The translations under genes and the position numbers were made by a program. Shown in pieces: positions 1 to 64,000 of a stretch of DNA of 64,000 bases; positions within the stretch are counted from its first letter, which is position 1, and every line of letters begins with the position of its first letter. The notes under the pieces are model-generated. The model saw only the letters and a program-made list of their open reading frames with translations. It did not search any database and was not told where the DNA came from. Origin of the DNA: a virus; IMG/VR virus record IMGVR_UViG_3300046736_000122, positions 1-64,000 of that record, one strand, 5' to 3'.

Positions 1-175
1 CGTTCAACGCGTTGAAGATCGCGTCTTCCGCGATCTCGCATAGCACCGCGACGCGCGTCAGGTCGGCGGTGTCGTGGCTGTGCGTGTCGCGTGCTGCTTT
101 GGCGAGTTCGTCTGCGGTTTCGCTGAGGGTGGCTCTGGCGGCGATGAGGGCCGCGTAGTCGATGGCGCGGATCAT
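1..175 (-). CDS. Hypothetical protein, partial (C-terminus outside window)
   Basis: Reading the minus strand from an ATG at 175 gives 58 open codons to the window edge, beginning MIRAIDYAALIAARATLSE. The start overlaps the stop of the upstream gene as ATGA, the coupling style used throughout this genome, which is the main reason to accept it. The product looks helical, with Ala/Glu-rich repeats and no recognised domain. It is the third gene of a minus-strand operon with the pentapeptide-repeat protein. Confidence 0.6.
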   Translation of the reverse strand, partial: MIRAIDYAALIAARATLSETADELAKAARDTHSHDTADLTRVAVLCEIAEDAIFNALN

Positions 176-441
176 GCGACGCCGGCCAGCGCGAGGATGG
201 CCCACACCCAGAAGGCGCTGGAGATGAGCGACGCAACCGCATAGGCGGGCGTGATCTCGATAGAGCGCCCGACTATGGCGACGGTGAACACGCGGTCGAT
301 GGCGAGGTACGCGATGAGCACGAACGCGATCCAACTCATGACGCCGCCGCGACGATCTTTGCGATGCCCGATCGCGCGGCTAACACCTGCGGCGTGGGCG
401 CGGCGGCGGGCGTGGCGACGCTTGCGCTGCTTGATCGTCAC
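172..441 (-). CDS. Small membrane protein with basic N-terminus
   Basis: An 89-residue ORF whose GTG start overlaps the TGA of the pentapeptide-repeat gene (GTGA). The first 35 residues are very basic (KQRKRRHARRRAH). The remainder, from MSWIAFVLIAYLAID, has two hydrophobic stretches that could be membrane helices (about residues 37-55 and 65-87). An internal ATG at 339 would give a 55-residue membrane-only protein; neither start has a Shine-Dalgarno. Function unknown; as the middle gene of this operon it may accompany the repeat protein. Confidence 0.6.
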   Translation of the reverse strand: MTIKQRKRRHARRRAHAAGVSRAIGHRKDRRGGVMSWIAFVLIAYLAIDRVFTVAIVGRSIEITPAYAVASLISSAFWVWAILALAGVA

Positions 442-1316
442 GACGCTCCCCCAGCGAACGCGGCCGTCAGCCGCTTCCGCGACTCGCGCCACTCGGCAAT
501 CCAGCGGGCCGCGAGCCCGGCGCGGAACTGGCCCTCGCGTTCCGGCTCGTCGACGGGCTCGTCGCCCGGGTGGATCGGCCCAAACCACAGCTCCGCGAGC
601 CGGCCGCCGTCGGGGTCGATGTGCTCAAGGTCGGTGTACGCGCAGCCGCGGACCTGCGCGATCGTGCCGACGAGGCAACGGCAGGCGCCCTCGTACGTTG
701 ACCCGTCGATCCGGCCGCTGGTGATGGCGTCCAGCAGGCCGGCGACCTCGGCGGGCGCCTCGTCTAGGATCGCCCATAGGTCGCTTCGCGTGGTGTGGAG
801 GGGATGCCGGTGGTCGCTTGCGTCGTCGCGCAGGTTCGCGCCGAGCAGGTTCGCGCCGAGCAGGTTCGCGCCGAGCAGGTTCGCGCCGCGCAGGTCCGCG
901 CCGAGCAGGTTCGCGCCGCGCAGGTTCGCGCCGCGCAGGTCCGCGCCGCGCAGGTCCGCGCCGAGCAGGTTCGCGTCGAGCAGGTTCGCGCCGAGCAGGT
1001 TCGCGCCGCGCAGGTTCGCGTCGAGCAGGTTCGCGCCGCGCAGGTTCGCGTCGAGCAGGTTCGCGTCGAGCAGGTTCGCGCCGCGCAGGTTCGCGTCGCG
1101 CAGGTTCGCGCCGAGCAGGTTCGCGCCGAGCAGGTTCGCGCCGCGCAGGTTCGCGCCGCGCAGGTCCGCGCCGCGCAGGTTCGCGCCGCGCAGGTCCGCG
1201 CCGCGCAGGTTCGCGCCGGCCACGACGCCTTGCTCAAGAGCGTGCCGCACATCGCGTGCGTCCGTCGCTGTGTACAACACGGTCCCGTCGTAGTACCGCT
1301 TGATCTCGATCGTCAT
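438..1316 (-). CDS. Pentapeptide-repeat protein
   Basis: A 292-residue protein. Residues about 1-35 form a short N-terminal module (MTIEIKRYYDGTVLYTATDA). Then come about 26 near-perfect A(D/N)LxG pentapeptides (NLRGA, DLRGA, NLLGA, NLLDA), which in this family fold as a right-handed quadrilateral beta-helix. The last 130 residues are non-repetitive. ATG 1316 was chosen over an upstream TTG because GGAGG lies 8 nt before it. Known relatives include DNA-mimic gyrase inhibitors or protectors (Qnr, MfpA), but most are uncharacterised, so a gyrase or anti-defence role is only inference. It is the first gene of a minus-strand operon behind a conserved extended -10 promoter. Confidence 0.93.
   Translation of the reverse strand: MTIEIKRYYDGTVLYTATDARDVRHALEQGVVAGANLRGADLRGANLRGADLRGANLRGANLLGANLLGANLRDANLRGANLLDANLLDANLRGANLLDANLRGANLLGANLLDANLLGADLRGADLRGANLRGANLLGADLRGANLLGANLLGANLLGANLRDDASDHRHPLHTTRSDLWAILDEAPAEVAGLLDAITSGRIDGSTYEGACRCLVGTIAQVRGCAYTDLEHIDPDGGRLAELWFGPIHPGDEPVDEPEREGQFRAGLAARWIAEWRESRKRLTAAFAGGAS
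830..1219. repeat. 15-bp tandem repeat array coding for pentapeptides
   Basis: About 26 back-to-back 15-bp units (plus strand CAGGTTCGCGCCGAG and single-base variants) with no spacers. Each unit is one pentapeptide codon block of the minus-strand repeat protein. The DNA identity is higher than protein constraint demands, which suggests recent expansion by slippage or unequal recombination. Confidence 0.95.
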
Positions 1317-1342
1317 TGTGGATTCCTCCAAGTCGAATGGAC

Positions 1343-1363
1343 GGCTACGCGGCGAAACCTAGC
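1343..1363 (-). promoter_or_regulatory. Extended -10 promoter, class A (pentapeptide operon)
   Basis: On the minus strand the sequence reads TGCTAGGTTT then CGCCGCGTAGCC, 26 nt before the GGAGG of the pentapeptide gene. The same element recurs upstream of genes at 4210, 26907, 29073, 33154 and, in variant form, 36087. TGnTAGGTT fits an extended -10 box (TGnTANNNT); the downstream GCCGCGTAGCC block would lie at the start of the transcript. Confidence 0.7.
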
Positions 1364-1464
1364 ACACCGATGCACGGTCCGTCTAGACAGCACGCTAGCT
1401 TTCCATGCACGCACCCGCGGCCACGCGCCGCGCAAACCCGCACCAGGAGGCGACAAAGACCGTC

Positions 1465-1650
1465 ATGCTCGCACTCAAGACCCGACTCGCCGCGCGGTTG
1501 AGGTCGATCGCCGCGCTGCTTGACCCGCCGCCCAAGGCCACGATGCACGTCGGCACCTGGCCACCTGGCTACTGCAACATGACCAACGGCACCGGCACGA
1601 CCAACGTTCCCGGCACGACCAAGATCGGCTACGGTGAGTGCCGACTATGA
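1465..1650 (+). CDS. Hypothetical protein, first gene of the lysis cassette
   Basis: A 61-residue ORF. AGGAGG occurs 14 nt upstream, a long spacing; an alternative ATG at 1405 would add 20 residues. Its TGA overlaps the ATG of the M23 peptidase gene, arguing for a real coupled gene. The N-terminus is basic-hydrophobic (LALKTRLAARLRSIAALL) and the rest is rich in Gly, Thr and Asn. No domain recognised; a small lysis accessory is possible from position only. Confidence 0.55.
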   Translation: MLALKTRLAARLRSIAALLDPPPKATMHVGTWPPGYCNMTNGTGTTNVPGTTKIGYGECRL

Positions 1651-2363
1651 GCCCCACGGATGCGCGGATCGTCGCGACATGGCGGACACGACTGCAAGCA
1701 CGCACCCGTCTCGAAGATGCGGCGAAGAAACGTCACGCCGCCGCGCAACTGGCGCTCACGCAGGCGCGCGCGAATGACAAGCATCCACGACAGGCGCTCG
1801 TGACTCGGCGCGACGCGGCCAGCGACACGCTCTCGCTGCGACGCCGGCAGATCGCGGAGGCGCGGCGTGTCATCGCACGGCACGCCAGCGGCGCCCATGT
1901 CCACACCCCGATCGCTCCGATCCTAAACCACGGCAACGGCTTCAACCCCCCGGTCCACGACGGCGTGGACCTGATCTCCGAGGCATCCGACGAGGGCTGG
2001 GCGATCTGCGACGGCATCATTGTGGACGCCCGCTCGGAAGGCTGGTGGGGTAAGGGGGCGCAGGCATCGCACGGTCATCCGATCTCTGATGGGGACGGGA
2101 TCGTCCAGTTGCAGTGCACCGTTGATGTCGGGCCGTTTCGCCGGGGGATGGTGTTCGGCTACGGGCACGCTGAGCACGCTCGCTGCGAGGTCGGCGATCA
2201 GGTCAAGGCCGGCGAGGTCATCTGCCACGCCGGCTTTGCGAACGCCTGGCATTTCCACTTCATGGTCAACGGCGGCGACAAGCGACGCGGCGACGGTGGG
2301 TTTTCGGGCGTCGGCACGATGGACCCGTGGCCGTTCATCGCCTACGCGATCGGGCACGGATGA
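1647..2363 (+). CDS. M23-family metallopeptidase (endolysin-type)
   Basis: A 238-residue protein. Residues 10-75 are a charged, Arg/Ala-rich helical region, probably a coiled coil. The C-terminal half shows lysostaphin-type (M23) landmarks: HDGVD for the first zinc ligands, GYGHAEHARC followed by VGDQVKAGEVI, and WHFHFMV supplying the HxH pair. M23 enzymes cut peptide cross-bridges of peptidoglycan. Neighbouring a lytic transglycosylase and small membrane proteins, it is probably one of two lysis enzymes. The start is the ATG overlapping the previous stop. Confidence 0.85.
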   Translation: MSPTDARIVATWRTRLQARTRLEDAAKKRHAAAQLALTQARANDKHPRQALVTRRDAASDTLSLRRRQIAEARRVIARHASGAHVHTPIAPILNHGNGFNPPVHDGVDLISEASDEGWAICDGIIVDARSEGWWGKGAQASHGHPISDGDGIVQLQCTVDVGPFRRGMVFGYGHAEHARCEVGDQVKAGEVICHAGFANAWHFHFMVNGGDKRRGDGGFSGVGTMDPWPFIAYAIGHG

Positions 2364-2878
2364 GTCCGGCCGCGCGGGGCTCAACGCAGAACGAACGCGA
2401 CCTGGAGCTCGCGAAGCGTGCCAACGCGTTCGGCGCGAACTACTCGCTTCGCATCATCCTCGAAGCCCGCCGGGCAGGCATCCCGATCTCCCTCGGCTTC
2501 GCGCTCATCGAGCAGGAGTCGAACTTCTCCAACGTCTTCGGCCACGACCCCGGCAACCACTCGGGAGCGGGTCGGGTGACGAAATCGAAGTACGAGGCGT
2601 ATCGGGCGCGTCGCGGGCCGACCGGGCGCGGCGGGATGCAAGGCGTGGGCCCAGCGCAGTTGACCTACTACACCGTGCAGGATGCCGCCGACACGCTCGG
2701 CGGCTGCTGGGTCCCGAAGCACAACATCCGCGTCGCGTTCGAGCTGCTGGCCAACCTGATCGCGCAGCACGGCGAAGAGCAGGGCCTCGCCCGCTACAAC
2801 GGAACGGGGCCTGCGGCGCAGCGCTATAGCCGCAAGGTTCTCGAGCGCCAAGCGAAGTGGCATCGGCGGCTGACATGA
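2360..2878 (+). CDS. Lytic transglycosylase (SLT domain) endolysin
   Basis: A 172-residue single-domain protein. The catalytic glutamate is in GFALIEQESNF (about residue 54). GGMQGVGPAQLTYYTV matches the SLT GxGPxQ core, and ARYNGTGPAAQRYSRKVL matches the conserved C-terminal AYNAG/Y-type block. SLT enzymes cleave the MurNAc-GlcNAc bond by forming 1,6-anhydro ends. It is coupled (ATGA) to the M23 gene, so the phage attacks both glycan and peptide bonds. There is no signal peptide, so release probably needs a holin. Confidence 0.88.
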   Translation: MSPAARGSTQNERDLELAKRANAFGANYSLRIILEARRAGIPISLGFALIEQESNFSNVFGHDPGNHSGAGRVTKSKYEAYRARRGPTGRGGMQGVGPAQLTYYTVQDAADTLGGCWVPKHNIRVAFELLANLIAQHGEEQGLARYNGTGPAAQRYSRKVLERQAKWHRRLT

Positions 2879-2997
2879 TGAGCGGGGTCGGATACGGGAC
2901 GGGGCCGGGCCAGACGTTGTGGTTCTGCCACTGCTGCCAGTGGGCCGGGTTCCTGCCGGTTGGCTACGGGCATCGATGCAAGGGAACCAAGCCATGA
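2875..2997 (+). CDS. Tiny Cys/His-rich protein
   Basis: Forty codons starting MMSGVGYGTGPGQTLWFCHC. A WFCHCCQW cluster followed by GHRCKG could bind one zinc ion. The start overlaps the transglycosylase stop (ATGA) and its own stop overlaps the next ATG, giving an unbroken coupled chain. Function unknown. Confidence 0.6.
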   Translation: MMSGVGYGTGPGQTLWFCHCCQWAGFLPVGYGHRCKGTKP

Positions 2998-3326
2998 GCA
3001 CCGACGACAGCATCTCGGGTGTCTCTCACGATGGGGGCCGCGCCGAGCGCATTGCGCAGCCATGGACGCCGGACGGCGCCCCCGGCGTCATCGCGATCGG
3101 CTACCTGCCGATCCGGTCTGAGGCCGAGGCGATCGCGCTTCACCAGGCGCTGCTGACAGCGACCGGTGGCGAAGTGTACGGCGCGACCGGCGACCAGCTG
3201 CAAGACCTGCTTGCCCGCGTGAACGAGATGCTCATCGCGATCGTCCACGAGCGCGATGCGGCGCAGGCAGTCGGCGCGGAGCCCGGCCTTGCCGCGCCGA
3301 GCGTCGCCGATCGTGAGAACTCGTGA
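2994..3326 (+). CDS. Hypothetical protein in the lysis cassette
   Basis: A 110-residue, acidic, Ala-rich protein starting MSTDDSISG. It has a mostly helical C-terminal two-thirds (for example ATGDQLQDLLARVNEMLIAI) and no membrane segment. The start is the ATG overlapping the previous TGA. No family recognised. Confidence 0.65.
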   Translation: MSTDDSISGVSHDGGRAERIAQPWTPDGAPGVIAIGYLPIRSEAEAIALHQALLTATGGEVYGATGDQLQDLLARVNEMLIAIVHERDAAQAVGAEPGLAAPSVADRENS

Positions 3327-3412
3327 GCGCCGTGATCCGCGACTTGCTCAAGCGGTTCTTCGACTGGCTGGCCGCGGCAGGCTTGCGCGGCGAGAACCGA
3401 GACGACGAGTGA
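3323..3412 (+). CDS. 29-residue amphipathic peptide
   Basis: GTG-started ORF beginning MSAVIRDLLKRFFDWLAAAG, fully chained by GTGA overlaps on both sides. The helix is amphipathic, with Lys/Arg on one face and Phe/Trp/Leu on the other. Such peptides can associate with membranes, so a holin-like or antiholin-like role is possible, but only position and composition support it. Confidence 0.5.
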   Translation: MSAVIRDLLKRFFDWLAAAGLRGENRDDE

Positions 3413-3639
3413 GCCGCCGCGCGCGCACCTTCGTAGCCGGCTACCTCGTCATCGGACTGGCCGGTTCCGCGGCTCGTCGTGTCGGCTGGGAGGAGGACGG
3501 TCGCCGCAAGCAGGTGCGGTTCCCGCGCTGGATGATCCGGGTCAGGGCGCGTGTCGTCTTGGCCGCGCGGCGTGTGCGGGCCGTGGCGAAGGGTGGCCGC
3601 GCGGGGTTACTCGTGCTGCTGCTGCGGCAGGGACAGTAA
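3409..3639 (+). CDS. Basic membrane-associated protein, end of lysis cassette
   Basis: A 76-residue protein with a hydrophobic segment near the N-terminus (TFVAGYLVIGLAGSAA), a basic middle and a hydrophobic tail (RAGLLVLLLRQ). The GTG start overlaps the previous stop. This topology and its place at the end of the lysis genes make it the best holin candidate here, but no holin family motif is evident. Confidence 0.5.
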   Translation: MSRRARTFVAGYLVIGLAGSAARRVGWEEDGRRKQVRFPRWMIRVRARVVLAARRVRAVAKGGRAGLLVLLLRQGQ

Positions 3640-3677
3640 GCCAGTGCACGCATCTGCCAACCAAGGAGGAAAACGAC

Positions 3678-3863
3678 ATGTCAACGAATCTCACGCTGGA
3701 GCCGTCTAGACATTCGTCGAGGCGTTGTCTGCCGCGTCGAGCCGGACGGGTCGCGCGTCGTCGTTCACCCCTACATCGATCCGAAGACGCACGCGGTGAT
3801 GCAGCTCACCGACGCGGAGGCGCGAGCCCGATCGCTTCACTGAGGAGCTGCGGCCCGCGCTAG
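3678..3863 (+). pseudogene. Small gene with apparent frameshift
   Basis: A strong ribosome-binding site (AAGGAGGAAAACGAC before ATG 3678) starts a frame reading MSTNLTLEPSRH that then becomes Arg/Ser-rich. The +1 frame downstream reads far more like protein (VVCRVEPDGSRVVVHPYIDP, then KTHAVMQLTDAEARARSLH and a stop at 3841). A single-base indel near 3700-3730 would join the good start to the good frame. Either the gene is broken, the assembly has an indel, or frameshifting occurs. GTCTAGAC lies at the presumed break (3704-3711). Confidence 0.5.
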
Positions 3864-3982
3864 CATTGCGGCGGGTGCCTCCACCATCTACCAGCGGGAC
3901 GCCGGGACCCGAGCCATCACCCGCGAATAGGGCGGCTGAAGAAGGCGAAGCAAGCGAGAGCCGTCCTTCGGGGCGGCTCTCG
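3861..3982 (+). other. Candidate small transcript between a -10 box and a terminator
   Basis: A CTAGCATTGCG element (3860-3870), shared with the promoter region at 26114, is followed about 90 bp later by a strong TTCG-loop terminator. No convincing coding frame lies between. The span could make an RNA of about 110 nt, or it may be the tail of the broken gene upstream. Low certainty. Confidence 0.25.
3955..3982 (+). terminator. TTCG-tetraloop hairpin terminator
   Basis: An approximately 12-bp stem (CGAGAGCCGTCC / GGGCGGCTCTCG) closes a TTCG loop and is followed by GTCGTTCCGG. An almost identical architecture, with the same GTCGTTCC tail, occurs at 27678. It separates the lysis cassette from the early region. 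Confidence 0.75.
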
Positions 3983-4209
3983 TCGTTCCGGGGGCCGCGC
4001 GGTGCGACCCGGACCTCGCTCCGAGGGAGAAGCGAGATCCGGGCTGTAGCCGCACCCGACCGGGTCTGTCGCCGTGATGTTGCCGCGGGGAAGAACACGC
4101 GGCCGGCGACACCCGCGCTGCGAAAGCTAGCAGACCACGGGTTGCGCCGCTAGCCATGATCGTGCTAGGTTCTGCCGCGTAGCCTGCAACCGATCGAAGG
4201 GACCCACCG
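3983..4209 (+). promoter_or_regulatory. Intergenic region with class A promoter (4164-4184)
   Basis: About 230 bp without a credible gene. Near its end TGCTAGGTTC is followed by TGCCGCGTAGCC, matching the extended -10 element seen at 1343, 29033 and 33110. A TTGCGC hexamer lies 18 bp upstream of TAGGTT as a possible -35. GAAGGGACCC before ATG 4210 may act as a weak ribosome-binding site. An imperfect inverted repeat (CCGGACCTCGCT / AGCGAGATCCGG) occurs around 4009-4045. Confidence 0.6.
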
Positions 4210-4497
4210 ATGGCCACGCAGACGCAGTTCAGCCGCGCGACGATGGAGGCCGCGCTCGAAATCGCGGAGATCGACTGGGACGACACGACGATCCGCAACT
4301 ACTCGGGCCGCGGCATGTACGGCGACGAATGCATGGCCGTTGTGCTGGATGGCGACCGTGACACGTTCGCGCTGTTCGCGGCGCTCGGCATCGAGTTGGA
4401 CGACGACGAGGCGATCCCTATGGCCCGCTCTGCCTGCCAGGACAGCATGGGGCGCAGCATCGTCATCTACTGGCCGCGGCTGCGGCTGGAGGGCTGA
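4210..4497 (+). CDS. Hypothetical acidic protein
   Basis: Ninety-five residues, starting MATQTQFSRATMEAALEIAE, rich in Asp and Glu (ELDDDEA). It is the first gene after the 4164 promoter and so probably among the first made from the long early operon. No family recognised; acidic early phage proteins are sometimes inhibitors or DNA mimics, but nothing specific supports that here. Confidence 0.75.
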   Translation: MATQTQFSRATMEAALEIAEIDWDDTTIRNYSGRGMYGDECMAVVLDGDRDTFALFAALGIELDDDEAIPMARSACQDSMGRSIVIYWPRLRLEG

Positions 4498-4500
4498 GCG

Positions 4501-4791
4501 ATGGCCAGCACCACACCCGAGCCCGTCGCGGAGACGATCTGGAAGTTCGCCTTGCCGCCGGACTTCCTGCCTGTCTCGATGCCGCGCGGCTCGCAACTGC
4601 TCTACGTCGCCGAGCAGCACGGCGCACTCTGCCTATGGGCGCAGGTCGACCCCACGGCAGCCATGGTTCCGCGGCGCATCTACATCGTCGGTACCGGCCA
4701 CGATGTTCCTGGGGCCGCGGCCTACGTCGGTAGCGCTCTGCTTCAGGACGGCATGTTCGTCTTCCACGTCTACGATGGCGGCGAGTTGTGA
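4501..4791 (+). CDS. Small phage protein resembling DUF7352-type proteins
   Basis: A 96-residue protein with the pattern WKFALPPDF ... VSMPRGSQLLYVAEQHGALC ... WAQVDP ... IYIVGTGHDV ... YVGSALLQDGMFVFHVYDG. This WK-lead, MPxGAxxL, LWAxVD, GTGH and YxGxxx-FHV arrangement is common in short phage hypothetical proteins of unknown function. Three nucleotides separate it from the preceding gene. The family name is from memory and should be treated as tentative. Confidence 0.75.
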   Translation: MASTTPEPVAETIWKFALPPDFLPVSMPRGSQLLYVAEQHGALCLWAQVDPTAAMVPRRIYIVGTGHDVPGAAAYVGSALLQDGMFVFHVYDGGEL

Positions 4792-5069
4792 GCACCGTGG
4801 AGCCTGCCGCGCCCATCGAATACTTCATCGGCTACTCGGCAAGTAGCAACGCGTCCTTCGGCAGCCGCGACGCATTCGGTCAGCGCCCGGACGACGATGA
4901 GTGGACGCCGTGGGACGGCGATGAGTCGTTCACGGCAGATCAGGTGGTCGAAGCTCTCTGTGAGCCCCAGAACGGCGAGCGCGCGAATCTGCCGCGCGGC
5001 CTTGCCGAAGCCATCGAGGCGTCCGGCTTCGAGTGGTGGGTCGAGGCCCGCGAGATCGGGGCATCGTAA
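4788..5069 (+). CDS. Hypothetical protein
   Basis: A 93-residue acidic protein with a GTG start overlapping the previous TGA (GTGA). It contains WTPWDGDESF and ends before a TAATG junction with the recT-like gene. No domain recognised. Confidence 0.7.
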   Translation: MSTVEPAAPIEYFIGYSASSNASFGSRDAFGQRPDDDEWTPWDGDESFTADQVVEALCEPQNGERANLPRGLAEAIEASGFEWWVEAREIGAS

Positions 5070-6310
5070 TGAGCGCTTCGGAGCCTGCCGCGGCCACGCC
5101 CGGCGAAGTCACGGGCCGCGCGACGGCAACCGGCGTCGCCGTGGTCAAAGTCGACGAAGCAACCACGATCCCCGCCATCCGCGACTGGAGCGACGACTAC
5201 CGCCGCCTGGTCCGCCGGACGGTGCTCAAGCCGAAGGAGCGCGAGGCAACGGAGGTCGAGCTCGCGTTCTTCGCCGAGCAGGTCAAGCGCACCGGCCTTG
5301 ACCCGTTCCACAAGCAGGTCTACGCGATCTACCGCAAGAAGAAGGGCGTCGAAGAACTGACCATCCAGGTCGGCATCGACGGCTTCCGCCTCATCGCCGA
5401 GCGCACCGGCAAGTACGAGGGTCAGACCGCGCAACAGTGGTGCGGCCCGGATGGTGTCTGGCATGAGGTCTGGACGCAGGACGGCCACCCGTTCGCCGCG
5501 CGCATCGGCGTTCACAAGCGAGGCCGCCGCGAGCCGACGTACGCGGTCGCGCACTGGGCTGAGTACGTCCAAACGTTCAACGGCACCCCGACCGGGAAGT
5601 GGATGCCTACTGCCAAGGGCGGTATGCCTGCCAACCAGCTCTCGAAGTGCGCCGAGGCGCTCGCGTTGCGTAAGTGCTTCCCGGCTGAGCTGAGCGGCTT
5701 CTACACGCCCGAGGAGATGGAGCAGGCCGACAACTCGCCCGCGCTGGACGCTGGGCAGGGTGACGGTCAGCCGCAAGGCTTCCTGCTCGGCGACGACATC
5801 GAAGCGGTCCTCGCTCGTGCCGCGACCCTCGGCGTGGCGCTCGATCGCGGCATGGTCGAGATGGACGTCTGCGATCGTGACGGCCACGTCATCCCGGATC
5901 GCGCGGCAAAGTGGATCGCTACGCACACGGCGGTGCTCGACGCGATCCCGCAGGACGCCGAGGTCGTGGACGCGCAGGAAGCGCCCGTGAGCGCCGCTGC
6001 CCCACAGGCACCCGAACGCCCGTCCGAGGCTGCCGCGGCCAGCGAGGCGCCAGCCGTGGACGCTGAGGCGGCCGATCTGGACACGGCGACCGGGCGCGCA
6101 GCCGACGCGATGGCCGAGTCGTTCGATGAGGCCGCGGCCGAGGATCGCATCGCTGCTCTGCGCCGCCGCGCCACCGAACTCCTCAACGCCGCGCAGGCCG
6201 CCGAAGAGGCCGGCCGCGGCGAGGAAGCCGACTCGCACTACTCGGAGCTCGCGGCGGTTGAGGCGAACCTTGACGCGATGACCAACGACGACCAGGGAAC
6301 GCTGATCTGA
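5069..6310 (+). CDS. recT: RecT/Bet-family single-strand annealing protein
   Basis: A 413-residue protein. Residues 40-215 match RecT/Bet annealases: ELAFFAEQVKRTGLDPFHKQ, VYAIYRKKKGVEELTIQVGI, DGFRLIAERTGKYEG and NQLSKCAEALALRKCFPAEL with FYTPEEMEQ. It anneals complementary single strands during phage recombination, normally with a 5'-3' exonuclease; the Cas4/RecB-like gene at 7396 is the likely partner. The last 170 residues are Ala/Glu-rich, acidic and probably disordered, longer than in typical RecT. ATG 5069 overlaps the preceding TAA. Confidence 0.93.
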   Translation: MSASEPAAATPGEVTGRATATGVAVVKVDEATTIPAIRDWSDDYRRLVRRTVLKPKEREATEVELAFFAEQVKRTGLDPFHKQVYAIYRKKKGVEELTIQVGIDGFRLIAERTGKYEGQTAQQWCGPDGVWHEVWTQDGHPFAARIGVHKRGRREPTYAVAHWAEYVQTFNGTPTGKWMPTAKGGMPANQLSKCAEALALRKCFPAELSGFYTPEEMEQADNSPALDAGQGDGQPQGFLLGDDIEAVLARAATLGVALDRGMVEMDVCDRDGHVIPDRAAKWIATHTAVLDAIPQDAEVVDAQEAPVSAAAPQAPERPSEAAAASEAPAVDAEAADLDTATGRAADAMAESFDEAAAEDRIAALRRRATELLNAAQAAEEAGRGEEADSHYSELAAVEANLDAMTNDDQGTLI

Positions 6311-6792
6311 TGGGACTCGACATCTACGCGCTGCACCACCCAAAGTTCATCAAGGCGGAGGCCGAGTCAGACGACGACTGGGATCTCGGCACGCACATCA
6401 GCAACGACCCGGCGTTTAGGGATCGCGCCGACGGCCGACCGGAAGGTATCTACGCGGGCGAGTTGAAGCGCCATCGCGGATGGTCGTACGGCGGCTACAA
6501 CCGCCTGCGCGAGATCATCTGCCGCGCGGCCTTCGGGGTAGAGCCAAAGGCTCTCTGGCCGGAGGCGCGCCGGTACGCGCAGGGCGACCATGGCGGCCTC
6601 GTACCGCTCGTCAACTTCTCGAACTGCGAGGGTGCGATCGGCCCGGTCACGTCGGCGAAGATCGCGGATGCCCTCGAACGGCTCGGGCCGATCAGCGATC
6701 GGGACGGCGACAGTTGGGATGACGGCCGCTTGGCGCTTATCGCCTGCTTCCGTGACGCGGCCGAGCACGACGGATTCGCGGTGTGGCGATGA
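6310..6792 (+). CDS. Hypothetical phage protein (GLDIYALHH start)
   Basis: A 160-residue protein beginning MGLDIYALHHPKFIKAEAE, with HRGWSYGGYNRLRE and LVNFSNCEGAIGPVTSAKIA. Proteins with this MGLDI start and NFSDCEG-like motif recur in phages with no known function. TGATG junction with recT suggests coupled expression in the recombination block. Confidence 0.8.
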   Translation: MGLDIYALHHPKFIKAEAESDDDWDLGTHISNDPAFRDRADGRPEGIYAGELKRHRGWSYGGYNRLREIICRAAFGVEPKALWPEARRYAQGDHGGLVPLVNFSNCEGAIGPVTSAKIADALERLGPISDRDGDSWDDGRLALIACFRDAAEHDGFAVWR

Positions 6793-7151
6793 GCGCTTCC
6801 GAGGACACTGCGATGGCCGCGCGGCTCACGATGCTCGTCGACCATCAGATCCAGGGCCGCCCGATCGCGGTCCACATCAGCCGCGCAATGGAACGCCGCC
6901 TGGTCCGCCACGGCGAATCCGTCAACCGGGACATGCCCGACGATCCGCTGAACCTCAACCATGACGGCGATCTCGCGATCATCCTGCTCGGCTGCGCGGA
7001 CGAAGGGCTCCGCGCCGGCGAATCGGATGACGGGGTGTGGTCGGCGCTGGATGGCCGCTCGTACGAGTTGCCGCGGCCGGTGCGGGCTCCGTGGCGGATG
7101 CGGCTCGGGATTGCCGCGCGCGCCGCGATCACCGCTTGGCGGGCATCGTGA
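6789..7151 (+). CDS. Hypothetical protein
   Basis: 120 residues, MSASEDTAMAARLTML at the start. A GTG six nucleotides upstream is an alternative, but ATG 6789 makes the usual ATGA overlap. It contains an RMGxSVNxDMPDDP-like segment and a basic C-terminus. No recognised family. Confidence 0.7.
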   Translation: MSASEDTAMAARLTMLVDHQIQGRPIAVHISRAMERRLVRHGESVNRDMPDDPLNLNHDGDLAIILLGCADEGLRAGESDDGVWSALDGRSYELPRPVRAPWRMRLGIAARAAITAWRAS

Positions 7152-7399
7152 GCGCGCTCCGGGACCTTGGCCTCGCGTCGGGCAATCCGATCACCATCGA
7201 TGTCGTCCCGTGGAAAGGCGTCAAGCTCGCCATCGCCGACCACCTGACGAAGCCCTGCTCGGATGGCCGCGCATCCGTAGCCGAGCGTGTCGCCACCGCT
7301 CACGGCCTGCCGCACGACCTTGTCCTGATCGCAGTGCCGCGCGGCAAGGGCAAGGCGATCGTCCGCCGCCTCGCGGACGGGGAGGTCGTGGCACGATGA
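7148..7399 (+). CDS. Hypothetical protein
   Basis: An 83-residue protein with a GTG start overlapping the previous stop. It is basic at the C-terminus (RGKGKAIVRRLADGE), with an alternating beta-type pattern (LVLIAVPRG). It lies directly before the exonuclease and may be an accessory of recombination; no family recognised. Confidence 0.65.
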   Translation: MSALRDLGLASGNPITIDVVPWKGVKLAIADHLTKPCSDGRASVAERVATAHGLPHDLVLIAVPRGKGKAIVRRLADGEVVAR

Positions 7400-8796
7400 C
7401 CGCGGCAATCGAAGAGCGCCCCGCATGGCGTTGCACAGCATGCCTGAAGGTGGCGAACAGCATCGCGCGGCCACCGTTTCATCGACGCAACGGGGAGCGG
7501 TGCCCCGGCGTGTTCGAGGCCGCGACGATTGCACCGGACGGCGCGGTGGTGGTTACCGGGCCCGAGCGCGAGACGTTGCGCGGCGAGGTCGTCGACCCTG
7601 CCTTGCGCTACCGGGTGACGCGGCTGCGGACCTACGCCACCGAATGCCCGCGCTCCACAGTGCTCGCGTCGCAGTTGACGACCGGTGCCCTCGGCACGAG
7701 CGGTGACCGCGGCTCGCTGCTGCACGCGGCCATCGCGGAGATTCTCCGCACGCTCTGGCGCCATGGAGAGCCACGCTTCGAGCGCACTGAGGACGCGATA
7801 GCGGTGCTGCGCGAGGTCGCCGCGCGCTCGCCGCATGTGGTGACGGCCGCGGACATGTTCGGCTCGCGCAACCCGGACGGCACGATCGCGCAGTCCGGCC
7901 TCGTGCAGATGATCGGATCGTTCGCGCAGGAAGTGTGGCAGCCACGGCGGTTCATGCTTATCGAGGGCGCGCCGCTGCCGTTCGAGGCTGAAGGCCGCCT
8001 CACCATGCCGGTGCCCTGTCCGGACGGCGAGATCCGCACCCTCTCCGGACAGCCCGATCTCGTCGTCGCGTCGCCTCCGTCGACCTGCGTGATCGTCGAC
8101 CACAAACAGTCCATGGCCAAGCCTCGCACGCCCCGCGAGCCCGTGCCCGAGGGCGAACCTATCCGCGGCATGGAGTACCTCACAGACCCCGCCGGCGACT
8201 ACGAGCAGTTGTGCGGATACACGGCCCTCGTGATGCACGCTTACCCGGCGGTGCAGACGGTCATCGGGCGCGAGAAGAACTGGCGCTACGGCGGCCCGTA
8301 TCGCGAGGTCGTGCTGACCCGCGACTTCGTGACCGAGCACGTGCTGCCGCACCTCGCGGCCACGATGATGAAGCTCGACCGCGGGCTGCGGGAGGGGGAG
8401 GGCTCGGAGTATGCGCAGCCGCGCGCGTGCGCGGCTTGTCTGAACCGTTGCAGCGTCAAGAGGTCGTGTTCGATCCCGGCCGAAGAGCGAGGTGCCGGCG
8501 CGCTCGACACCGACGAGGCCGCGGACGCCGAGGCTGCGCGGTGGGTTGTCGTCCGCGCGCTCGAGCCCGAGCAGCGCAAGGCGTTCAAGGCCTACGTGGC
8601 CGAGCGTAAGCGCAACCCGCAACTGCCCGACGGCCGCGAGGTCCGCTGGGATGGCGAGAAGCCCAACCGCAAGTTCGGCGTGTTCCCGGTGGCCGTCATG
8701 GATGCCGAGGCGGCTGCGCGTGACGTTGCGATGGATGAGGCGTACATGGCGCAGTGGGCTGCCGAGCTTGAGGCGCGTAAGGCGGCGATCACATGA
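7396..8796 (+). CDS. PD-(D/E)XK exonuclease, Cas4/RecB-like
   Basis: A 466-residue protein. An N-terminal CTAC ... C knuckle is followed by GDRGSLLHAAIAEIL (the conserved G-x-LH motif), then LSGQPDLVVASPP and CVIVDHKQSMAKP, which supply the D and DHK residues of a RecB-type nuclease core. CAACLNRCSVKRSC near residue 350 is a Cys cluster placed like the iron-sulphur ligands of Cas4/AddB. It probably makes 3' single strands for the RecT-like annealase encoded upstream. ATG overlaps the previous stop. Confidence 0.85.
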   Translation: MTAAIEERPAWRCTACLKVANSIARPPFHRRNGERCPGVFEAATIAPDGAVVVTGPERETLRGEVVDPALRYRVTRLRTYATECPRSTVLASQLTTGALGTSGDRGSLLHAAIAEILRTLWRHGEPRFERTEDAIAVLREVAARSPHVVTAADMFGSRNPDGTIAQSGLVQMIGSFAQEVWQPRRFMLIEGAPLPFEAEGRLTMPVPCPDGEIRTLSGQPDLVVASPPSTCVIVDHKQSMAKPRTPREPVPEGEPIRGMEYLTDPAGDYEQLCGYTALVMHAYPAVQTVIGREKNWRYGGPYREVVLTRDFVTEHVLPHLAATMMKLDRGLREGEGSEYAQPRACAACLNRCSVKRSCSIPAEERGAGALDTDEAADAEAARWVVVRALEPEQRKAFKAYVAERKRNPQLPDGREVRWDGEKPNRKFGVFPVAVMDAEAAARDVAMDEAYMAQWAAELEARKAAIT

Positions 8797-9488
8797 GGGA
8801 GTACTTCAACCCCGCGATTGGCCGCTGGTTTGTGCAACTCGAAGACGGCTCGTGGGACTATCGCTACCGCGTCGTCATGGCGCAGCACCTGGGCCGCCCG
8901 CTGCGCACCGACGAGCACGTTCACCACGTCAACAGGATCAAGACGGACGATCGGTTGGAGAACCTCGCGATCAAGACGCCGGCTGAGCATGCAGAGATCC
9001 ACGCTGCCGAGCGCCTCGCCGGACGCAAGGCGAAGTGGCTTCACGATTGGTCGCCAAAGCACGCTGCTTGCGCTGAATGCGGCACGACCGAGCGCGAACA
9101 TGTTGGCAAGGGCTTGTGCAACCGCTGCTACTTCACGCTACGGAAACGGATCACGGGCGGTCACCAGCCACGGAGGCCAGCGGAGATCATCGTTAGGCTT
9201 TGCCCGACCTGCGGCGAGGAGTTCTCGCGCACGCGAGGCGATGGCGTCCACACGTACTGCTCTCGGTCTTGCGCGGGACGATCGCGCGGAACGAGTAGGG
9301 CGAAGCCCGCGCGGCGAGTGCCGAAGCTCACAGTTGAGCAGGTTGCCTACATTCGCGAGTCGACGGAGCGTGGTGTAGACCTGGCCACGCGCTTCGGGAT
9401 AAGCCAGCAGTACGTCTGCAACATCCGTAAGGGTCGCGTGGCGGTGTCGCTTGAAGCGCAACAGGAGACAGGAGCCGCGAATGACTGA
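8793..9488 (+). CDS. HNH homing endonuclease with zinc fingers
   Basis: A 231-residue protein. HNH core: GRPLRTDEHVHHVNRIKTDD then RLENLAIKTPAEHAEIH (residues about 34-70). Two zinc knuckles follow (CAECG...CNRCY and CPTCGEEF...CSRSCAGRS), then a C-terminal helix-turn-helix (VEQVAYIRESTERGVDLATR then ISQQYVCNIRKGR). This layout is typical of free-standing phage homing nucleases. It sits between recombination genes without disrupting the coupled chain. Confidence 0.9.
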   Translation: MREYFNPAIGRWFVQLEDGSWDYRYRVVMAQHLGRPLRTDEHVHHVNRIKTDDRLENLAIKTPAEHAEIHAAERLAGRKAKWLHDWSPKHAACAECGTTEREHVGKGLCNRCYFTLRKRITGGHQPRRPAEIIVRLCPTCGEEFSRTRGDGVHTYCSRSCAGRSRGTSRAKPARRVPKLTVEQVAYIRESTERGVDLATRFGISQQYVCNIRKGRVAVSLEAQQETGAAND

Positions 9489-9789
9489 TCGTGAATGGGT
9501 GGTGCTCGGCGCCATGAACATCGCGGCAACGCAGTGGCGTCGTCCTGGCCGTGACTTCGAGGCGACGGCCGAGCAGGTCGCAGAAACGCTACGCACCGAC
9601 GAGCAGTTTGCGTGCTACCGGCCCATCATCGAGAGCGACGGTGGATGGCCGCTGACTGCCCGCCAGGTCGGCGCCACCATTGGGGCGCTCGCGAACGCTG
9701 AGCGCGTCCATTTCGGTGCGCTGGTAAGCCGTGTCGACGCGCGGCGCTGGCGCCTGACAAGCATGGGCGCGCGGGTACTGGGCGCATGA
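9481..9789 (+). CDS. Winged-helix-like hypothetical protein
   Basis: 102 residues starting MTDREWVVLGAMNIA. The pattern TARQVGATIGALANAERVHF and RWRLTSMGARVLGA resembles a winged-helix DNA-binding fold, comparable with the proteins at 10361, 12578 and 12910. The start overlaps the HNH gene by 8 nt. Confidence 0.7.
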   Translation: MTDREWVVLGAMNIAATQWRRPGRDFEATAEQVAETLRTDEQFACYRPIIESDGGWPLTARQVGATIGALANAERVHFGALVSRVDARRWRLTSMGARVLGA

Positions 9790-10364
9790 TCGACCTTCGT
9801 TTCAACGCTTTGGCTGCGTGGCCTCACGGCAACACATGGGATCGCCGGTCGGAGTGGACGTTCAAGGCGTCATGGCAGAACACGCTCGACCTCTTGGACC
9901 GTGAGTTGCGGCTACTCGATGCCGCAAACGTCATCCTTGGCGTGAACCTGCGGCCCGGAGACATCCGGTTGGATGGGTGGCCTCGAAGCAACGCGGCTCG
10001 GCCGCTTCATCCGGGCGTGGAGTTGAGCTTCGACAGCCGCGCGATCGCCAAGCTCGACCCGATGGTGCGGCGCGGTTTGGCGCTCGTGCGCGAGGCCGGT
10101 GGGGACTGGGGCAAGGCGCGCAAGGCTGCTCACCCTGACAACGGTGGCGAGCACCTGGACTTCGTAGCGATCCAGGCCGCGGCAGACCCGGCGAAACGTC
10201 TCGTTTATGCGACGGATGCGTGCGAGCACTGGCAGCATAACGTCCGGTCGATCGCACTCGGCCTCGAAGCCTTGCGGGCCGTCGACCGGTACGGCATCTC
10301 GCGGCGCGGGGAGCAGTATGCGGGCTTTCGTGCCGCGCTCACATCGGGCGGTGCGCGGCCATGA
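9786..10364 (+). CDS. J-domain-like phage protein
   Basis: A 192-residue protein. KARKAAHPDNGGEHLDFVAI has the HPD signature and following helix seen in J-domain-like phage proteins; true DnaJ proteins use HPD to stimulate Hsp70. The first part (AAWPHGNTWDRRSEWTFKAS) resembles actinophage J-domain-like proteins that shape segments of other gene products. Substrate unknown. ATGA overlap with the neighbour. Confidence 0.75.
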   Translation: MIDLRFNALAAWPHGNTWDRRSEWTFKASWQNTLDLLDRELRLLDAANVILGVNLRPGDIRLDGWPRSNAARPLHPGVELSFDSRAIAKLDPMVRRGLALVREAGGDWGKARKAAHPDNGGEHLDFVAIQAAADPAKRLVYATDACEHWQHNVRSIALGLEALRAVDRYGISRRGEQYAGFRAALTSGGARP

Positions 10365-10735
10365 CCGATCTTGGACCCCTGCTGGCCGCGGTAACCGACG
10401 AGTGGGAGCGCGGCAAGACGATCGCGGCGCGTGCCGGCATGGACAGTCGAACGGCAGGGCCGCGGCTCGCCGCGCTTGAGCGCGGCGGGTTCGTCAAGTC
10501 GAAGGGCACGCCGTGGGATGGGCCCGATCGTGGCGTCAAGTTGTACCGCCGCGGCCCGAACGCGCCGCCGCTCATCGTGCCGCCAACCGCCGAGCAGATC
10601 CTTGACGATGGTCTGCGCGGCAAGCTTCTTGCCATTGAGCTACACGACGCAACGGGCGACCCGTTCGACGCCGGGTTCATGGAATGCTGGCGCGAGATCA
10701 GCGCGTGGCTTGACGCTGCGAGGCCGCGGCCATGA
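10361..10735 (+). CDS. Winged-helix DNA-binding-like protein
   Basis: 124 residues. GKTIAARAGMDSRTAGPRLA and LERGGFVKSKGTPW form a plausible helix-turn-helix plus wing with KLYRRG. The start carries the GCGGCCATGA junction cassette and the protein ends in PRP. Possibly a transcription or replication accessory factor. Confidence 0.75.
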   Translation: MTDLGPLLAAVTDEWERGKTIAARAGMDSRTAGPRLAALERGGFVKSKGTPWDGPDRGVKLYRRGPNAPPLIVPPTAEQILDDGLRGKLLAIELHDATGDPFDAGFMECWREISAWLDAARPRP

Positions 10736-10920
10736 CCCCCGGCCCGTCACCAGCACTGGCCGCGCTCAACGCGGAGAAGGCACGTGAGAAAGCCAAGAGC
10801 CGCGCACTACAGGCCGCGGCGAAGGAGCATGCGGCCCGCGAGCTCGTCGAGCTTCGCGGCGAACAGGCGCGATTGAGGCGCGAGGCTGCTGAGCGCCGCG
10901 CCGCGAGGGCTGCGCTGTGA
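10732..10920 (+). CDS. Short coiled-coil protein
   Basis: 62 residues, almost entirely Ala/Glu/Arg/Lys with heptad spacing (AKEHAARELVELRGEQARL). Start overlaps the previous stop within GCCGCGGCCATGA. No known function. Confidence 0.65.
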   Translation: MTPGPSPALAALNAEKAREKAKSRALQAAAKEHAARELVELRGEQARLRREAAERRAARAAL

Positions 10921-11159
10921 CCGTCGTCCAGATCCCGGCCGCGGACTGCTTGCGTCACCTGCACGCCATCGCGGCGCGGCACGAACTCACCGTCATTATG
11001 GCGCACTTCGAACCCAGTAGCGCCTCACCGTACCGCTGGCGGCTGACGGTTTCGGGCCGCGGCGGCATCGTCTACAGCGTGGCGATGGAGCGCGCCGGTG
11101 AGATGCCGGAGGCGGTCTACGCCGCGTGGCAGGCGTTCGTCAGCGGGGGCGTCACGTGA
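10917..11159 (+). CDS. Hypothetical protein
   Basis: An 80-residue GTG-started protein (MTVVQIPAADCLRHLHAIAA) with an alpha/beta pattern (YRWRLTVSGRGGIVYSVAME). Coupled on both sides. No family recognised. Confidence 0.65.
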   Translation: MTVVQIPAADCLRHLHAIAARHELTVIMAHFEPSSASPYRWRLTVSGRGGIVYSVAMERAGEMPEAVYAAWQAFVSGGVT

Positions 11160-11635
11160 AGCGCTCCGGGCTAAAGGCCGACCCGGCGAAGACGGCCGCG
11201 TTCGTGAAGCGTGGCCGCGGCAAGCTCAAGCGCACATCCCTGCCGCGCACCGTCGCGCTGAACAACCCGCCGCCACGGCGCTCTGAGCTACCGGGCGCGC
11301 GCGGCTGGACGCAGCGGGTGTTCACGCTCTACGGCCGCGTCTGCGTCGTCTGCGGCGATCGAGCGACCGAAGCTCATCACGTGGTCCCTCGCCACGTCGT
11401 GCTGTCCGCGCGCCATCTCAGCCTCGCGGAGCGCGAGGCTCTCGCCTACGATGCACGCAATGGAGCGCCTGTCTGCGGGCTCGGCACGCGCCATTCTTGC
11501 CACGCCAACCACGAAGCCGCGTCGCACCGGATCCCGTTCGACCGGTTGCCCGCGGGCGCTGTGGAGTGGGCGATCGAGCATGGCTTTCGGTCGCGCGTGA
11601 TGGATCGTCGCGTCTACCCTCGGCAGGCGTCGTGA
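11156..11635 (+). CDS. HNH endonuclease
   Basis: A 159-residue protein with a basic N-terminal extension. The HNH/zinc core is VFTLYGRVCVVCGDRATEAH then HVVPRHVVLSARHLSLAERE, closed by GTRHSCHANHEAA, giving two CxxC/CxxxH zinc sites around the catalytic His. There is no DNA-recognition domain, unlike the gene at 8793, so it may be a nicking or repair nuclease. GTG start overlaps the previous TGA. Confidence 0.85.
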   Translation: MKRSGLKADPAKTAAFVKRGRGKLKRTSLPRTVALNNPPPRRSELPGARGWTQRVFTLYGRVCVVCGDRATEAHHVVPRHVVLSARHLSLAEREALAYDARNGAPVCGLGTRHSCHANHEAASHRIPFDRLPAGAVEWAIEHGFRSRVMDRRVYPRQAS

Positions 11636-12303
11636 GCCGCGCCGACCTCGCGATCCTCGTGCGCGCGGGAAGCCACGCGTACGGCACTGCCCGGCCCGAC
11701 TCCGACGATGACTACCGCGGCGTGTACCTCGCGCCCACCGTCGACCTGTACCGGCTGCGACGGCCTGCGGAAAGCTTCGACCGTCGGGACCCCGACGTCA
11801 CGCTGTACGAGCTCGGGAAGTTCGCGACGCTTGCCGCCGCGGCCAACCCGACGGTGCTGGAGATCTTGTGGGCCGAGCCGCTGCACATCTCGCCAGCCGG
11901 GGTGATCCTTCGACTTCACCGCGACGTGTTCCTGAGCCGCCGCGCGCTGAAGACGTACGGCGGCTACGCGCGCCAGCAGTTGAGCAAGGCGACCAAGGGC
12001 ATCGGTGGCTCGCGTGGCTCGGGGCATTCCCGCCGTGAGAAGTTCTTGCTGCACACGATCCGGCTTGCGGAGGCCGGGCTGCATCTGTTGCGTACGGGCG
12101 AGGTTCAGGTGCGCGTCCCGGACCCGGTCGGGCTCTGGGAGCGTGCGAACCGCGGCTTGGATGCCGTTGTGGCCGAGTTCGCGGACCTTGACGATCGCCT
12201 CGCGGCGGCGTCGGCATCGAGCCCGCTGCCGGAGCACCCCGACCTTGAGGCGATCGACCGGCTGCTGATCCTGTTGCGCCGAGACATCGGCGCGCGGCCA
12301 TGA
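11632..12303 (+). CDS. RlaP-like nucleotidyltransferase
   Basis: A 223-residue protein beginning with the polymerase-beta-superfamily signature AGSHAYGTARPDSDDDYRGV (GS-x10-D-D), followed by LYRLRRPAESFDR, VTLYELGKFATLAAAANPTV and the helical YGGYARQQLSKA. This matches the predicted nucleotidyltransferases often found beside RNA repair ligases (RlaP). No ligase is adjacent here. It could add nucleotides to RNA or protein; substrate unknown. Confidence 0.82.
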   Translation: MSRADLAILVRAGSHAYGTARPDSDDDYRGVYLAPTVDLYRLRRPAESFDRRDPDVTLYELGKFATLAAAANPTVLEILWAEPLHISPAGVILRLHRDVFLSRRALKTYGGYARQQLSKATKGIGGSRGSGHSRREKFLLHTIRLAEAGLHLLRTGEVQVRVPDPVGLWERANRGLDAVVAEFADLDDRLAAASASSPLPEHPDLEAIDRLLILLRRDIGARP

Positions 12304-12584
12304 AGCGCGTCGTGCTCCTCTGTACTCGCCCCGCGTGCGGCCACGGGCCCGGCCGTCACGAAGCGGGCGGCGCATGTCAGGACTGCGCGTGCACCGGCTT
12401 CACGCTCGAAGAGCAGGTGCGACTGACGCGTTGCTCGGAATGCAAGCGGCGGCCGTCACGCGGCTACGTGCCGCATGACCTTCGGCCGGGAGGCTGGGGC
12501 AACCATCGGGAGGGCTGCTCTCGCCGCGGGATGGCACCCGACGCACTTGAGCGCGAGTTGACATCGGGGCCGCGGCGATGCTGA
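12300..12584 (+). CDS. Zinc-ribbon protein
   Basis: 94 residues with four Cys pairs (CTRPACGHG, CQDCACTGF, CSECKRR, then GCSRRG), suggesting one or two zinc sites. The GCGCGGCCATGA cassette forms the start. No enzyme motif. Confidence 0.7.
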   Translation: MKRVVLLCTRPACGHGPGRHEAGGACQDCACTGFTLEEQVRLTRCSECKRRPSRGYVPHDLRPGGWGNHREGCSRRGMAPDALERELTSGPRRC

Positions 12585-12913
12585 GCCGTCCGCAGCCGCG
12601 CTGCCCTTCGTGCCGCTGGTTCCTCTCATTCGAGGCTATCGATCACTCATGGGTAGCCCGCTGCCAGAACAGGCCGGAAGCCTGCCCGGTCGATGTAGTG
12701 CCGCCGACGATCAACACGGCGCTCATCGAGTTCGTGCGCTCGACTGGCGACACGACGAGCGTTGCCGCGGCCGAGCACTTCGGCTGGAGCGTCCCGAACG
12801 CGGTCAACCACCTGACGAAGCTGACAGCGCTGCGGATTCTTGACCGCCGTCGCGTCAACCCGGTGCGCGGCGGCAAGCGGTTCGTGTGGACGATCGCGGG
12901 GCCACGGCGATGA
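12578..12913 (+). CDS. Zinc-knuckle plus winged-helix protein
   Basis: 111 residues. CPSCRWFLSF ... CQNRPEAC may bind zinc; then TTSVAAAEHFGWSVPNAVNH and LTKLTALRILDRRRVNPV look like a winged helix with a basic wing ending in VWTIAGPRR. Probably DNA-binding. Confidence 0.72.
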   Translation: MLSRPQPRCPSCRWFLSFEAIDHSWVARCQNRPEACPVDVVPPTINTALIEFVRSTGDTTSVAAAEHFGWSVPNAVNHLTKLTALRILDRRRVNPVRGGKRFVWTIAGPRR

Positions 12914-13176
12914 GCGCCGCGCGCGACCCCGGCTCGATGCGAACCGCTGCGGCCGTGCTGCGCGTGCTCGGCGACCAGCGTGACCAGCGCACGAACAACT
13001 CGATCGCGAAGCAGACCGGCCTTCACGCCGACCTGACGGCTGGCGCGCTGCGATCCCTCCGCGGGCAAGGTCTCGTCGACAGTGCCGATCCGATGGAGCG
13101 CGGCGATTACTTGTTGTGGTGGGCGACGCCGCTCGGCGTGTACTGCCGCGAGCTACTTGAGGCGGCGCCGCCATGA
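12910..13176 (+). CDS. Winged-helix-like protein
   Basis: 88 residues. TNNSIAKQTGLHADLTAGAL and RSLRGQGLVDSADPM match a MarR/ArsR-like helix-turn-helix. It follows another winged-helix gene, suggesting local duplication. Start overlaps the previous stop. Confidence 0.7.
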   Translation: MSAARDPGSMRTAAAVLRVLGDQRDQRTNNSIAKQTGLHADLTAGALRSLRGQGLVDSADPMERGDYLLWWATPLGVYCRELLEAAPP

Positions 13177-13697
13177 GTCTCGCGCTCGACATCGGCGATC
13201 GTGGCGCGGACATCTCGCCGTGCGGCCGGTACCGCTACACCCTCTGGCGGCGATGGGACATCGACCGGCCGATGGTGCTGTGGATCATGCTCAACCCGTC
13301 AACCGCGGACGCGACGGACGACGATCGCACCGTGGGCCGCTGTATCGACTTCGCGCGGCGCTGGGACATGGGCGGCATCCGCGTCTGCAACCTGTACCCG
13401 TGGCGGGCGACCTACCCGAAGGATCTACCGAGCGGCCAAGAGGTCGGCGGCGCGCACACCGGGATCCTGTCGAAGAACGATCACGCGATCTTGAGCGCGG
13501 CGAGCGACGCTGGCCGGATAATCGCCGCGTGGGGATCGAACGTCGGGCCATGGCCTATGCAGACCGCGCATGTCCGCGACCTGTTGCGCCACCGGCACGT
13601 TGAGGCGCTGCGCCTGACGAAGCATGGTCGGCCGTGGCATCCGTTGTACGTGCGCGGCGACGTGCAGCCCATCCCGTACTGGGAGCCGCGGCCATGA
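13173..13697 (+). CDS. DUF1643-family protein
   Basis: A 174-residue protein with the family pattern CGRYRYTLWRRWDIDRPMVL, WIMLNPSTADATDDDRTVGR, GIRVCNLYPWRATYPKDL and a late LTKHGRPWHPLYV. DUF1643 proteins are widespread in phages and plasmids with no established function. Length is normal. Coupled through GCCGCCATGA. Confidence 0.85.
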   Translation: MSLALDIGDRGADISPCGRYRYTLWRRWDIDRPMVLWIMLNPSTADATDDDRTVGRCIDFARRWDMGGIRVCNLYPWRATYPKDLPSGQEVGGAHTGILSKNDHAILSAASDAGRIIAAWGSNVGPWPMQTAHVRDLLRHRHVEALRLTKHGRPWHPLYVRGDVQPIPYWEPRP

Positions 13698-13963
13698 TCG
13701 ACGCGACGATCGCGATGCTGCGCGCCCGCCACGACGAACACGTAGCGCTCGTCGGAGTCGTCGCCGCACTGTTCTGCGATGACCTGCCCGCTGCCGTCAC
13801 GCGGCTCGAGAACTGCCGCGATGCCGCCCGTGAGCACGCGAGGACGCTCAACTATCGGCACGACCGCCACGCGATTGCGATTGCGCGCAGTGTCGCGTCC
13901 GCGGCCGAAGAGCTGCTTCCCGGTGTGCGTCAACTCGCCGCGCGTGTGGAGCCGCGCCGATGA
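13694..13963 (+). CDS. Hypothetical helical protein
   Basis: 89 residues starting MIDATIAMLRARHDEHVALV, predicted all-helical, Ala/Arg-rich. It begins inside the GCCGCGGCCATGA junction. No family recognised. Confidence 0.65.
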   Translation: MIDATIAMLRARHDEHVALVGVVAALFCDDLPAAVTRLENCRDAAREHARTLNYRHDRHAIAIARSVASAAEELLPGVRQLAARVEPRR

Positions 13964-14184
13964 TCGTGCTGCAGATCGACGGTGGCGCCGATGCCGAGGT
14001 TGTGCTGACTCAAGTCAAGTTCGCGGCCAAACGGTTCCCCGGCCGCCACCGGCTGAAGCTCGTCGTGGCGATGGCGAACGGTGAGGAGCGCCGCGTCACC
14101 TTCGGATGGGACTGGCGGTATGACGCTTCGCCGGCTTGCCTTGCTGCGCTGGCCGAGTTTGGCCGCGCGGGAGTCGAGGACTGA
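13960..14184 (+). CDS. Hypothetical beta-rich protein
   Basis: 74 residues with alternating strands (MIVLQIDGGADAEVVL, HRLKLVVAMANGEERRVTFG) and the ending YDASPACLAALAEFG. The pattern loosely resembles an OB-fold-like tail of polymerase accessory proteins, but this is too weak to name. TGATG junction to the next gene. Confidence 0.65.
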   Translation: MIVLQIDGGADAEVVLTQVKFAAKRFPGRHRLKLVVAMANGEERRVTFGWDWRYDASPACLAALAEFGRAGVED

Positions 14185-14528
14185 TGACCGCGCTCGACGA
14201 CCTCGTCGCGGCCATCCGCGCACACCGCTTCGCCTACGTCGACGAGGACGAACTGCAGCAGGGCCTCGCCGCCGTCCTCGCACCGTTCGGTGTCGCGCGC
14301 GAGGTCCGGCTCGACTCCCGTTGCCGCATCGACCTGCTCGCCGGCCGCGTCGGTATCGAGGTGAAGGTCGGCGGCAGCGCGGCAGCCCTGCTCCGCCAGG
14401 TCGACCGCTACGCCGGGCTCGACACGCTCGACGCCATCGTGGTCGTCACGAGCCGCGTGCGTCACCTTCAGCCGGTCGACGAGGCCAACGGCAAGCCCGT
14501 GCGTTGGATCACCGTGGGGGCGCTGTGA
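14184..14528 (+). CDS. PD-(D/E)XK nuclease-like protein
   Basis: A 114-residue protein carrying the compact nuclease core RIDLLAGRVGIEVKVGG (D-x8-ExK) followed by the conserved Gln-bearing helix LLRQVDRYA and strands DAIVVVTSR. It could be an endonuclease, a Holliday-junction enzyme or a nuclease acting with the helicase encoded directly downstream, with which it is translationally coupled (GTGA). Confidence 0.75.
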   Translation: MTALDDLVAAIRAHRFAYVDEDELQQGLAAVLAPFGVAREVRLDSRCRIDLLAGRVGIEVKVGGSAAALLRQVDRYAGLDTLDAIVVVTSRVRHLQPVDEANGKPVRWITVGAL

Positions 14529-16321
14529 GGACGTACGGCGAGATCCGCTACCGCGCGGCATCTGGCGGCCCAGACGGTCAGCGCGCGGCGTGGCAGATTA
14601 TCGCGAGCCCCGATGTCCTCATGCGTCTCAAGCGGCTGTTCCCGCGCGCCGAAAAACGCCGCTCGGGATGGATCACGCTGGAGCACACGCTCGAGGTCGC
14701 TCGTGATCTCGAATGGGTGCTGCAGCGCTGGCCGATGAAGGTCGCCGACGAGGACCGTGCACGGCTCGTGACCTCGACCGCGGAGTACGTCGAGCGCCAA
14801 GACCTCGTCGAGTCGCTGCTGCGCGGCGACCGGCCGCACCTGCCCGGTGTGCTGACGCCCGCGCGCGAGCCCCGCGAGTACCAACTCATCGCGGCCGACC
14901 TGACGCTCGCGACCGGCCGCCTACTGCTCTGCGACGAGCTCGGGCTTGGCAAGACGATGAGCGGCCTGCTCGCGTTGCGTGACCCTGACCTGTTGCCGGC
15001 GCTCGTCGTCTGCCCGACGCATCTGCCGCAGCACTGGATGCGCGAGCTTGCGAAGACACTGCCGACGTTGCGCGCGCACATCATCCGGACCGGCAAGCCG
15101 TACGACCCCGCGAAGCGCCGCGAGATGAAGGGCCACGATCCCGACGTGCTCATCATCAACTACCACAAGCTGCGCGGCTGGGTGGACCATCTCGCCGGCC
15201 TCGTGAAAACGGTGATCTTCGACGAGGCGCAGGAGCTGCGCCGCGCCGATAGCGACAAGTACAAGGCGGCGGCCCGTGTCGCCGATCTCGCGCACGTCCG
15301 GATGGGGTTGACAGCCACGCCGATCTACAACTACGCGTCCGAGATTCACAACGTGCTCGCCGTCATCGCTCCCGACGCGCTCGGGTCACGCGAGGAGTTC
15401 GCGCGCGAATGGGGCGGCTCGACGTACTGGACGGACAAGCTCACCGTGAAGGATCCGAAGGCGCTCGGCGCGCACCTACGCTCCGAAGGCGTGTTCCTGC
15501 GCCGCACCCGCGTTGAGGTTGGCCGCGAGCTCCCGGAGATCGTTCGTGTGCCGCACAACGTGGACGCCGACGAGGATGAACTCGACCGGTTGCTCGCCGC
15601 CGGTGGCGCTGCGGCGCTCGCGGAAACGATCCTCCACTCGCAGGACCGCAAGGCGGTGTTCACGGCGTCGGGCGAGATCGACATGCAGATGCGCCGCGCG
15701 ACCGGTGTAGCGAAAGCACCCTACGTCGCGGCGTTCGTAGACCTCCTGTTGGAGAGCGAGCAGAAGGTCGTGCTGTTCGGCTGGCATCGCGACGTCTACA
15801 CGATCTGGGGGACACGGCTCGCCGCGCACAACCCGGTCATGTTCACGGGCTCGGAGTCGTCGGCGCAGAAGGAACTCAACCGGGCACGATTCATCGGCGG
15901 CGAGGATCTCGAGCGCGCAGCCGCGGCTCACCAGCGTGGCTTCAAGGGCCGCTGGCGCGAGTTCGAGGATGCGACCGCCGAGAGCCGCGTCCTGATGATG
16001 AGCTTGCGCGCGGGCAGCGGCCTCGACGGGTTGCAGCAAGTCTGCAACGTCGGCGTGTTCGGCGAGCTTGACTGGTCACCGGGCGTTCACGATCAGTGCG
16101 AGGGCCGCTACCACCGCGACGGCCAGAGCGAGCCGAGCGTGTCGTACTTCCTCGTCAGCGACGTCGGCAGCGATCCCGTCGTCGCGGACGTGCTGAACCT
16201 GAAAGAGCAGGGCAGCCATCCAATCGTGGATCCGAACCGTGCGATGTTCGTCGCGGCGGATGTGAGCGACCGGATGCGCAAGCTCGCGGAGTCCGTGCTG
16301 AAGCGGCGGCGCGCGGCATGA
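14525..16321 (+). CDS. SNF2-type superfamily 2 helicase/ATPase
   Basis: A 598-residue protein. Motif I is LLCDELGLGKTMSG (about residue 145), motif II FDEAQEL, motif III MGLTATPIYNY, and the C-terminal lobe has KVVLFGWHRDVYTIWG, GSGLDGLQQVCNVGVFGELD and QCEGRYHRDGQ (motif VI). This is the SNF2/RapA-like arrangement common in phage replication modules. It probably remodels protein-DNA complexes or unwinds forks. GTG start overlaps the upstream nuclease stop; a terminator follows directly. Confidence 0.9.
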   Translation: MRTYGEIRYRAASGGPDGQRAAWQIIASPDVLMRLKRLFPRAEKRRSGWITLEHTLEVARDLEWVLQRWPMKVADEDRARLVTSTAEYVERQDLVESLLRGDRPHLPGVLTPAREPREYQLIAADLTLATGRLLLCDELGLGKTMSGLLALRDPDLLPALVVCPTHLPQHWMRELAKTLPTLRAHIIRTGKPYDPAKRREMKGHDPDVLIINYHKLRGWVDHLAGLVKTVIFDEAQELRRADSDKYKAAARVADLAHVRMGLTATPIYNYASEIHNVLAVIAPDALGSREEFAREWGGSTYWTDKLTVKDPKALGAHLRSEGVFLRRTRVEVGRELPEIVRVPHNVDADEDELDRLLAAGGAAALAETILHSQDRKAVFTASGEIDMQMRRATGVAKAPYVAAFVDLLLESEQKVVLFGWHRDVYTIWGTRLAAHNPVMFTGSESSAQKELNRARFIGGEDLERAAAAHQRGFKGRWREFEDATAESRVLMMSLRAGSGLDGLQQVCNVGVFGELDWSPGVHDQCEGRYHRDGQSEPSVSYFLVSDVGSDPVVADVLNLKEQGSHPIVDPNRAMFVAADVSDRMRKLAESVLKRRRAA

Positions 16322-16331
16322 GAAAGACGTT

Positions 16332-16362
16332 GCCCCCCGCTTGCCAGTGGCTTGCGGGGGGC
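16332..16362 (+). terminator. Long-stem terminator after helicase
   Basis: A 9-bp perfect G/C stem (GCCCCCCGC / GCGGGGGGC) encloses a 13-nt loop immediately after the helicase stop. The first bases of the next promoter overlap its 3' arm, so termination and re-initiation are packed together. Confidence 0.75.
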
Positions 16363-16370
16363 TGTAGTCT
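16341..16370 (+). promoter_or_regulatory. Promoter for the oxygenase-like gene
   Basis: TTGCCA at 16341, an 18-bp spacer and TGTAGTCT (extended -10 TAGTCT at 16365). The leader of about 60 nt ends with GAAAGGA before ATG 16437. The -35 lies within the preceding terminator loop. Confidence 0.55.
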
Positions 16371-16436
16371 CACGATCGACACTCGCGCGCTGCTCACGGC
16401 GCCGAGGCCACGACAACCCGAAAGGACGGTTTCAGG

Positions 16437-17135
16437 ATGCCGCAGGATCGTACCGTAGAAGACGGCGGCCACACATCGGCCGCGCTGTTGGCCGCGCGAA
16501 GCTATGGCGCGGCGCCGCAGGTCATCGGCACGTTCGACCTCGAATGGTCGGAGTACATGCACTACCTCTACCTGCCGGTTCAGATGCCGGGGCACGAGGG
16601 GGTGCGCCTGCCGCCGAACCTGGAGTTCTTGCGAGCGATCGTCGAGCAGATCGTTATCAACGAGGCTCACGACGACTACGTCTACGTGAGCGCCCGCCGG
16701 GGCTACGCGACACCCGGCAACCCGCTGAATCGGCCGGGCTGGCACGCGGACGGGTTCGGCACTCGCGACGTGAACTACATCTGGCATGATGGCGGCGCGA
16801 CGCTGTTCGCGGAGCACGACTTCGGCAGGGTCTCGCCGAACCATCTTGTGTCGATGCGGCAGTTCGCGGAGCGCGCTCGTGTGACGAACACCTACCCCGA
16901 TCGCACGCTCATGCGGCTCGACCCGTTCGTGGTCCACGCGGCACCGGACATCGCACCACCGGGAGGCGAGCGCGCGTTCGTCAAGATCAGCCTGTCGGAC
17001 TCGCGCTACAACCTGCGCGGCAACAGCCACAACCACGCGTTCGACTACGCGTGGCGGATGTGGGCGCGTGAGGAGATCCGCAACGATCCGAGCTACGCGG
17101 ACGGCGACGCTGGCCCGCAGGTCGCGCGGCCATGA
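16437..17135 (+). CDS. Fe(II)/2-oxoglutarate oxygenase-like protein
   Basis: A 232-residue protein. PGWHADGFG gives an HxD pair; 60-70 residues later DPFVVHAAPDIAPPGGERAF and VKISLS give the distal His and the Arg/Lys that binds 2-oxoglutarate in a double-stranded beta-helix. Phage enzymes of this type hydroxylate DNA bases, proteins or small molecules; which applies here is unknown. It has its own promoter and ribosome-binding site, unlike the coupled neighbours, and ends in VARP at a GCGGCCATGA junction. Confidence 0.6.
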   Translation: MPQDRTVEDGGHTSAALLAARSYGAAPQVIGTFDLEWSEYMHYLYLPVQMPGHEGVRLPPNLEFLRAIVEQIVINEAHDDYVYVSARRGYATPGNPLNRPGWHADGFGTRDVNYIWHDGGATLFAEHDFGRVSPNHLVSMRQFAERARVTNTYPDRTLMRLDPFVVHAAPDIAPPGGERAFVKISLSDSRYNLRGNSHNHAFDYAWRMWAREEIRNDPSYADGDAGPQVARP

Positions 17136-17335
17136 TCGGTTCCAAGGCACTCGCCCGCGTCACCCAACCCAACATCCTCGAAGTCGACCTAGAAGTGACC
17201 ACCGAGACGGGCCGCAAAGCCCGGATCACCATGGATCTGGACACCGGCATGCGGCTCGCTGATGAGCTGCATCGGTGTTGCTGGCGGCGGCCTGAGTCGT
17301 GGGGGAAAGCACCGGCCGCGGAGACAGCGCCATGA
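17132..17335 (+). CDS. Hypothetical protein
   Basis: 67 residues with strands ILEVDLEVTTETGRKARITM then a helix MRLADELHRCCW. Coupled to the oxygenase-like gene by ATGA. No family recognised. Confidence 0.65.
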   Translation: MIGSKALARVTQPNILEVDLEVTTETGRKARITMDLDTGMRLADELHRCCWRRPESWGKAPAAETAP

Positions 17336-17943
17336 GCGACGACTACAAGGCGATGCTCACGAAGAGCCGCGAACGCTTCGAGCGCGACACAGCCAAGCAT
17401 GAGATGACGGTCCTGCACGACGACGGCGTCTACCGGCACTTGCGGATCCAGAGGCCTGGCTCGTGGACCTACGGCCACGACATCGTGACGTGGCCCGGCT
17501 ACCTCGCGATCACCGGGGACGCAGGGGACTACCTGTTCGCGCGCACCGCCGACATGTTCGAGTTCTTCGAGGGCGATGGCGGCAGGATCAACCCTGACTA
17601 CTGGGGCGAGAAGCTGCAGGGTCCCGGACACGACAAGCACCTCACCTACAGCGAGGACGCCTTCCGTCGCCGCGTGCGCGGGTGGCTGGACGGCAGGGAG
17701 GATTGCACTGGCGAGCCGCCGAGCCCGGATCTTGTGGCCGCCGTTGACGAACTTCTCCGTCGTGAGGCGTATAACGACCACGAGGCGCACCGCCTACTCG
17801 ATGAGTTCGAGTGCGGCGGCGTTCGCATCGACGACGCCTGGGAATGGTCGCTGAAGGACTATGACGGTCGCTTCCTGTGGTGCTGTTGGGCGATCGTGCG
17901 CGGCATTGAGCAGTACCGCGCCGTGGCGACGGTGACGGCATGA
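17332..17943 (+). CDS. Hypothetical actinophage-type protein
   Basis: A 203-residue soluble protein, rich in aromatics (GSWTYGHDIVTWPGYLAITG, YLFARTADMFEFF, FLWCCWAIVRGIEQY). Proteins with this TWPG-LAI-GD and F-WC-WAIVxGI pattern are frequent in actinophages and have no known role. Coupled at both ends. Confidence 0.8.
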   Translation: MSDDYKAMLTKSRERFERDTAKHEMTVLHDDGVYRHLRIQRPGSWTYGHDIVTWPGYLAITGDAGDYLFARTADMFEFFEGDGGRINPDYWGEKLQGPGHDKHLTYSEDAFRRRVRGWLDGREDCTGEPPSPDLVAAVDELLRREAYNDHEAHRLLDEFECGGVRIDDAWEWSLKDYDGRFLWCCWAIVRGIEQYRAVATVTA

Positions 17944-18218
17944 GCACCATCGACATGGGCCACTCGCGCGTCGAGTACCGCGCGGCGGCCGCCGACCTCG
18001 CGAACGCTGAGTGCAGCGTCCCGGAGGATCACCCGCACCTAGAGGCGATCGACGCGCTACCACTCATCTCTCCACACGGCATCACGGCGAAGCTCAACGC
18101 GATGAGTCTCGACGGACTCGTGACGCTTTGGGACGGCGGCAACTGCTGGCCGAACGAATGGTCGCTGACCGACAAGGGCCGCGCAGCTATCGCGGCGGCT
18201 GACGGCACGCGACCATGA
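17940..18218 (+). CDS. Hypothetical protein
   Basis: 92 residues (MSTIDMGHSRVEYRAAAADL), containing LNAMSLDGLVTLWDGGNCWP and a winged-helix-like LTDKGRAAIAA near the end. Ends in GTRP at an ATGA junction. Confidence 0.65.
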   Translation: MSTIDMGHSRVEYRAAAADLANAECSVPEDHPHLEAIDALPLISPHGITAKLNAMSLDGLVTLWDGGNCWPNEWSLTDKGRAAIAAADGTRP

Positions 18219-18343
18219 GGCAGCTTGGATGGTGGCTCATGGGCTTACCGACCGGCCTGCGTGAGCCGTCGCCGTTCCTGCTGCGATGGGGTCCGTACCG
18301 GTGGGGTGCGTACCTCGCGAACCTGAGATGGACCCGGCCGTGA
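18215..18343 (+). CDS. Small Trp/Arg-rich protein
   Basis: A 42-residue ORF (MRQLGWWLMGLPTGLREPSP) overlapping the previous stop as ATGA. It is hydrophobic and basic and ends in WTRP, its stop codon lying inside the first of two direct repeats. No known homology; the coupled start is the main support. Confidence 0.55.
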   Translation: MRQLGWWLMGLPTGLREPSPFLLRWGPYRWGAYLANLRWTRP

Positions 18344-18368
18344 AACGAGGGACCCGGCCGTGAAACGA
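18331..18368 (+). repeat. Two 18-bp direct repeats before a terminator
   Basis: GACCCGGCCGTGAAACGA occurs at 18331-18348 and again at 18351-18368. The first copy contains the stop codon of the preceding small gene, and the second abuts the terminator stem. It may be a protein-binding site or a small tandem duplication. Confidence 0.85.
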
Positions 18369-18369
18369 A

Positions 18370-18407
18370 ACGCGCCCCGCACGGCCCGAAGGCTCGACGG
18401 GGCGCGT
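18370..18407 (+). terminator. Strong hairpin terminator
   Basis: A 10-bp stem (ACGCGCCCCG / CGGGGCGCGT) with an 18-nt loop. A TATGCT hexamer at 18407 overlaps the end of the stem and could be the -10 of the next unit, although no good -35 is visible. Confidence 0.7.
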
Positions 18408-18481
18408 ATGCTGTGCGATTACGAGGCCGCGCGAGGGATGGTACCTCGTCGCGGAGACAGACGCGACGAAAGGACCCCAGC

Positions 18482-18859
18482 ATGCGCAAGACACCGATCT
18501 TGCTCCGCCCATCAGCATTCGACGATCGGGTACACGCGCTGTACCGCTACACCCGAAAGAAGGTCCGCGGCCACGACACCATCGACTGCGGCATGGATGG
18601 CAAATGGGACGTGACCGACGACTTCGAGACGCTGCTGCTCAAGCGGCTCATGGACGACGGCGCGGAGAACATCGTCGGCATCCTTGATGGGGCCGCGCAG
18701 GGCCTTGAACTGACCGACGATGAGCGCGCCGAGGTTCGCGTCGTGCGTGAGCGGATCCGCGAGATGTGCGAGCGCCACAACGCGCGGGTCGCATTCATGG
18801 GGCCGGACCCAACCCTTAGATCGCCAGCGGTCAGCGAATGGATTGCGACAGTCTCGTGA
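18482..18859 (+). CDS. Hypothetical protein preceding the replication initiator
   Basis: A 125-residue protein (MRKTPILLRPSAFDDRVHAL) with GAAAGGA 6-12 nt upstream as ribosome-binding site. The helical centre (DDERAEVRVVRERIREMCER) is acidic and may form a coiled coil. It follows a terminator, so it starts a new unit that includes the replication genes. Overlaps the initiator start as GTGA. Confidence 0.7.
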   Translation: MRKTPILLRPSAFDDRVHALYRYTRKKVRGHDTIDCGMDGKWDVTDDFETLLLKRLMDDGAENIVGILDGAAQGLELTDDERAEVRVVRERIREMCERHNARVAFMGPDPTLRSPAVSEWIATVS

Positions 18860-19755
18860 GCATCCGCGACGACAGATCCGCGCCGTTCGCATGGGTGTCC
18901 ATGCACGGCCTGAAGACGATCCGCCGCGACCTCGAACCGAAGGCGCAGGCATCCGCTCGCAACGCCCTCTTCGCCCTCGCAGAGGCCGCCAGCGACAGGT
19001 ATGACGGCAAGCACCGCGAGGGCGACACGCTCCGCGAGCTTGCGGCCCTCGCCGGCACGAGCACGCGTCGCCTCCGAGATCATCTGGCAACGCTCGCCGA
19101 CCTCGGGCTTGTGACGATCGAGTCGCGCGTCGATTCATCGGGCCGCGACCTACCCACGGTGTACGTCCTCGCGAACGATTCCGGGGGTGACAAAACGTCC
19201 GACCGGGTGGACGAGTCGAGCGCTGAAACGTCCGACCTTACGGGCGCGCGGCCCTCGCAGCCTTCGGCTGCTCAGGCTCGACAGCCTGAAGAAAGAACGA
19301 AGAACGGGCGTGCGCCCGTTGTCGACGACGAGCATCGAACCGTCACCGCTCTGTTCGAGCACTGGCAACTACGGTGCAACCATCCGACCTCAAAGCCGAC
19401 CCGTGAGCGCCGCCAGAAGATCGCGGCCAGGCTGAGGGAGGGCTACACGCCGGATCAGATCCGCGCGGCGATCGACGGCGCGGCACGCGATCCGTTCGTC
19501 AACGATGCCGGTAAGCGCTTCGATGACCTGGAGTTGATCTGCCGCACCGGCTCGAAGCTTGAGAGCTTCATCGACAGGGCCGCGCCACCGCTGGCGGGCA
19601 ACGGGACGGTGCATCCGATCCGTCCGCCGCAGGGCCAGGCGCGGAACGCGAATGGGAAGCCGACGCATGCCGAGCTGATCGGGGAGTTGAGGGCCGCGAA
19701 CCCGCGGCTGCATCCCGAGCTTGCCGTGAACCATCAACTACCGGCGAGGACATGA
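18856..19755 (+). CDS. Replication initiator-like protein (HTH N-terminus, DnaD/O-like organisation)
   Basis: A 299-residue protein. Residues 20-100 form a winged helix (GDTLRELAALAGTSTRRLRD then HLATLADLGLVTIE). A polar linker (residues about 110-160) separates it from a conserved C-terminal block: LFEHWQLRCNHPTSKPTRER, KIAARLREGYTPDQIRAAID and KRFDDLELICRTGSKLESFI. This two-domain layout resembles phage O/DnaD-type loaders that act with a DnaB helicase, and dnaB lies two genes downstream. The linker DNA contains a hairpin cluster that may be the origin. GTG 18856 was preferred to ATG 18838 because of the overlap. Confidence 0.78.
   Translation: MSIRDDRSAPFAWVSMHGLKTIRRDLEPKAQASARNALFALAEAASDRYDGKHREGDTLRELAALAGTSTRRLRDHLATLADLGLVTIESRVDSSGRDLPTVYVLANDSGGDKTSDRVDESSAETSDLTGARPSQPSAAQARQPEERTKNGRAPVVDDEHRTVTALFEHWQLRCNHPTSKPTRERRQKIAARLREGYTPDQIRAAIDGAARDPFVNDAGKRFDDLELICRTGSKLESFIDRAAPPLAGNGTVHPIRPPQGQARNANGKPTHAELIGELRAANPRLHPELAVNHQLPART
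19257..19330 (+). other. Hairpin cluster, candidate replication origin
   Basis: Three perfect inverted repeats follow each other inside the initiator gene linker: GCAGCCTTCGGCTGC (19257-19271), CAGGCTCGACAGCCTG (19273-19288) and AACGGGCGTGCGCCCGTT (19313-19330). A purine-rich, relatively A-rich stretch (AAGAAAGAACGAAGAA) lies between the second and third. The placement is like the lambda origin inside gene O. It could instead be an mRNA structure. Confidence 0.4.
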
Positions 19756-20378
19756 TGGTCGACTACGGAGCACTCCACGACGGCAAGCATCACATCGAGC
19801 TGGCATCGGGCCGCTACCTCGATCTTGAGAGTCCCGACCCTCAGGCGATCACGCTGAGCGATGTAGCGCACGGCCTCTCACAGACATGTCGGTTCGCCGG
19901 TCAGTCGCTCCGCTTCTACAGCGTGGCCGAGCACGCATGCCTGGTTGCCGCCAAGCTCGAAGGGGACGGCGTGCACCCGCGGGTCGTGCTTGCCGCCGTC
20001 CATCACGACGACAGCGAAGCGTTCATCGGCGATGTCACCCGGCCGCTGAAGGCGCTTCTGCCGGGCTACGCGGCCTTGGAGACAGCAGTCAGCCTCGCGA
20101 TCATCGAAGCGCTGCGGATCCCGCCGCTGGTCGACCCGGCAGAGCGTGCGCAGCTCACGGCGGCCGACAACTGGGCGCTGGCGTGCGAGGCATATCACCT
20201 GCTGCCGTCGCGTGGTCGGACGTGGTTCTGCGACGGGCTCTACGACCCGACGTGCGCGTATGACCTCGCGTTCTCCTACGACCAGCTCGGACGCGCTCCC
20301 GACCGAGCGCGAGAGTTGTGGAGCGGGTGGCACAACCGATACGCGGACATCTACGCGGCCTTGGCGGTCGTGCGATGA
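19752..20378 (+). CDS. HD-domain phosphohydrolase (YfbR-like)
   Basis: A 208-residue protein. SVAEHACLVAAKL, VLAAVHHDDSEAFIGDVTRP and a later DNWALACEAYHLL give the H...HD...D metal ligands of the HD superfamily, closest in pattern to YfbR-type 5'-deoxynucleotidases. It may adjust nucleotide pools for phage DNA synthesis. Located between initiator and helicase genes, ATGA-coupled. Confidence 0.85.
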   Translation: MMVDYGALHDGKHHIELASGRYLDLESPDPQAITLSDVAHGLSQTCRFAGQSLRFYSVAEHACLVAAKLEGDGVHPRVVLAAVHHDDSEAFIGDVTRPLKALLPGYAALETAVSLAIIEALRIPPLVDPAERAQLTAADNWALACEAYHLLPSRGRTWFCDGLYDPTCAYDLAFSYDQLGRAPDRARELWSGWHNRYADIYAALAVVR

Positions 20379-20710
20379 GCGCGGCGACATGGAACGATGT
20401 CGGCGAGGCCCTCGTCAACAACTGGCCGGCAGGCCCCGGTAACCGCGGCTGGGAACGCGAACAGGTCGCAGGCATCATCGATGAGATGCGTGAGCGCGGC
20501 ATGCAACCAGGGTGGGCGATCATCGGGATTCGCCAGTGCACATCGGATTTCGTGCCGGGTGCTCCGATGGTGCAGCGGTTGTATCGGGAGTCGTTGCCGC
20601 CCATGACTGCCGTGCAGATCGAGGAGGCCGCGGAACGTCAGGCGGAGCGGCGGCGGCTCGAAGCGGCGGCCGGTGAGCCGCGCGGCCTGCCGGCGGGAGG
20701 CGAGTTGTGA
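20375..20710 (+). CDS. Hypothetical protein
   Basis: 111 residues, with GWEREQVAGIIDEMRERGMQ and a charged C-terminal helix (VQIEEAAERQAERRRLEAAA). No recognised domain. Coupled to both neighbours; its ORF edge is set by the ATGA overlap at 20375. Confidence 0.7.
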   Translation: MSAATWNDVGEALVNNWPAGPGNRGWEREQVAGIIDEMRERGMQPGWAIIGIRQCTSDFVPGAPMVQRLYRESLPPMTAVQIEEAAERQAERRRLEAAAGEPRGLPAGGEL

Positions 20711-21336
20711 GCATCCCGCGTGTCTACGATCCTGCCGATTGCGATGAGCGGGGCGTCCCGCTGGACTGGGATCGCTGCCGCCCGTGCGACGGCTCCGGCA
20801 GGTGGCGCGACCCGCGGATATGGGGCACGATGCCAGGATCCGTCGCCTGCGAAACATGCGGAGGCCACGGATCCCTGAAGGCGGCGGCGCTCGCCTCGCG
20901 CCTAATGCGCTTCCGCGGCAGCGTCCCGATCCCGGAAGCCGAGATCGGGCATCGCTGCGAGTCCTGCTCTCACCCGATGAGCGAAGGGACATGGGAGGAC
21001 GGGCCACGGCGCGAATGGACGGCCGAGGACGCCGACCTTGCCGAGTTGGCAGGCGTACCTAGCGGCTCAGGGCCGCGCGTCCACTACTCCCCTTGTGACG
21101 AGGGATGCGATCACGGCGGGCCGGCTCGACTGCGCCTGGAGCAGCGGGGCGAGAAGGGCTGGATCCCCGTCACCGATCAACGGCCCGGAGATGCGCTTCT
21201 ACTCGATCGCGTCGATGCCGTCGAGGCCTCCTGGCGCTCGGTCGACATTCGCACCCTCGGCTGGCCGCATGACCTACGACCCGAGAAGCTGGCCGTGTTG
21301 TGCTTGCGCTGCTTCGCCGAGCGCAGTTCGGCGTGA
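20707..21336 (+). CDS. Zinc-binding protein with DnaJ-type CxxCxGxG motif
   Basis: A 209-residue protein. CRPCDGSGRW and CETCGGHGSL form a CxxCxGxG-type zinc module (residues about 18-60); CESCSHPM, CDEGCDHG and CLRCF add further sites. Zn modules of this kind bind nucleic acid or unfolded protein. It precedes the replicative helicase (GTGA overlap), so a helicase-loading accessory is conceivable. Confidence 0.72.
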   Translation: MSIPRVYDPADCDERGVPLDWDRCRPCDGSGRWRDPRIWGTMPGSVACETCGGHGSLKAAALASRLMRFRGSVPIPEAEIGHRCESCSHPMSEGTWEDGPRREWTAEDADLAELAGVPSGSGPRVHYSPCDEGCDHGGPARLRLEQRGEKGWIPVTDQRPGDALLLDRVDAVEASWRSVDIRTLGWPHDLRPEKLAVLCLRCFAERSSA

Positions 21337-22733
21337 GCTTCGACCGCGGCGAGGACTATCCCTCGCCGCCGCCCGCGCCGCGGCTCGCGACGGGGGTAGC
21401 GCCTCCGCACTCCGTGGAGGCCGAGGAAGCGGTCCTCGGCGGAATCCTGCTCTCCGATCGAGCGATCCCCGGCATGCTGCAGGAAGGCCTTGCGGCGGAG
21501 CACTTCTTCCGTGACCGCCACCGCGCGGTGTACGCGGCGATGCTCGCGTTGCACGAGCAAGGGACGGCCGTGGATGTGCTGACGGTCACCGTCGAGCTCG
21601 AGCAGCACGGCACGCTCGAAGCGATCGGGGGCCGCGCGGCTGTCGATGCGTTGACGGGCGGCGTGCCCGGGCTCGCCGCGATCCGCCGGTACGCAAGGAT
21701 CGTGATTGAGCATTGGCAGGCGCGCCAGACGCTCGCGGCGACGTACACGATGCAGGCCGGCGTCTTGAACCATGACGCGGCACTGGTTGAGGATGGCCGC
21801 CGGATGCTCGACGACACGGTGGTCGCGCCGGGCGTGACGGACGGCTATCTCGGGCCCGATGCGCTCGGGTCGCACATGGTGGACTGGATGGGCCAGCCCA
21901 TCGTGGAGGGGTTGCCGATGCCGGTGGAGCTGCCGTCGCTCGGCCGGATGGTTAGGCCGCAGTCGGGGGATCTCATCATCGTGGCGGCACTGCCGTCGGC
22001 GGGGAAGTCGACGCTGGCGCTCGCGATGGCCGCGGCGATGGGCAGCCGCGGGCATCGGACGGTTATTTGGCCGAACGATGACACCGTCGAAGACATCGCG
22101 GCTCGGCATGTACAGGCCGTGACGGGTATTTCGTCGGAACGGATCATTGAGCGGCGGTTGACCGCGGATGAGATGCGTCGCGTGGTCGCGGAGTTCGCGC
22201 GACTGCCGTTCGAGGCGCAGCCCGCGGATGGGTGGACGGCGCAGCAGGTCGCAGCTCACATCCGGCAGGTTCGGCCGGCGGTCGCGGTGCTTGACCACTT
22301 CCACAACCTTGCGGAGATTCCGGGGGTCGCGGAGATCGACGATGCGTTAAAGCGGTTGAAGGCGGTCGCTCAGCAGACGCGATGCTTGCTGATCGTGGCG
22401 GCTCAGTGCAACCGCAACAACCGGTCAGACGGCGTGTTCCGGCGGCCCCCGGTCCTCGCGAACATTAGGGGGTCGGTGATGTTCGAGGCCGCGGCCACAA
22501 CGATCCTGCTGGCGCACATCGATGAGGAGGAGATCGATGATCTCGAGCATGGCCGGACAGGGAAGGCGCGGCAACTGGACGTCGGGTCGATCGATGTCGC
22601 GAAGCAGAAGCGTGGCCGGCGCGGGGTGGTGCGTGTCGTGGTTGATCGGGAGCATGTGCGGTTTGTGGAGCCGGCGCGCGGCCGGGACTACACGGAGCCC
22701 GTGGCGGGGTCGGTTGAGGCGGAGGGGTTCTAG
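21333..22733 (+). CDS. dnaB: Replicative DNA helicase, DnaB-like
   Basis: A 466-residue protein of normal DnaB length. The N-terminal domain shows HSVEAEEAVLGGILLSDRAI and FFRDRHRAVYAAMLAL. The RecA-type C-terminal domain has Walker A in AALPSAGKSTLALA, a Walker B-like VAVLDHFHNL and the late CLLIVAAQCNRNN (usual Q/SQL region) with IRGSVMFEAAATTILLA. It forms the hexameric fork helicase. GTG start overlaps the upstream stop. Confidence 0.93.
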   Translation: MSFDRGEDYPSPPPAPRLATGVAPPHSVEAEEAVLGGILLSDRAIPGMLQEGLAAEHFFRDRHRAVYAAMLALHEQGTAVDVLTVTVELEQHGTLEAIGGRAAVDALTGGVPGLAAIRRYARIVIEHWQARQTLAATYTMQAGVLNHDAALVEDGRRMLDDTVVAPGVTDGYLGPDALGSHMVDWMGQPIVEGLPMPVELPSLGRMVRPQSGDLIIVAALPSAGKSTLALAMAAAMGSRGHRTVIWPNDDTVEDIAARHVQAVTGISSERIIERRLTADEMRRVVAEFARLPFEAQPADGWTAQQVAAHIRQVRPAVAVLDHFHNLAEIPGVAEIDDALKRLKAVAQQTRCLLIVAAQCNRNNRSDGVFRRPPVLANIRGSVMFEAAATTILLAHIDEEEIDDLEHGRTGKARQLDVGSIDVAKQKRGRRGVVRVVVDREHVRFVEPARGRDYTEPVAGSVEAEGF

Positions 22734-22750
22734 GTGTCGGCGCCCGCTGC

Positions 22751-22763
22751 TATGTTTCGCGGC
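22751..22763 (+). promoter_or_regulatory. Extended -10 of a leaderless promoter
   Basis: TGCTATGTT places TATGTT 7 nt before ATG 22764, so the transcript would begin at or within a base or two of the start codon. No Shine-Dalgarno precedes this ATG. The -35 is not evident, as often with extended -10 promoters. Confidence 0.55.
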
Positions 22764-25067
22764 ATGCCAAGCGTGAGCTACGCAGAGTTGATCGCTGCCC
22801 GCGAGGAAGCGCTACTAGCGAGGGGCTGCGGCATCGAGCCTGACGCTCTCGCCGCGCACCTGTTCGGCTTCCAGGACTTCGCTACCCGCTGGGCGCTGAA
22901 GCGTGGCCGGGCCGCCATCTTCGCCGGAACCGGGCTCGGCAAGACCTTAATCGAGATGGAGTGGGCGCGGCAGGTCGGCGGCGAGATCCTACTGTTCGCG
23001 CCGCTCGCCGTCGGCCGGCAGATCATGCGTATGGCTGAGCAGTTCGACGCCGGCCCCGCGCGTGTCGTGTCGGACGGTTCGGAGGTCGAGCCGGGGCTGA
23101 ACATCGCCAACTACGAGAGGTTGCACCGCTTCACGCCGGACGGGCTCAGCGGCCTTGTGCTGGATGAGTCGAGCATCCTGAAGGCGTTCGACGGGAAGAC
23201 CCGCCGCGAGTTGACGGAGTTCGGGTTGCAGGTCGATATGCGGATGGCTTGCACGGCGACGCCGGCACCGAACGACTACGAGGAGCTAGGCCAGCACGCG
23301 GAGTTCCTGGGGGTGCTGACGGCCCGCGAGATGTTGGCGCTGTACTTCACGCAGGACGGCAACACGACGACGCGCTGGCGGTTGAAGGGCCATGCTCGTC
23401 AGCCTTTCTGGCGCTGGGTGTCATCGTGGGCGTTGGCGTTCACGAGTCCGGCCGATCTTGGCTATCACGATGAGGCCGAGCGCTTCGTCCTGCCTCCGCT
23501 GCGCACCGTGCCGGTCGTCGTGGCCGCGAAGGATCCGCATGTCACGGGCACGCTGTTCGCGGGGGAGGCGCAGACCTTGCAGGAGCGGCAAGCGGCGCGG
23601 CGCAACACGACGGCCGAGCGGGTGGCCGCCGCTGCGGCCCTTGTCGCGGCCGAGCCGGACGAGCAGTGGCTCTTGTGGTGCGATCTGAACGTCGAGTCCG
23701 ATGCACTGGCCAATGCCATCCCCGGAGCGGTCGAGGTCAAAGGATCTGACTCCCAAGATCACAAGGTGGACAGCGTGCTCGGGTTCGCTGACGGGACCGT
23801 ACGAGTGCTCGTCAGTAAGCCGAGCATCTGCGGGTTCGGGCTCAACTTCCAAGGCTGCGCCCGCATGGCGTTCGTCGGTCTCTCGGACAGCTTCGAGCGC
23901 TACCACCAGGCCGTGAAGCGCTGCCACCGATTCGGGCAGACACGCGAGGTCGTGGCCTACGTCGTGACCGCCGACGCGGAGGGCGCGGTCGTCCGCAACA
24001 TCGAACGCAAGGAACGACAGATGACGGAGATGATGGCCGAGCTTGTCGCGAACGTCGGGCGTACGGGGGAGCACATCGCGAAGCGCACGGCGCGTGATCA
24101 CGACATGGCCGAAGGCGACGGGTGGCGGCTCATGCTCGGAGACTGCGTCGAGCGGATCGCCGGCAAGATCCTCACAGGGCCGGATCGCGGACAGTCGATC
24201 CCCGGCCGCGTCGAGGATGAGTCGATCGGGCTGTGCGTGTTCTCGCCGCCGTTCCCGTCGATGTACGTTTACACCGACGACCCGCGGGACATGGGGAATG
24301 TGGCCGATGTCGAGGACATGATCGAGCAGTTCTCCTACCTCGTGCCCGAGCTCTACCGGGTCCTCATGCCGGGCCGATCCGTCGCGATCCATCTGGCGCA
24401 GGCGCAGACGAAGAAGCGCGACGGGCTCGAGATCGGCTTGCGCGACTTCCGCGGAGCGACGATCGACGTGATGACGCGCGGCGGCTTCACGTTCTACGGC
24501 GAGGCGACGATCGACAAGGATCCCCAGGTGAAGGCGGTGCGGACGAAGGATCGCGGCCTGCTGTTCAAGTCGCTCGCGAACGATTCGAGCATGATGCGGA
24601 TGGCGCAGGCGGACTACCTGCTTCAGTTCCGCAAGCCAGGCGATAACCCGCAGCCGATTCGGGCCGGCATCTCCGCGAAGTACGGCAACGATGACGGCTG
24701 GATCACGCCGGAGGAGTGGATCGAGTGGGCCGCGCCGGTCTGGTATCGCGCGGGGCCTGGCTACCCGGGCGGCATCCGGGAGACGGACACGCTCAATGTC
24801 GCCATCGCTCGTGACGGGCAGGACGAACGCCACTTGTGCCCGCTTCAGCGCGGCGTGATCGAGCGCGTAGTAAAGCTGTGGAGCGCGCCGGGTGATCGCG
24901 TGCTATCTCCGTTCGGAGGAGTCGGGTCCGAGGGTGATGGTGCTCTGCGGCTGGGCCGGGAGTTCGTCGCTGTGGAGTTGAAGCGATCGTATTGGGAGAC
25001 GGCGTGTCGCAACCTCGACGCGGCCGTCCAGGAGCGCGAGCAAGGCGCGTTTGATCTGACGGCGTGA
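22764..25067 (+). CDS. SNF2-like helicase fused to a DNA N4/N6 methyltransferase
   Basis: A 767-residue fusion. Residues 1-440 are a superfamily 2 ATPase: FAGTGLGKTLIEMEWA (motif I), LVLDESSILK (motif II), ACTATPAPNDYEELG (motif III), GFGLNFQGCARMAF and YHQAVKRCHRFGQ (motif VI). Residues 450-767 are an amino-methyltransferase: CVFSPPFPSMYVY is the SPPF catalytic tetrapeptide (D/N/S-PP-Y/F/W) and DRVLSPFGGVGSEGDGALRL is the S-adenosylmethionine FxGxG motif. SPPx before FxGxG indicates a beta-type circular order. It probably methylates phage DNA during translocation. The start is ATG 22764, not an earlier in-frame codon, because of the -10 box. Confidence 0.9.
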   Translation: MPSVSYAELIAAREEALLARGCGIEPDALAAHLFGFQDFATRWALKRGRAAIFAGTGLGKTLIEMEWARQVGGEILLFAPLAVGRQIMRMAEQFDAGPARVVSDGSEVEPGLNIANYERLHRFTPDGLSGLVLDESSILKAFDGKTRRELTEFGLQVDMRMACTATPAPNDYEELGQHAEFLGVLTAREMLALYFTQDGNTTTRWRLKGHARQPFWRWVSSWALAFTSPADLGYHDEAERFVLPPLRTVPVVVAAKDPHVTGTLFAGEAQTLQERQAARRNTTAERVAAAAALVAAEPDEQWLLWCDLNVESDALANAIPGAVEVKGSDSQDHKVDSVLGFADGTVRVLVSKPSICGFGLNFQGCARMAFVGLSDSFERYHQAVKRCHRFGQTREVVAYVVTADAEGAVVRNIERKERQMTEMMAELVANVGRTGEHIAKRTARDHDMAEGDGWRLMLGDCVERIAGKILTGPDRGQSIPGRVEDESIGLCVFSPPFPSMYVYTDDPRDMGNVADVEDMIEQFSYLVPELYRVLMPGRSVAIHLAQAQTKKRDGLEIGLRDFRGATIDVMTRGGFTFYGEATIDKDPQVKAVRTKDRGLLFKSLANDSSMMRMAQADYLLQFRKPGDNPQPIRAGISAKYGNDDGWITPEEWIEWAAPVWYRAGPGYPGGIRETDTLNVAIARDGQDERHLCPLQRGVIERVVKLWSAPGDRVLSPFGGVGSEGDGALRLGREFVAVELKRSYWETACRNLDAAVQEREQGAFDLTA

Positions 25068-25339
25068 CGATGTCCGCGGATCGTGTTGACCGGATCGCGG
25101 CATCCCTTGAAGCGAACCCGCCGGAAGGGTTTAGGGGCCGTTACAGCCGGGAGGTGTGGACGGTCATCGTGGCCGCAGTGAAGGCGGGGGAGAGCGGCTT
25201 GTGCGATGCGTACGTGGAGTGCGTCGACGGCGGCTGGGCTGGCTACCGGGCGGTGTGCCGGTGTGGGTGGGAGAGTGTGCTGACCTCCAAGCCGGCGGCT
25301 CGCCGCGCGGCCGTAGAGCACGAGCGCGGCGATGGCTGA
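25064..25339 (+). CDS. Hypothetical protein
   Basis: 91 residues starting at a GTG overlapping the fusion-gene stop. It has a WAGYRAVCRCGWESVL block with two Cys that resembles short zinc-loop phage proteins. No function known. Confidence 0.65.
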   Translation: MTMSADRVDRIAASLEANPPEGFRGRYSREVWTVIVAAVKAGESGLCDAYVECVDGGWAGYRAVCRCGWESVLTSKPAARRAAVEHERGDG

Positions 25340-25598
25340 CGGCAAGGGTGTGGTGCTCACGGCGGCCTGGGGGCCATGGCTCGCCGCTTGTACGTGCATG
25401 GGCGGCCCGGAGATGTGCGTCCCGCCGTTCGGCGCTTCGGGCGGCTGTTCGCTCTCAGACGATGAGCCGCGGATCTGCGCGGGCTGCGGCGACATCGATC
25501 CGCGGCACTGGCGGGAGGGCGGCTGGTACTGCGAGAGTTGCGCGGCGTGCGAGGTTTGCCAGTCGCCGTACTGCGACGAGCCGGAGCACCATGGCTGA
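25332..25598 (+). CDS. Cys-rich zinc protein
   Basis: 88 residues with many Cys pairs (CTCMGG, CAGCG, CESCAACEVCQSPYC), probably two zinc sites. It begins inside the previous gene by 8 nt and overlaps the RusA-like gene start by 8 nt. No family recognised. Confidence 0.7.
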   Translation: MADGKGVVLTAAWGPWLAACTCMGGPEMCVPPFGASGGCSLSDDEPRICAGCGDIDPRHWREGGWYCESCAACEVCQSPYCDEPEHHG

Positions 25599-26112
25599 GC
25601 CGGTCGAGCTCCTGATCGAGCGTGACCACGCGTTTCGCAAGAAGAAGCCCGACGCCGCGACGGGGAAGCGGCGCATTGGCTGCGAGGTCTGTGGCCGCGG
25701 CCGGAACCATCGCGATCACATGGGCGCGCCGCCGTCGATGAACAGCGGCAATCACAGCATGCAGCCAATGGCGTACCAGGCGTTGAAGCATGCGTGGCAG
25801 GACGCGTTTGCGGACCTGCTGGAGGCGTCGGGGTTGCCGCGCGGCCTGGAGTCGGTGTCCGTTGAGGGCCTCGTCGGGTTCCCGACGCGCGCGGTGCGTG
25901 ACGGCGGCAACTTCCGCTGGATGATCGAGAAGGCATTGGGTGACGCGCTCGTCAGCGGCTCGGACAACGTCGCGGGTGGATGGATCGAGGATGACTGCTT
26001 TTTCCCGGTGTGCCGCTACGAGTTCGGCGGGTTGCAGGCGGTGCATGCGCCGGGCCGGTCGTGGCTGCGGCTGATGATCTTGCCGCGTGCAGCGACATCC
26101 GCCGAGGCGTAA
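25591..26112 (+). CDS. rusA: RusA-like Holliday-junction resolvase
   Basis: A 173-residue protein with the RusA order of acidic residues: DGGNFRWMIEKALGDALVSG (D-x-x-N-F-x-K-like) followed by GGWIEDDCFFPVCRYEF (the DD pair). An N-terminal CEVCGRGRNHRDHMG zinc-like knuckle extends the usual fold. It would resolve recombination intermediates before packaging. ATG 25591 set by overlap with the upstream gene. Confidence 0.8.
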   Translation: MAEPVELLIERDHAFRKKKPDAATGKRRIGCEVCGRGRNHRDHMGAPPSMNSGNHSMQPMAYQALKHAWQDAFADLLEASGLPRGLESVSVEGLVGFPTRAVRDGGNFRWMIEKALGDALVSGSDNVAGGWIEDDCFFPVCRYEFGGLQAVHAPGRSWLRLMILPRAATSAEA

Positions 26113-26149
26113 CCTAGCATTGCGAGATCGTGAACCGACGGAGGCCGAC
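26113..26149 (+). promoter_or_regulatory. Intergenic promoter and ribosome-binding site
   Basis: AACCTAGCATTGCG (TAGCAT at 26115) matches the element at 3860. A clear GACGGAGG lies 5 nt before ATG 26150, one of few good Shine-Dalgarno sequences in the early region. Confidence 0.5.
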
Positions 26150-26443
26150 ATGACATCTGAGCCGTGGCTGACTGCCGCGCTGCCCGAGCTCGTGAATCAG
26201 AGCCGCGCGCTCGAGATCCTTCGTGACCGGCTCGGCCGGCCGGACATGGATCCGATGACGTTGCGCCGGTGGTGGACTGAGGAGCAGGCCGCGGTGGAGG
26301 CGGGCGGTCCGCCGAAGCGGGGTTTCCCGTTGCCGCAGCGGTTGAGGACGGCTGGTGGGGTGGCGGGGCATCCGGTGTGGCGGCCGGAGGATCTTGAGCG
26401 GTGGTGCGTGGAGTTTTTGGGCCGCGCCACGGACGCGGCGTGA
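26150..26443 (+). CDS. MerR/excisionase-like helix-turn-helix protein
   Basis: 97 residues. VNQSRALEILRDRLGRPDMD and PMTLRRWWTEEQAA form a winged-helix-type HTH, and HPVWRPEDLERWCVEFLGR resembles the C-terminal helix of phage excisionases and small terminase-like HTH proteins. It has its own promoter and ribosome-binding site. Excisionase is one possibility, interesting because only integrase remnants are present in the window. Confidence 0.65.
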   Translation: MTSEPWLTAALPELVNQSRALEILRDRLGRPDMDPMTLRRWWTEEQAAVEAGGPPKRGFPLPQRLRTAGGVAGHPVWRPEDLERWCVEFLGRATDAA

Positions 26444-26646
26444 TGAACGAACTGAGCCCGTGGCCACAGACGACGACCAGCTTCACCTGCGGCTGGACCG
26501 ACGCGGCGGGCGCCCGCTGGGATAGCAGCAGGGACCAGGACGAGCCGCCGATGGACGGTGGTGAGGGTGTCCGCGAGCCTCGCCGGCCGCCACCGTCCGC
26601 GCCACCGGGCGCGGCAGTCGTGGACATCCCGGTGCTTCCCGGATGA
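26443..26646 (+). CDS. Hypothetical Pro-rich protein
   Basis: 67 residues, starting MNELSPWPQTTTSFTCGWTD with a disordered Pro/Glu/Arg-rich C-terminus. TGATG junction. No family recognised. Confidence 0.55.
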   Translation: MNELSPWPQTTTSFTCGWTDAAGARWDSSRDQDEPPMDGGEGVREPRRPPPSAPPGAAVVDIPVLPG

Positions 26647-26831
26647 CCACCGGGCTCACTCAGCGCGTCGAGGTCGGCGCCTACTACACGGACGGCGCGG
26701 ATCTATGGGAGGTCGTGGAGGTCAACGCGCTCGGTACGGTCACACTCCGCGGCGACCGCTCGAAGACGGCCCGCATGCTCGGCATCGATGCGTTCCGTCG
26801 GCGGTTCTGGCTTGTGCGCGCGGCGGCGTGA
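26643..26831 (+). CDS. Hypothetical beta-type protein
   Basis: 62 residues (MTTGLTQRVEVGAYYTDGAD), beta-rich (LWEVVEVNALGTVTLRGDRS), reminiscent of small SH3-like domains but unassigned. Coupled by ATGA. Confidence 0.6.
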   Translation: MTTGLTQRVEVGAYYTDGADLWEVVEVNALGTVTLRGDRSKTARMLGIDAFRRRFWLVRAAA

Positions 26832-26906
26832 CGCCGCGGCTTGCTAGGTTTCGCGGCACGGTGTAGGGTTCGCGGCCAACCCCCCAATCGAGAGGTGGAA
26901 CCTCGA
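26832..26906 (+). promoter_or_regulatory. Class A promoter and leader
   Basis: TGCTAGGTTT at 26842 followed by CGCGGCACGGTGTAGGG, where a second TAGGGTTCGCGG copy occurs 20 bp on. The leader carries GAGAGGTGG 8 nt before ATG 26907. Confidence 0.65.
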
Positions 26907-27641
26907 ATGGCCCGCAGCATCACGCCCGTAGCCGTTGCCGAAGACGGCACCGAATCGCATGAGTCGTGGATCACCCTCGTCCTGAGCAAGGTATCGGCGC
27001 AGCCCGGCCAGCGGCTCTTCGACAGCGAGATCACGCACACGCGCTACATCACGATGACCGTGTGCCGCTGCACCCGTACGCGGGACCTCAACCACGACTG
27101 GAAGCACGCCGAGCAGACGCTCATGGAAGTAGGGATGTCGCATGCGCAGTGGGGCGCGTTCGTGTCGGCCTTCGGGGATGGCGGCGGGGTGCCTGCCACG
27201 CTGTTTCGCGATCATTGCGGTGTCGTCGCGCAGGCGCCGCACGAGTCGCGCATGGCAGAGTCGGCGCGCGAGGTCCACGATGCCGGGAACTCGGCGCTCG
27301 CGGAGATCCAAGAGGGCTACAGCGCATTGGAAGAGGCATTCGAGCGCGGGGCAGGCAAGCGCGAGATGCGCGACCTGATCCGCAGCCTCAAGGCCCGTAT
27401 CGCCAACGCCCCGGCGAACATGGGGTTCGCCGCCGAATCCCTGACGAAGCACGTCGAGAACGTGGTGACAAAGGCACGCTCGGACGTGGAGGCGATGGCG
27501 GTCGCGGCGGCTGAGCGCGGCCTGACGCTGGACGCTGGGTCGGTGAACCTGCTCGACGCTGGCGAGCACGAATCGGACAGTCCGTACGAGACGGGGCCGA
27601 ATGAGCGACCGTGGCTCGGCAGCCGCGGCCAGCGAACTTAG
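26907..27641 (+). CDS. Hypothetical helical protein
   Basis: A 244-residue protein. The N-terminal 70 residues are beta-rich (WITLVLSKVSAQPGQRLFDS, YITMTVCRCTRTRDLNHDW); the remainder is mostly helical and probably coiled-coil. It has its own class A promoter and a ribosome-binding site and is followed by a terminator, so it forms a single-gene unit that may be made in quantity. Function unknown. Confidence 0.8.
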   Translation: MARSITPVAVAEDGTESHESWITLVLSKVSAQPGQRLFDSEITHTRYITMTVCRCTRTRDLNHDWKHAEQTLMEVGMSHAQWGAFVSAFGDGGGVPATLFRDHCGVVAQAPHESRMAESAREVHDAGNSALAEIQEGYSALEEAFERGAGKREMRDLIRSLKARIANAPANMGFAAESLTKHVENVVTKARSDVEAMAVAAAERGLTLDAGSVNLLDAGEHESDSPYETGPNERPWLGSRGQRT

Positions 27642-27677
27642 CGGAGCGCAGTTCCACCCTCCGTTCCGCTTGAGCGC

Positions 27678-27701
27678 ACGGCCGTCCTTCGGGGCGGCCG
27701 T
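27678..27701 (+). terminator. TTCG-tetraloop terminator
   Basis: A 10-bp stem (ACGGCCGTCC / GGGCGGCCGT) around TTCG followed by TGTCGTTCC, closely matching the terminator at 3955. Confidence 0.75.
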
Positions 27702-27726
27702 TGTCGTTCCGGTCCGCGGCAACGGC

Positions 27727-27738
27727 TACGCTCAGACC
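27727..27738 (+). promoter_or_regulatory. -10 box of a leaderless gene
   Basis: TACGCT lies 6 nt before GTG 27739, the same spacing as other leaderless candidates here. It directly follows the 27678 terminator. No convincing -35. Confidence 0.4.
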
Positions 27739-28065
27739 GTGAACCCGTCGTGGGAAGACTCCGAGGTCGACCTGCAACGACGCGTTGCCGTACACGAACG
27801 ACGTATTGACGAGACAGAGCACGACATCGACAAGTTGGGCGAGGCGATGAGGGACGCTGCCAAGGAGATCGGGGGCCGCATTGACGGCTTCCGGAACGCC
27901 TGCCACGAAGAGGTAGAGGGCGTCCATACCGAGATCGAGAAGCTGCGCGCCGAGATCAAGAAGAAGGATGAGCGGCGTCAGTGGACACGGCCGGAAAAGC
28001 TGATGACGAGCGGCTTATTGCTCACGTTCATCATCGGGATCTTAGGCCTGGTGCTGAACCATTGA
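27739..28065 (+). CDS. Coiled-coil protein with C-terminal membrane anchor
   Basis: 108 residues (MNPSWEDSEVDLQRRVAVHE). Residues 10-80 are charged heptads (HEEVEGVHTEIEKLRAEIKK); the end LMTSGLLLTFIIGILGLVLN is one membrane helix. The gene at 28609 has the same layout. Such proteins are found in phage lysis, superinfection exclusion or replication-membrane complexes; no specific family is recognised. Confidence 0.72.
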   Translation: MNPSWEDSEVDLQRRVAVHERRIDETEHDIDKLGEAMRDAAKEIGGRIDGFRNACHEEVEGVHTEIEKLRAEIKKKDERRQWTRPEKLMTSGLLLTFIIGILGLVLNH

Positions 28066-28484
28066 GGCGCCTTGCCGCTCGCACTGGCCTGCGCCCGCCG
28101 ACGATCGCCATCGTCGTGATTCTGCTCGTCGGGCTGACAAGCGTCGCCGTCGTCACGACCGTGTTGCGCTCCATCGACCGCAACGCCGAGGCGATCGAGG
28201 TCGGCTGCCTTGTCGTTGTGCAGGTCGTGCGCGACTCGGGCGCCAACAGCGGCAAGCCGGTGCAGACCAAGGCCGGGCGTGCGCAGGCACGCATCACGGC
28301 GAGGTTCTATGCGACCCTGCTTGGGCAGATGTCGCCGAAGAGTCGTCGCGCTGTGCTGCGCGATCAAGCGATCGTGCGTCGGGCGGGGGGCGCGATCCCG
28401 GAGCCGCAGTGCAAGCGGATCGCGGACGACCCGGACAAGGTTCGGCGCGATACGTTGCAGACGCAATCAACCCGGAGGCCGTGA
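28062..28484 (+). CDS. Membrane-anchored protein
   Basis: A 140-residue protein on a TTG start overlapping the previous TGA (TTGA). The N-terminal helix TIAIVVILLVGLTSVAVVTT is a membrane or signal-anchor segment, followed by a basic, probably extracytoplasmic region with two Cys. In a three- to four-gene membrane cluster. Confidence 0.68.
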   Translation: MRRLAARTGLRPPTIAIVVILLVGLTSVAVVTTVLRSIDRNAEAIEVGCLVVVQVVRDSGANSGKPVQTKAGRAQARITARFYATLLGQMSPKSRRAVLRDQAIVRRAGGAIPEPQCKRIADDPDKVRRDTLQTQSTRRP

Positions 28485-28612
28485 TGCATGACGCATACCG
28501 TTTGGCGCTGGATGCTTGGGATGTCCGGCACCTGATCCTGCTCGTGCCGATCCTGGTTGGGTACAGGGCTTGGCAGCGCGGCCGTGACGACAAGCGCTAC
28601 CAGCGCAAGTGA
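28484..28612 (+). CDS. Small membrane protein
   Basis: 42 residues (MHDAYRLALDAWDVRHLILL) with one short hydrophobic helix (HLILLVPILVGYRAW) and a basic tail. TGATG-coupled to its neighbours. Confidence 0.6.
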   Translation: MHDAYRLALDAWDVRHLILLVPILVGYRAWQRGRDDKRYQRK

Positions 28613-28992
28613 GCACCGAACCGACCGACTACGAGCGCGGCGAGATCGCCGGCCGCGTCGCGCAACGGCTCGAGGCGCTGGAGAATGGCCAGGAGCGGAT
28701 CAACGGCTCTGTCGCGGAGACAGCTCGGGCGTTGGGGACGCTTGCCGGGGCGGTGGAGGCGATGCGGCAGGACATCCGGATGGAGAAGGCGGCCGTGGTG
28801 GTGAAGGCGGCGACGTTGGAGAGCGCGGAGGATGCGCGCCGCGTGGTGCTGGCCGATGCTGTCGTCGCGACCGATCGCGAACGCACGGCGCACGATCGCA
28901 AGTGGAGCGTCCGGGAGCGGGTGCTTGGCGCGGTGGCTACTCTCGTCGCGCTTGCTTTGGCAGCGCTTGGGCTTGTCTCCTACTTCGGTTAG
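28609..28992 (+). CDS. Coiled-coil protein with C-terminal membrane anchor
   Basis: 127 residues on a GTG start. Heptad region (RVAQRLEALENGQERINGSV) then a C-terminal membrane helix (VLGAVATLVALALAALGLVS). Architecture mirrors the 27739 product, suggesting an ancient duplication or a heteromeric membrane complex. Confidence 0.7.
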   Translation: MSTEPTDYERGEIAGRVAQRLEALENGQERINGSVAETARALGTLAGAVEAMRQDIRMEKAAVVVKAATLESAEDARRVVLADAVVATDRERTAHDRKWSVRERVLGAVATLVALALAALGLVSYFG

Positions 28993-29032
28993 GGGGATCT
29001 GAGCCAGGACGTAGCGGAGCGCCGCCGGGTCT

Positions 29033-29072
29033 GCTAGGTTTGGCGGCACGTAGCCAATCCTGGAGGGCAGTC
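29033..29072 (+). promoter_or_regulatory. Class A promoter and ribosome-binding site
   Basis: TGCTAGGTTT at 29032 followed by GGCGGCACGTAGCC; CTGGAGGG lies 7 nt before ATG 29073. Confidence 0.68.
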
Positions 29073-29150
29073 ATGCCGATGTTGATGATGTTGAGCCGCG
29101 CCGTGCGCCGTGTCCCGTTGGACTGGCAGCACCCAGTGGCGCGGCCATGA
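29073..29150 (+). CDS. 25-residue leader-type peptide (RVPLDWQHP)
   Basis: The peptide MPMLMMLSRAVRRVPLDWQH continues PVARP. RVPLDFxWP-like openings head a group of phage and metagenomic proteins; here only this head is present before a stop. It has a good ribosome-binding site and promoter, and ATGA couples it to the next gene, so it may be a leader peptide that drives translation of 29147. Confidence 0.6.
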   Translation: MPMLMMLSRAVRRVPLDWQHPVARP

Positions 29151-29617
29151 GCATCTACGCCACGTGGCTGTCCCTGAGCGCCGACGATCACGAGGACGGC
29201 TGCGCGGTCTACGTCGAGGATCCGCCCGGCTCGCACTGCTTCGAGTTCAGCGGCAAGCCGTGCGATTGTGGCACGCCGCGAGCACCACTCGTCTACGAGG
29301 GCTCACACGTGCTGCCGTCGAATGCCGATCGCCGTGGCGGGTGCATCGACGTGGCCGGGATACCGGACTTCATCGAGCGCGACGGTCGCGACGACGCCAA
29401 GGGCTCGGGGCTGAAGGATTGGCTACGGCTGTCTGTGATGAACGAGGAGTCAACGCTGCAGTACGAGGGCAAGTCATACGTGCGTGGCGGCGACGCGGCC
29501 GTGGTGTTGGATCGCCGTGGCGTAGAGGAACTGCGCGACACGCTGACAGCGTGGCTTGACCGCGAGTCGATACCAGACGAGAGGGAGTGCCCCGAGTGTG
29601 TCGAGGCGCGACAGTGA
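29147..29617 (+). CDS. Hypothetical phage protein
   Basis: A 156-residue soluble protein (MSIYATWLSLSADDHEDGCA). The segment LQYEGKSYVRGGDAAVVLDR and VEELRDTLTAWLDR resembles short phage proteins of unknown role. GTGA-coupled to tnpB downstream. Confidence 0.72.
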   Translation: MSIYATWLSLSADDHEDGCAVYVEDPPGSHCFEFSGKPCDCGTPRAPLVYEGSHVLPSNADRRGGCIDVAGIPDFIERDGRDDAKGSGLKDWLRLSVMNEESTLQYEGKSYVRGGDAAVVLDRRGVEELRDTLTAWLDRESIPDERECPECVEARQ

Positions 29618-30783
29618 ACCGCTGCTACCGCTTCAGGATCTACCCGACCGCCGCGCAGGCCGCCTCCCTCGATGTCCAACTCGGTGCGTGCTGCGATCTC
29701 TACAACGCCGCGCTCGAGCAACGCATTCGCGCGTACCGCGAGCACGGCGTCTCGCTCACCCGCTATGACCAACATAAGGAACTGACGCAAGTTCGTGCGG
29801 CGGGCCTGTTGCCCGCCGATATGAGCGTGTTGGCGCAACGCAGCGCCCTTGATCGCCTCGACCTTGCAATGGCAGCGTTCTTTCGGCGTGTGGCAGCAGG
29901 GCAGACGCCGGGGTTCCCACGCTTTCGCTCGCGTTCTCGCTACGACTCAATCACATGGCCCGATGGCTTGGGCGCAGGCATAAGGAACGGCCGAGTAGGG
30001 CTGCGCGGTGTCGGTTCGGTGCGTGTTCGGTGGCATCGCGAGATCCCCGACGGAGCGGACATCCGGACTATCACGGTCAAGCGCTCGTGTGGCCGGTGGT
30101 ATGTCATCGTTGCGGCTCGTGTGTGCGATCTAGTGCCGAAGCCGGCGACGGGCCGCAGTGTCGGCGTCGATCGTGGCGTCAGCATCCCCTACGCGCTCTC
30201 GACGGCAGCGCTGCTTGAAGGGCACGTGCGCAGCCCGACCACTGTTCGTCGCTGCCAGCGAAAGGTGACAAGGCGTCAGAAGGGCTCAGTTCGCCGCACC
30301 AAAGCGATACGTCTGCTCGCGCGGCAGCGTGAGCAGGAGGCCAACCGTCGCCGAGACTACGCGCACAAACTCAGTCGGAGCCTCGTCAACGACTTCGATC
30401 TGATCGCATTCGAGGATCTGAATGTCGGTGGAATGACGCGCTCGGCTCGCGGTACCGTAGCCGCGCCTGGCCGCAACGTTCGCCAGAAGGCTGGGCTGAA
30501 TCGCGAGATCCTTGACCAGGGATGGTCACTTCTGCTTCAACTGACGACCTACAAAGCGGAAGAAGCTGGTAGGCACGTCGTTCTCGTCAACCCGGCGTAC
30601 ACGTCGCAGACGTGTCATGTATGCGGGCTGAACGACAGGGCGTCGCGTCGCGGCGTGCTCTTCCGCTGCACGGGCTGCGGCCACGAAGACCACGCTGACA
30701 TCAACGCGGCTAAGAACATCGAGAGGGCCGGGCTGGCCCTTCAGGCGTCAACGGTAGGAGAAGAAGTCCATGCCGTCGCCTGA
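29614..30783 (+). CDS. tnpB: Stand-alone TnpB (RNA-guided RuvC nuclease)
   Basis: A 389-residue protein of normal TnpB length. The N-terminal recognition part begins VNRCYRFRIYPTAAQAASLD. The RuvC catalytic triad is visible as GVDRGVSI (D), AFEDLNVGGM (E) and DHADINAAKNIERAG (D); the zinc ribbon is CHVCGLNDRASRRGVLFRCT then GCG. TnpB normally cuts DNA with a guide RNA read from the 3' end of its element. There is no TnpA transposase next to it, and its GTG overlaps the stop of the preceding phage gene, so it seems domesticated into the operon. Confidence 0.92.
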   Translation: MNRCYRFRIYPTAAQAASLDVQLGACCDLYNAALEQRIRAYREHGVSLTRYDQHKELTQVRAAGLLPADMSVLAQRSALDRLDLAMAAFFRRVAAGQTPGFPRFRSRSRYDSITWPDGLGAGIRNGRVGLRGVGSVRVRWHREIPDGADIRTITVKRSCGRWYVIVAARVCDLVPKPATGRSVGVDRGVSIPYALSTAALLEGHVRSPTTVRRCQRKVTRRQKGSVRRTKAIRLLARQREQEANRRRDYAHKLSRSLVNDFDLIAFEDLNVGGMTRSARGTVAAPGRNVRQKAGLNREILDQGWSLLLQLTTYKAEEAGRHVVLVNPAYTSQTCHVCGLNDRASRRGVLFRCTGCGHEDHADINAAKNIERAGLALQASTVGEEVHAVA

Positions 30784-30985
30784 GAAGGGGATGCACCACC
30801 CTCAAGCCACCGCAACGGATGGTGGCGGCTGGCGCTGCCGCCATGGCATCCACCGCTGGACCGTGATCCCGCAGACGGTCCGCCGCGCCATGGCGACGGC
30901 CGGGTTCGGGCGCCCTGACTGGTACATCGGCCGGCGCGTCGATCCCTACTGCGAGCGTTGCGGGATCAAGCGGCGGCGGCCATGA
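30770..30985 (+). CDS. Small His/Cys protein after tnpB
   Basis: 71 residues (MPSPEKGMHHPQATATDGGG), overlapping the end of tnpB by 14 nt, with CRHGIHRWTVIP and a CERCG knuckle near the C-terminus. An internal ATG at 30791 would avoid the overlap. Ends in RRRP at a GGCCATGA junction. Confidence 0.6.
   Translation: MPSPEKGMHHPQATATDGGGWRCRHGIHRWTVIPQTVRRAMATAGFGRPDWYIGRRVDPYCERCGIKRRRP
30784..30830 (+). ncRNA. Possible guide-RNA 3' region of TnpB
   Basis: TnpB guide RNAs usually cover the end of tnpB and the bases just downstream. Here a perfect 6-bp hairpin GCCACC/GGTGGC (30806-30826) follows the stop by 22 nt. No element end or target motif can be recognised, and the region also codes for the next small protein, so this is only a candidate location. 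Confidence 0.2.
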
Positions 30986-31188
30986 TCGTCGTCGCGGCTC
31001 TCATCGTCCTGGCGTACGCGGCGGTCATGCTGCTCGTGTTCGCGTTGTGCCGGGTGGCCGCGGAGAGTGACCGGCAAACGGTGTGCGTGCCGTTGGCCGT
31101 GGTGAGGTCGGGCGAGGGAGGCTGCGACGAGGACCGCAACTCGGTTGCGGCTGATCTCGCTCGACCTGACCACGGAGCACGGCCGTGA
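30982..31188 (+). CDS. Small membrane protein
   Basis: 68 residues with an N-terminal membrane helix (MIVVAALIVLAYAAVMLLVF) and a polar Cys-containing tail, ending in GARP. Coupled at both ends. Confidence 0.62.
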   Translation: MIVVAALIVLAYAAVMLLVFALCRVAAESDRQTVCVPLAVVRSGEGGCDEDRNSVAADLARPDHGARP

Positions 31189-31484
31189 CGCGCGAAGAAG
31201 CGCGGATTGTGCTGCTCGAAGCCGTGCTCGATCAGGCGGTGCACCTGATCGAGTTTCTGCATGGCTGCCTGACGAGCGACGACATCTACGAATACGCGTA
31301 TCCCGAGCAGACGTTGGCGAAGGTGGCGAGCGCTCGTGAGCTCGTGCCGGAGCGGCCGGTGTGTGTGCATGGGCGACGGGATCCGGGGTGCGCGTCGTGC
31401 GTGTTTCACGTGGCGGAGCGTGGGCGGCAGGCTGAGGCGCGAGCAGTGCTGGGTGACGACTTCGACGGTGCGGTGCGGCCATGA
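31185..31484 (+). CDS. Hypothetical protein with Cys motif
   Basis: 99 residues, GTG start. Helical front (VLDQAVHLIEFLHGCLTSDD) then CVHGRRDPGCASCVFHVAER, a CxHx6-8CxxC zinc-like motif. Ends in AVRP. Confidence 0.65.
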   Translation: MTREEARIVLLEAVLDQAVHLIEFLHGCLTSDDIYEYAYPEQTLAKVASARELVPERPVCVHGRRDPGCASCVFHVAERGRQAEARAVLGDDFDGAVRP

Positions 31485-31657
31485 ACTTCGACCGGACGCC
31501 AGCGGAGCGCCGCGCCGACGAACTGAGCGCCGAGGTTCGACGGCTACAAGCCATGGCGTGCCCAACGGATCAATGCCGCGCGCGCTTGGCCGCGGCGATC
31601 GTGGCGCGTGACCGTGCGTGGCGGGTTGTCCATGAGATGCGGCAGGGCAGGCGATGA
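31481..31657 (+). CDS. Small coiled-coil protein
   Basis: 58 residues (MNFDRTPAERRADELSAEVR) with ATGA overlaps on both sides; helical with two Cys. Not homologous to anything recognised. Confidence 0.58.
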   Translation: MNFDRTPAERRADELSAEVRRLQAMACPTDQCRARLAAAIVARDRAWRVVHEMRQGRR

Positions 31658-31770
31658 TGGAGCGACGGTCGGCCGCGCACACGCAGGGGTCCGGGGGCTG
31701 CGGCCGACCGCCTGCCGTCAAGTCAGGGCGTAGCCGAAGCCAAGACGGTCCTGCGAAGGGTACGCGGTGA
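31654..31770 (+). CDS. 38-residue basic peptide
   Basis: An ORF from ATG 31654 (MMERRSAAHTQGSGGCGRPP) chained by ATGA upstream and GTGA downstream. Gly/Arg/Ser-rich and probably disordered. The perfect chaining is the only strong support. Confidence 0.42.
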   Translation: MMERRSAAHTQGSGGCGRPPAVKSGRSRSQDGPAKGTR

Positions 31771-32117
31771 GCGACATTGCCGCGGCGGCCAAAGCCCTGA
31801 AGGATCGTCACGCGGCTCTCCTGCGCCCCGAGCGGCCCGCGGCGACCGCTCGGCAGGCGGAGGGCAGGCGGAGGGCGGCGGAGAGGCTTGACGTGGCTCG
31901 TGAGCGGTTGCAGGGCGGCCCGCGGCCAGACGCACCGCAACTCACGCTAGACCTTGGCCGCGGCGCGATCCCGGAACTGCGCGCCGATCTGAGGGCGCAC
32001 CACTCCAAGCGCTGCGACTGCCACAAGCCGGCGGGTTCTGTGCCGTGCGCATCGTGTCCGTTTACGACAGCGCAACCCGGTACGCGGCGGCCAAGCAACA
32101 CGGATCTCGGGCTATGA
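31767..32117 (+). CDS. Hypothetical protein with Cys cluster
   Basis: 116 residues on GTG. A charged N-terminal half precedes RCDCHKPAGSVPCASCPFTT, likely a zinc site. It is coupled (ATGA) to the C5-methyltransferase gene. Confidence 0.62.
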   Translation: MSDIAAAAKALKDRHAALLRPERPAATARQAEGRRRAAERLDVARERLQGGPRPDAPQLTLDLGRGAIPELRADLRAHHSKRCDCHKPAGSVPCASCPFTTAQPGTRRPSNTDLGL

Positions 32118-32809
32118 GGCCGCTGCTGCTCGATCTGTTCTGCGGCGCCGGCGGGTGCGCTCGCGGCTACCAGCGCGCGGGCTTCCGCGTCGTCGGCGTG
32201 GACAATCGGCCGCAGCCACGGTACGCGGGCGACGAGTTCCACCAGGCGGACGCGCTCGACGTGCTGCGCCACCTGCTCGCGGGTGAGGTCTGGCAGGGCT
32301 ACCGGCTGAGCGACTTCGCGGCGATCCACGCGTCGCCACCGTGCCAGGCGTTCACCATCGCGCAGAACGCGAGCAAGAACGCCGACGCGCACCCCGACCT
32401 TGTGACGCCAATCCGCCCGATGCTGGTCGCGTCCGGCCTGCCCTACGTCATCGAGAACGTGCCCGGCGCTCCGCTCTTCAACGCGATCACGTTGTGCGGA
32501 ACGTCGTTTGGCTTGGCGCACGACGGGTTCGAGCTTCGCCGCCATCGGCTGTTCGAGAGCAACGCACCGATCATGGCGCTCGGCTGCCAGCATCGCCTAC
32601 CGGCCGCGCCCGTGTTCGGACACAACGCGGGCAGCGACTTCGTGAGGCGCTACGGACGCGGATTCCACGCCGCCGCCAAAGCCGCAGTTATGGACATCGA
32701 CTGGATGAACCGCGACGAGGTTTCCGAGTCCGTGCCGCCGGCGATGGCGGAGCACGTCGGCGGCTACCTCATGGCCGAGGTCGTCGCACGGCGAGCGGTG
32801 CTCCCATGA
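32114..32809 (+). CDS. DNA cytosine-C5 methyltransferase
   Basis: A 231-residue compact enzyme. Motif I LLLDLFCGAGGCARGY binds S-adenosylmethionine, motif IV HASPPCQAFT holds the nucleophilic Cys, motif VI is VIENVPG, and motif VIII-like HRLFESN follows, with an AMAEHVGGYLMAEVVARRA ending like motif X. The target-recognition region is very short, usual for phage orphan enzymes. It probably protects phage DNA from host restriction. ATG 32114 overlaps the upstream stop. Confidence 0.92.
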   Translation: MRPLLLDLFCGAGGCARGYQRAGFRVVGVDNRPQPRYAGDEFHQADALDVLRHLLAGEVWQGYRLSDFAAIHASPPCQAFTIAQNASKNADAHPDLVTPIRPMLVASGLPYVIENVPGAPLFNAITLCGTSFGLAHDGFELRRHRLFESNAPIMALGCQHRLPAAPVFGHNAGSDFVRRYGRGFHAAAKAAVMDIDWMNRDEVSESVPPAMAEHVGGYLMAEVVARRAVLP

Positions 32810-33084
32810 CGTTCTTCTGCGCGGCATGCGTAACGTGCTGGGATCCGTACATGTGCGCGAACGGCGCGTGCCCGGAATGCAAGACCGGGACGCGACGGAC
32901 GCATGAGCCGGCGAGCCCGGACGCGGATGTGCGTTACCGGGCGGTCGTGGCGGTGCGTGTCGCGGATGCTGGCCGTGCGCGTGCGGCGGCGGGGTTTGAG
33001 GCGTTCTGCGCGGAGCGGGATGCGGCAGCGCTTGATGCGTTGGAGTTGTTGGCGGGGTTGCCGACGTTCGATCCGGAGGCTTGA
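32806..33084 (+). CDS. Zinc-ribbon protein
   Basis: 92 residues with CAACVTCWDPYMCANGACPE then CKTG at the N-terminus and an Ala-rich helical remainder. Coupled to the methyltransferase. Confidence 0.65.
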   Translation: MTFFCAACVTCWDPYMCANGACPECKTGTRRTHEPASPDADVRYRAVVAVRVADAGRARAAAGFEAFCAERDAAALDALELLAGLPTFDPEA

Positions 33085-33153
33085 CGGGTTGTGCCGCGGC
33101 CCGGTGTCTGCTAGGTTTGGCCGCGTAGCCACATCGACTGAGAGGACCCCGCA
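33085..33153 (+). promoter_or_regulatory. Class A promoter and ribosome-binding site
   Basis: TTGTGC (33090), a 17-bp spacer, then TGCTAGGTTT with GGCCGCGTAGCC. GAGAGGA stands 7 nt before ATG 33154. This is the only class A copy with a fairly clear -35. Confidence 0.72.
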
Positions 33154-33858
33154 ATGCCCGCCACCGATAGCCCCGCAGGACGCATGGTCGCCGAGCGGTT
33201 CGAGCCGAACTCAGAGCACGGCCGCCCGAAGATCGCGTCGTTCACATCGCCCGAGGGCGCGATAGCGGTCCACTGCGACCGCGACGACGGCGCGCTGTGG
33301 CTGTTCGCCCACGGGCCATCCGGCGGCGATCGTGGCCGGCTCGTCTTTCCGCTGAGTCGCGCTGCCGATCTGCTCGCGTGGACGGAGGCGTCGGACGGGC
33401 TGATTTCGGGCGGCGCCCGGGGACGGATGGCTCTGCGTGACGGGAGGCTCATTGTCGGCGTTACGGGGTGGTCGCGAACGTTGAATCTGCCCTTCGGTGA
33501 CGCGGCCGAGTTCCTGTTGTGCTTGCGCGAGTGGGCATTGGCTGACGAGTGGGCATTAGCGGCAGGCCCGGTTGACGCGGCCGTGACCTCTTCTGAGCAG
33601 GACGAGATCATCGCCCGCGAAGCGCTGTGGACAGCGCGTATCGCCGACCTCCTTGATCGCGCCATCGACGAGTTGCGCAGCGGCGAGGACTTCATCGCGA
33701 CCGTTTCCGCTGCGAACGCGGCATGCGACATCATGGCCGGCGCACTGCCCGAGGACGAGCTTGAGGCTTCGTGGTGGGGCGAATGCCCGGAATGCACCTG
33801 TCCTCCTGATCTCGTGGCCCGCGGCGGCTTCACAAGCGGGTGTCTGGCATGCCGATGA
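33154..33858 (+). CDS. Hypothetical protein with C-terminal zinc motif
   Basis: A 234-residue protein. The N-terminal half is beta-rich (IAVHCDRDDGALWLFAHGPS); the C-terminal half is helical and ends CPECTCPPDLVARGGFTSGC then LACR, a four-Cys zinc ribbon. Own promoter. No family recognised. Confidence 0.75.
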   Translation: MPATDSPAGRMVAERFEPNSEHGRPKIASFTSPEGAIAVHCDRDDGALWLFAHGPSGGDRGRLVFPLSRAADLLAWTEASDGLISGGARGRMALRDGRLIVGVTGWSRTLNLPFGDAAEFLLCLREWALADEWALAAGPVDAAVTSSEQDEIIAREALWTARIADLLDRAIDELRSGEDFIATVSAANAACDIMAGALPEDELEASWWGECPECTCPPDLVARGGFTSGCLACR

Positions 33859-34157
33859 CCACGTCAGAGCAGGACAAGATCATGGAGGCCCTCGCCGCTG
33901 AGCATGGTGCGGTGAAGGTGTTGCCGTTGCGCGGCACGACCGCTGTACTCGCATGCGGCTGGGCAGTTGACTCCGACTCCCTGTGCGCGGAGTTGGCTCG
34001 CGGCCCGTGGTGGTACGTCCCGGCTGACCCTGCGACCGCGCCAGCGTTCGCTCACGAGGACGAGGTGCCGTTGCGCTACGCCACCGAGCAGGAGATCGCG
34101 GACGCGCTCGAGCAGGACGCGGTCCGTGAGCTTCTGTCGGCCGCGGGACTACGCTGA
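33855..34157 (+). CDS. Hypothetical protein
   Basis: 100 residues from ATG 33855 (MTTSEQDKIMEALAAEHGAV), with an upstream GTG/ATG alternative at 33840/33849. It contains GPWWYVPADPATAPAF and an acidic C-terminal helix. TGATG junction follows. Confidence 0.65.
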   Translation: MTTSEQDKIMEALAAEHGAVKVLPLRGTTAVLACGWAVDSDSLCAELARGPWWYVPADPATAPAFAHEDEVPLRYATEQEIADALEQDAVRELLSAAGLR

Positions 34158-34375
34158 TGCCGACCGGTGGACGCAGCAGGCGTGACACAGCGAACCAGAC
34201 CGCGGCGAAAATACGCAGCGCTGAGCGACGCAAGTGCCCGAAGTGCGACCGCAAAGCGGCGATGGTTCGCGTCGAGCCGCCGGTGCTGAAGGCGGAGTGG
34301 CCGGGCTCGGTGTCCGCGTACTGCCGCTGGTGCGGGCATGAGCGGTTCCGGTCGGCCGCGGGACTACGGCCATGA
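34157..34375 (+). CDS. Basic zinc-ribbon protein
   Basis: 72 residues: basic N-terminus, then CPKCDRKAAMV ... YCRWCGHERF (CxxC-x~25-CxxC), a typical zinc ribbon. Ends in GLRP within the GGCCATGA junction. Confidence 0.68.
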   Translation: MPTGGRSRRDTANQTAAKIRSAERRKCPKCDRKAAMVRVEPPVLKAEWPGSVSAYCRWCGHERFRSAAGLRP

Positions 34376-34584
34376 GCACCGATGGACCTCGCAGTCGCGT
34401 TTTCCGTCAGGTCGTGTCGATGGAGGTCGTCTGGACCGTCGATCCCGGCGAGGAGTTGCCGCACACAGACTGGGAAGCTGATGTCCGAGATGCGGTGCTC
34501 GGCCACTCGATCGGGCCCGGCACGGCGGTACTGCCCTGCTACGGCTCGGTGTCCGAGGTCGAAGAGCTTGAGCCGCGGCCATGA
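34372..34584 (+). CDS. Hypothetical protein
   Basis: 70 residues, acidic, beginning MSTDGPRSRVFRQVVSMEVV. Ends in EPRP. Coupled at both ends by ATGA. Unassigned. Confidence 0.58.
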   Translation: MSTDGPRSRVFRQVVSMEVVWTVDPGEELPHTDWEADVRDAVLGHSIGPGTAVLPCYGSVSEVEELEPRP

Positions 34585-34811
34585 CCATCGTTCACTGCTC
34601 AGGCGACGAGGCACGCGACGCACGCGACAACACGATGGGTGCCGAGGACGACCGGCCGTCGTGGCGTGAGGCCGCGGCGGATGATCCGCATGTTGTGAGG
34701 GATGCGGAGCGCGCCTGCCATTCGGGTGTGTTCGTTGGCGGCTGGGAGTTGACGCATGCAGCGGCCCGCCGATGGGCTGACCGGAACGCGACGGGAGGCG
34801 ACGATGCCTGA
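34581..34811 (+). CDS. Hypothetical acidic protein
   Basis: 76 residues (MTIVHCSGDEARDARDNTMG) with many Asp/Glu; the C-terminal half is helical. Starts in a GCCGCGGCCATGA cassette. Unassigned. Confidence 0.58.
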   Translation: MTIVHCSGDEARDARDNTMGAEDDRPSWREAAADDPHVVRDAERACHSGVFVGGWELTHAAARRWADRNATGGDDA

Positions 34812-34995
34812 TGTCTACATCGTCGTGCGTGGCCGACGCGTCGGCCACGCGTGGGTCGAGTCAACGATCTTCAACGACGCGTGGATTTCGCATGGTGACG
34901 CGGACGGGGTAGGCACGGTCACCGAGATCCGTGTGCAACGACTGGTGCTCCGTCCCGACTTGGGGCTGGCGCCGCATGAGGACCCGCGGCCATGA
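34804..34995 (+). CDS. Hypothetical beta-rich protein
   Basis: 63 residues (MPDVYIVVRGRRVGHAWVES) overlapping the previous gene by 8 nt. Ends EDPRP. Unassigned. Confidence 0.58.
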   Translation: MPDVYIVVRGRRVGHAWVESTIFNDAWISHGDADGVGTVTEIRVQRLVLRPDLGLAPHEDPRP

Positions 34996-35252
34996 TCCCG
35001 AACCGCGACTACGGTCAGCCGCCGCCCGGCGGCATGGTGTACACGCCCGAGCAGACCGCGGACTTTGCTGCGGCAGCGAAGGCGCGCGAGATGGCCGCGG
35101 TGCTAGGCCGGTATGCGTCCAACCGCGAGTTCGCGGGCCGGGGGGAAGTGGAGGCGCCTCGTTCTGCTGCGGTCGCCCGTGCTGACGCTCGCGCGGCCCT
35201 CCATCTGCATCCCGAGCTACTCGCGATCCTCGAAGGCGGCGGGGTGGAGTAG
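34992..35252 (+). CDS. Hypothetical helical protein
   Basis: 86 residues, Ala-rich (TPEQTADFAAAAKAREMAAV). It starts in a CCGCGGCCATGA cassette and its stop directly abuts the next ATG. Unassigned. Confidence 0.6.
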   Translation: MIPNRDYGQPPPGGMVYTPEQTADFAAAAKAREMAAVLGRYASNREFAGRGEVEAPRSAAVARADARAALHLHPELLAILEGGGVE

Positions 35253-35465
35253 ATGGCTACGTGCGCTGGATGCCCGGCCGAACTGCCGCCAGACAAGATC
35301 AACCCGCTGACCGGTGTCGTTGCCAACCCACGTAAGTGGCATTCCGAGGCATGCCGGCGCCGCACGTTGTACGCCGGGCGATGCATCGCCTGCGGTAAGC
35401 CGACGGACGGCAGCAATGGGCGCGGCTTACGACGCGGGGCTTGTCATCGCGGCCCTCTTCCCTGA
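35253..35465 (+). CDS. Zinc-finger protein
   Basis: 70 residues: CAGCPAELPPDK ... WHSEACRRRTLYAGRCIACG with a late CH. The WHSExCRxR piece resembles CGNR/DUF2116-like treble-clef zinc fingers that bind nucleic acids. Confidence 0.65.
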   Translation: MATCAGCPAELPPDKINPLTGVVANPRKWHSEACRRRTLYAGRCIACGKPTDGSNGRGLRRGACHRGPLP

Positions 35466-35479
35466 AGGCGAGGCGACCG

Positions 35480-36238
35480 ATGGCGAGTGACCCGGAGGAC
35501 CGCTGGACCTGCGTCGATCACGGCATCGCCGACTGCGAGGACTGTGGCCAGTGGCACGACGCGGCCAAGGCGGCCTCAAGCGACTACGAATGCCATATCT
35601 CGGCCCTTACGGCCGAGCGAGACGCGGCCTCGGCGCGCGAGGACAGCTATCGCGGGGAAACGGATGTGTTGCGCGTGCGTCTCGACAAGGCCCGTGACGA
35701 GGCGCGTGTCGCCGAGGCCGATCGAGACGCGCTACGAGCCGACCTGGACGCGGCGCGCGAGGCGATCGCCGCCATCGATCCCGTGAGCGCCGCGGTGTTC
35801 CTGGCGCTGCGGGCGCAACGCGACACGGCGCAAGGGCAGGTCACCACCCTGCTTGAGGCCATCGCGGCCACCCAAAACGGCCATGCAGATACCGCAGCGT
35901 ACGCGCGAGCGCTGGGCAACCTGCGAGCTGTCGCGGCAGAGATCCGAGAGGTCATCGATCTGTGCGGTATGGCGGCGGAGGTTGAGTGCTGCTGCTCTAG
36001 CGATCGTTGCGACGATCTGCCGCGCGAGGCTGTAAGGTTCGCCGCGTGCAAGCACGCGCGGCAGTCAACAGGTCCATCCGCGGCTGATGGCAGCCCCGAT
36101 GAAACGGCCCACGCCGCCCGCGCGCATGGTCGCGCTGCTGGCGAAGGAGAAGGCGGAGATCCTCACATCGGGCTGCAAGCCGACGGTCACGGACTTCTAC
36201 GAGGCGTGGGAGCGCTGTTGGGAGATCATCGTCCTTGA
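35480..36238 (+). CDS. Coiled-coil protein with N-terminal zinc motif
   Basis: 252 residues as the frame stands. CVDHGIADCEDCGQWHDAAK is a probable zinc site; residues 30-120 are heptads (AERDAASAREDSYRGETDVL). The last 50 residues overlap the next gene in another frame, run through its promoter-like element and look like out-of-frame translation (Gly/Ala/His-rich), so the true protein may end earlier through a sequence error or have a junk tail. Confidence 0.6.
   Translation: MASDPEDRWTCVDHGIADCEDCGQWHDAAKAASSDYECHISALTAERDAASAREDSYRGETDVLRVRLDKARDEARVAEADRDALRADLDAAREAIAAIDPVSAAVFLALRAQRDTAQGQVTTLLEAIAATQNGHADTAAYARALGNLRAVAAEIREVIDLCGMAAEVECCCSSDRCDDLPREAVRFAACKHARQSTGPSAADGSPDETAHAARAHGRAAGEGEGGDPHIGLQADGHGLLRGVGALLGDHRP
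36029..36053 (+). promoter_or_regulatory. Variant class A promoter inside the preceding gene
   Basis: GCTGTAAGGTTCGCCGCG followed by TGCAAGC resembles the class A element with one inserted base (TAAGGTT for TAGGTTT) and lies 34 bp before ATG 36087. Confidence 0.45.
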
Positions 36239-36536
36239 GCACGGCTGGGCTCATGCCACGCGGCTGAGGCGGTCGATGCGTCAGGCACAGGACGAAACCA
36301 AGGAGGAGTGCTGCGCGGCGTTCCTCGGCGCACCGACGCCGTTCTCGTTCGCCGCGGGCCGGCTGGCGGGCGCGGCCAGCGGCATGTGCCTGGAGCTCGA
36401 ACCCGAGCAACTCGGCAAAGCCCTACTCGCGGCCTTCGCGTACGTCGAGCTCGACCCCGACGACGAGGCGCTGTCGATCCGGTCGTCCGACGCGGCTTAC
36501 GACTTCGTGACCAACCGATCGGAGATCGCAGCATGA
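36087..36536 (+). CDS. Hypothetical phage protein
   Basis: A 149-residue helical protein (MAAPMKRPTPPARMVALLAK) with FYEAWERCWEIIVLEHGWAH. No ribosome-binding site; an alternative ATG is at 36099. Coupled downstream. Unassigned. Confidence 0.7.
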   Translation: MAAPMKRPTPPARMVALLAKEKAEILTSGCKPTVTDFYEAWERCWEIIVLEHGWAHATRLRRSMRQAQDETKEECCAAFLGAPTPFSFAAGRLAGAASGMCLELEPEQLGKALLAAFAYVELDPDDEALSIRSSDAAYDFVTNRSEIAA

Positions 36537-37240
36537 GCAAGCCGAAGCTCGCGGCCGTACCGCGAGAGCAGGAGTGGCTGAACCCGGCAGAACGCGACGA
36601 ACTCCGGGCGCTCGAGTCCGCTATCGAACGCGGGCTCAAGACATTCATGGAGACAGGCGAGGCGCTCGCACGAGTCCGCGATCGTCGCCTCTACCGCGAG
36701 GGTCATGAAACCTTCGAGCAGTATTGCCAGGCGCGCTGGGGCTTCCGCCGGGAAGCGGCCGACCGGTATGTGCGGGCCGCGGCGGTCGTGCCGGTCCTCA
36801 ATCCAACTGGATTGGCCCCACCGTCGACTGAGAGCGTGGCGCGTGAGCTCGCGCCGCTGCTGCCCGAGCCCGACAAGATGCGCGCTGTCTGGGTGGCCGT
36901 CGGACCGGACGCAACGGCAGCGCAGGTTCGTGCCGAGGTCAAGCGGCTAACCGCGCCGACGGTCGCGGACGAGCTGCCGGCCGAACCGCCGCGGCACCCG
37001 GGCGACGACATCCGGTTCTCTCGCATCGAGAACGCGGCTGACAGCCTCGTCACGCTGCCGGCACTCGACAAGCTCATCTGGCCGGTCGAGCCGGGGGACG
37101 TCCGGCGGATGGATCTGGCGTTCGCGTTCTTGACGGAGTGGCTGCCGGCGGCGAAGGCGGCCTGGAAGGCGCACAAGGCGCTGTTGGCGAAGGCGGCGCG
37201 TCAGGAGCGCGACGCCAAGCGCGGGCTGAGGGCCGCGTGA
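36533..37240 (+). CDS. DUF3102/ParB-adjacent type DNA-binding-like protein
   Basis: A 235-residue protein. GLKTFMETGEALARVRDRRL, YREGHETFEQYCQARWGFRR and EAADRYVRAAAVVPVL form the conserved block found in many phage and plasmid proteins that resemble the helix-turn-helix of ParB/KorB-like regulators. A later helical domain ends with a basic tail. It may bind DNA for regulation or partition; not provable here. Confidence 0.7.
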   Translation: MSKPKLAAVPREQEWLNPAERDELRALESAIERGLKTFMETGEALARVRDRRLYREGHETFEQYCQARWGFRREAADRYVRAAAVVPVLNPTGLAPPSTESVARELAPLLPEPDKMRAVWVAVGPDATAAQVRAEVKRLTAPTVADELPAEPPRHPGDDIRFSRIENAADSLVTLPALDKLIWPVEPGDVRRMDLAFAFLTEWLPAAKAAWKAHKALLAKAARQERDAKRGLRAA

Positions 37241-37314
37241 TGGGGAAGGCGGGGAACACCGTCACGTTCGGGAAGCCGCGCGCAGTCGAGGCGATATGGG
37301 GGCCGCGGCCATGA
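37240..37314 (+). CDS. 24-residue peptide
   Basis: MGKAGNTVTFGKPRAVEAIW then GPRP, linked by TGATG upstream and the GCCGCGGCCATGA cassette downstream. Too short for homology; may exist to couple translation. Confidence 0.4.
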   Translation: MGKAGNTVTFGKPRAVEAIWGPRP

Positions 37315-37574
37315 TGGTCAACCCTCCAATTCAGCTGGAGCCCGGCTACTTCGAGTTTCGCGTGAACTGGGACGCCGCGGACCTGATGCAGATGACCGGC
37401 GCGCAGTTGGACAGGCTGCATGAGGCGGTCGGGGCGTTCGTCGTCATCGCGGCTGAGGTAGGCGACGGCTACGACAAGGCGGCGATGCTGAAAGCGGCAG
37501 AAGAGGGGCCTAACCTTGTGCCGCGTCGCCACGCGGTCATGGAAAACGTGGTCGTGGTCGGCGACACGGGCTAG
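37311..37574 (+). CDS. Hypothetical protein
   Basis: 87 residues (MMVNPPIQLEPGYFEFRVNW), mixed alpha/beta, starting in the GCCGCGGCCATGATGG cassette. It lies just before the terminase genes. Unassigned. Confidence 0.62.
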   Translation: MMVNPPIQLEPGYFEFRVNWDAADLMQMTGAQLDRLHEAVGAFVVIAAEVGDGYDKAAMLKAAEEGPNLVPRRHAVMENVVVVGDTG

Positions 37575-37581
37575 TCAGGCC

Positions 37582-38226
37582 ATGGGCGAGCCATCGGACG
37601 CGGCAAGCCATGCGCCGGTCCCCGGCAAGTGCAACGCGCGCAAGAAAGCCAGCCGCGGCGGCGGCCTCTGCGGAGCGCCTGCCGGGCGCGGCACGGACCA
37701 CCCAGGGATTGGGGCATGTTCGGCTCACCTGGGCAACGTGGCGAACCACAGGACTGCCGCGGATCGCGAGCAGGCCCGGCAAGCCTGTGCGCTCTTCGGC
37801 CTCGCGACGAGCGCGGCGATCGATCCGGCGGAAGCGCTGCTTGGCGAGGTCACTCGCACGCACATGGCGATCTTGTACTACGAGGCCGAGATCGCGCTGT
37901 TGCCCGAGGATGAGCAGGGCCGCTTCCGTTTGTACCGCCAGACGCGGCATGCGTCGGGCGAGAAGACGGGGGAGGCGAAGCCGCATGTTCTCGTGGTGTT
38001 GTGGATGGCGGAGCGCAAGCATCTCGCGGAGGTGACGTCGAAGGCGTTGAGTGCGGGGGTGGCGCAGCGGACATTGGAGTTGCAGGAGGGGATCGCGCGG
38101 CAGGTGTCGTCGATTTTGGCGCGGCAGGCTCGGTTGCTTGGGCATGACCCGGATTCTGCTGCGGTGCGGTTGGCGTCGCGGCAGGCGTTGGAGCTTGAGG
38201 CGGGGGACGGAAGAGCCGCGGCGTAG
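37582..38226 (+). CDS. terS: Terminase small subunit-like protein
   Basis: A 214-residue protein. GKCNARKKASRGGGLCGAPA followed by C-x-HLG is the Cys/His head seen in actinophage small terminases. The rest is helical (FGLATSAAIDPAEALLGEVT, VTSKALSAGVAQRTLELQEG), as expected for a DNA-binding oligomer that hands DNA to the large subunit. The large subunit gene lies 1.5 kb downstream across a divergent switch. Confidence 0.7.
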   Translation: MGEPSDAASHAPVPGKCNARKKASRGGGLCGAPAGRGTDHPGIGACSAHLGNVANHRTAADREQARQACALFGLATSAAIDPAEALLGEVTRTHMAILYYEAEIALLPEDEQGRFRLYRQTRHASGEKTGEAKPHVLVVLWMAERKHLAEVTSKALSAGVAQRTLELQEGIARQVSSILARQARLLGHDPDSAAVRLASRQALELEAGDGRAAA

Positions 38227-38228
38227 AA

Positions 38229-38252
38229 CCTTCGCTCTAGGGCGCGCGAAGG
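38229..38252. terminator. Bidirectional terminator between convergent genes
   Basis: A perfect 7-bp stem CCTTCGC/GCGAAGG with a 10-nt loop containing CTAG, between terS (plus) and the minus-strand regulatory pair. Confidence 0.6.
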
Positions 38253-38253
38253 A

Positions 38254-38610
38254 TCAGCCTGGCGTTACCGCGTAGCGCTTGCGGACACCCTCGCTTGTCC
38301 GCCCAAGCGCCACCGCGATCATGTGCCACGACCGCCCGGCCTCACGCGCCTGTGCCACCAGCACCGGCTCGCGCGCGTCCTGCCGATCACGGTCTGCGGC
38401 GAGCGCGGCGAGCTCGTCAAGGGGATCGGTGGCGGCCTGCATCGTGTCGCGGATGTGCCGGCACGTCCCGGTCGCCTCGCACGTGCAAGTCGCGTTCTCG
38501 CCGGCGATGGTCACGAGGTGCATGTGCCCGGGCCGCGAGCGGGATTGTGCGACGTAGACTTGTGCGCCGTGCAGGCGTTGGATTGGTGCGTTGATGTCGA
38601 GCAGCGTCAT
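38254..38610 (-). CDS. SWIM zinc-finger plus helix-turn-helix regulator
   Basis: 118 residues. CTCEATGTCRH fits the SWIM zinc finger (CxC-xn-CxH), which binds DNA or protein. The C-terminus EAGRSWHMIAVALGRTSEGV then RKRYAV resembles the sigma-70-like helix-turn-helix also present in the protein at 45488. ATG 38610 overlaps the upstream stop; the longer minus-strand frame to 38808 is rejected. Likely regulatory. Confidence 0.72.
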   Translation of the reverse strand: MTLLDINAPIQRLHGAQVYVAQSRSRPGHMHLVTIAGENATCTCEATGTCRHIRDTMQAATDPLDELAALAADRDRQDAREPVLVAQAREAGRSWHMIAVALGRTSEGVRKRYAVTPG

Positions 38611-38804
38611 CGCTCGCTCTCTCTGCGCGCCTGGCTGTCGGCGACGAAATCTTCCCAGCCGGCTGGCGGCGCGATCTCGCCCTTCAGCACTCGGACACCG
38701 TCGCTGGTGCTGCCGCATGCCTTGATGAACGTGCCGTAGCGCTCGATCACATCGTCCAGAGCCAGCTGGATGTAGTAGGTGATGCCCTTCCCAGTAGATT
38801 CCAT
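38607..38804 (-). CDS. Small protein at a divergent promoter, regulator candidate
   Basis: 65 residues (MESTGKGITYYIQLALDDVI). Its promoter is near consensus and the mRNA appears leaderless. An exact inverted repeat overlaps the promoter. As the first gene of a divergently transcribed pair with a SWIM/HTH protein, it may be part of an early-late or lysogeny switch. No domain recognised. Confidence 0.68.
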   Translation of the reverse strand: MESTGKGITYYIQLALDDVIERYGTFIKACGSTSDGVRVLKGEIAPPAGWEDFVADSQARRESER

Positions 38805-38810
38805 GCACCT

Positions 38811-38839
38811 ATTCTAGTTGGCAACTGCGTGCGGGTCAA
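38811..38839 (-). promoter_or_regulatory. Near-consensus promoter with operator-like palindrome
   Basis: On the minus strand TTGACC, 17 bp, TAGAAT, then 6 nt to ATG 38804: a leaderless transcript. The perfect 5-bp palindrome AGTTG-G-CAACT (38816-38826) abuts the -10, a likely repressor site. Confidence 0.75.
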
Positions 38840-38874
38840 GGCTGTAACTGGCCTCGGCTGCCGGTCGACCGTGG

Positions 38875-38887
38875 TATAACACGATGT
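38875..38887 (+). promoter_or_regulatory. Divergent leaderless promoter
   Basis: TGGTATAAC (extended -10, TATAAC at 38875) is 7 nt before ATG 38888. It is back-to-back with the promoter at 38811, making a 70-bp divergent control region. Confidence 0.55.
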
Positions 38888-39115
38888 ATGCCAATCGAAC
38901 TCACGAGCGAGCAAGCCGCGGCGATCGGCAATGTGCTCGAAACGGCGGACAACTACTGCTGTGTCTGCGCGGCGAACCTCGCGGCGGAGATGGCCGCGAT
39001 CTGTCCGGGCCACGACTGGCTTGTCCTCGTCGGCGGGGAGCATGACGACGACGGGCCGCTTGTCGATCTGGCCTCGGGTGGCCGCGTGGTCTACGGGGCG
39101 CCGGATGGCGCGTAA
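38888..39115 (+). CDS. Hypothetical protein
   Basis: 75 residues (MPIELTSEQAAAIGNVLETA) with NYCCVCAANL. It is first in the packaging/head operon and overlaps the next gene by 11 nt. Unassigned. Confidence 0.62.
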   Translation: MPIELTSEQAAAIGNVLETADNYCCVCAANLAAEMAAICPGHDWLVLVGGEHDDDGPLVDLASGGRVVYGAPDGA

Positions 39116-39350
39116 GCAACTCGGGATGGTCGACGACGACCTGCTCGCCCGGGTCGATGCGTGCGCGCTCACGCTCGGGCAGACGCGGCGCGTGTTCACG
39201 GAGCGGGCGTTGGAGGCGTGGCTGAAGGATTCGGAGGGCGATCCTGCCGCGGTCATGGAGCGCCGGATCCTCGCGGCCCGTGCCGCCCGCGAGACTGCGG
39301 CGATGGCCCGTCAGCGCAAACTCAACGAGGCGAAGCGAGGGAAGACATGA
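39105..39350 (+). CDS. Ribbon-helix-helix-like protein
   Basis: 81 residues. MVDDDLLARVDACALTLGQT then RRVFTERALEAWLK matches a CopG/RHH pattern (strand, helix, turn, helix), with a basic C-terminal tail. It may regulate the packaging operon it starts. Confidence 0.62.
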   Translation: MARKQLGMVDDDLLARVDACALTLGQTRRVFTERALEAWLKDSEGDPAAVMERRILAARAARETAAMARQRKLNEAKRGKT

Positions 39351-39394
39351 GTGCCTTGCCGGCCACGAAGCCGATCCCGAAGGGGAAGCGATGA
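39347..39394 (+). CDS. 15-residue peptide
   Basis: MSALPATKPIPKGKR between two ATGA overlaps. Only the coupling supports it; it could be a coupling device and not a product. Confidence 0.3.
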   Translation: MSALPATKPIPKGKR

Positions 39395-39762
39395 GCCGCG
39401 CCGCGCAGGTCTGGACGCGCTTCAACCCGCCGCGCGAGCCGATGCAGATGGCGGCTGTTGCGCCGCAAGACTTCGCGTGGTTCGCGTTCGCAGCTGACGA
39501 GCAGGTCCAGGCGGTCGAGGTCCGCGACGAAGGTGAGCGGCACGTCACGGTCACGCACGCGGCAGGCGACTGCATCGGCGCGGCTGGAATGCTGCGCCAT
39601 CGCCTCCTCCAGTGGCACAACACCGACTACGGCCTGACGGACGAGCAGCTGGTTGCCTGCGCGGCCGAAGCGCGCGCCTACGTCGGCGGCAGACGGCTGA
39701 GTTGGACGACGATCGCGGCTGACCGTATTCGCGCCGCAGCCGAACCTCCGGCGCGGCCATGA
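39391..39762 (+). CDS. Hypothetical protein before TerL
   Basis: 123 residues (MSRAAQVWTRFNPPREPMQM), alpha/beta, ending in EPPARP at the GCGGCCATGA junction with terL. Unassigned. Confidence 0.68.
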   Translation: MSRAAQVWTRFNPPREPMQMAAVAPQDFAWFAFAADEQVQAVEVRDEGERHVTVTHAAGDCIGAAGMLRHRLLQWHNTDYGLTDEQLVACAAEARAYVGGRRLSWTTIAADRIRAAAEPPARP

Positions 39763-41411
39763 CCCTCCCCGCCTGGGCCGCATTGGCGGCCGACTACCGC
39801 GACCCACCCGACGACGACGGCAGCGATCGTGAGCTCGCCCTCCGCTGCTCACGCGATCTGCGGGTGTTCATCCGGGAGGCCTGGCCGATCCTCGAGCCCG
39901 CCAGGCCGTTCGTTGGGAACTGGCACATCGACTGCGTTGCCGAGCACCTGATGGCGGTCAGCGCGGGGGAGATGCCGCGACTGCTGATCAACCAGCCGCC
40001 GAACACGACGAAGAGCGTCACGACGGCCGTGTGCTGGTCGGCGTGGGAGTGGATCGACTCGCCGCACCTGCGCTGGATGTTCGCCTCCTACGCCGAGAAG
40101 TTCGCGTTGCGGGACTCACGCAAGCAGCGCGACCTCATCGCCAGCCGCGGCGGCAAGCCCGACGGCCGGCTGTTTCAGCGCCGCGGCTACCAGGGCCTTC
40201 TCGCTCTCCTCGGCAAGTCGTGGCAGTTGTCGTCCGACCAGAACGCGAAGGGCCGCTACGACACGACGGCGGGCGGCATGCGGCTCGCTACCGCGATCCG
40301 TGGCCAGGCGACGGGCGATCACGCCGACCGCATCGTTGTCGACGACCCGCTGAATCCCGAGCAGGCGTACTCGCAGGTCGACCGCGAGCGCGTGAACCGC
40401 TGGTGGGACGGCACGATGAAGAGCCGCTTCATCGACGACAAGGCCACGGCCGTCATCGTCGCCCAGCGCCTTCACGAGAACGACCTGCCCGGCTACCTGC
40501 TCGCGCAGGACGCGGGGTGGCATCACCTGTGTCTGCCGGCGGAGTACATCCCAAGCCACCAGTTCACCTACCCAGCGAAGGTGCGGCTGGCGTCTGGCCG
40601 GGAGATCGACGGCGACCCGCGCACCGAGCCGGGCGAGCTGCTTGACCCGGTGCGGCTGAGCGAGGCCGCGCTCGCCGAACATCGCGGCAACTCGTTCGTC
40701 TTCGCCGGCCAGTTCCAGCAGCAGCCGGCGCCGGAGGGCGGCGGCATGTTCAAGCGCGACTGGTTCGAGCCGCGCTGGCAACCCGGCTTCGACCGCTACC
40801 TCGAGCTTGGCTTCGACCGGGTCATCCAGTCGTGGGATATGGCGTTCAAGGACACGAAGGGCTCAGACTTCGTTGTCGGCCAGGTGTGGGGATTCCACGG
40901 CGCCGACTGCTACCTGCTCGCGCAGGTCCGTGGTCGCTTCGAGTTCTCCGTCACGCTGCACGTCTTCCGTGCGTTGACAGCGTTCGAGCCGCGCGCGATC
41001 GCCAAGCTCGTCGAGGACAAGGCGAACGGGCCGGCGGTCATCAGCGCGCTGCGACACGAGATCCGCGGCATCATCCCGTACACCCCGAAGGACAGCAAGC
41101 CGGCGCGCGCTCGCGCCGTGACGCCGCTGTTCGAGGCGCGCAACGTCGTGCTGCCCGCGGCTGACACGATCCCGTGCCCGGAGTTCTACATGGACGAGCG
41201 CGGCCGTCGGCACGAGATCCCGCCGACGACGGTCAGCGACTACATCCACGAGTTGGCGGTCTTCGATTCCGGCGCGAATGACGATCAGGTCGACGCGACG
41301 TCGCAGGCGCTTGAGTGGGCGAACCCGATGCCGCGTGCACCCGAGCCCGATGAGCCACGGCAGGGTGTGGCTGAGACTCCGATGTCGGGAATCTTGGGCG
41401 TGAAGTGGTGA
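39759..41411 (+). CDS. terL: Terminase large subunit
   Basis: A 550-residue protein. The ATPase domain shows a Walker A variant LLINQPPNTTKSVTTAV and Walker B DRIVVDDPLN. The RNase H-like nuclease has QSWDMAFKDTKGSDFVVG (first Asp), KLVEDKANGPAV and FDSGANDDQVDATSQAL (last Asp pair). It powers DNA packaging and cuts the concatemer. ATG in a GCGCGGCCATGA junction. Confidence 0.93.
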   Translation: MTLPAWAALAADYRDPPDDDGSDRELALRCSRDLRVFIREAWPILEPARPFVGNWHIDCVAEHLMAVSAGEMPRLLINQPPNTTKSVTTAVCWSAWEWIDSPHLRWMFASYAEKFALRDSRKQRDLIASRGGKPDGRLFQRRGYQGLLALLGKSWQLSSDQNAKGRYDTTAGGMRLATAIRGQATGDHADRIVVDDPLNPEQAYSQVDRERVNRWWDGTMKSRFIDDKATAVIVAQRLHENDLPGYLLAQDAGWHHLCLPAEYIPSHQFTYPAKVRLASGREIDGDPRTEPGELLDPVRLSEAALAEHRGNSFVFAGQFQQQPAPEGGGMFKRDWFEPRWQPGFDRYLELGFDRVIQSWDMAFKDTKGSDFVVGQVWGFHGADCYLLAQVRGRFEFSVTLHVFRALTAFEPRAIAKLVEDKANGPAVISALRHEIRGIIPYTPKDSKPARARAVTPLFEARNVVLPAADTIPCPEFYMDERGRRHEIPPTTVSDYIHELAVFDSGANDDQVDATSQALEWANPMPRAPEPDEPRQGVAETPMSGILGVKW

Positions 41412-41650
41412 TCGCCGTCTACGTGAGTGTGGAGCGTCAGGACGCCGACCTGTTCGCCGCGCAGGCGTACGCGCACTGCGCCCTGCCGTTCGTGCCCGCG
41501 CCGGGCGACACGTTCTACATCGACAGCGACAGCGGCGGCATGACGGTCCTTCGCCGCGAATGCACGGCCGGCGACGAGCAGGCGACGATCGTGGTGGACG
41601 GCGCGGGATGGTCGCTCGACGAGTTGCGTGACGCCGGGTTCGTGGTCTGA
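41408..41650 (+). CDS. Hypothetical protein
   Basis: 80 residues on GTG overlapping the terL stop (MIAVYVSVERQDADLFAAQA). Contains GGMTVLRRECTAGDEQATIV. Unassigned. Confidence 0.62.
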   Translation: MIAVYVSVERQDADLFAAQAYAHCALPFVPAPGDTFYIDSDSGGMTVLRRECTAGDEQATIVVDGAGWSLDELRDAGFVV

Positions 41651-41666
41651 ACCGCCGGGCCGCGGC

Positions 41667-41705
41667 GATGGACTCGCGCGGCTGTCCCGCGCCTAGCGTT
41701 CGGCT
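41667..41705 (+). promoter_or_regulatory. Class B promoter (leaderless)
   Basis: GACTCG, 17 bp, TAGCGT, 6 nt, ATG 41706. The whole block GATGGACTCGCG...CGCCTAGCGTT is repeated before GTG 46515, indicating a shared late promoter. Confidence 0.65.
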
Positions 41706-41957
41706 ATGGCCACTGGCTACGAGAGGCATGCGGAGAAGCACGGCCGGTGGCGAGGAAACGACGTGCTGTTCGACCCGCACGCGTCGACCTACGGGCGCTG
41801 GCGGCCCAAGCCCGGCATCTCACCGAGCTACGCCGCGCACAAAGCCACGCAGGAGCGCGGCCGTCGATGCCGCGCCGCGCGGGCGGCTGCTGACCTCGCC
41901 GCTACCTCTGCGTTGGCCTGGCTCGAACGTCGTGGTGACACCGTGGCGCTGCCGTGA
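41706..41957 (+). CDS. Basic hypothetical protein
   Basis: 83 residues (MATGYERHAEKHGRWRGNDV), basic, with SPSYAAHKATQERGRRCRAA. Apparently leaderless from the 41667 promoter. Unassigned. Confidence 0.62.
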   Translation: MATGYERHAEKHGRWRGNDVLFDPHASTYGRWRPKPGISPSYAAHKATQERGRRCRAARAAADLAATSALAWLERRGDTVALP

Positions 41958-42148
41958 CGCGGCTGCGGGAGGTCGGCAAGGGGCTGTTCTACGGCCTCGC
42001 TCCGTGGTGGCTGTACGAGCGCGAGTGCCACTACGCCGGCTGGTCGTATCGCGAACATCTCGCTGAGAATCTGCGCCTCGCGTGGCGATGGGCGACGTGG
42101 CGCGAGACGAAGGGCGACCGCGAGTTCGCCGCCGAGGCATCCTCGTGA
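41954..42148 (+). CDS. Hypothetical Trp-rich protein
   Basis: 64 residues on GTG (MTRLREVGKGLFYGLAPWWL) with several Trp/Tyr. Coupled to the portal gene by GTGA. Unassigned. Confidence 0.6.
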   Translation: MTRLREVGKGLFYGLAPWWLYERECHYAGWSYREHLAENLRLAWRWATWRETKGDREFAAEASS

Positions 42149-45100
42149 CCACCCGCCGGCTCGACCTCGCCGCCGCGGCAGCCAACGTCAAGGCCGCGGC
42201 CAGCGGCCCCCTCGACCAGAAGTCAAGCGTCTTCCCCGAACTCACCGGCTTCAGCGGACTGCCAGGGTGGTCGTACTTCATCCCGCAGGAACGCGAACTC
42301 TCCGAGGCATGGCGTGGCCGCAAGCGTCTCGAAACGGTCGACGAGATGCTCAACCACTATCAGGTGGCAGCGTGCTGGCAGGCCGTGCGGTTGCCGGTCC
42401 ACCGGTACGTCATTGAGCTTGCGCCGCGCCGCGCGAACATCGTCGACGCTGACCTCATCGCCTCGGACCTCGATGTCCCGCTGCAAGGCCACGAGGACAC
42501 ATCAGACCGCGATCGTGACGAGGAGGACTTCAGCCAGCGCCGCCACCTCGACCGCGCACTGGACGCCGTCACGATCGGCCACGCGGTGTTCGAGCAGGTC
42601 GGCTACATCGACCAGGCCGGCACGTGGCGGCTACGCGATCTCGCGCCGGTGCCGCAGTGGACGCTCGACGACGCGTCGTGGAAGGTAGACAAGCACGGCA
42701 AGTTGCTGGAGGTCGTGCAGTATGGCGCGACACCGGAGGTGCGCATCCCGGCCGATCATCTCGCCGTGTTCACGTGGCAGGGGGCACCGGGCGACTTCCG
42801 CGGACGGTCGATCCTCAGGCCGTTGACGGCGCCGTGGATGCTGTCGGACCGCGGGATGCGCGTGACGGGGATGGCGATGGAACGCACCGGCATGGGGATC
42901 CCGGTCGGCAAGGTCGGGATGGGCGCCGGGGTGCAGGCCAAGCAGGACATGGAACGGCTGCTGCGCAACCTCGCGGCCGGCGAGAACACGAACCTCGTGC
43001 TCGAAACGGACGAGGACATTCAGAAATCGATGATGCTGATGGGTGTCACGGGCTCAACCCCGGATCTCGTCGGGATCCTGCGCCACTGGGATGAAGCGAT
43101 CGCCCGCGCGATGCTCGCGTCGTTGCTGCAACTCGGGTCGACGGAGACGGGTAGCCGCGCGCTCGGCGAGACGTTCGACGACCTGCTGTCGATGTTTCAC
43201 GACACGGTCGTCACGTGGTACTGCGACGCGATGAACCGGCTCGTGCGGCTGTGGATGATTCGCAACCGTGGGCCGGATGCGCCGCGACCGATGCTTGTGT
43301 GGAAGCGCCGCGACGACGAGGGCGTGCCAGCACCCGCTCCCGCCGACACGCCACCCGTTCCCGCCGGCCCCACGCCCGTGGCAGCCAAGCGCCGCCCGAT
43401 GACCGCCGCGGCCCGCCACGAACGCAAGGCGAAGGCGACACGCACCGCGTTCGCTCAGGCCGCCGGCCGGGACCTTCGCCGCGACCCGACCCCGGCCGAG
43501 CTCGCGGCGGGCACCGACTTCTCACGGCTCGAGCGCGAGCACGTCGCGGCGAGAGAAGACCTCGCGGCGGTGTTGCTGCGCGAGCGCGATGACCTCGCCG
43601 CGCGCGCGGTCGAGATCATCGCCGCGATGCCGACCGTCGACCCGCTCACGTTGGGTGCTGTTCTCGGCCCGCAGCTCGCCGGTCACGCGGCCGGGATGGA
43701 CACTGGTCCGCTCGTCACGCTGCTCGAAGCATCGGCCGCGCAAGGCCAGGCGCAGGTGGTCGCGGAGGCGGCCACGCAGGGCGTCACGATCACGCCCGAC
43801 GTCGACTACGCGGCGCGCGCGGCCGTCGAGGCGAACGAGCTTCAGCGCCGCATGGCGGTGCAGGTGACGGAGGCGTGTGCGGCGGCGGCGAAGACGATCG
43901 TTCCTGCCGCGCCGGCGGTGCGGGCTCGCCGCGGCTTCATGTCGAAGCTTCGCCCGCCCGCGCGGCTGGCAACGATCGAGGCGGGCACGATCGAGGACTT
44001 TCTGTCGTCGCTGTCCCCCGCCGCGGCCGAACAGGCTGCGGCGGGAGCGACATCGAGGGCGAACGGTGGCGGACGGTTCGGCGCGATCGCGTCCGCGCCG
44101 ACGCAAGCTGTCTACGCAAGCGAACTGCTTGACGAGAACACGTGCGTCGCTCCCGACGCACTCGTGATGACGGCTGAAGGCGAGAAGCCGGCTGCCGAGA
44201 TCACGCTACGGGATCGCCTCCTCACGCACGCAGGGCGGTACATCGCACCATCGGCCATCGTGCCGTCAGATGCGAAGGGTGAGCTGGTCCGGGTGCTGGT
44301 AGGGGGTCGCACGCTTCGGGCGACGCCCGACCACCGCGTGCTTGTCGTCCGGGGGAATAGCCTCGCCTGGCGCGAGGCGGGCGAACTGCTCGTGGGCGAT
44401 CTCATGGTCAGCGAGGCGACTGCGCAGACGGGCAGCGAACCCATCAGCCATGATGTCCGACTCGGGGATGCGCCACACGGTGAGCCCCCGCGACTCAAGG
44501 TCGGCGGTTTTGCGCCGGTCAGCATCGGGCCGCAGCGAGTGCCAGTAGGTGCCGTCCGCTTCGATGACGACCGCGCCGAGGAGGAAGTCCACGACCCACG
44601 GCCCGACCTGGGCCTGGGCGGTGTGGCGCAGGCGCGCCACTTCAAGGATCTCGCGGACGACGCGCTCGATACTCGTCTCGGCATCGCTGGCGACGTAGCA
44701 TCGTCGCGAGCAGTACCGCTTGCGCGACTCGGCGGACGGCACTATGCGGATGGTCTTCCCGCAGTGCTGACAGTCGATAAGGACCGGCGGCCTACGGCAG
44801 GCTTCGCAGCAGTGACGGCGCGGCGTCTTCCGCCCGTGGCGGAAGGGGGCCCCGCATCGCTCGCAGGTTGCGTCGCGTCCACGGTGGGCGTTCGAGCAGG
44901 CGCGGGTGCAGTAGTTGTAGCGAGGCGCGTTGGACGCGGGGATGTCGAAGTTCGTTCCGCATCCGACGCATGTCTTCGTCACGCGGTGGCGTGGGCGGCC
45001 CGGGTAACTCGCGTGGTCCTTAGAGCGACAGGCGTGCGAGCAGTACTTGGCCCTACGTCGTTGTCTGCCAGTGATCTCGGCGCCGCATCGCTTACAGATC

Positions 45101-45480
45101 GGCGTGGGCCGATGAGCGTTCCGGCTTGTCCACCGTGCGACCGCGGCACAAGATCTACAGCGCTGACCGGTGACGACGGGCTTGCCGCAGTCCATACACG
45201 TCTTGTCCATAAGAAGATGGTACTAATGCGCGTGGACGCGACGACGGTCACGCGATACGTGGGTCGCGTCTTCGACTTCACGATCCCCGGCGATCACACG
45301 TTCTTCGCGGAAGGTGTCCTTGTGCACAACTGCGGCCCGTGCGCGGATGTCGACGGCCGCGAGTACGAGTCGATCGAGGACGCGATGCTGGACTATCCGA
45401 GCCTCGGCGGGTTCTTCGACTGCGAGGGCGGCGAGCGTTGTCGCGGGACGGCGGTTGCCGTGTTCGAGGGCGAGGTCTAG
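42145..45480 (+). CDS. Portal protein (Mu gp29-like) fused to MuF-like domain, interrupted by an intein
   Basis: 1111 codons. Residues 20-420 match DUF935/Mu-type portals (LPGWSYFIPQERELSEAWRG, GDFRGRSILRPLTAPWMLSD, ALGETFDDLLSMFHDTVVTW). After a Pro-rich linker and a helical region comes a MuF-like ending, split by the intein: ELLDENT before it and CGPCADVDGREYESIEDAML with CEGGERCRGTAVAVFEG after it. Portal plus MuF in one chain is unusual. Removing the 396-residue intein leaves about 715 residues. The portal forms the DNA channel at one capsid vertex. GTG 42145 overlaps the previous stop. Confidence 0.9.
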   Translation: MTTRRLDLAAAAANVKAAASGPLDQKSSVFPELTGFSGLPGWSYFIPQERELSEAWRGRKRLETVDEMLNHYQVAACWQAVRLPVHRYVIELAPRRANIVDADLIASDLDVPLQGHEDTSDRDRDEEDFSQRRHLDRALDAVTIGHAVFEQVGYIDQAGTWRLRDLAPVPQWTLDDASWKVDKHGKLLEVVQYGATPEVRIPADHLAVFTWQGAPGDFRGRSILRPLTAPWMLSDRGMRVTGMAMERTGMGIPVGKVGMGAGVQAKQDMERLLRNLAAGENTNLVLETDEDIQKSMMLMGVTGSTPDLVGILRHWDEAIARAMLASLLQLGSTETGSRALGETFDDLLSMFHDTVVTWYCDAMNRLVRLWMIRNRGPDAPRPMLVWKRRDDEGVPAPAPADTPPVPAGPTPVAAKRRPMTAAARHERKAKATRTAFAQAAGRDLRRDPTPAELAAGTDFSRLEREHVAAREDLAAVLLRERDDLAARAVEIIAAMPTVDPLTLGAVLGPQLAGHAAGMDTGPLVTLLEASAAQGQAQVVAEAATQGVTITPDVDYAARAAVEANELQRRMAVQVTEACAAAAKTIVPAAPAVRARRGFMSKLRPPARLATIEAGTIEDFLSSLSPAAAEQAAAGATSRANGGGRFGAIASAPTQAVYASELLDENTCVAPDALVMTAEGEKPAAEITLRDRLLTHAGRYIAPSAIVPSDAKGELVRVLVGGRTLRATPDHRVLVVRGNSLAWREAGELLVGDLMVSEATAQTGSEPISHDVRLGDAPHGEPPRLKVGGFAPVSIGPQRVPVGAVRFDDDRAEEEVHDPRPDLGLGGVAQARHFKDLADDALDTRLGIAGDVASSRAVPLARLGGRHYADGLPAVLTVDKDRRPTAGFAAVTARRLPPVAEGGPASLAGCVASTVGVRAGAGAVVVARRVGRGDVEVRSASDACLRHAVAWAARVTRVVLRATGVRAVLGPTSLSASDLGAASLTDRRGPMSVPACPPCDRGTRSTALTGDDGLAAVHTRLVHKKMVLMRVDATTVTRYVGRVFDFTIPGDHTFFAEGVLVHNCGPCADVDGREYESIEDAMLDYPSLGGFFDCEGGERCRGTAVAVFEGEV
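44143..45330 (+). mobile_element. Intein in the portal-MuF gene
   Basis: Block A begins at Cys 667 (CVAPDALVMTAEGEKPA), block B is GGRTLRATPDHRVLVV (TxxH), block F is VGRVFDFTIPGDHTFFAEGV and block G is VLVHN followed by Cys +1. These are the residues needed for standard splicing: Cys1, the TxxH histidine, the penultimate His with terminal Asn, and Cys +1. Between block B and block F the sense frame runs through about 270 low-information residues that are the complement of an antisense endonuclease gene. The insertion site is the conserved Cys motif of MuF. Confidence 0.88.
44266..45210 (-). CDS. Vsr/EDxHD-like homing endonuclease antisense inside the intein
   Basis: A 314-residue protein. 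Residues 1-165 hold five or six Cys-pair zinc fingers (CMDCGKP, CKRCGAE, CVGCGTN, CERCGAP, CQHCGKT, CSRRCY). Residues 170-280 form a Vsr/DUF559-like nuclease: ETSIERVVREILEVARLRHT, then VGPWVVDFLLGAVVIEADGT, YWH and LTVWRIPESDI. Its codons are exactly in register with the sense codons, and its C-terminal codons overlap the block B coding region. Zinc fingers ahead of a Vsr-type domain are typical of homing nucleases. An A/T-rich pocket with TAGTAC precedes its ATG. Confidence 0.85.
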   Translation of the reverse strand: MDKTCMDCGKPVVTGQRCRSCAAVARWTSRNAHRPTPICKRCGAEITGRQRRRAKYCSHACRSKDHASYPGRPRHRVTKTCVGCGTNFDIPASNAPRYNYCTRACSNAHRGRDATCERCGAPFRHGRKTPRRHCCEACRRPPVLIDCQHCGKTIRIVPSAESRKRYCSRRCYVASDAETSIERVVREILEVARLRHTAQAQVGPWVVDFLLGAVVIEADGTYWHSLRPDADRRKTADLESRGLTVWRIPESDIMADGFAARLRSRLADHEIAHEQFARLAPGEAIPPDDKHAVVGRRPKRATPYQHPDQLTLRI

Positions 45481-45487
45481 TCCAGGT

Positions 45488-45841
45488 CTAGACCGGGCCG
45501 CCGCCGTACCGTTCGTGCGCGGCTTGCTTGCTGATTCGAAGGGCCGCGCCGACCTGCGCCCATGACGCGCCTTGCGCACGGGCTTCGGCGACGAGTCGCG
45601 CCGCGCGAGCTTCTACGGCCTCGCGCTCGCCGGGGATCGCCATGAGTTCGGCGAGCGGGGAGGGCGCCGGGTCTGAGGCCGCCGTCACGATCGTCGGCCG
45701 CTCTCTCAACTTCTCGAATGTCTGTGAGGCAACGACCATCGGCGTGGGCACCGTTTCGGCGTTGTCCACCAGGCAAACCGATGGCGAGTCGAAGACCCGG
45801 CCGCAACCCGGACAGACGTGCAAGATCACCGGCTCAGGCAT
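45488..45841 (-). CDS. Zinc-finger plus helix-turn-helix regulator
   Basis: 117 residues. CPGCGRVFDSPSVC gives a small zinc site. The C-terminus LVAEARAQGASWAQVGAALR then ISKQAAHERYGG is the helix-turn-helix typical of high-GC actinobacterial regulators and is related to the ending of the protein at 38254. AAAGGGGGG stands about 10 nt upstream of ATG. Third gene of the minus-strand unit whose promoter carries operators, so it may regulate it. Confidence 0.75.
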   Translation of the reverse strand: MPEPVILHVCPGCGRVFDSPSVCLVDNAETVPTPMVVASQTFEKLRERPTIVTAASDPAPSPLAELMAIPGEREAVEARAARLVAEARAQGASWAQVGAALRISKQAAHERYGGGPV

Positions 45842-45857
45842 GACGAGCGACCCCCCT

Positions 45858-46067
45858 TTACCACAGGCCGGGCGCCCGGTAGGTCGCCCGTACGCATGCT
45901 TGACACTGGCGCAGTCGATCGGAAGGCCGTGGCTGATCGTGCGGCGGTAGCTCGACGTTGCCCGGCGTTAGTTCGGAGGTGTCGGTCTGTGGTGCTTGCC
46001 AGCCCTGCCATGGCTCGCCGCATGCCGTGTTGTTGCCGTCAGCTATGTGTGCGACGTAATCGCTCAC
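45858..46067 (-). CDS. Small hypothetical protein
   Basis: 69 residues on GTG 46067, overlapping the stop of the upstream minus gene (GTGA). MSDYVAHIADGNNTACGEPW and later CQACVR. Unassigned; part of the three-gene regulatory operon. Confidence 0.6.
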   Translation of the reverse strand: MSDYVAHIADGNNTACGEPWQGWQAPQTDTSELTPGNVELPPHDQPRPSDRLRQCQACVRATYRAPGLW

Positions 46068-46408
46068 GCTGCGTGCGCTACGCCGTGGTTCGCGCCGCCG
46101 CACGAGCAGTCGCAGGCGGGGCCGGTGGCGGTCGTGCAGCGCGCGTCGCACTTGTGGTCCGGGACGAGGCGACCCTTGACGGACGCCAGACGGTAGACGC
46201 CGTGCTCCGGGCAGCGTGCGGAGACTGCAACCCCGTTGAGGATGAACGGGAGGGCGGCGTCGTACGTGGCGCCGGCCGCGGTCAGGAGAGCGTTGTCGCC
46301 GTCGCGGCGGTAGGAGGAGTCAAGATCCTGCACGTCGGCGCCGAGGACGTAGGTCGCGTGCTTGCAGCCCTTCGTCTTGCACTTGCCGAGGTAAGCGGTG
46401 GAGTTCAT
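46064..46408 (-). CDS. Zinc-binding protein, first gene of repressed minus operon
   Basis: 114 residues. KCKTKGCKHATYVL and RCPEHGVYRLASVKGRLVPD then HKCDARCTTATGPACDCSCG give two treble-clef-like zinc sites. Similar small proteins occur in actinophages without known role. Its mRNA seems leaderless from a strong promoter covered by two operators, so expression is probably shut off during most of the cycle. Confidence 0.72.
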   Translation of the reverse strand: MNSTAYLGKCKTKGCKHATYVLGADVQDLDSSYRRDGDNALLTAAGATYDAALPFILNGVAVSARCPEHGVYRLASVKGRLVPDHKCDARCTTATGPACDCSCGGANHGVAHAA

Positions 46409-46456
46409 GCGTCAAGACTACCTGACGCCGCGCGGTGTGTCAAGACATCCTGACGC
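46409..46456 (-). promoter_or_regulatory. Consensus promoter covered by two operator palindromes
   Basis: Minus strand: TTGACA, 17 bp, TAGTCT, 6 nt, ATG 46408. Two sites of the form GYGTCA-N8-TGACGC lie at 46409-46428 and 46437-46456, 28 bp apart. The first covers the -10 and start codon, the second the -35. This is a classical layout for a dimeric repressor. Confidence 0.8.
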
Positions 46457-46478
46457 GCCGTCGCTCCGCTCGACGATG

Positions 46479-46514
46479 GACTCGCGGCCCTGACCCACAC
46501 CTAGCGTTGGCCGG
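46479..46514 (+). promoter_or_regulatory. Class B promoter (leaderless), divergent from the repressed operon
   Basis: GACTCG, 17 bp, TAGCGT, 7 nt, GTG 46515. The block matches that before ATG 41706 and lies back-to-back with the operator-covered promoter. Confidence 0.62.
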
Positions 46515-46682
46515 GTGAAGCAGCCCAGCATCCTCGACGCTTTCAAGCCCGGCCCGACGTGCATCGGTCACTGCGTCGACGGCCACGTCTGCGAAGAGCA
46601 CCCGGACATGCCGTGGCCGCACACGGCGTGCGACGCGGCGGGGATGCCTTGCCCAGACTCGGATTGCCGCGGCGATGCCTGA
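46515..46682 (+). CDS. Small Cys/His-rich protein
   Basis: 55 residues on GTG (MKQPSILDAFKPGPTCIGHC). Several Cys/His pairs (CIGHCVDGHVCEEH) suggest zinc binding. Overlaps the protease gene by 8 nt. The repeated class B promoter supports it. Confidence 0.65.
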   Translation: MKQPSILDAFKPGPTCIGHCVDGHVCEEHPDMPWPHTACDAAGMPCPDSDCRGDA

Positions 46683-48249
46683 GCCCGCCTTTTTGAGCGG
46701 CGATCAGGTGCCCGACTACCTGCGCGGCGTCGAGCTCATGACGGCCGGGATGGAGTGGCCTGCGATGAGCGGCCCGACCACTGTCACGATGGCGCACCTT
46801 GCCGATGCGGTCGAGGCGGCCAACAACGACCCGCACGTCCAGCTGCCGCGGATCAAGCTCGGCCACACGTCGCCGCTCAACGGCGACCATCCGGACTTCG
46901 ACCCGTTTGCGGCCATCGGTGACGCGGAGCCGAGCTTCGGCCAGTTCACGAACCTGCGCCTTGAGAATGACGGCGCGGTGCTCGTCGGCGACGCGACGAA
47001 CGTCCCGGCATGGCTCGCCGCGATGGCGCCGTCCGCCTACCCGAACCGTTCGGCGGAGGCACCGTGGCAGGTCGAGTCGCCGCTCACCGATGTGCAAACG
47101 CCCGGAGGCAAGCGGTACTCAATGTGCATCAGCGCGGTGAGCTTTCTCGGCGTCGTGCTTCCCGCCATCTCAGACCTTGAGGACCTCGAAACTCTCGTGA
47201 CTTCCGGCCCCGCCGCACTCGCCTCGAAGACCGCGGCACCCGCCGCCGCGGGCGATGCGCCGCCCTCGGCCATGAGCATCAGCGAGGACGAGATCCGGCA
47301 GCGCTTCAACTGGGACTGGGCGATGGACCCCGAGAACGAGGTTGACGCCTATTGGTGGTGGTGCCGCGAGGTCCGCGTCACCGAGGGCGAGGTCATCGCC
47401 GACGACGACGAGGGCCACCTGTTCGAGGTGCCGTTCACCGAGGCCGATGGTGTCGTGACGTTCGGCGAGCCCGCGCAGGTCCGCAAGACGTACATCCCGG
47501 TCGCCGCGTCCACGACGCAGGTCGCGTGTTTCGCGCGGCCATCCAAGCCTCAGCGGCCACCGGCCGCCGCAACCTCACCACTCGCCGCGATCGTGCGGCC
47601 CGACCCCGAAGGGGGAACCATGGACGAGAACGTCCGCCAGTTCCTTGAGGGCCAGGGGCACGACCCCGCCACGGCCACCGAGGCGCAGATCAAGGCCGCG
47701 GAGGAGTTCATCGCCGCGTTCCCCGCCGCACCCGCCGAGCCGCCGGCCGACGAGCCGGAGGAGATCCCGACGGGCGAGGCAGCGGACGACGAGCCGGCCG
47801 GCGAGGCCGAAGCGGAGCCCGGGGCCGAGCGTGTCCCGGTCGCTGCGGCCCGCCAGGTCCCGGACGGCATGAGCCTCATCGACAGCGCGACGCTTGCCGA
47901 TTTGAAGGCCGGCGCCGCCGCGGGCACCCAGCTCGCTCGCGAGAAGGCGACCGACACGCGCGACCGGATCCTTTCCGCCGCCCGCGACGAGGGACGCTTC
48001 CCGCCGGCACGGCTGGCGCACTACCGCACGATGTACGACGCGGACCCGGAGGGCACCACGGTGCTGCTCACCGCCGACGAGGACAAGGGCGGCCTCGCGA
48101 AGGGAACCGTGCCGCTCGCCGCGCGCGCAGAGGTCACCGCGCAGGACGCCACCGGCGTCAAGTACGGCGAGGACGGCCTGCTCGCTCCGAACCTGTCCCT
48201 GCTCACCCCGTCCAAGCGCGCCGAGCTTCTCGCTCGCCGCGCCATCTAG
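46675..48249 (+). CDS. Phage prohead protease with scaffold tail (Mu gpI/Z-like)
   Basis: 524 residues. The N-terminal half (PRIKLGHTSPLNGDHPDFDP, YPNRSAEAPWQVESPLTDVQ, YSMCISAVSFLGVVLPAI) follows Mu-type proteases with a conserved His and Ser region. The C-terminal half is Ala/Glu/Pro-rich then helical (DRILSAARDEGRFPPARLAH), as in scaffolding fused to protease. An internal ATG at 47620 (MDENVRQFLEGQG) could produce scaffold alone, as Mu gene Z does. Confidence 0.8.
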   Translation: MPEPAFLSGDQVPDYLRGVELMTAGMEWPAMSGPTTVTMAHLADAVEAANNDPHVQLPRIKLGHTSPLNGDHPDFDPFAAIGDAEPSFGQFTNLRLENDGAVLVGDATNVPAWLAAMAPSAYPNRSAEAPWQVESPLTDVQTPGGKRYSMCISAVSFLGVVLPAISDLEDLETLVTSGPAALASKTAAPAAAGDAPPSAMSISEDEIRQRFNWDWAMDPENEVDAYWWWCREVRVTEGEVIADDDEGHLFEVPFTEADGVVTFGEPAQVRKTYIPVAASTTQVACFARPSKPQRPPAAATSPLAAIVRPDPEGGTMDENVRQFLEGQGHDPATATEAQIKAAEEFIAAFPAAPAEPPADEPEEIPTGEAADDEPAGEAEAEPGAERVPVAAARQVPDGMSLIDSATLADLKAGAAAGTQLAREKATDTRDRILSAARDEGRFPPARLAHYRTMYDADPEGTTVLLTADEDKGGLAKGTVPLAARAEVTAQDATGVKYGEDGLLAPNLSLLTPSKRAELLARRAI

Positions 48250-48258
48250 GAGATCGCC

Positions 48259-48642
48259 ATGCCAGCTCGTGATCCGATCTACGATCCCGGCCACGCGATC
48301 TCCGGCCGCGCGACCGGCGCGGCCGTCACCGCGTTTCGCTTCGTCATGGTCGCCGCGACGAAGCCCGACGGTGAGCCGACGCCGATCAAGCACGCGCTCG
48401 CGGCCAAGTGGCCGATCGGCGTCGTCGCGGACGCCGGAGTGCAGGACGGACCGCCGATCCCGGTGTACGGTACCGGCTTCGTCTGCACCGTCCTCGCGGG
48501 CGGCACCGGCGTCACCGCCGGCGAGGCGGTCGAGGTGCTCGACACGGGCACCATTCAGGACTTGGCGTCCGGCCACAAGGTCGGCGTCGCCATCTCAACC
48601 GCGGCAGCGGCGGCCTACGCCCTTGTCCGCGTCTCGATCTAG
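48259..48642 (+). CDS. Head decoration protein-like (DUF2190 type)
   Basis: 127 residues, Gly/Ala/Val-rich beta structure (AISGRATGAAVTAFRFVMVA, TGVTAGEAVEVLDTGTIQDL). GGAGAT lies 7 nt before ATG. Placed between protease and major capsid genes as usual for this family. Confidence 0.75.
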   Translation: MPARDPIYDPGHAISGRATGAAVTAFRFVMVAATKPDGEPTPIKHALAAKWPIGVVADAGVQDGPPIPVYGTGFVCTVLAGGTGVTAGEAVEVLDTGTIQDLASGHKVGVAISTAAAAAYALVRVSI

Positions 48643-48655
48643 GAGGGGCTGAGTC

Positions 48656-49624
48656 ATGCCAACCACAGTCGGCAGCGTCCCCGTCGGGACGCAGACCACC
48701 GCCACGGGCGACACCATCTCGGTGTCGTACCTGCGCGAAAACCCGCTCGTGCTCGCCGGCCGGCTCGGCGAGGTCATGGAGCTTGAGTACTTCGTCGACC
48801 TGATCCTGCCGAACGTCGGCACGCCGAAGAGCGGCGTGATCGTCTACCGCGAGGCCGACCCGACGCGGATGACGCTCAACCGCTCGGCGGAGGAACTCGC
48901 GCCGGACGCCGAGGTCCCGCTCGCTGGGATCGTCGAGGGTGACCTGAAGTACGCCATCGCGAAGACCGACGGCCTCGGTATGGTCATCACCGACGACGAG
49001 GCCGACGAGAACCAGCTGTTCGTCGTGGAGGACAAGGAACTCGCGCTCGCGAACAGCATGTCGGACCGCTTCAACTCGCGCGGCGTCACGGTCATCAAGG
49101 CCGCGATCACGGCGAACTCGCGGACGTTCGATGTCGGCGCGGGCGACTGGTCGGCGCTCGTCACGGACGGTGCGAACCCGGATCCGCTGTCGCTGTGGCC
49201 GCACGCGCAGATCGCGCAGATTCGCGCGCAGCAGACGGTCGACCGGATCCCGTGGCGTTTCAACGGGATGCTCGCGCACCCGATGGAGATCTGGCGGCTG
49301 TCGACGATCTACCTCAAGAACGCGGGTGTCGGCGGCGAGGCCCCGGTCCCCTCCGCGGCGGTCCTCAACGCGCTCGCCGGGAAGCTCGGCCTGGACCTCA
49401 TCGTCGAGGACAACACGGGCGGCATCGAGCGCGGCAAGCCGATCCTGTTCAGTCGCGGCCACGTCGGCGGGACGGGCTGGCAGAAGCCGATCAACGTCGA
49501 GAAGATCCCGGAGCGCGGACGGCGCCGCACCCGCTTCGATGCGGTTGGCAAGGCCGTGTACTTCGTGAACAACCCGTACGGCCTCCTGCAGCTCGAAGGC
49601 ACTGCCGATCAGGATCTCGCGTGA
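48656..49624 (+). CDS. Major capsid protein
   Basis: 322 residues with AGGAGGGG upstream of the ATG, the strongest ribosome-binding site in the head operon. It has an HK97-type pattern: long beta/helix core (SYLRENPLVLAGRLGEVMEL), WRFNGMLAHPMEIWRLSTIY, VEDNTGGIERGKPILFSRGH and the ending AVYFVNNPYGLLQLEGTADQ. Position after protease and decoration genes supports the call. Confidence 0.85.
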   Translation: MPTTVGSVPVGTQTTATGDTISVSYLRENPLVLAGRLGEVMELEYFVDLILPNVGTPKSGVIVYREADPTRMTLNRSAEELAPDAEVPLAGIVEGDLKYAIAKTDGLGMVITDDEADENQLFVVEDKELALANSMSDRFNSRGVTVIKAAITANSRTFDVGAGDWSALVTDGANPDPLSLWPHAQIAQIRAQQTVDRIPWRFNGMLAHPMEIWRLSTIYLKNAGVGGEAPVPSAAVLNALAGKLGLDLIVEDNTGGIERGKPILFSRGHVGGTGWQKPINVEKIPERGRRRTRFDAVGKAVYFVNNPYGLLQLEGTADQDLA

Positions 49625-49628
49625 TCGC

Positions 49629-49958
49629 GTGAGCCCGCTCATCGAGATCACGGCGGTCGGGGCGCTCATCACGCCGGAGGGATCCGACCGGCCGCGCAAC
49701 AGGTCGCGCGGCGATCAGGTGGCGGTGTCCGAGAAGGATGCCGCCCGCCTGGTCGGTCGTGGTACGGCGATCATCGTCGACGCGCCGGCACGGGCGCCGG
49801 GCGAGTTCGACCCGGAGGCGCCGCTGCCCGACCTGCGGAAGTTCGCGGCCGACCACGACCCGCCGATCGAGCTGCGCGACGCTCGCAGCAAGGCCATGGT
49901 CATCGAGGACATCGAGGCCGCGTTGACCGACCCCGAGAGCGAGGCACCCGATGGCTGA
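49629..49958 (+). CDS. Head-tail region hypothetical protein
   Basis: 109 residues on GTG (MSPLIEITAVGALITPEGSD) with a helical C-terminus (ARSKAMVIEDIEAALTD) resembling Rho-N/SAP-like motifs seen in small head-tail joining proteins. Overlaps the next gene by 8 nt. Confidence 0.68.
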   Translation: MSPLIEITAVGALITPEGSDRPRNRSRGDQVAVSEKDAARLVGRGTAIIVDAPARAPGEFDPEAPLPDLRKFAADHDPPIELRDARSKAMVIEDIEAALTDPESEAPDG

Positions 49959-50565
49959 CCTGATCTGGCGCAACCTGCTGCGCAACGTCGCGGGCGCCAT
50001 TCGCATGAACGCCGACCCCGCTGGCGTGGCGTCCACGGTGCACGCGAGCGCGTCGGATCCGTTCACGCGCGGCCTGAAGCGCGACTCGACGGGCCGCCTG
50101 CTCGTCGCCCTGGAGGGATGGTCGCCGGGCGGTGCTGTCGTGGCGGTCGAGAAGTCGTTCACGGAGACGACGGGCGCCGGGACGACCTACACGGCCACCG
50201 TGCCCCTGCCAGCGGGTGCGACGCTGTTGGATGTCATCGTCAACGGCGTGGCACTCTGGACGGCCGGCACGTCGGCCACCATGATCGTCGGCGACGGCAC
50301 GGACCCCGACGGCTACTACACCGCGGTGGACCTGAAAGCCACGGATCTGCTGGCCGGGGAGTCGCTGTCGTTCGCGCTCGCGGGCGGCAAGGCCGGCGCG
50401 TACATCGCGAGCTCGCAGGTGTCGCCACGGTACTCGGCTGCGGCACGCGACATCATCGGCGTCGTCACGCGCGCCGGGACCGTCGGCACCGCTGGCCGTA
50501 CGCGGATGACGGTCGTCTACTCGGCGCCGGTGGTTGCCGAGGTCGGCGCGGCCGCGAAGGCCTAA
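49951..50565 (+). CDS. Beta-rich virion protein
   Basis: 204 residues, strands rich in Gly/Thr/Val (TTYTATVPLPAGATLLDVIV, YTAVDLKATDLLAGESLSFA). It is in the capsid cluster, probably a second capsid or decoration protein. Unassigned. Confidence 0.7.
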   Translation: MADLIWRNLLRNVAGAIRMNADPAGVASTVHASASDPFTRGLKRDSTGRLLVALEGWSPGGAVVAVEKSFTETTGAGTTYTATVPLPAGATLLDVIVNGVALWTAGTSATMIVGDGTDPDGYYTAVDLKATDLLAGESLSFALAGGKAGAYIASSQVSPRYSAAARDIIGVVTRAGTVGTAGRTRMTVVYSAPVVAEVGAAAKA

Positions 50566-50574
50566 GGGCCGGAC

Positions 50575-50826
50575 GTGGCCAACACGTTTGGGTATGCCGC
50601 CGGGACTGCCGTGGGCACGGTCGATGTACCAGCGAACGCGCGGCTCCGGACGGTGTCGGTAGTCGCGGCCGGCTCCGCGGCCACGCTCACGATCGCCGGG
50701 GGCGCGCCGATCACGGTGCCGGCGGGCCAGTCGTTCACGGATCAGATCGTTGGTGATGTGCCGTCGGGCGCGGATGTCGTGATCGGCGGCACCCCGGCTT
50801 CCTACTTCGTGTCGTGGATGACCTGA
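50575..50826 (+). CDS. Small beta-sandwich-like virion protein
   Basis: 83 residues on GTG (MANTFGYAAGTAVGTVDVPA), all-beta, Ala/Val/Gly-rich. The spacing and composition match small capsid accessory proteins. Unassigned. Confidence 0.62.
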   Translation: MANTFGYAAGTAVGTVDVPANARLRTVSVVAAGSAATLTIAGGAPITVPAGQSFTDQIVGDVPSGADVVIGGTPASYFVSWMT

Positions 50827-51398
50827 TGGGGTTCGGACCCGCAGCGGGAGCAACCGGTGCAACCGGCGCCACTGGTGCTGCGGGAGCCACTGGAGCCGCA
50901 GGCGCTACTGGCGCCACCGGGGCAACGGGTCCAGCGGGTGGCGCCGCGCTGTTCACGCACTTCGCGAGCGCAGGGAACACGGGCACCGCGGAAACGGATC
51001 TCTACTCGGACACTGTGGCCGGCGGGACGCTTGCCGCGAACGGCGACGTCATCACCGCGCGGGTCGCGGGCGTTCTCGTGTCGTCCGGGACAGCGACACG
51101 CCAGCTGCGCGCGTACTACGCCGGGCAGGTCATCTTCGATTCGGGTGCGTTGTCGGTGTCGACGGCAAGCGACTGGCTCATGGATGTGCAGATCATCCGT
51201 GTGTCCGCGTCGGTCGTCAGGTTCGCCGTCGCGCTGACGTTGACGGGCGCGTCCCTGGGCGCGTACGCGAACGTGGACGAGTTGTCGGGGTTGACGCTGA
51301 GCGCGTCGGCGGTGCTGAAGACGACGGGTCAGGCGGCGGGTGTGGGCGCGGCATCGGATGATGTTGTCGCGATGTTCGCGACGGTCAGGAAGGCTTGA
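50826..51398 (+). CDS. Virion protein with collagen-like repeats
   Basis: 190 residues. Residues 7-35 are Gly-Ala-Thr/Ala triplets (GATGATGATGAAGATGAAG), a collagen-type triple-helix stretch that likely makes trimers; the remainder is a beta-rich head (LYSDTVAGGTLAANGDVITA). Such proteins decorate capsids or fibres. ATG 50826 overlaps the previous stop; an in-frame GTG at 50814 is possible. Confidence 0.78.
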   Translation: MGFGPAAGATGATGATGAAGATGAAGATGATGATGPAGGAALFTHFASAGNTGTAETDLYSDTVAGGTLAANGDVITARVAGVLVSSGTATRQLRAYYAGQVIFDSGALSVSTASDWLMDVQIIRVSASVVRFAVALTLTGASLGAYANVDELSGLTLSASAVLKTTGQAAGVGAASDDVVAMFATVRKA

Positions 51399-51400
51399 GC

Positions 51401-51439
51401 ATGGCGTTGGAGGCTCGGCTTAGGCGGGCCGCGGCGTGA
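51401..51439 (+). CDS. 12-residue peptide before the fibre gene
   Basis: MALEARLRRAAA with stop overlapping the GTG of the fibre gene. Only coupling supports it. Confidence 0.25.
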   Translation: MALEARLRRAAA

Positions 51440-54393
51440 CCGCGGTATCGCAGCGCCCGGCCAGCCTGATCACGTTCGAGCCGGGCGGATCGATCGCGGC
51501 CACGAACGTCCGCGACGCCATCCTCGAGGCCGCGTCCGAGGCAGCAGGCAACGCGCAGGAAGTGCAGGACGCACTAGACGCACTGACCGCGCTTGTCGCG
51601 ACGGACAGCGAACTTGCTGCCGCGGTCGCGACACTGACGGCGAGCATCGCGGCGAAGCAGGACGCGGCTACAGCAGCGACCGATGCGGAGCTTGCGAGTG
51701 CCGTGTCGACGCTGAACGCAGCGATGGCAACGGACTCCGAGCTCGCGTCGGCCGTGGCGTCGTTGACCACGAGCATTGGCCTCAAGCAGGACGCGCTCAC
51801 AGCCGCGACGGATGCCGAGCTAGCCGCGGCGGTGGCGGCGATCAACGCCGTTGGGGCGACAGACGCTGAAGTGGCGGCTGCGGTTGCCGCGCACACGGGC
51901 GCATCGAGCGGCGCGCATGCGGCGTCGGCGGTGTCGGTCGCGGGGTTGACCAGTCTGACCGGAGGAACCGTGCAGGCGGTCCTAGCCAACGTGGACACGC
52001 GGCTCCCAGCGGCGGAAAGCAATAGCGCGACGGCGGCTCAGAAAGCTGCCAATCTGAACGACCTCGCGAGCGCTGCGACGGCTCGCACGAACCTCGGGCT
52101 CGGCACGGCGGCGCAGCAGGCGCTCGACACCGATGCGACGATGGCGGCGGACTCCGACACCCGCGTCCCGAGTCAGAAGGCGGCACGCGCATACGTGCTT
52201 GCCAACGCGGGCGCGACTCCAGCGGCCACCACGGCGGTGCTGGGCAAGGTCAAGCTCGGTTCGCCTCCGCGCGATCCCGCCAACCCGGTCATCGCGATCC
52301 CGCGCACCACGGCCGACCGTTGGGTTCCGCGCCGCCGCATCCGATCGAACTTCACGGGCGACGCCACGAAGGCGATCACGGGCGTAGCAGCTACCGGCGT
52401 GTTCTCAGCCGCAGCGCACGGCTACGTGGACGGTGACCTGCTCGTGTTCGCTCTGACGACGGGCGGCTCAGGTCTGACCGCCGGGCTGCCGTACTACGTC
52501 GCTGGCAGCACGGAGCGCACGACAGCGATCGCTGGTACCAACAACGATTTGATCTTCACGTCACGCATCCAAGGCGGCTCAGACATCACGATTCGCTACG
52601 TCGTCGCGGGCACGTTGACGCCCTTGACGATCACCGTGGCGGGCAAGGCAATCACGGTCAATGTCGCAACGGACGCCGGAGGCGCCGCTACCTCGACGGC
52701 CGCGCAGGTCACGACGGCGGTCAACGCCGACGCTGTCGCGTCGCTGCTCGTGTCCGCGGCGAACGCCGCCGCGAACGACGGGACGGGCGTGGTCGCAGCG
52801 ATGACCGCGATTGCGCTGTCGACGGCGGGCGGCACGTTCACGGTCGCCGCACGGCCGGGAGGACCGGCGGTCGTCTTCACGTCGGATCTCACGGCAGGGA
52901 CCGCGGCTCGCAAGCGCGATGGCTATCTCTTCAACTTCGAGAACATGATCTACACGACGTCGGCCTCTCGCCCCGCGCTGAGAGCAGCCGACGGCGGAAC
53001 CGCCACCCCGGCGTCGCTGTTCACGAAGCAGGCTGACTTTCGCGACTGGGAGATCCGGCTGCGCTACCGCCCGGCGAACGGCACGACGACCGGCACGACG
53101 GACTACGGCCCCGGCCTGTACGGCGGCTACGAGGACCTCAACAACTGCTGGCAGGCGACGCAATATCACGCCTCTGGGAACCCAGTAATAACGATGGGCG
53201 CGACTGTCGCGGGGACGCTCTCAAGCACCAACCCGCCCACGGATGTCTCGCCTCGCGCGACCACCGTAGATCGCATCGTGCGGCTCAGGAAGGTCGGCGA
53301 CTGGATCGCGGTGAAGGACTGGCGCGTCGACCAGGCCGAGCCCGACTGGCAGCGCGAGCTGCGTATCCGCCCGCCGATCGGAGGCGTGAGTCCGAACACG
53401 ACGACCGACAACCCCGAGCGCGGCGCGTGTGGGATCAGGGATGTCTTCTGTGGGGCGTACTTCTTGGAGTTCGCCGCCACCGAGCTTGTGCGCGAGAACG
53501 TGAACATGCTGCACAACGGCGATCTCGCGAGGATCGACTGCGGCCACACGGCCGACGTTCCCAAGGTCGTGACCGGCGTTGGCGCAACCGGCATCTTCAC
53601 GGTCGCCAGCCACGGCTACTCAGCGGACGATCTCGTGGTCTTCGCAGGCATGGCAAGCCGCGTCAACGACTACGGCATCGTCCCGTACCGCAGCTACTTC
53701 GTCGTCGCGGCCAACCTCGCCACGAACACCTTCAGTGTCTCTACCACGCGCGGCGGTGCTGTCCTGACGTTCACGCCAGACCTCGCGGTCGGCTACGTCA
53801 TCCGCAACCCGGTCCCTGCCCTCTGGACTCGTCCGACGGCGGCGCTGCTCAGCGGCAACCGACTGGAGATCGAGCACGTCGCCGGGCCGGACGGGTCTGT
53901 GCGCCCTGCGTTGTCGATGGTCTGCGTGACGCCGAACGATCCGAACCTGTCCTGGTTTCAGTGCGTATGGAACCCGCTCGCGTCCGGTGCGGGCGGCACG
54001 AACCAGCGGATGGACCCGCACCCGCAATCGCTTCCGGCGCGGCGCTTGGAGTTCTCCTGCTGGACGAAGGGTGCGAACACGGCTATCCAGACGAACGGGC
54101 TCGGCGCGACGTTCGACATCTACATGTACGACGCCTACGTGCTGTCGAACAAGATGGAGCGCCAGACCTACCACCCCGGCCTGCAACCGTCGACCGCCGT
54201 GGACGCCGCCGACCCGGCGTCTTACGACGGCGCGCAGACGGTCGGCTCATGGGGCTGGACGTGGATCAGGTCGGAGATCGAGATCCCGCAGTTCGAGGCG
54301 CTGCACCAGATGCGCGCGCAGATTCTCTACCACGAGGCCACGGACACGGGCAACGTCTACGTCATGGATCCGTGCCTGCGGCCCATCGGGTGA
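51436..54393 (+). CDS. Tail fibre protein
   Basis: 985 residues on GTG. Residues 25-160 are Ala/Asp/Thr heptads (TDAELAAAVAAINAVGATDA), then the fibre motif LNDLASAATARTNLGLGTAA and MAADSDTRVPSQKAARAYV typical of receptor-binding fibres. Two related modules, VAATGVFSAAAHGYVDGDLL (about residue 320) and VGATGIFTVASHGYSADDLV (about 720), resemble FCCH-like adhesin repeats. The C-terminal 500 residues are beta-rich and probably contact the host. Unusually it lies between head and sheath genes. Confidence 0.85.
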   Translation: MTAVSQRPASLITFEPGGSIAATNVRDAILEAASEAAGNAQEVQDALDALTALVATDSELAAAVATLTASIAAKQDAATAATDAELASAVSTLNAAMATDSELASAVASLTTSIGLKQDALTAATDAELAAAVAAINAVGATDAEVAAAVAAHTGASSGAHAASAVSVAGLTSLTGGTVQAVLANVDTRLPAAESNSATAAQKAANLNDLASAATARTNLGLGTAAQQALDTDATMAADSDTRVPSQKAARAYVLANAGATPAATTAVLGKVKLGSPPRDPANPVIAIPRTTADRWVPRRRIRSNFTGDATKAITGVAATGVFSAAAHGYVDGDLLVFALTTGGSGLTAGLPYYVAGSTERTTAIAGTNNDLIFTSRIQGGSDITIRYVVAGTLTPLTITVAGKAITVNVATDAGGAATSTAAQVTTAVNADAVASLLVSAANAAANDGTGVVAAMTAIALSTAGGTFTVAARPGGPAVVFTSDLTAGTAARKRDGYLFNFENMIYTTSASRPALRAADGGTATPASLFTKQADFRDWEIRLRYRPANGTTTGTTDYGPGLYGGYEDLNNCWQATQYHASGNPVITMGATVAGTLSSTNPPTDVSPRATTVDRIVRLRKVGDWIAVKDWRVDQAEPDWQRELRIRPPIGGVSPNTTTDNPERGACGIRDVFCGAYFLEFAATELVRENVNMLHNGDLARIDCGHTADVPKVVTGVGATGIFTVASHGYSADDLVVFAGMASRVNDYGIVPYRSYFVVAANLATNTFSVSTTRGGAVLTFTPDLAVGYVIRNPVPALWTRPTAALLSGNRLEIEHVAGPDGSVRPALSMVCVTPNDPNLSWFQCVWNPLASGAGGTNQRMDPHPQSLPARRLEFSCWTKGANTAIQTNGLGATFDIYMYDAYVLSNKMERQTYHPGLQPSTAVDAADPASYDGAQTVGSWGWTWIRSEIEIPQFEALHQMRAQILYHEATDTGNVYVMDPCLRPIG

Positions 54394-54473
54394 CCGCGAT
54401 CGAGACTGTCGCTTTGCGTCGAGGGAAGGAATCCGTGCCGGGCTGAGCGAGTAGGCTCCCGCGCCCATAGAAC

Positions 54474-54502
54474 GCCCCCGCGCGATTGGCGTCGCCGGGG
54501 GC
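54474..54502 (+). terminator. Terminator after the fibre gene
   Basis: A 7-bp G/C stem GCCCCCG/CGGGGGC closing a loop of 15 nt, 80 bp after the fibre stop. Confidence 0.6.
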
Positions 54503-54525
54503 CGGCACAAGGAGCCCTACTCCTC

Positions 54526-54654
54526 ATGCTCGACCAACGTACCGCGTTCGCGGTGCCGGACCGCGCTGTCCTCGATGTCTGCGGCCGCCGCCGCTCCCCC
54601 GCGACGTTCCCCGAGTTTCACCGGGGCCGCAAGCCGAAGAACGCCGGGCAGAAG
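54526..54654 (+). pseudogene. N-terminal remnant of a tyrosine integrase
   Basis: From ATG 54526 (AAGGAG 11 nt upstream) the frame reads MLDQRTAFAVPDRAVLDVCG then RRRSPATFPEFHRGRKPKNA GQK. Actinobacterial tyrosine integrases commonly open with LDVCGRRRSPAT...HRGRPPxNKG. After about 43 residues the match stops and the frame continues as unrelated sequence to 54732. The matching C-terminus reappears at 55403. Confidence 0.6.
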
Positions 54655-54700
54655 GTGGCTCGCGTGTCCTGCGTCCGGTGGCCCTGGAACAATGTGATGC

Positions 54701-55402
54701 ATGACCGAACCTCTCGACGCGTTAGGCCGTAAGCGGCGCCGCACAACTCCATGGCAGGAGCGCTTCTGGCGCTTCGTCACACCGGGCGCTCCCGACGCAT
54801 GCTGGGAGTGGAACGGCAGCCGAAACGAGCACGGCTACGGCAAGCTGAACGGCGGCAGCGGGCGCATCCTCAAGGCGTCGCGCGCCTCATACGAGCTGCA
54901 CTACGGGGTCGACCCCGGCGACCAGGACGTGTTGCACACTTGCGACAACCCGCCGTGCGTGAACCCCGCGCACCTGTTCCTAGGCGACGCGGCGGCGAAC
55001 GCTCAGGACATGGCGCGCAAGGGACGCGCACCGGCCCAGAATGGCCAAAGCCTGCTCATCGAACGCATCACCGACGCGCAGGTCCGCGAGTTGCGCGAGC
55101 GGGCGGCGACGGGCGAGGCGTACGCGGCGCTAGCGGCCGCCTACGGGATCAAGCCTGAATACGCCGGGATGCTCGCCAACGGGTATGCGCGTCCAGGAGC
55201 CGGTGGACCAGCCACACGCCGCGTTGGCGGTGGCCCACCGAAGTTCTCCGACGCGACCATTCGCGAGATCCGCGAACGCGTTGCGGCCGGCGAGCCGCAG
55301 AAGAACGTTGCACAACGCTTCGGCATGGGCAGCGGCTTCGTCTCGCTCGTCGTCACGGGCAAGCGACGCGCGGCAGCCGGCGGCCCGATTCGCTCCACGT
55401 AG
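54701..55402 (+). CDS. HNH homing endonuclease occupying the integrase core
   Basis: A 233-residue protein. CWEWNGSRNEHGYGKLNGGS, ASRASYELHYGV and DVLHTCDNPPCVNPAHLFLG form an HNH_3-type nuclease. Two C-terminal helix-turn-helix units follow (ITDAQVRELRERAATGEAYA; FSDATIREIRERVAAGEPQK with SGFVSLVVTGKR), used for site recognition. It is bracketed by the two ends of a tyrosine integrase and has no homologous neighbours. Confidence 0.9.
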   Translation: MTEPLDALGRKRRRTTPWQERFWRFVTPGAPDACWEWNGSRNEHGYGKLNGGSGRILKASRASYELHYGVDPGDQDVLHTCDNPPCVNPAHLFLGDAAANAQDMARKGRAPAQNGQSLLIERITDAQVRELRERAATGEAYAALAAAYGIKPEYAGMLANGYARPGAGGPATRRVGGGPPKFSDATIREIRERVAAGEPQKNVAQRFGMGSGFVSLVVTGKRRAAAGGPIRST

Positions 55403-55510
55403 AGGCACGTGAATCTCGCGACGACCGCGATCTACCTCGCATCGCTGAGCAACGCTGAGGTCATCGACGCGATCGGCGGACGGCCAGCGCCGATGGTGCC
55501 GGCGCTCTGA
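55403..55510 (+). pseudogene. C-terminal remnant of a tyrosine integrase
   Basis: Directly after the HNH stop the open frame reads RHVNLATTAIYLASLSNAEV then IDAIGGRPAPMVPAL and a stop. This matches the usual integrase ending LGHTNLATTxIYLxGI...APM and contains the catalytic tyrosine (IYL). The about 200-residue core with the Arg-His residues is missing. Confidence 0.62.
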
Positions 55511-55560
55511 AAGCTCTCCGATGCACCTTTCTGCCAGAGCCGCGGCGATGATCGAACACG

Positions 55561-56334
55561 ATGAGCGTTCTCCCCGGCGCCGAGTTCACGGCCGACATCA
55601 GCCACTACGAAACGGGTGCCGTCGGCGAGCTTGAGTTCCGCCTCGTTGACTCAGAAGGCGGCGAGGCGCTCGCATGGTCCGCCGCGGCGATCGTGCAGGT
55701 CACCGCGGAGGACGACGGCCCCGACTGGATCTACCGCGCCACACGCGCCGCGCCCGCGGCCACCGGCATCTACGTACCGCAGTGGCGGCTAGCCGCCACC
55801 CCGGAGGAGGTGTGGGCGGATGATGATCCGATCGTGGTGTCGCTGTTTGCGTTCGAGCCGCCCGTGTGGGCGCCGACGCCGGCGCATGTCGCGGCGATCC
55901 TGCGGGCCCGGACGCGGGGCGGCGAGTCGATGGATGCCGCGACCGCGCGCGAGCAGGGCGTGTTCACGACGTCGACGCGGCCAACGTTCGATCAGGTCGT
56001 CGAGCTCTGCGGCCTCGCCGCGGCCGAGATGTCCTCCGCGATCGGTGGCCGCACGCCTTGCACCGCCGCATTGGCGCTGTCGGCCACGTCCGCTGCCGCG
56101 TACCGGGCCGCGATGCTCGTGGAGATCTCATATTTCCCTGAGCAGACGACGGGCGATCAGACGGCGTTCGCGGCACTCGAGAAGATGTGGGCGGCCACAT
56201 GGAAGTCGGCGGTCGCGGCGATCCTTGAGCAGTGCCCACTGACCGACGACGAGGGCTCGTCGGACGTGGAGGGTGGCCCGATCGGGTGCGTGCCGGTCGG
56301 GCGGACGGCAACAACGTGGTGCGGAAGGTGGTGA
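55561..56334 (+). CDS. Head-tail connector/adaptor protein
   Basis: 257 residues. The N-terminal 110 residues are beta-rich; the C-terminal part (TFDQVVELCGLAAAEMSSAI, YRAAMLVEISYFPEQTTGDQ) is helical as in gp6-like adaptors. Next to a virion morphogenesis gene. Assignment is from pattern and position. Confidence 0.65.
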   Translation: MSVLPGAEFTADISHYETGAVGELEFRLVDSEGGEALAWSAAAIVQVTAEDDGPDWIYRATRAAPAATGIYVPQWRLAATPEEVWADDDPIVVSLFAFEPPVWAPTPAHVAAILRARTRGGESMDAATAREQGVFTTSTRPTFDQVVELCGLAAAEMSSAIGGRTPCTAALALSATSAAAYRAAMLVEISYFPEQTTGDQTAFAALEKMWAATWKSAVAAILEQCPLTDDEGSSDVEGGPIGCVPVGRTATTWCGRW

Positions 56335-56338
56335 CCGC

Positions 56339-56809
56339 GTGAGGGTGGCTATCGATGCGGTCGGCGTTCCCGTCGTCCGCCGGCAACTTCTGCGCATGGC
56401 CGACAACGCGGCCGACTGCTCGCCGGTCATGGACGCCATCGGCGACGAGATGCTTGAAGCCAACGCGCGCCGCTTCGACAATGAGGGCGACGGCGAGTGG
56501 ACGAAGCCAAGCGACGACTGGACGGACTACAAGGCCGCGCACAGCCTGGATGTGCGCGCCGAGCATGCCTCCCTGGATCTCCGCAAGTCGCTGACGGAGC
56601 GCGGCGGCGAGAACGTGCTGTATGTCCGGCCTGACGGGCTCGTGCTGGACTCCACGGCGAAGGCAGCGCCGTACGCGAAGAAGCGCCAGGGTGACGCGCT
56701 CCTGGCGTACACCGAGGGCGAGAAGCGCCAGTGGGTCCGCCAGGTCCAGGCTTTCGTCATGGCCGAGCGCCGTGATCCTGGCCGCGGCCTACTCGCGAGG
56801 TCCGCGTGA
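56339..56809 (+). CDS. Virion morphogenesis / tail completion protein (Mu gpG-like)
   Basis: 156 residues on GTG. RRQLLRMADNAADCSPVMDA, RRFDNEGDGEWTKPSDDWTD and YAKKRQGD match the phage virion morphogenesis pattern (RF-x-G-x-W-x-L). It joins head to tail. Confidence 0.8.
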   Translation: MRVAIDAVGVPVVRRQLLRMADNAADCSPVMDAIGDEMLEANARRFDNEGDGEWTKPSDDWTDYKAAHSLDVRAEHASLDLRKSLTERGGENVLYVRPDGLVLDSTAKAAPYAKKRQGDALLAYTEGEKRQWVRQVQAFVMAERRDPGRGLLARSA

Positions 56810-57471
56810 TGCTGGATCGCGTGCTCGGGCCGCTCGTCGACGACCACTCGATCGAGCAGGCGATCAAGGGTGTCCTGTTGCCCCGCCGCAACCTGATCGG
56901 CGTGTGGTCGGATGAGGTCAGCCGCCAGCAGCCCGAGTTCAGCACGGTGCGGATCGAGCGGCCGAAGACGGTCAAGGTCCGATGGTCGATCTCGCGGTTC
57001 GCCGAGGACCAACTGCCAGCCCTGCTCGTGCTCAACGGTGGCACTGTCGGCGAGCCGTACCGCGACGGTGAGGGCCGCTACCAGGCGACGTGGAGCATGG
57101 TCGTGGCGGGCGTTGCGCAGGGCACCAACGAGGACGTGACGCGCGGCATCGCCTCGCGGATGAGCCGTGCGGCCATGGGCGTCCTCGCGAGCATGCTGCC
57201 GAAGGTCGACGACAGGATCGGAACGGTCCGGTGGCAAGGCGCGGAGGACCCGATCGACTACCGCTCGAAGGACGACGTGCGGTCGCGTTGCGCGTTCGGG
57301 CAGCGTTTCACGGTCACGGTCGGAGACATCATGTGTGACCTCGTGGGCCTGCCGGTGGACTGGGACGAGACGGATCCGCCGATGGGTGAGCCGCCGCTTG
57401 ATACCGGGGATCTGGGGACGGTGGCGTCGGCGCGGGTTGAGTCGGCGGTGCCGGTCGACGAGCCGGTCTAG
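56806..57471 (+). CDS. Tail terminator-like protein
   Basis: 221 residues (GTG then ATG). It follows the morphogenesis gene in the typical order connector, gpG, terminator, sheath. ATWSMVVAGVAQGTNEDVTR and a disordered Pro-rich end. Its TAG sits in a palindromic GTCTAGAC shared with the convergent gene stop. Confidence 0.62.
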   Translation: MMLDRVLGPLVDDHSIEQAIKGVLLPRRNLIGVWSDEVSRQQPEFSTVRIERPKTVKVRWSISRFAEDQLPALLVLNGGTVGEPYRDGEGRYQATWSMVVAGVAQGTNEDVTRGIASRMSRAAMGVLASMLPKVDDRIGTVRWQGAEDPIDYRSKDDVRSRCAFGQRFTVTVGDIMCDLVGLPVDWDETDPPMGEPPLDTGDLGTVASARVESAVPVDEPV

Positions 57472-57647
57472 ACCGCGTCGGTAGGGTCGCGAAGGTCGGC
57501 GACATCGAAGACGACGCGGCCATTGCCGCTGAGGTAGCGCTCCCACGCCGCGTACTGAGCATCGAGGAGCCGGTCCATCGCTGGGCTCGTGTACATCGGC
57601 TGCTGTGCGAGCAGGGAATCGACGGTGATCTTCGGCGTGTCGCTCAT
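57468..57647 (-). CDS. Small hypothetical protein, minus-strand cargo operon
   Basis: 59 residues from ATG 57647 (MSDTPKITVDSLLAQQPMYT), overlapping the upstream stop. The longer frame to 57707 is rejected. Unassigned. Confidence 0.6.
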   Translation of the reverse strand: MSDTPKITVDSLLAQQPMYTSPAMDRLLDAQYAAWERYLSGNGRVVFDVADLRDPTDAV

Positions 57648-57925
57648 TCGGCCGCGCCAGTTTCGATCGTCAGGCAGATGTCTTCGGGCGGCACCGGAAT
57701 GCGGCACGCGATCGTCATGCGCAGGCCGTCAAAGGCGGTCACCACGCCATCCTCCCACGGGCCATCGATCTTGTCGCCGACCACTGGAAGCGGCCGGTCG
57801 AGCATGCGAGCGAGGGCCGCGCGGCAGTCGGCTTCGATCTTGGCCGCGATCTGTACGGGGCAGCCGACGAGGTGTTCGGCGCCTGGAGCGATCCACTCGG
57901 CGCAGGTACAGTCGCCGGCGCTCAT
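57644..57925 (-). CDS. Hypothetical Cys-containing protein
   Basis: 93 residues (MSAGDCTCAEWIAPGAEHLV) with CTC...GCPVQIAAKIEADCRAAL at the start, similar to short phage proteins of unknown role. Coupled by ATGA. Confidence 0.65.
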   Translation of the reverse strand: MSAGDCTCAEWIAPGAEHLVGCPVQIAAKIEADCRAALARMLDRPLPVVGDKIDGPWEDGVVTAFDGLRMTIACRIPVPPEDICLTIETGAAE

Positions 57926-58116
57926 GGCTCGCGCCGCGCGGCCTCGGCCGTCATGCGTTCGGCGGCGCGCGAGGCAGTCTCAAGGTCGATGGTGGCCTCG
58001 CCGGTTCGTGCGTCCACGGCGACGACCGATCCAATGGTCACGCCGTCGATGTCGCTCGGCAGGCTGAAGCCCGTGAGGGTGATGGTGCTGCCGACGTGCG
58101 GGGTCCGGTAGTTCAT
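57922..58116 (-). CDS. Hypothetical beta-rich protein
   Basis: 64 residues (MNYRTPHVGSTITLTGFSLP), SH3-like strand pattern. First gene of a three-gene minus operon inserted among tail genes, apparently leaderless. Unassigned. Confidence 0.62.
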   Translation of the reverse strand: MNYRTPHVGSTITLTGFSLPSDIDGVTIGSVVAVDARTGEATIDLETASRAAERMTAEAARREP

Positions 58117-58128
58117 CGCCGGATCGTA
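58117..58128 (-). promoter_or_regulatory. -10 box of a leaderless minus-strand promoter
   Basis: TACGAT lies 6 nt before ATG 58116 on the minus strand. No clear -35. Confidence 0.45.
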
Positions 58129-58208
58129 TCGCGGCCCGATGGACCTTGCGCCCTGTTCGGGGTGAACGCTTCGGGAGTGAGTCCGACCCCCGTCGAGGAG
58201 AGCCGCGC

Positions 58209-58427
58209 GTGACGACCAAGGTGGAGAGCTTCGCGGTCAAGAACATTAGCCGCGGCCCGCAGTGCATCGACGGCCACGGCATGCTCGAAGCGGGCAACGT
58301 CGGCGACGCCGCGGACACGGAGCACACCGCGGCCCTGATCGACGCGGGCCTGCTGCTGCGGATGCCCGACGAGAAGCCCGCCGCGGCCAAGACATCGAGC
58401 CGCGCGGCCGAGAAGGACGGCGAGTAG
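58209..58427 (+). CDS. Small tail-region protein
   Basis: 72 residues on GTG 58209 with GAGGAGAG upstream. VESFAVKNISRGPQCIDGHG resembles the short protein placed before sheath genes in Mu/P2-like phages; Lys/Glu-rich tail. Unassigned in function. Confidence 0.68.
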   Translation: MTTKVESFAVKNISRGPQCIDGHGMLEAGNVGDAADTEHTAALIDAGLLLRMPDEKPAAAKTSSRAAEKDGE

Positions 58428-58430
58428 CCG

Positions 58431-59861
58431 ATGGCCGCCCCCTCCCTGAACGTCACGATCGGTGACCGCGGCGAATCGCAGCCCGACCCGGGCGATGTCG
58501 GCGCATGGCTCGTCGCAGGCCTCTTCGACCGCGGCCCGACCGATCGCTACGTCGAGTGCCGTTCGCTCTCCACGCTGAAGGCCGCGTTCGGCGACGTTGT
58601 GTCTTACAGCTACATGGTCCGCGCGGCCGAGGCGTACTTCCGCGAGGCCAACGGCGCGGGCCGCATGCTCGTCAAGCGCACCGTCGGGCCGGCCGCGACG
58701 AAGGGGACGCTGGCCCTGTCGAGCGCCGTCCCGGCCGTCGTCGGCACGTTCACGGCCATCTCCGAGGGGGCATGGCCGACGGAGATCACCTTCACCGTCG
58801 CGACCGGCAGCGGCTCGACGCGCACGGTCACGATGAAGCAGAACGGCACGGCGCTCTTCAGCGAAGCCTTCACCGCCGCGCTGGACCTTCAGGCGGCGAT
58901 CGAGGCGACGGGGCTCGGGACGTTCCCGCTCGGCGCCGGATCATGGCCGCTCGCGGTACTCGCCGAGACGGCGGTGTCCGCGGGGTCCGATGACCGAGCG
59001 TCGATCCCGACGACGCAGGCCGGGTGGGTCACCGAACTCGCGATCTTCGACGAGGACGCCGGCACCGGCACCGTCAGCCTGCCGGGTGTCACGACGCCTG
59101 CCGCGCACGCGGCGCTGCTTGAGCACGCCGAGACGTTCCGCCGCTTCGCTGAGCTCGACGCGATCGACACCGCGACCGTCGCGTCCCTCACCGCCCCGGC
59201 TGCCACGCTGCGCGCGCTGGACGAGCGCGCCGGGTACGGGCAGCTGCTCGCGCCATGGGTGCAGGTGCCGGGTCCCGGCTCGGGCACAGTCACGATCCCG
59301 CCTTCGGGTGCCGTGGCGGGCCGCATGGCCGCGGCCGACCGTGAGAACCCCGAGGGTCCCGGCCAGCCCGCCGCGTGCGGCTTCGGCGTCTTCCGATGGG
59401 TGCAGGATGTCACGCAGGAGTGGACGCGCGCCGAGCGCGACACCCTCTCCGACGCGGGCGTCACGGTCATCCGCAACGTCAAGGGCAAGGTGCAGCCGTT
59501 CGATAGCCGCACGCTTGCGGACCCGAACGTGTGGCCGCAGTACGACAGCGCGGCTGGGATGCGCGTCGTGTTGGCCATCGCTTCGCAGGCGCAGGCGGTG
59601 CTGAACGCCTACCTCGAGAAGGTCATCACTCCCGGTCTGTACTCGACGATCAAGAAAGACATCGTCGCGATCGGGATGGAGTGGTGGTCGCCGCCGCGCA
59701 ACGCGATCTTCGGCGCCACGCCGGAGGAGGCGTTCGAGGCCACTGTCGGCGCTGGCACCGCGCCGCGTTCGGTCGCGGCGAACCTCTCGATCCGCCCCTC
59801 GGAGTCCGTCAACCGCATCGACTTCGTGTTGACCACCGTCGCCACCGAAGACACGATTTAG
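58431..59861 (+). CDS. Tail sheath protein
   Basis: 476 residues. VGAWLVAGLFDRGPTDRYVE, FREANGAGRMLVKRTVG near the N-terminus and the conserved C-terminal TPGLYSTIKKDIVAIGMEWW, APRSVAANLSIRPSESVNRI are typical of contractile sheaths. It defines the phage as a myovirus-type. Ribosome-binding sequence overlaps the preceding stop. Confidence 0.9.
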   Translation: MAAPSLNVTIGDRGESQPDPGDVGAWLVAGLFDRGPTDRYVECRSLSTLKAAFGDVVSYSYMVRAAEAYFREANGAGRMLVKRTVGPAATKGTLALSSAVPAVVGTFTAISEGAWPTEITFTVATGSGSTRTVTMKQNGTALFSEAFTAALDLQAAIEATGLGTFPLGAGSWPLAVLAETAVSAGSDDRASIPTTQAGWVTELAIFDEDAGTGTVSLPGVTTPAAHAALLEHAETFRRFAELDAIDTATVASLTAPAATLRALDERAGYGQLLAPWVQVPGPGSGTVTIPPSGAVAGRMAAADRENPEGPGQPAACGFGVFRWVQDVTQEWTRAERDTLSDAGVTVIRNVKGKVQPFDSRTLADPNVWPQYDSAAGMRVVLAIASQAQAVLNAYLEKVITPGLYSTIKKDIVAIGMEWWSPPRNAIFGATPEEAFEATVGAGTAPRSVAANLSIRPSESVNRIDFVLTTVATEDTI

Positions 59862-59874
59862 GAGGCCGCGAGCG

Positions 59875-60309
59875 ATGCCCGGCACCGACTACCTGCTACA
59901 GGAATCCGACGCGTTGATCACGGTCACGATCGACGGCTCGCCGCTTCCCGGCCTGTTCGACAAGAAGGACGGCGGCGACATCACCGCCGACGGCGCGGAC
60001 ACCTACCTCGCGGGCGGCTCAATCACGCCCGAGGCGTACGGCGGCGTCACGAAGGCCGGCGAACTCAAGATCGCGCGAGCGATGCGCACGGGCCGCGACG
60101 TGCCGCTGCTGCGCTGGCTCACGGCTCGCGTCAACCACCCGGGTGTCGTCGGCATCCAGTACACAAACCCCGACAAGTCGCCGGTGACCGACGGGCTGCG
60201 GACCTACCGCGTGAAGCTTTCCGGGCTCGCGGAGCCGACGATCGATTCCAACGGGACGGCGCTGACGTTCATGGAGATGACGTTCAACGTCGACGGGCTG
60301 CCGTCGTGA
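59875..60309 (+). CDS. Tail tube protein
   Basis: 144 residues with AGGAGG 10 nt before ATG. TYRVKLSGLAEPTIDSNGTA and LTFMEMTFNVDG match phage tube proteins; it always follows the sheath gene in such phages. Confidence 0.82.
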   Translation: MPGTDYLLQESDALITVTIDGSPLPGLFDKKDGGDITADGADTYLAGGSITPEAYGGVTKAGELKIARAMRTGRDVPLLRWLTARVNHPGVVGIQYTNPDKSPVTDGLRTYRVKLSGLAEPTIDSNGTALTFMEMTFNVDGLPS

Positions 60310-60815
60310 GCGCGGCACCGGGAAGCGCCCTCGCGCGTGCACGCGCGGCGTTCGAGGCCAAGCAGGTCGCGGCCGAACCGAAGTACGTCGACCTGTGGCG
60401 CGACGGATCGCTCGTCGCGCAGGTCAAGCGGCCCGACGACACCGCGGGCGCGAGCGCGGTCATCCGTACGATCGCGGCGCTCACATCCTCGTCGACCTCG
60501 ATCTCTGCCGACTTGGAGGCGCAGGCGGCAGTCATCGCCGCCGCCACGATCAACCTCGGCTGCTTCGACGACGCAGGGAGCTTCGAGCCGTTCGGCGCTG
60601 CGCCGATGACCTTCGACGCTGCGTTCGCCGCGTCGATGGGCTGGCCGCCGGGCCTCGACCCGGCCGACATGGTCTGCTTCGCGTTCACCGACGGCTCTCC
60701 GCCCGAGCTCGACACGATCGCGCTCGGCATCGCCGCGGCGAACGTGGCCTCGACCCTGGCGGTCGCCGGACAGCGCGAGCAGGAGGACGCCAGGGCTGCC
60801 GTGGGGGAAGCCTAG
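60306..60815 (+). CDS. Tail assembly chaperone, short form
   Basis: 169 residues on GTG (MSAAPGSALARARAAFEAKQ). Between tube and tape-measure genes, the universal place of tail assembly chaperones. The gene ends in GTG GGG GAA GCC TAG; a -1 shift there extends the frame to 60976. Confidence 0.8.
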   Translation: MSAAPGSALARARAAFEAKQVAAEPKYVDLWRDGSLVAQVKRPDDTAGASAVIRTIAALTSSSTSISADLEAQAAVIAAATINLGCFDDAGSFEPFGAAPMTFDAAFAASMGWPPGLDPADMVCFAFTDGSPPELDTIALGIAAANVASTLAVAGQREQEDARAAVGEA

Positions 60816-60976
60816 GCCCCGCAGAGGATCAGGCGGCCGTGGCCAACGCGATCCTCTTCGGGGCAGGCGACGTAGCGGTCCGACTCATCGAGGGCGACGA
60901 AGTGGAGCGCGCCCTGTACGGCCATCATGTCCGCGTCGCCGTGAAGCTCCACAACGACGACCAGGCGAAGGGTTGA
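60306..60976 (+). CDS. Tail assembly chaperone, -1 frameshift long form
   Basis: A slip from GGG (60804) to the overlapping GGG (60803) in the run of five G lets ribosomes read GGSLGPAEDQAAVANAILFG and onward to a stop at 60976. The extension DVAVRLIEGDEVERALYGHH is protein-like and has no start codon of its own. Double products from chaperone genes are known for most long-tailed phages. Confidence 0.65.
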
Positions 60977-60983
60977 GCGCGGC

Positions 60984-62879
60984 ATGGAAGCTCTCATCAA
61001 GCTCAGCCTGCAAGGTCAGCGCGCCGTCGAGTCCGGGCTGAAGCGGACCGCGAAGGCCGAGGAGGGCATCGGCACGAGCGCGAAGAAGGCCGCGCGCAAC
61101 ACGCTTCTGTGGGCGACGGCCGGGACCGCGGTCGTCAAGGCGTTGTACGACATCGGCGCGACGTTCGACGATGCGTTCGACACGATCCGCACGCAGACCG
61201 GCGCGACAGGCGCACGGCTGCAAGGGCTCGAGGGCGACTTCCGCGCGGTCGTGAAAACGGTGCCATCCGACTTCGGCTCGGCGAGCACGGCTATCGGGCT
61301 GCTCAACTCGCGGCTCGATCTGACTGGCCGCGCGCTGCAGAACCGCTCGGCGCAGTTCCTGAACCTCTCGCGCATCACGAAGACTGACCTTGGCGGCAAC
61401 ATCGAGAGCGTCACGCGGCTGTTCGGCGGTTGGGATGTCGCGTCGTCGCGGCAGGCATCGACGCTCGACATCCTGTTCCGCGCAAGCCAGCGGTCGGGGG
61501 CCGGCGTGGCGGAGCTTGCGAAGAACGTGCAGCTCGCGGGCCCGACGTTGCGTCAGCTCGGACTCGGCCTGGATGAATCCATCGCGTTGTTCTCGAGCTT
61601 CGAGAAGTCGGGCGTGTCGACCGCGCAGATCATGCCGGGCCTCAAGTTCGCGCTCAAGTCGTTTCTGACGGCCGGTAAGGATCCCGGCAAGGAGTTGCAG
61701 CGCACGCTACGCGGCGTGCAGGACGGGACGATCTCCTCGGCAGCGGCGCTCAAGATCTTCGGGGCGAGGGCCGGGCCGCAGCTCGTCGAGGCGATCAAGT
61801 CCGGCCGCTTCGAGGTCGACAAGATGACCGCGGCTTTGGGCAAGGGCGACACGATCAACAAGGCGGCAAAGGACACGGCGGATCTGTCGGAGGCTTGGCA
61901 GGTGTTCAAGAACCGCGCGCTGCTGAAGATCGAGCCGATCGCGACCAAGATCTTCCTGATTCTCGGTGCGGGCATGAACAAACTGCCGGGGCAGATCGAG
62001 CCGGCGACGAACGCGATCTCCGGCCTTGTGGGCTGGCTGGGCCGAAACAAGGACATCGTGCTTGCGGTGTCCGGCGGACTGGCGACGTACTTCGTGCTGA
62101 TGAAGGCCTACGCCGCGTACACCGCAATCGCGGCGTTCGTCACAGGCGGCTGGACGACGGCCTTTTGGGCGCTGGATGCAGCCATGGCAGCCAACCCGGT
62201 GGGGCTGGTCGTCGTAGCCATCGCCGCGCTCGCGGCTGGCTTCATCTACGCCTACAAGCACAGCGAGACGTTCCGCAATGCCGTCAACGGCGCATGGGGC
62301 GTCCTGAAAGACGGCTTCGGGTGGGTGAAGGGCCATTGGCCGCTGCTGCTCAGCATCCTCACCGGCCCGTTCGGGGCCGCAGCGATCTACATCGCGCGGC
62401 ACTTCGACTCGATCGTCGGCACGATCCGCTCGGCGGTCAACGCGGTCATCGACGTCATCAACCTCGCGATCAAGGCGTACAACGCGATCCCACTGGCACC
62501 GGACATCGGGCTCGTCGACAAGCTCGCGACGCCAATCCCAAGCGCGGGCGACAGTGGCCGCAAGAACACACCGGCAGGCTTGAAGGGCAGCGGCAGCCGG
62601 CGTGCCAGCGGCGGCCCGGTCGCGGCCGGTCACGCGTACGTCGTCAACGAACGCGGCACCGAAATCTTGCAGATGGGCAGCCGGGGCGGCTACGTCCACG
62701 ACGCGAAGAGCAGCGCGGCCATGATGGCTGGTGGCGGTGGCCTTGACGAGGCATCGATCGCGCGGATCGTCGCGGCGGTCATGCGCGGCCTGCCGGACTT
62801 CGTGGTGCAGATCGGCCGCGAACCCATCGCTCGCGCGTCCGTCGATCAGTTCCGCCAAGACAAGGCGTACGCGACCTGA
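60984..62879 (+). CDS. Tail tape measure protein
   Basis: 631 residues, short for the family. N-terminal helical conserved block (TGATGARLQGLEGDFRAVVK, FNLS-like region with TKTDLGGNIESVTRLFGGWD) followed by a membrane-like stretch (AAMAANPVGLVVVAIAALAA) and a GGPVAAGHAYVVNERGTEIL block typical of tape measures. Its length would set a tail of about 95 nm by the usual rule. Confidence 0.9.
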   Translation: MEALIKLSLQGQRAVESGLKRTAKAEEGIGTSAKKAARNTLLWATAGTAVVKALYDIGATFDDAFDTIRTQTGATGARLQGLEGDFRAVVKTVPSDFGSASTAIGLLNSRLDLTGRALQNRSAQFLNLSRITKTDLGGNIESVTRLFGGWDVASSRQASTLDILFRASQRSGAGVAELAKNVQLAGPTLRQLGLGLDESIALFSSFEKSGVSTAQIMPGLKFALKSFLTAGKDPGKELQRTLRGVQDGTISSAAALKIFGARAGPQLVEAIKSGRFEVDKMTAALGKGDTINKAAKDTADLSEAWQVFKNRALLKIEPIATKIFLILGAGMNKLPGQIEPATNAISGLVGWLGRNKDIVLAVSGGLATYFVLMKAYAAYTAIAAFVTGGWTTAFWALDAAMAANPVGLVVVAIAALAAGFIYAYKHSETFRNAVNGAWGVLKDGFGWVKGHWPLLLSILTGPFGAAAIYIARHFDSIVGTIRSAVNAVIDVINLAIKAYNAIPLAPDIGLVDKLATPIPSAGDSGRKNTPAGLKGSGSRRASGGPVAAGHAYVVNERGTEILQMGSRGGYVHDAKSSAAMMAGGGGLDEASIARIVAAVMRGLPDFVVQIGREPIARASVDQFRQDKAYAT

Positions 62880-63637
62880 TGACTGTCACGTGGCGCCCCA
62901 TCGCCAAGTCGCTTGCAGGTGGCCGCAACAATCCGCTCGCCGGTGCCGTAGCGGACGTACTCGCCGGCGCGGCGCCAAGCAACCCCGGTGCGGGCCGCGT
63001 CACGTTCTGGGTGCCAGGTCAGCCGCTGCGCGTGACATGCAAGCTTGGCGCGGAGAGCGCCACACCGGGCGGCGGCGTTGGCGGCTGGGATGGACTCACG
63101 TTGCCGGGCCGCGACGACGCGATCGAGTGGGGCTCAACACCGGGACGGACGCTCAGCATCCCGATCCTCATGGATGGCCTCGAGCCGCGCCGCGGCATCG
63201 AGAGCGACATCGCGACGCTCTACACGATGGGTCGCCCGGCTGACGGCTCTCCGCGTGGCAGCACGCCGCCGGCGGTGAAGGTGCGCGGGATGGTGCCCGG
63301 CACCGACCGTGAGTGGGTGATCAACGCGATCGACGAGGGCGCGGCGTTGTGGGACGGCCTGCATCGCGTCCGGCTGTTCGCGACGGTCAACCTGATGGAG
63401 TTCGTGCCGCCCGAGCTCGTGGTGATCCGGCGGCGCTCGTCGAAGTCGGCAAAAGCGAAGTCGGCCGGCACGTACACCGTCAAGCGCGGCGATTCGCTTG
63501 GCTCGATCGCGCGTGACCGGATGGGCCGGAAGACCGCTGCTTCGATCGCGGCCGGGGTGCGCGAGCTCAAGAAGCTGAACGGTATTCGGGATGCGAAGTC
63601 GATTCGGCCCGGCCAGAAGCTCAAGATCCCGGCATGA
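62879..63637 (+). CDS. LysM-domain baseplate protein
   Basis: 252 residues. Residues 1-190 are beta-rich; the C-terminus is a LysM domain: GTYTVKRGDSLGSIARDRMG, then LKKLNGIRDAKSIRPGQKLK. In contractile phages such proteins sit between tape measure and baseplate hub. Confidence 0.85.
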   Translation: MTVTWRPIAKSLAGGRNNPLAGAVADVLAGAAPSNPGAGRVTFWVPGQPLRVTCKLGAESATPGGGVGGWDGLTLPGRDDAIEWGSTPGRTLSIPILMDGLEPRRGIESDIATLYTMGRPADGSPRGSTPPAVKVRGMVPGTDREWVINAIDEGAALWDGLHRVRLFATVNLMEFVPPELVVIRRRSSKSAKAKSAGTYTVKRGDSLGSIARDRMGRKTAASIAAGVRELKKLNGIRDAKSIRPGQKLKIPA

Positions 63638-63856
63638 GAGCGGTGTATCCGGCACGGACCCTGGCTCGACGCCCCCGGATTGACGGTCCGGGTTGTGCTG
63701 GGCGGATCGGGGATCGGTTGCGCGCACCGTTGCATCCCGATCTACCTATGGGCCGAGCGAGGGGCGGGGCAAGTGCCGGTGCATGAACCCCGCTTTGTCC
63801 GCGGCCCCTCGGGTGTCACCCCTACTCACCACGGCGTGCTCGAGAGATACCACTGA
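63634..63856 (+). pseudogene. Short baseplate-region gene with apparent frame problem
   Basis: ATG 63634 overlaps the LysM stop but its frame reads as shadow (RTLARRPRIDGPG). The +1 frame reads PWLDAPGLTVRVVLGGSGIG through PTHHGVLERYH and stops exactly at TGATG, where the next gene begins. Removing one C from the CCCCC run at 63672 would join both. It could be a sequence error, a +1 shift or a non-ATG start. Confidence 0.45.
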
Positions 63857-64000
63857 TGGGCCTGCTCGACCCGCCGTTTGATCTCCTGCTCGACGGCCGC
63901 GATGTCGACATCGTGCTGGGCGCGGCGTCCACGGCCGTCGACCTTGACTTGTCGATGGAGAAGTCGCTGCACCTGTCGATCACGGTGGCCGACCAGCAGC
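63856..64000 (+). CDS. Baseplate hub-like protein, partial
   Basis: MGLLDPPFDLLLDGRDVDIV to the window end, 48 codons. The position after the LysM gene is that of the late-control/gpD-like hub protein. Too short for certainty. Confidence 0.6.
   Translation, partial: MGLLDPPFDLLLDGRDVDIVLGAASTAVDLDLSMEKSLHLSITVADQQ

Follow-up and report, generated by a model that had tools for sequence, protein, structure and literature searches.

How a gene for a homing-type endonuclease can lie on the opposite strand of an intein, within the gene of an essential phage protein, without breaking that protein is the question raised by a locus in a stretch of viral DNA of 64,000 nucleotides (positions 1 to 64,000 of IMG/VR record IMGVR_UViG_3300046736_000122), which is referred to here as the window. 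In prokaryotes, long overlaps between genes on opposite strands are a matter of dispute, as open frames by themselves prove little. The analysis presented here indicates that the locus is very probably a composite mobile element, in which a self-splicing intein occupies the conserved CxxC site of MuF and carries a homing endonuclease gene antisense and in exact codon register. On sequence grounds, the anatomy of this element, its recurrence, its codon avoidance, the coding strand of each of its regions and the existence of an empty site can be regarded as established.

The portal-MuF gene is a single plus-strand ORF (42082..45480, 1132 aa) without a stop throughout, the product of which matches Portal_Mu (PF06074, E 1.5e-32) and the portal family phrog_113 (7e-47), and it comprises an N-extein (42082-44142), an intein of 396 codons (44143..45330, plus strand) and a C-extein (45331-45480). 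The first-pass annotation had described an intein with a full set of splicing residues in this gene, and its coordinates proved exact: Cys1 lies at 44143, the final Asn finishes at 45330 and Cys+1 follows at 45331, while the intein matches Intein_splicing (PF14890, E 1.5e-11) and the C-terminal model TIGR01443, its match to the N-terminal model TIGR01445 falling under the curated cut-off. As in class 1 inteins, the insertion is in frame and contains blocks A, B, F and G, Cys1, TxxH, His-Asn and a +1 nucleophile; Cys1, T-x-x-H and HN do not vary across 14 aligned inteins, and Cys+1 is common to the window intein and 13 relatives. Both intein halves have the HINT fold according to AlphaFold and Foldseek. 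The N-terminal half (44143..44433, plus strand; blocks A and B, with TxxH at 44323-44334) is modelled with a pLDDT of 91-97 for residues 1-90 and confidently up to about residue 97, and the C-terminal half (45211..45330, plus strand; blocks F and G, ending in VHN) with a pLDDT of 91-96 for residues 361-396, the latter retrieving mini-inteins and split inteins in Foldseek. The insertion site is the CGPC motif of MuF (45331..45342, plus strand), and intein-free alleles at this same site are found in Arthrobacter phages, such as gp5 of phage Chubster, to which the joined exteins of the window align across the junction (49% over 84 aa). The window intein would be expected to splice.

The opposite strand carries a zinc-ribbon/EDxHD (Vsr-like) homing-type endonuclease of 314 aa (44266..45210, minus strand), which has common codon boundaries with the intein, since the distance between 44143 and 45208 is divisible by three. 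The initial description of this product as a zinc-finger/Vsr-type nuclease is borne out by matches to DUF559 (1.8e-6) and to zinc-ribbon 'HNH endonuclease' PHROGs, by the match of its family profile to I-Bth0305I (PDB 3r3p, E 6.6e-16) and by its AlphaFold model (pLDDT 83), for which Foldseek against I-Bth0305I gave 5e-5 and a TM of 0.82. Alignments and the PDB profile match place the EDxHD catalytic domain at residues 178-273 (44392..44679, minus strand), with the Vsr-like catalytic fold and the conserved acidic and His residues of EDxHD endonucleases and a core, E-A-D-G-T-Y-W-H, at 44539-44562 (minus strand). According to the limits of the two AlphaFold models, the folded nuclease and the folded N-terminal intein half overlap on both strands for 29 codons (44347..44433), and the C-terminal tail of the nuclease (residues 289-314, pLDDT < 50; 44269..44346, minus strand), which faces intein block B, is predicted to be disordered. 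The earlier argument that neither nuclease nor intein could be lost cleanly is not supported, as block B faces this disordered tail of 26 residues, and as a related locus, L120, is a fossil in which most of the nuclease has been removed by internal deletion and both a 168-aa intein and the sense frame have been kept.

Nested layouts of this type, with the nuclease antisense between intein halves, were found in at least 19 loci including the window, a number that is a lower bound since it derives from a motif scan of viral contigs. These loci were detected with HMMs of both intein halves, a procedure blind to frame openness, and 17 of them are complete and 2 are truncated by contig ends. The overlaps span 250-360 codons in distantly related loci, the register is 0 in 19/19 loci, there is no sense stop wherever both intein halves are present, and the other two sense-strand registers contain 5 to 30 stops each in every nested case. 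In addition, locus L109 possesses a second intein in one gene, with an antisense nuclease of another architecture (HTH plus Vsr-like) and no blocking codon among 49 Leu/Ser codons. The window is therefore not unique, the search for similar inteins proposed at the outset having returned at least 18 further loci and this second intein, and an assembly error, which had been named as a possible refutation, is very unlikely because the layout recurs in independent contigs and in a bacterial genome, that of Gordonibacillus kamchatkensis VKM B-2647 (L037). The latter was the sole strong full-length match in a class-wide search of 399 genomes, and annotated phages and plasmids yielded distant relatives only, of which those examined were not intein-nested. 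Free-standing relatives adjoin intein-free MuF genes in convergent orientation, and nesting has probably been gained or lost several times. The nuclease tree of 125 short domains is poorly resolved, in that of 27 rows branches are long and no more than five forks are well supported, and in the intein tree a row mixing halves from two inteins (L073s) was disregarded.

Several other explanations of an open sense frame opposite a nuclease gene have to be considered. Sense stops can arise solely where the nuclease uses TTA, CTA or TCA, as was recognized from the start, and the scarcity of these three codons in GC-rich DNA had been offered as the reason why nesting is possible. For the window this is adequate: its DNA, with 68% GC, has many long antisense ORFs, and codon usage within the window itself (909 Leu/Ser codons) predicts 1.6 blocking codons in the nuclease gene, P(none) being 0.19, so that their absence from this one gene is not beyond chance. 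For the family, however, the notion that the nuclease is real and the open sense frame a meaningless accident of base composition is refuted by the blocking-codon counts and appears extremely improbable. The 18 intact nested nucleases contain 0 such codons versus 86.8 expected, with a summed log10 P of -47 that overstates the independent trials because nested members have common ancestry, although codon usage varies from contig to contig and most of the nucleases share 25-55% identity. Intact layouts occur at 32%, 49%, 51%, 52%, 55% and 56% GC, base compositions for which some 4 to 21 blocking codons per gene are expected, including L102 (32%, P 3e-17), L037 (49%, P 1e-5) and L072 (56%, P 2.5e-4), all of them in register 0, and none of 29 close non-nested relatives is free of blocking codons. 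Continuous sense translation must therefore be selected for. Between copies of L102 that are almost identical, differences (0/834 within the nested gene, 9/5166 at most in the flanking DNA) are too sparse to be informative. The always open sense frame, together with some recurring peptides in its middle part (such as VPVGAV / MPVFAI), could also suggest that this part is a functional domain of which the antisense ORF is the shadow. Yet these peptides result from reading the EADGTYWH core as its reverse complement, and it is codon position 3 of the nuclease that is least conserved in 90/91 pairs, whereas in the two intein halves beside it the least conserved position is sense position 3, in 77/78 and 72/78 pairs, from which it follows that coding passes from one strand to the other where nuclease and intein meet. 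Moreover, the sense middle (44434..45210, plus strand), a stop-free mirror translation of the nuclease gene, is unfolded in the AlphaFold model (pLDDT about 25-43, mostly about 27), while the antisense product folds and resembles I-Bth0305I. A functional sense domain is thus contradicted by AlphaFold and the codon-position test, and hardly any credence can be given to it; both approaches agree that the intein halves are sense-coded, that the middle is antisense-coded and that its sense translation is a disordered linker.

It could further be supposed that the nuclease splits the intein into two halves that are translated on their own and joined by trans splicing. Split inteins and fractured genes with other EDxHD nucleases were reportedly described by Dassa in 2009; the nuclease superfamily is linked to split inteins in the literature, and the nuclease lies at the same place there, between blocks B and F. 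Very little speaks for such an arrangement here, since each of the 17/17 loci with both halves has one uninterrupted ORF instead of two, without a stop and with the phase kept, and since blocking codons have been purged although trans splicing would need no continuous translation. An inactive nuclease, either a relic or passenger without a present homing role or the source of an antisense transcript that merely regulates the portal gene, is unlikely. Decay does happen, as in L120, and at the window locus no convincing antisense promoter, terminator or ribosome-binding site was recognized, there being no sigma-70-like promoter in 44100-45600 and no clear Shine-Dalgarno sequence ahead of the nuclease ATG at 45210, so that expression of the nuclease can only be presumed; Rfam detected no intron or other RNA in the window and three mycobacteriophage loci. 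Against inactivity, EDxHD and most zinc-ribbon residues are retained across 25-55% identity, codon positions of the nuclease are strongly constrained and its frame in the window is intact.

The composite element that we favor may work as follows. Ribosomes reading the sense strand would pass through the nuclease gene, producing a meaningless disordered linker between the HINT halves, and intein and linker would leave together by splicing. We infer that the nuclease is expressed from an antisense transcript, cleaves its MuF target in intein-free alleles and homes, repair copying the entire element, while selection excludes TTA, CTA and TCA from its gene. Because register-0 antisense is the layout that leaves a synonym for each of these conflicting codons, it can accommodate any nuclease without interrupting the host protein, and parasite nuclease, intein and essential host gene can all remain intact together.

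No published description of such antisense nesting in an intein was found, in agreement with what had been stated initially, and the nearest known case is the same-strand ShiLan domain, an HNH endonuclease concealed out of frame within DNA methylases of phages (PMC11855218). In both, a selfish nuclease overlaps a stop-free, disordered translation of the host frame; ShiLan is described as an HNH enzyme in another frame, with no mention of the antisense strand, and lacks a splicing domain, whereas the window nuclease is an EDxHD enzyme, antisense in register 0, within a complete intein and with codon purging. Bifunctional inteins of the PI-SceI type, whose homing endonuclease insertion site has been reviewed (PMC6801210), likewise contain blocks A, B, F and G in their HINT halves and a homing-type nuclease at the canonical site between B and F, but there nuclease and HINT form one polypeptide, while here the nuclease is encoded on the minus strand, is a protein apart from the intein and requires a separate transcript. 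Antisense homing endonuclease genes are present, and expressed, in self-splicing nuclear group I introns of Didymium (PMC9548176); these introns leave at the RNA level and need no open frame, whereas an intein must be translated through, and the overlap described here therefore codes on both strands. A Vsr-like catalytic domain after a row of DNA-binding modules is also seen in I-Bth0305I (PDB 3r3p) and in CapR-like/EDxHD endonucleases of phage group II introns (PMC12350094), for which the literature examined reports no antisense-in-intein case. In collaborative homing, a free-standing nuclease and an ORF-less intron have a common target (PMC3984707), and the free-standing relatives next to intein-free MuF genes are a plausible precursor state of this kind, although the end product here is antisense nesting in an intein and the common target would be a presumed one.

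It is likely that register-0 antisense nesting represents a general and repeatedly invented route for homing endonuclease genes into inteins, with several origins, at least two architectures (zinc-ribbon EDxHD; HTH plus Vsr-like) and several phage structural genes, constituting a distinct class of composite elements that carry a selfish gene on one strand and a linker free of stops on the other and whose purged-codon signature can be searched genome-wide. Selection for openness becomes measurable in this set of overlaps (about 87 blocking codons expected, 0 observed), and coding constraint within them changes strand at defined borders. For annotation they are a hazard, as the sense translation looks like a giant portal protein, whereas the opposite strand conceals the nuclease. 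Provided that splicing takes place as predicted, stretches of some 260 arbitrary residues are tolerated by natural inteins at the endonuclease site. The layout offers a nuclease gene a route into an essential protein without breaking it and with its expression uncoupled from that protein, and the intein homing cycle is thereby extended.

The portal protein gene of the window, which has a MuF-type C-terminal part (42082-45480, +; Portal_Mu 1.5e-32, phrog_113 7e-47) and belongs to a source virus record of 73,276 bp (GC about 68%) of which the window is part, contains an intein of 396 codons (44143-45330, +) placed before the first Cys of a CGPC motif. The first-pass annotation had proposed that the opposite strand of this intein carries a 314-residue nuclease with shared codon boundaries, and this was borne out: the ORF at 44266-45210 (-) has a Vsr-like domain at its C-terminus as well as several Cys-rich modules and matches DUF559 (1.8e-6), while the catalytic domain of I-Bth0305I is the best solved-structure match of the nuclease-family profile (6.6e-16, by sequence), with a concordant result in a fold search (TM 0.82). 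Because the two frames share codon boundaries (register 0), sense stops arise only where the nuclease uses TTA, CTA or TCA, here termed blocking codons. Once joined, the exteins can be aligned across the junction to a MuF-like protein that has no intein, gp5 of Arthrobacter phage Chubster (49% over 84 aa).

The two strands appear to code for different things along the locus. AlphaFold gave pLDDT values of 91-97 at about residues 1-90 of the window intein and 91-96 at residues 361-396, with about 27 over most of the sense-strand middle, and a mean of 83 for the antisense nuclease product. The intein C-half starts at about 45211 and the nuclease at 45210, while the nuclease 3' end lies beneath the intein N-half; there, 44347-44433 is folded on both strands in the models, and the final 26 nuclease residues, opposite intein block B, are predicted to be disordered. 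Among nested nucleases, antisense codon position 3 was the least conserved in 90 of 91 pairs (means for positions 1, 2 and 3 of 0.465, 0.520 and 0.334), and in the intein halves it was sense position 3 that varied most, in 77/78 pairs for the N half and 72/78 for the C half.

Close searches found the window layout repeated at related loci L002, L004 and L008, and later at L015 and L016. The set was enlarged to at least 217 loci by an E[VA]DGxYWH motif scan and additional queries, and HMMs of the two intein halves, trained on open cases but detecting each half independently, were run on all stop-to-stop fragments in six frames so that openness was not selected for. Of the 173 distinct nuclease ORFs among the matches listed, 17 are flanked by both intein halves and run antisense to them; in two further antisense cases (L115, L168) one half is missing where the contig stops. 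Register 0 is shared by all 19, and the sense frame is stop-free from half to half in the 17 complete cases; among the 173, these HMMs detected no antisense case that had a stop or used a different register. In a further 19 of the matches listed the nuclease is likewise flanked by intein halves but is encoded on their strand, so both orientations exist. The window is thus joined by at least 18 other loci with an antisense Vsr/DUF559-type ORF in an intein.

It had been argued that blocking codons are simply rare at this GC content, and for the window this is fair: using the codon usage of 15 window genes, 1.6 would be expected among the 31 Leu and Ser codons of the nuclease (P(none) = 0.19), so that its open sense frame alone is not beyond chance and cannot prove selection. 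Across the family the absence does exceed chance. The 18 intact nested nucleases among the matches listed contain no blocking codon, whereas 86.8 would be expected if each followed the codon usage of its contig, with a summed log10 P of -47 that is too strong as a probability given common ancestry among loci, although the conclusion of selection is unaffected. The strongest case is L102 (32% GC; 20.8 expected, P 3e-17, from its own usage of just 54 codons), and in its GC class, nucleases that are not nested use blocking codons for 50% of Leu and Ser; the absence has P 1e-5 in L037, the Gordonibacillus kamchatkensis VKM B-2647 genome (49% GC), and 2.5e-4 in L072 (56% GC). Blocking codons are present in 29 of 29 close non-nested relatives, and the other two sense-strand registers over nested stretches hold 5 to 30 stops each.

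Most nested inteins are inserted before the same MuF CxxC; the L102 host gene matches Phage_Mu_F (3e-10), that of L008 weakly matches a prohead protease, and the L037 intein occupies a different host gene. One MuF gene (L109) carries two inteins, each with an antisense register-0 nuclease; the second intein (7104-8060, -; ORF 7140-8069, +) holds a nuclease of different architecture, HTH plus Vsr-like (MTES_1575 5e-5, below the family cut-off), with no blocking codon among 49 Leu/Ser. Another (L073, 8509-12048, -) likewise has two inteins, one with an antisense-nested and the other with a sense-fused EDxHD nuclease. Free-standing relatives adjoin intein-free MuF genes on the opposite strand, tail to tail, at L003, L005, L006, L121, L137 and L172, and if the nuclease was antisense from the start, next to the MuF gene that is its presumed target, this would explain the orientation simply. 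The free-standing L121 nuclease, of 258 codons, has its sole two blocking codons at 247 and 252, a pattern that would suit a recent departure from the nested state. Nested and free-standing members intermix in a 27-row nuclease tree whose well-supported branches require at least three changes, which makes repeated gain or loss of nesting probable. The suggestion that neither element can be lost cleanly does not hold for the 168-aa mini-intein of L120 (3555-4058, -), which persists opposite a 73-codon nuclease remnant with register 0 kept and the sense frame open; judging by its sequence, it is a fossil of the homing cycle, in which the nuclease was lost and the intein retained, as that cycle predicts.

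In Mycobacterium phages Techage, KilKor, Seagreen and Malithi (L162-L165), a distant nuclease relative lies antisense between two DNA methyltransferase gene pieces (about 2900-3760 in L163-L165), with no flanking intein halves found in the four and no Rfam intron in L163-L165. Opposite it runs a register-0 ORF that the annotations list as hypothetical (Malithi gp54, Techage gp59) and that probably only mirrors the nuclease gene. The DNA methyltransferase KilKor gp53 contains an N-terminal intein half (CLTDDVEVLTPTGW..., L163 5186-5446, -) that is separate from the nuclease. Elsewhere in the window are a TnpB/OrfB-type transposon-like ORF with a C-terminal zinc ribbon (CHVCG...CTGCG; 29587-30783, +; by eye only) and a pentapeptide-repeat-like protein with A-N-L-R-G / A-D-L repeats (438-1331, -), opposite which 364-1293 is also open.

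As the most likely mechanism, ribosomes would read the sense mRNA straight across the nuclease gene, yielding HINT-N and HINT-C with an arbitrary linker of about 260 residues between them; splicing of this product would restore portal-MuF. The nuclease would be made from an antisense transcript and would cleave intein-free alleles; neither a promoter nor a ribosome-binding site for it was recognised at the window locus. Register 0 would be favoured because every conflicting codon has a synonym; in other antisense registers conflicts stem from neighbouring residue pairs and are not all avoidable.

Antisense nesting of this kind was not found in the literature compared, which lies outside Dassa et al. 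2009, a study reportedly on split inteins and this EDxHD nuclease family. Group I introns are known to carry homing genes on the antisense strand (PMC9548176); unlike an intein, they require no open frame. The closest idea is the ShiLan element, an out-of-frame HNH nuclease in a 'third frame' of a phage methylase without a splicing domain (PMC11855218), and a 2025 paper describes CapR-like/EDxHD homing nucleases from group II introns of phages (PMC12350094). Term searches of a mycobacteriophage intein survey (PMC5050341) and a review (PMC7765530) gave no hit for antisense nuclease genes. On the sequence evidence, the antisense-nested nuclease is a real, recurrent and selected architecture and, with a reservation for Dassa et al. 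2009, a novel version of the composite of intein and homing endonuclease, for which splicing, cutting and expression are predicted.
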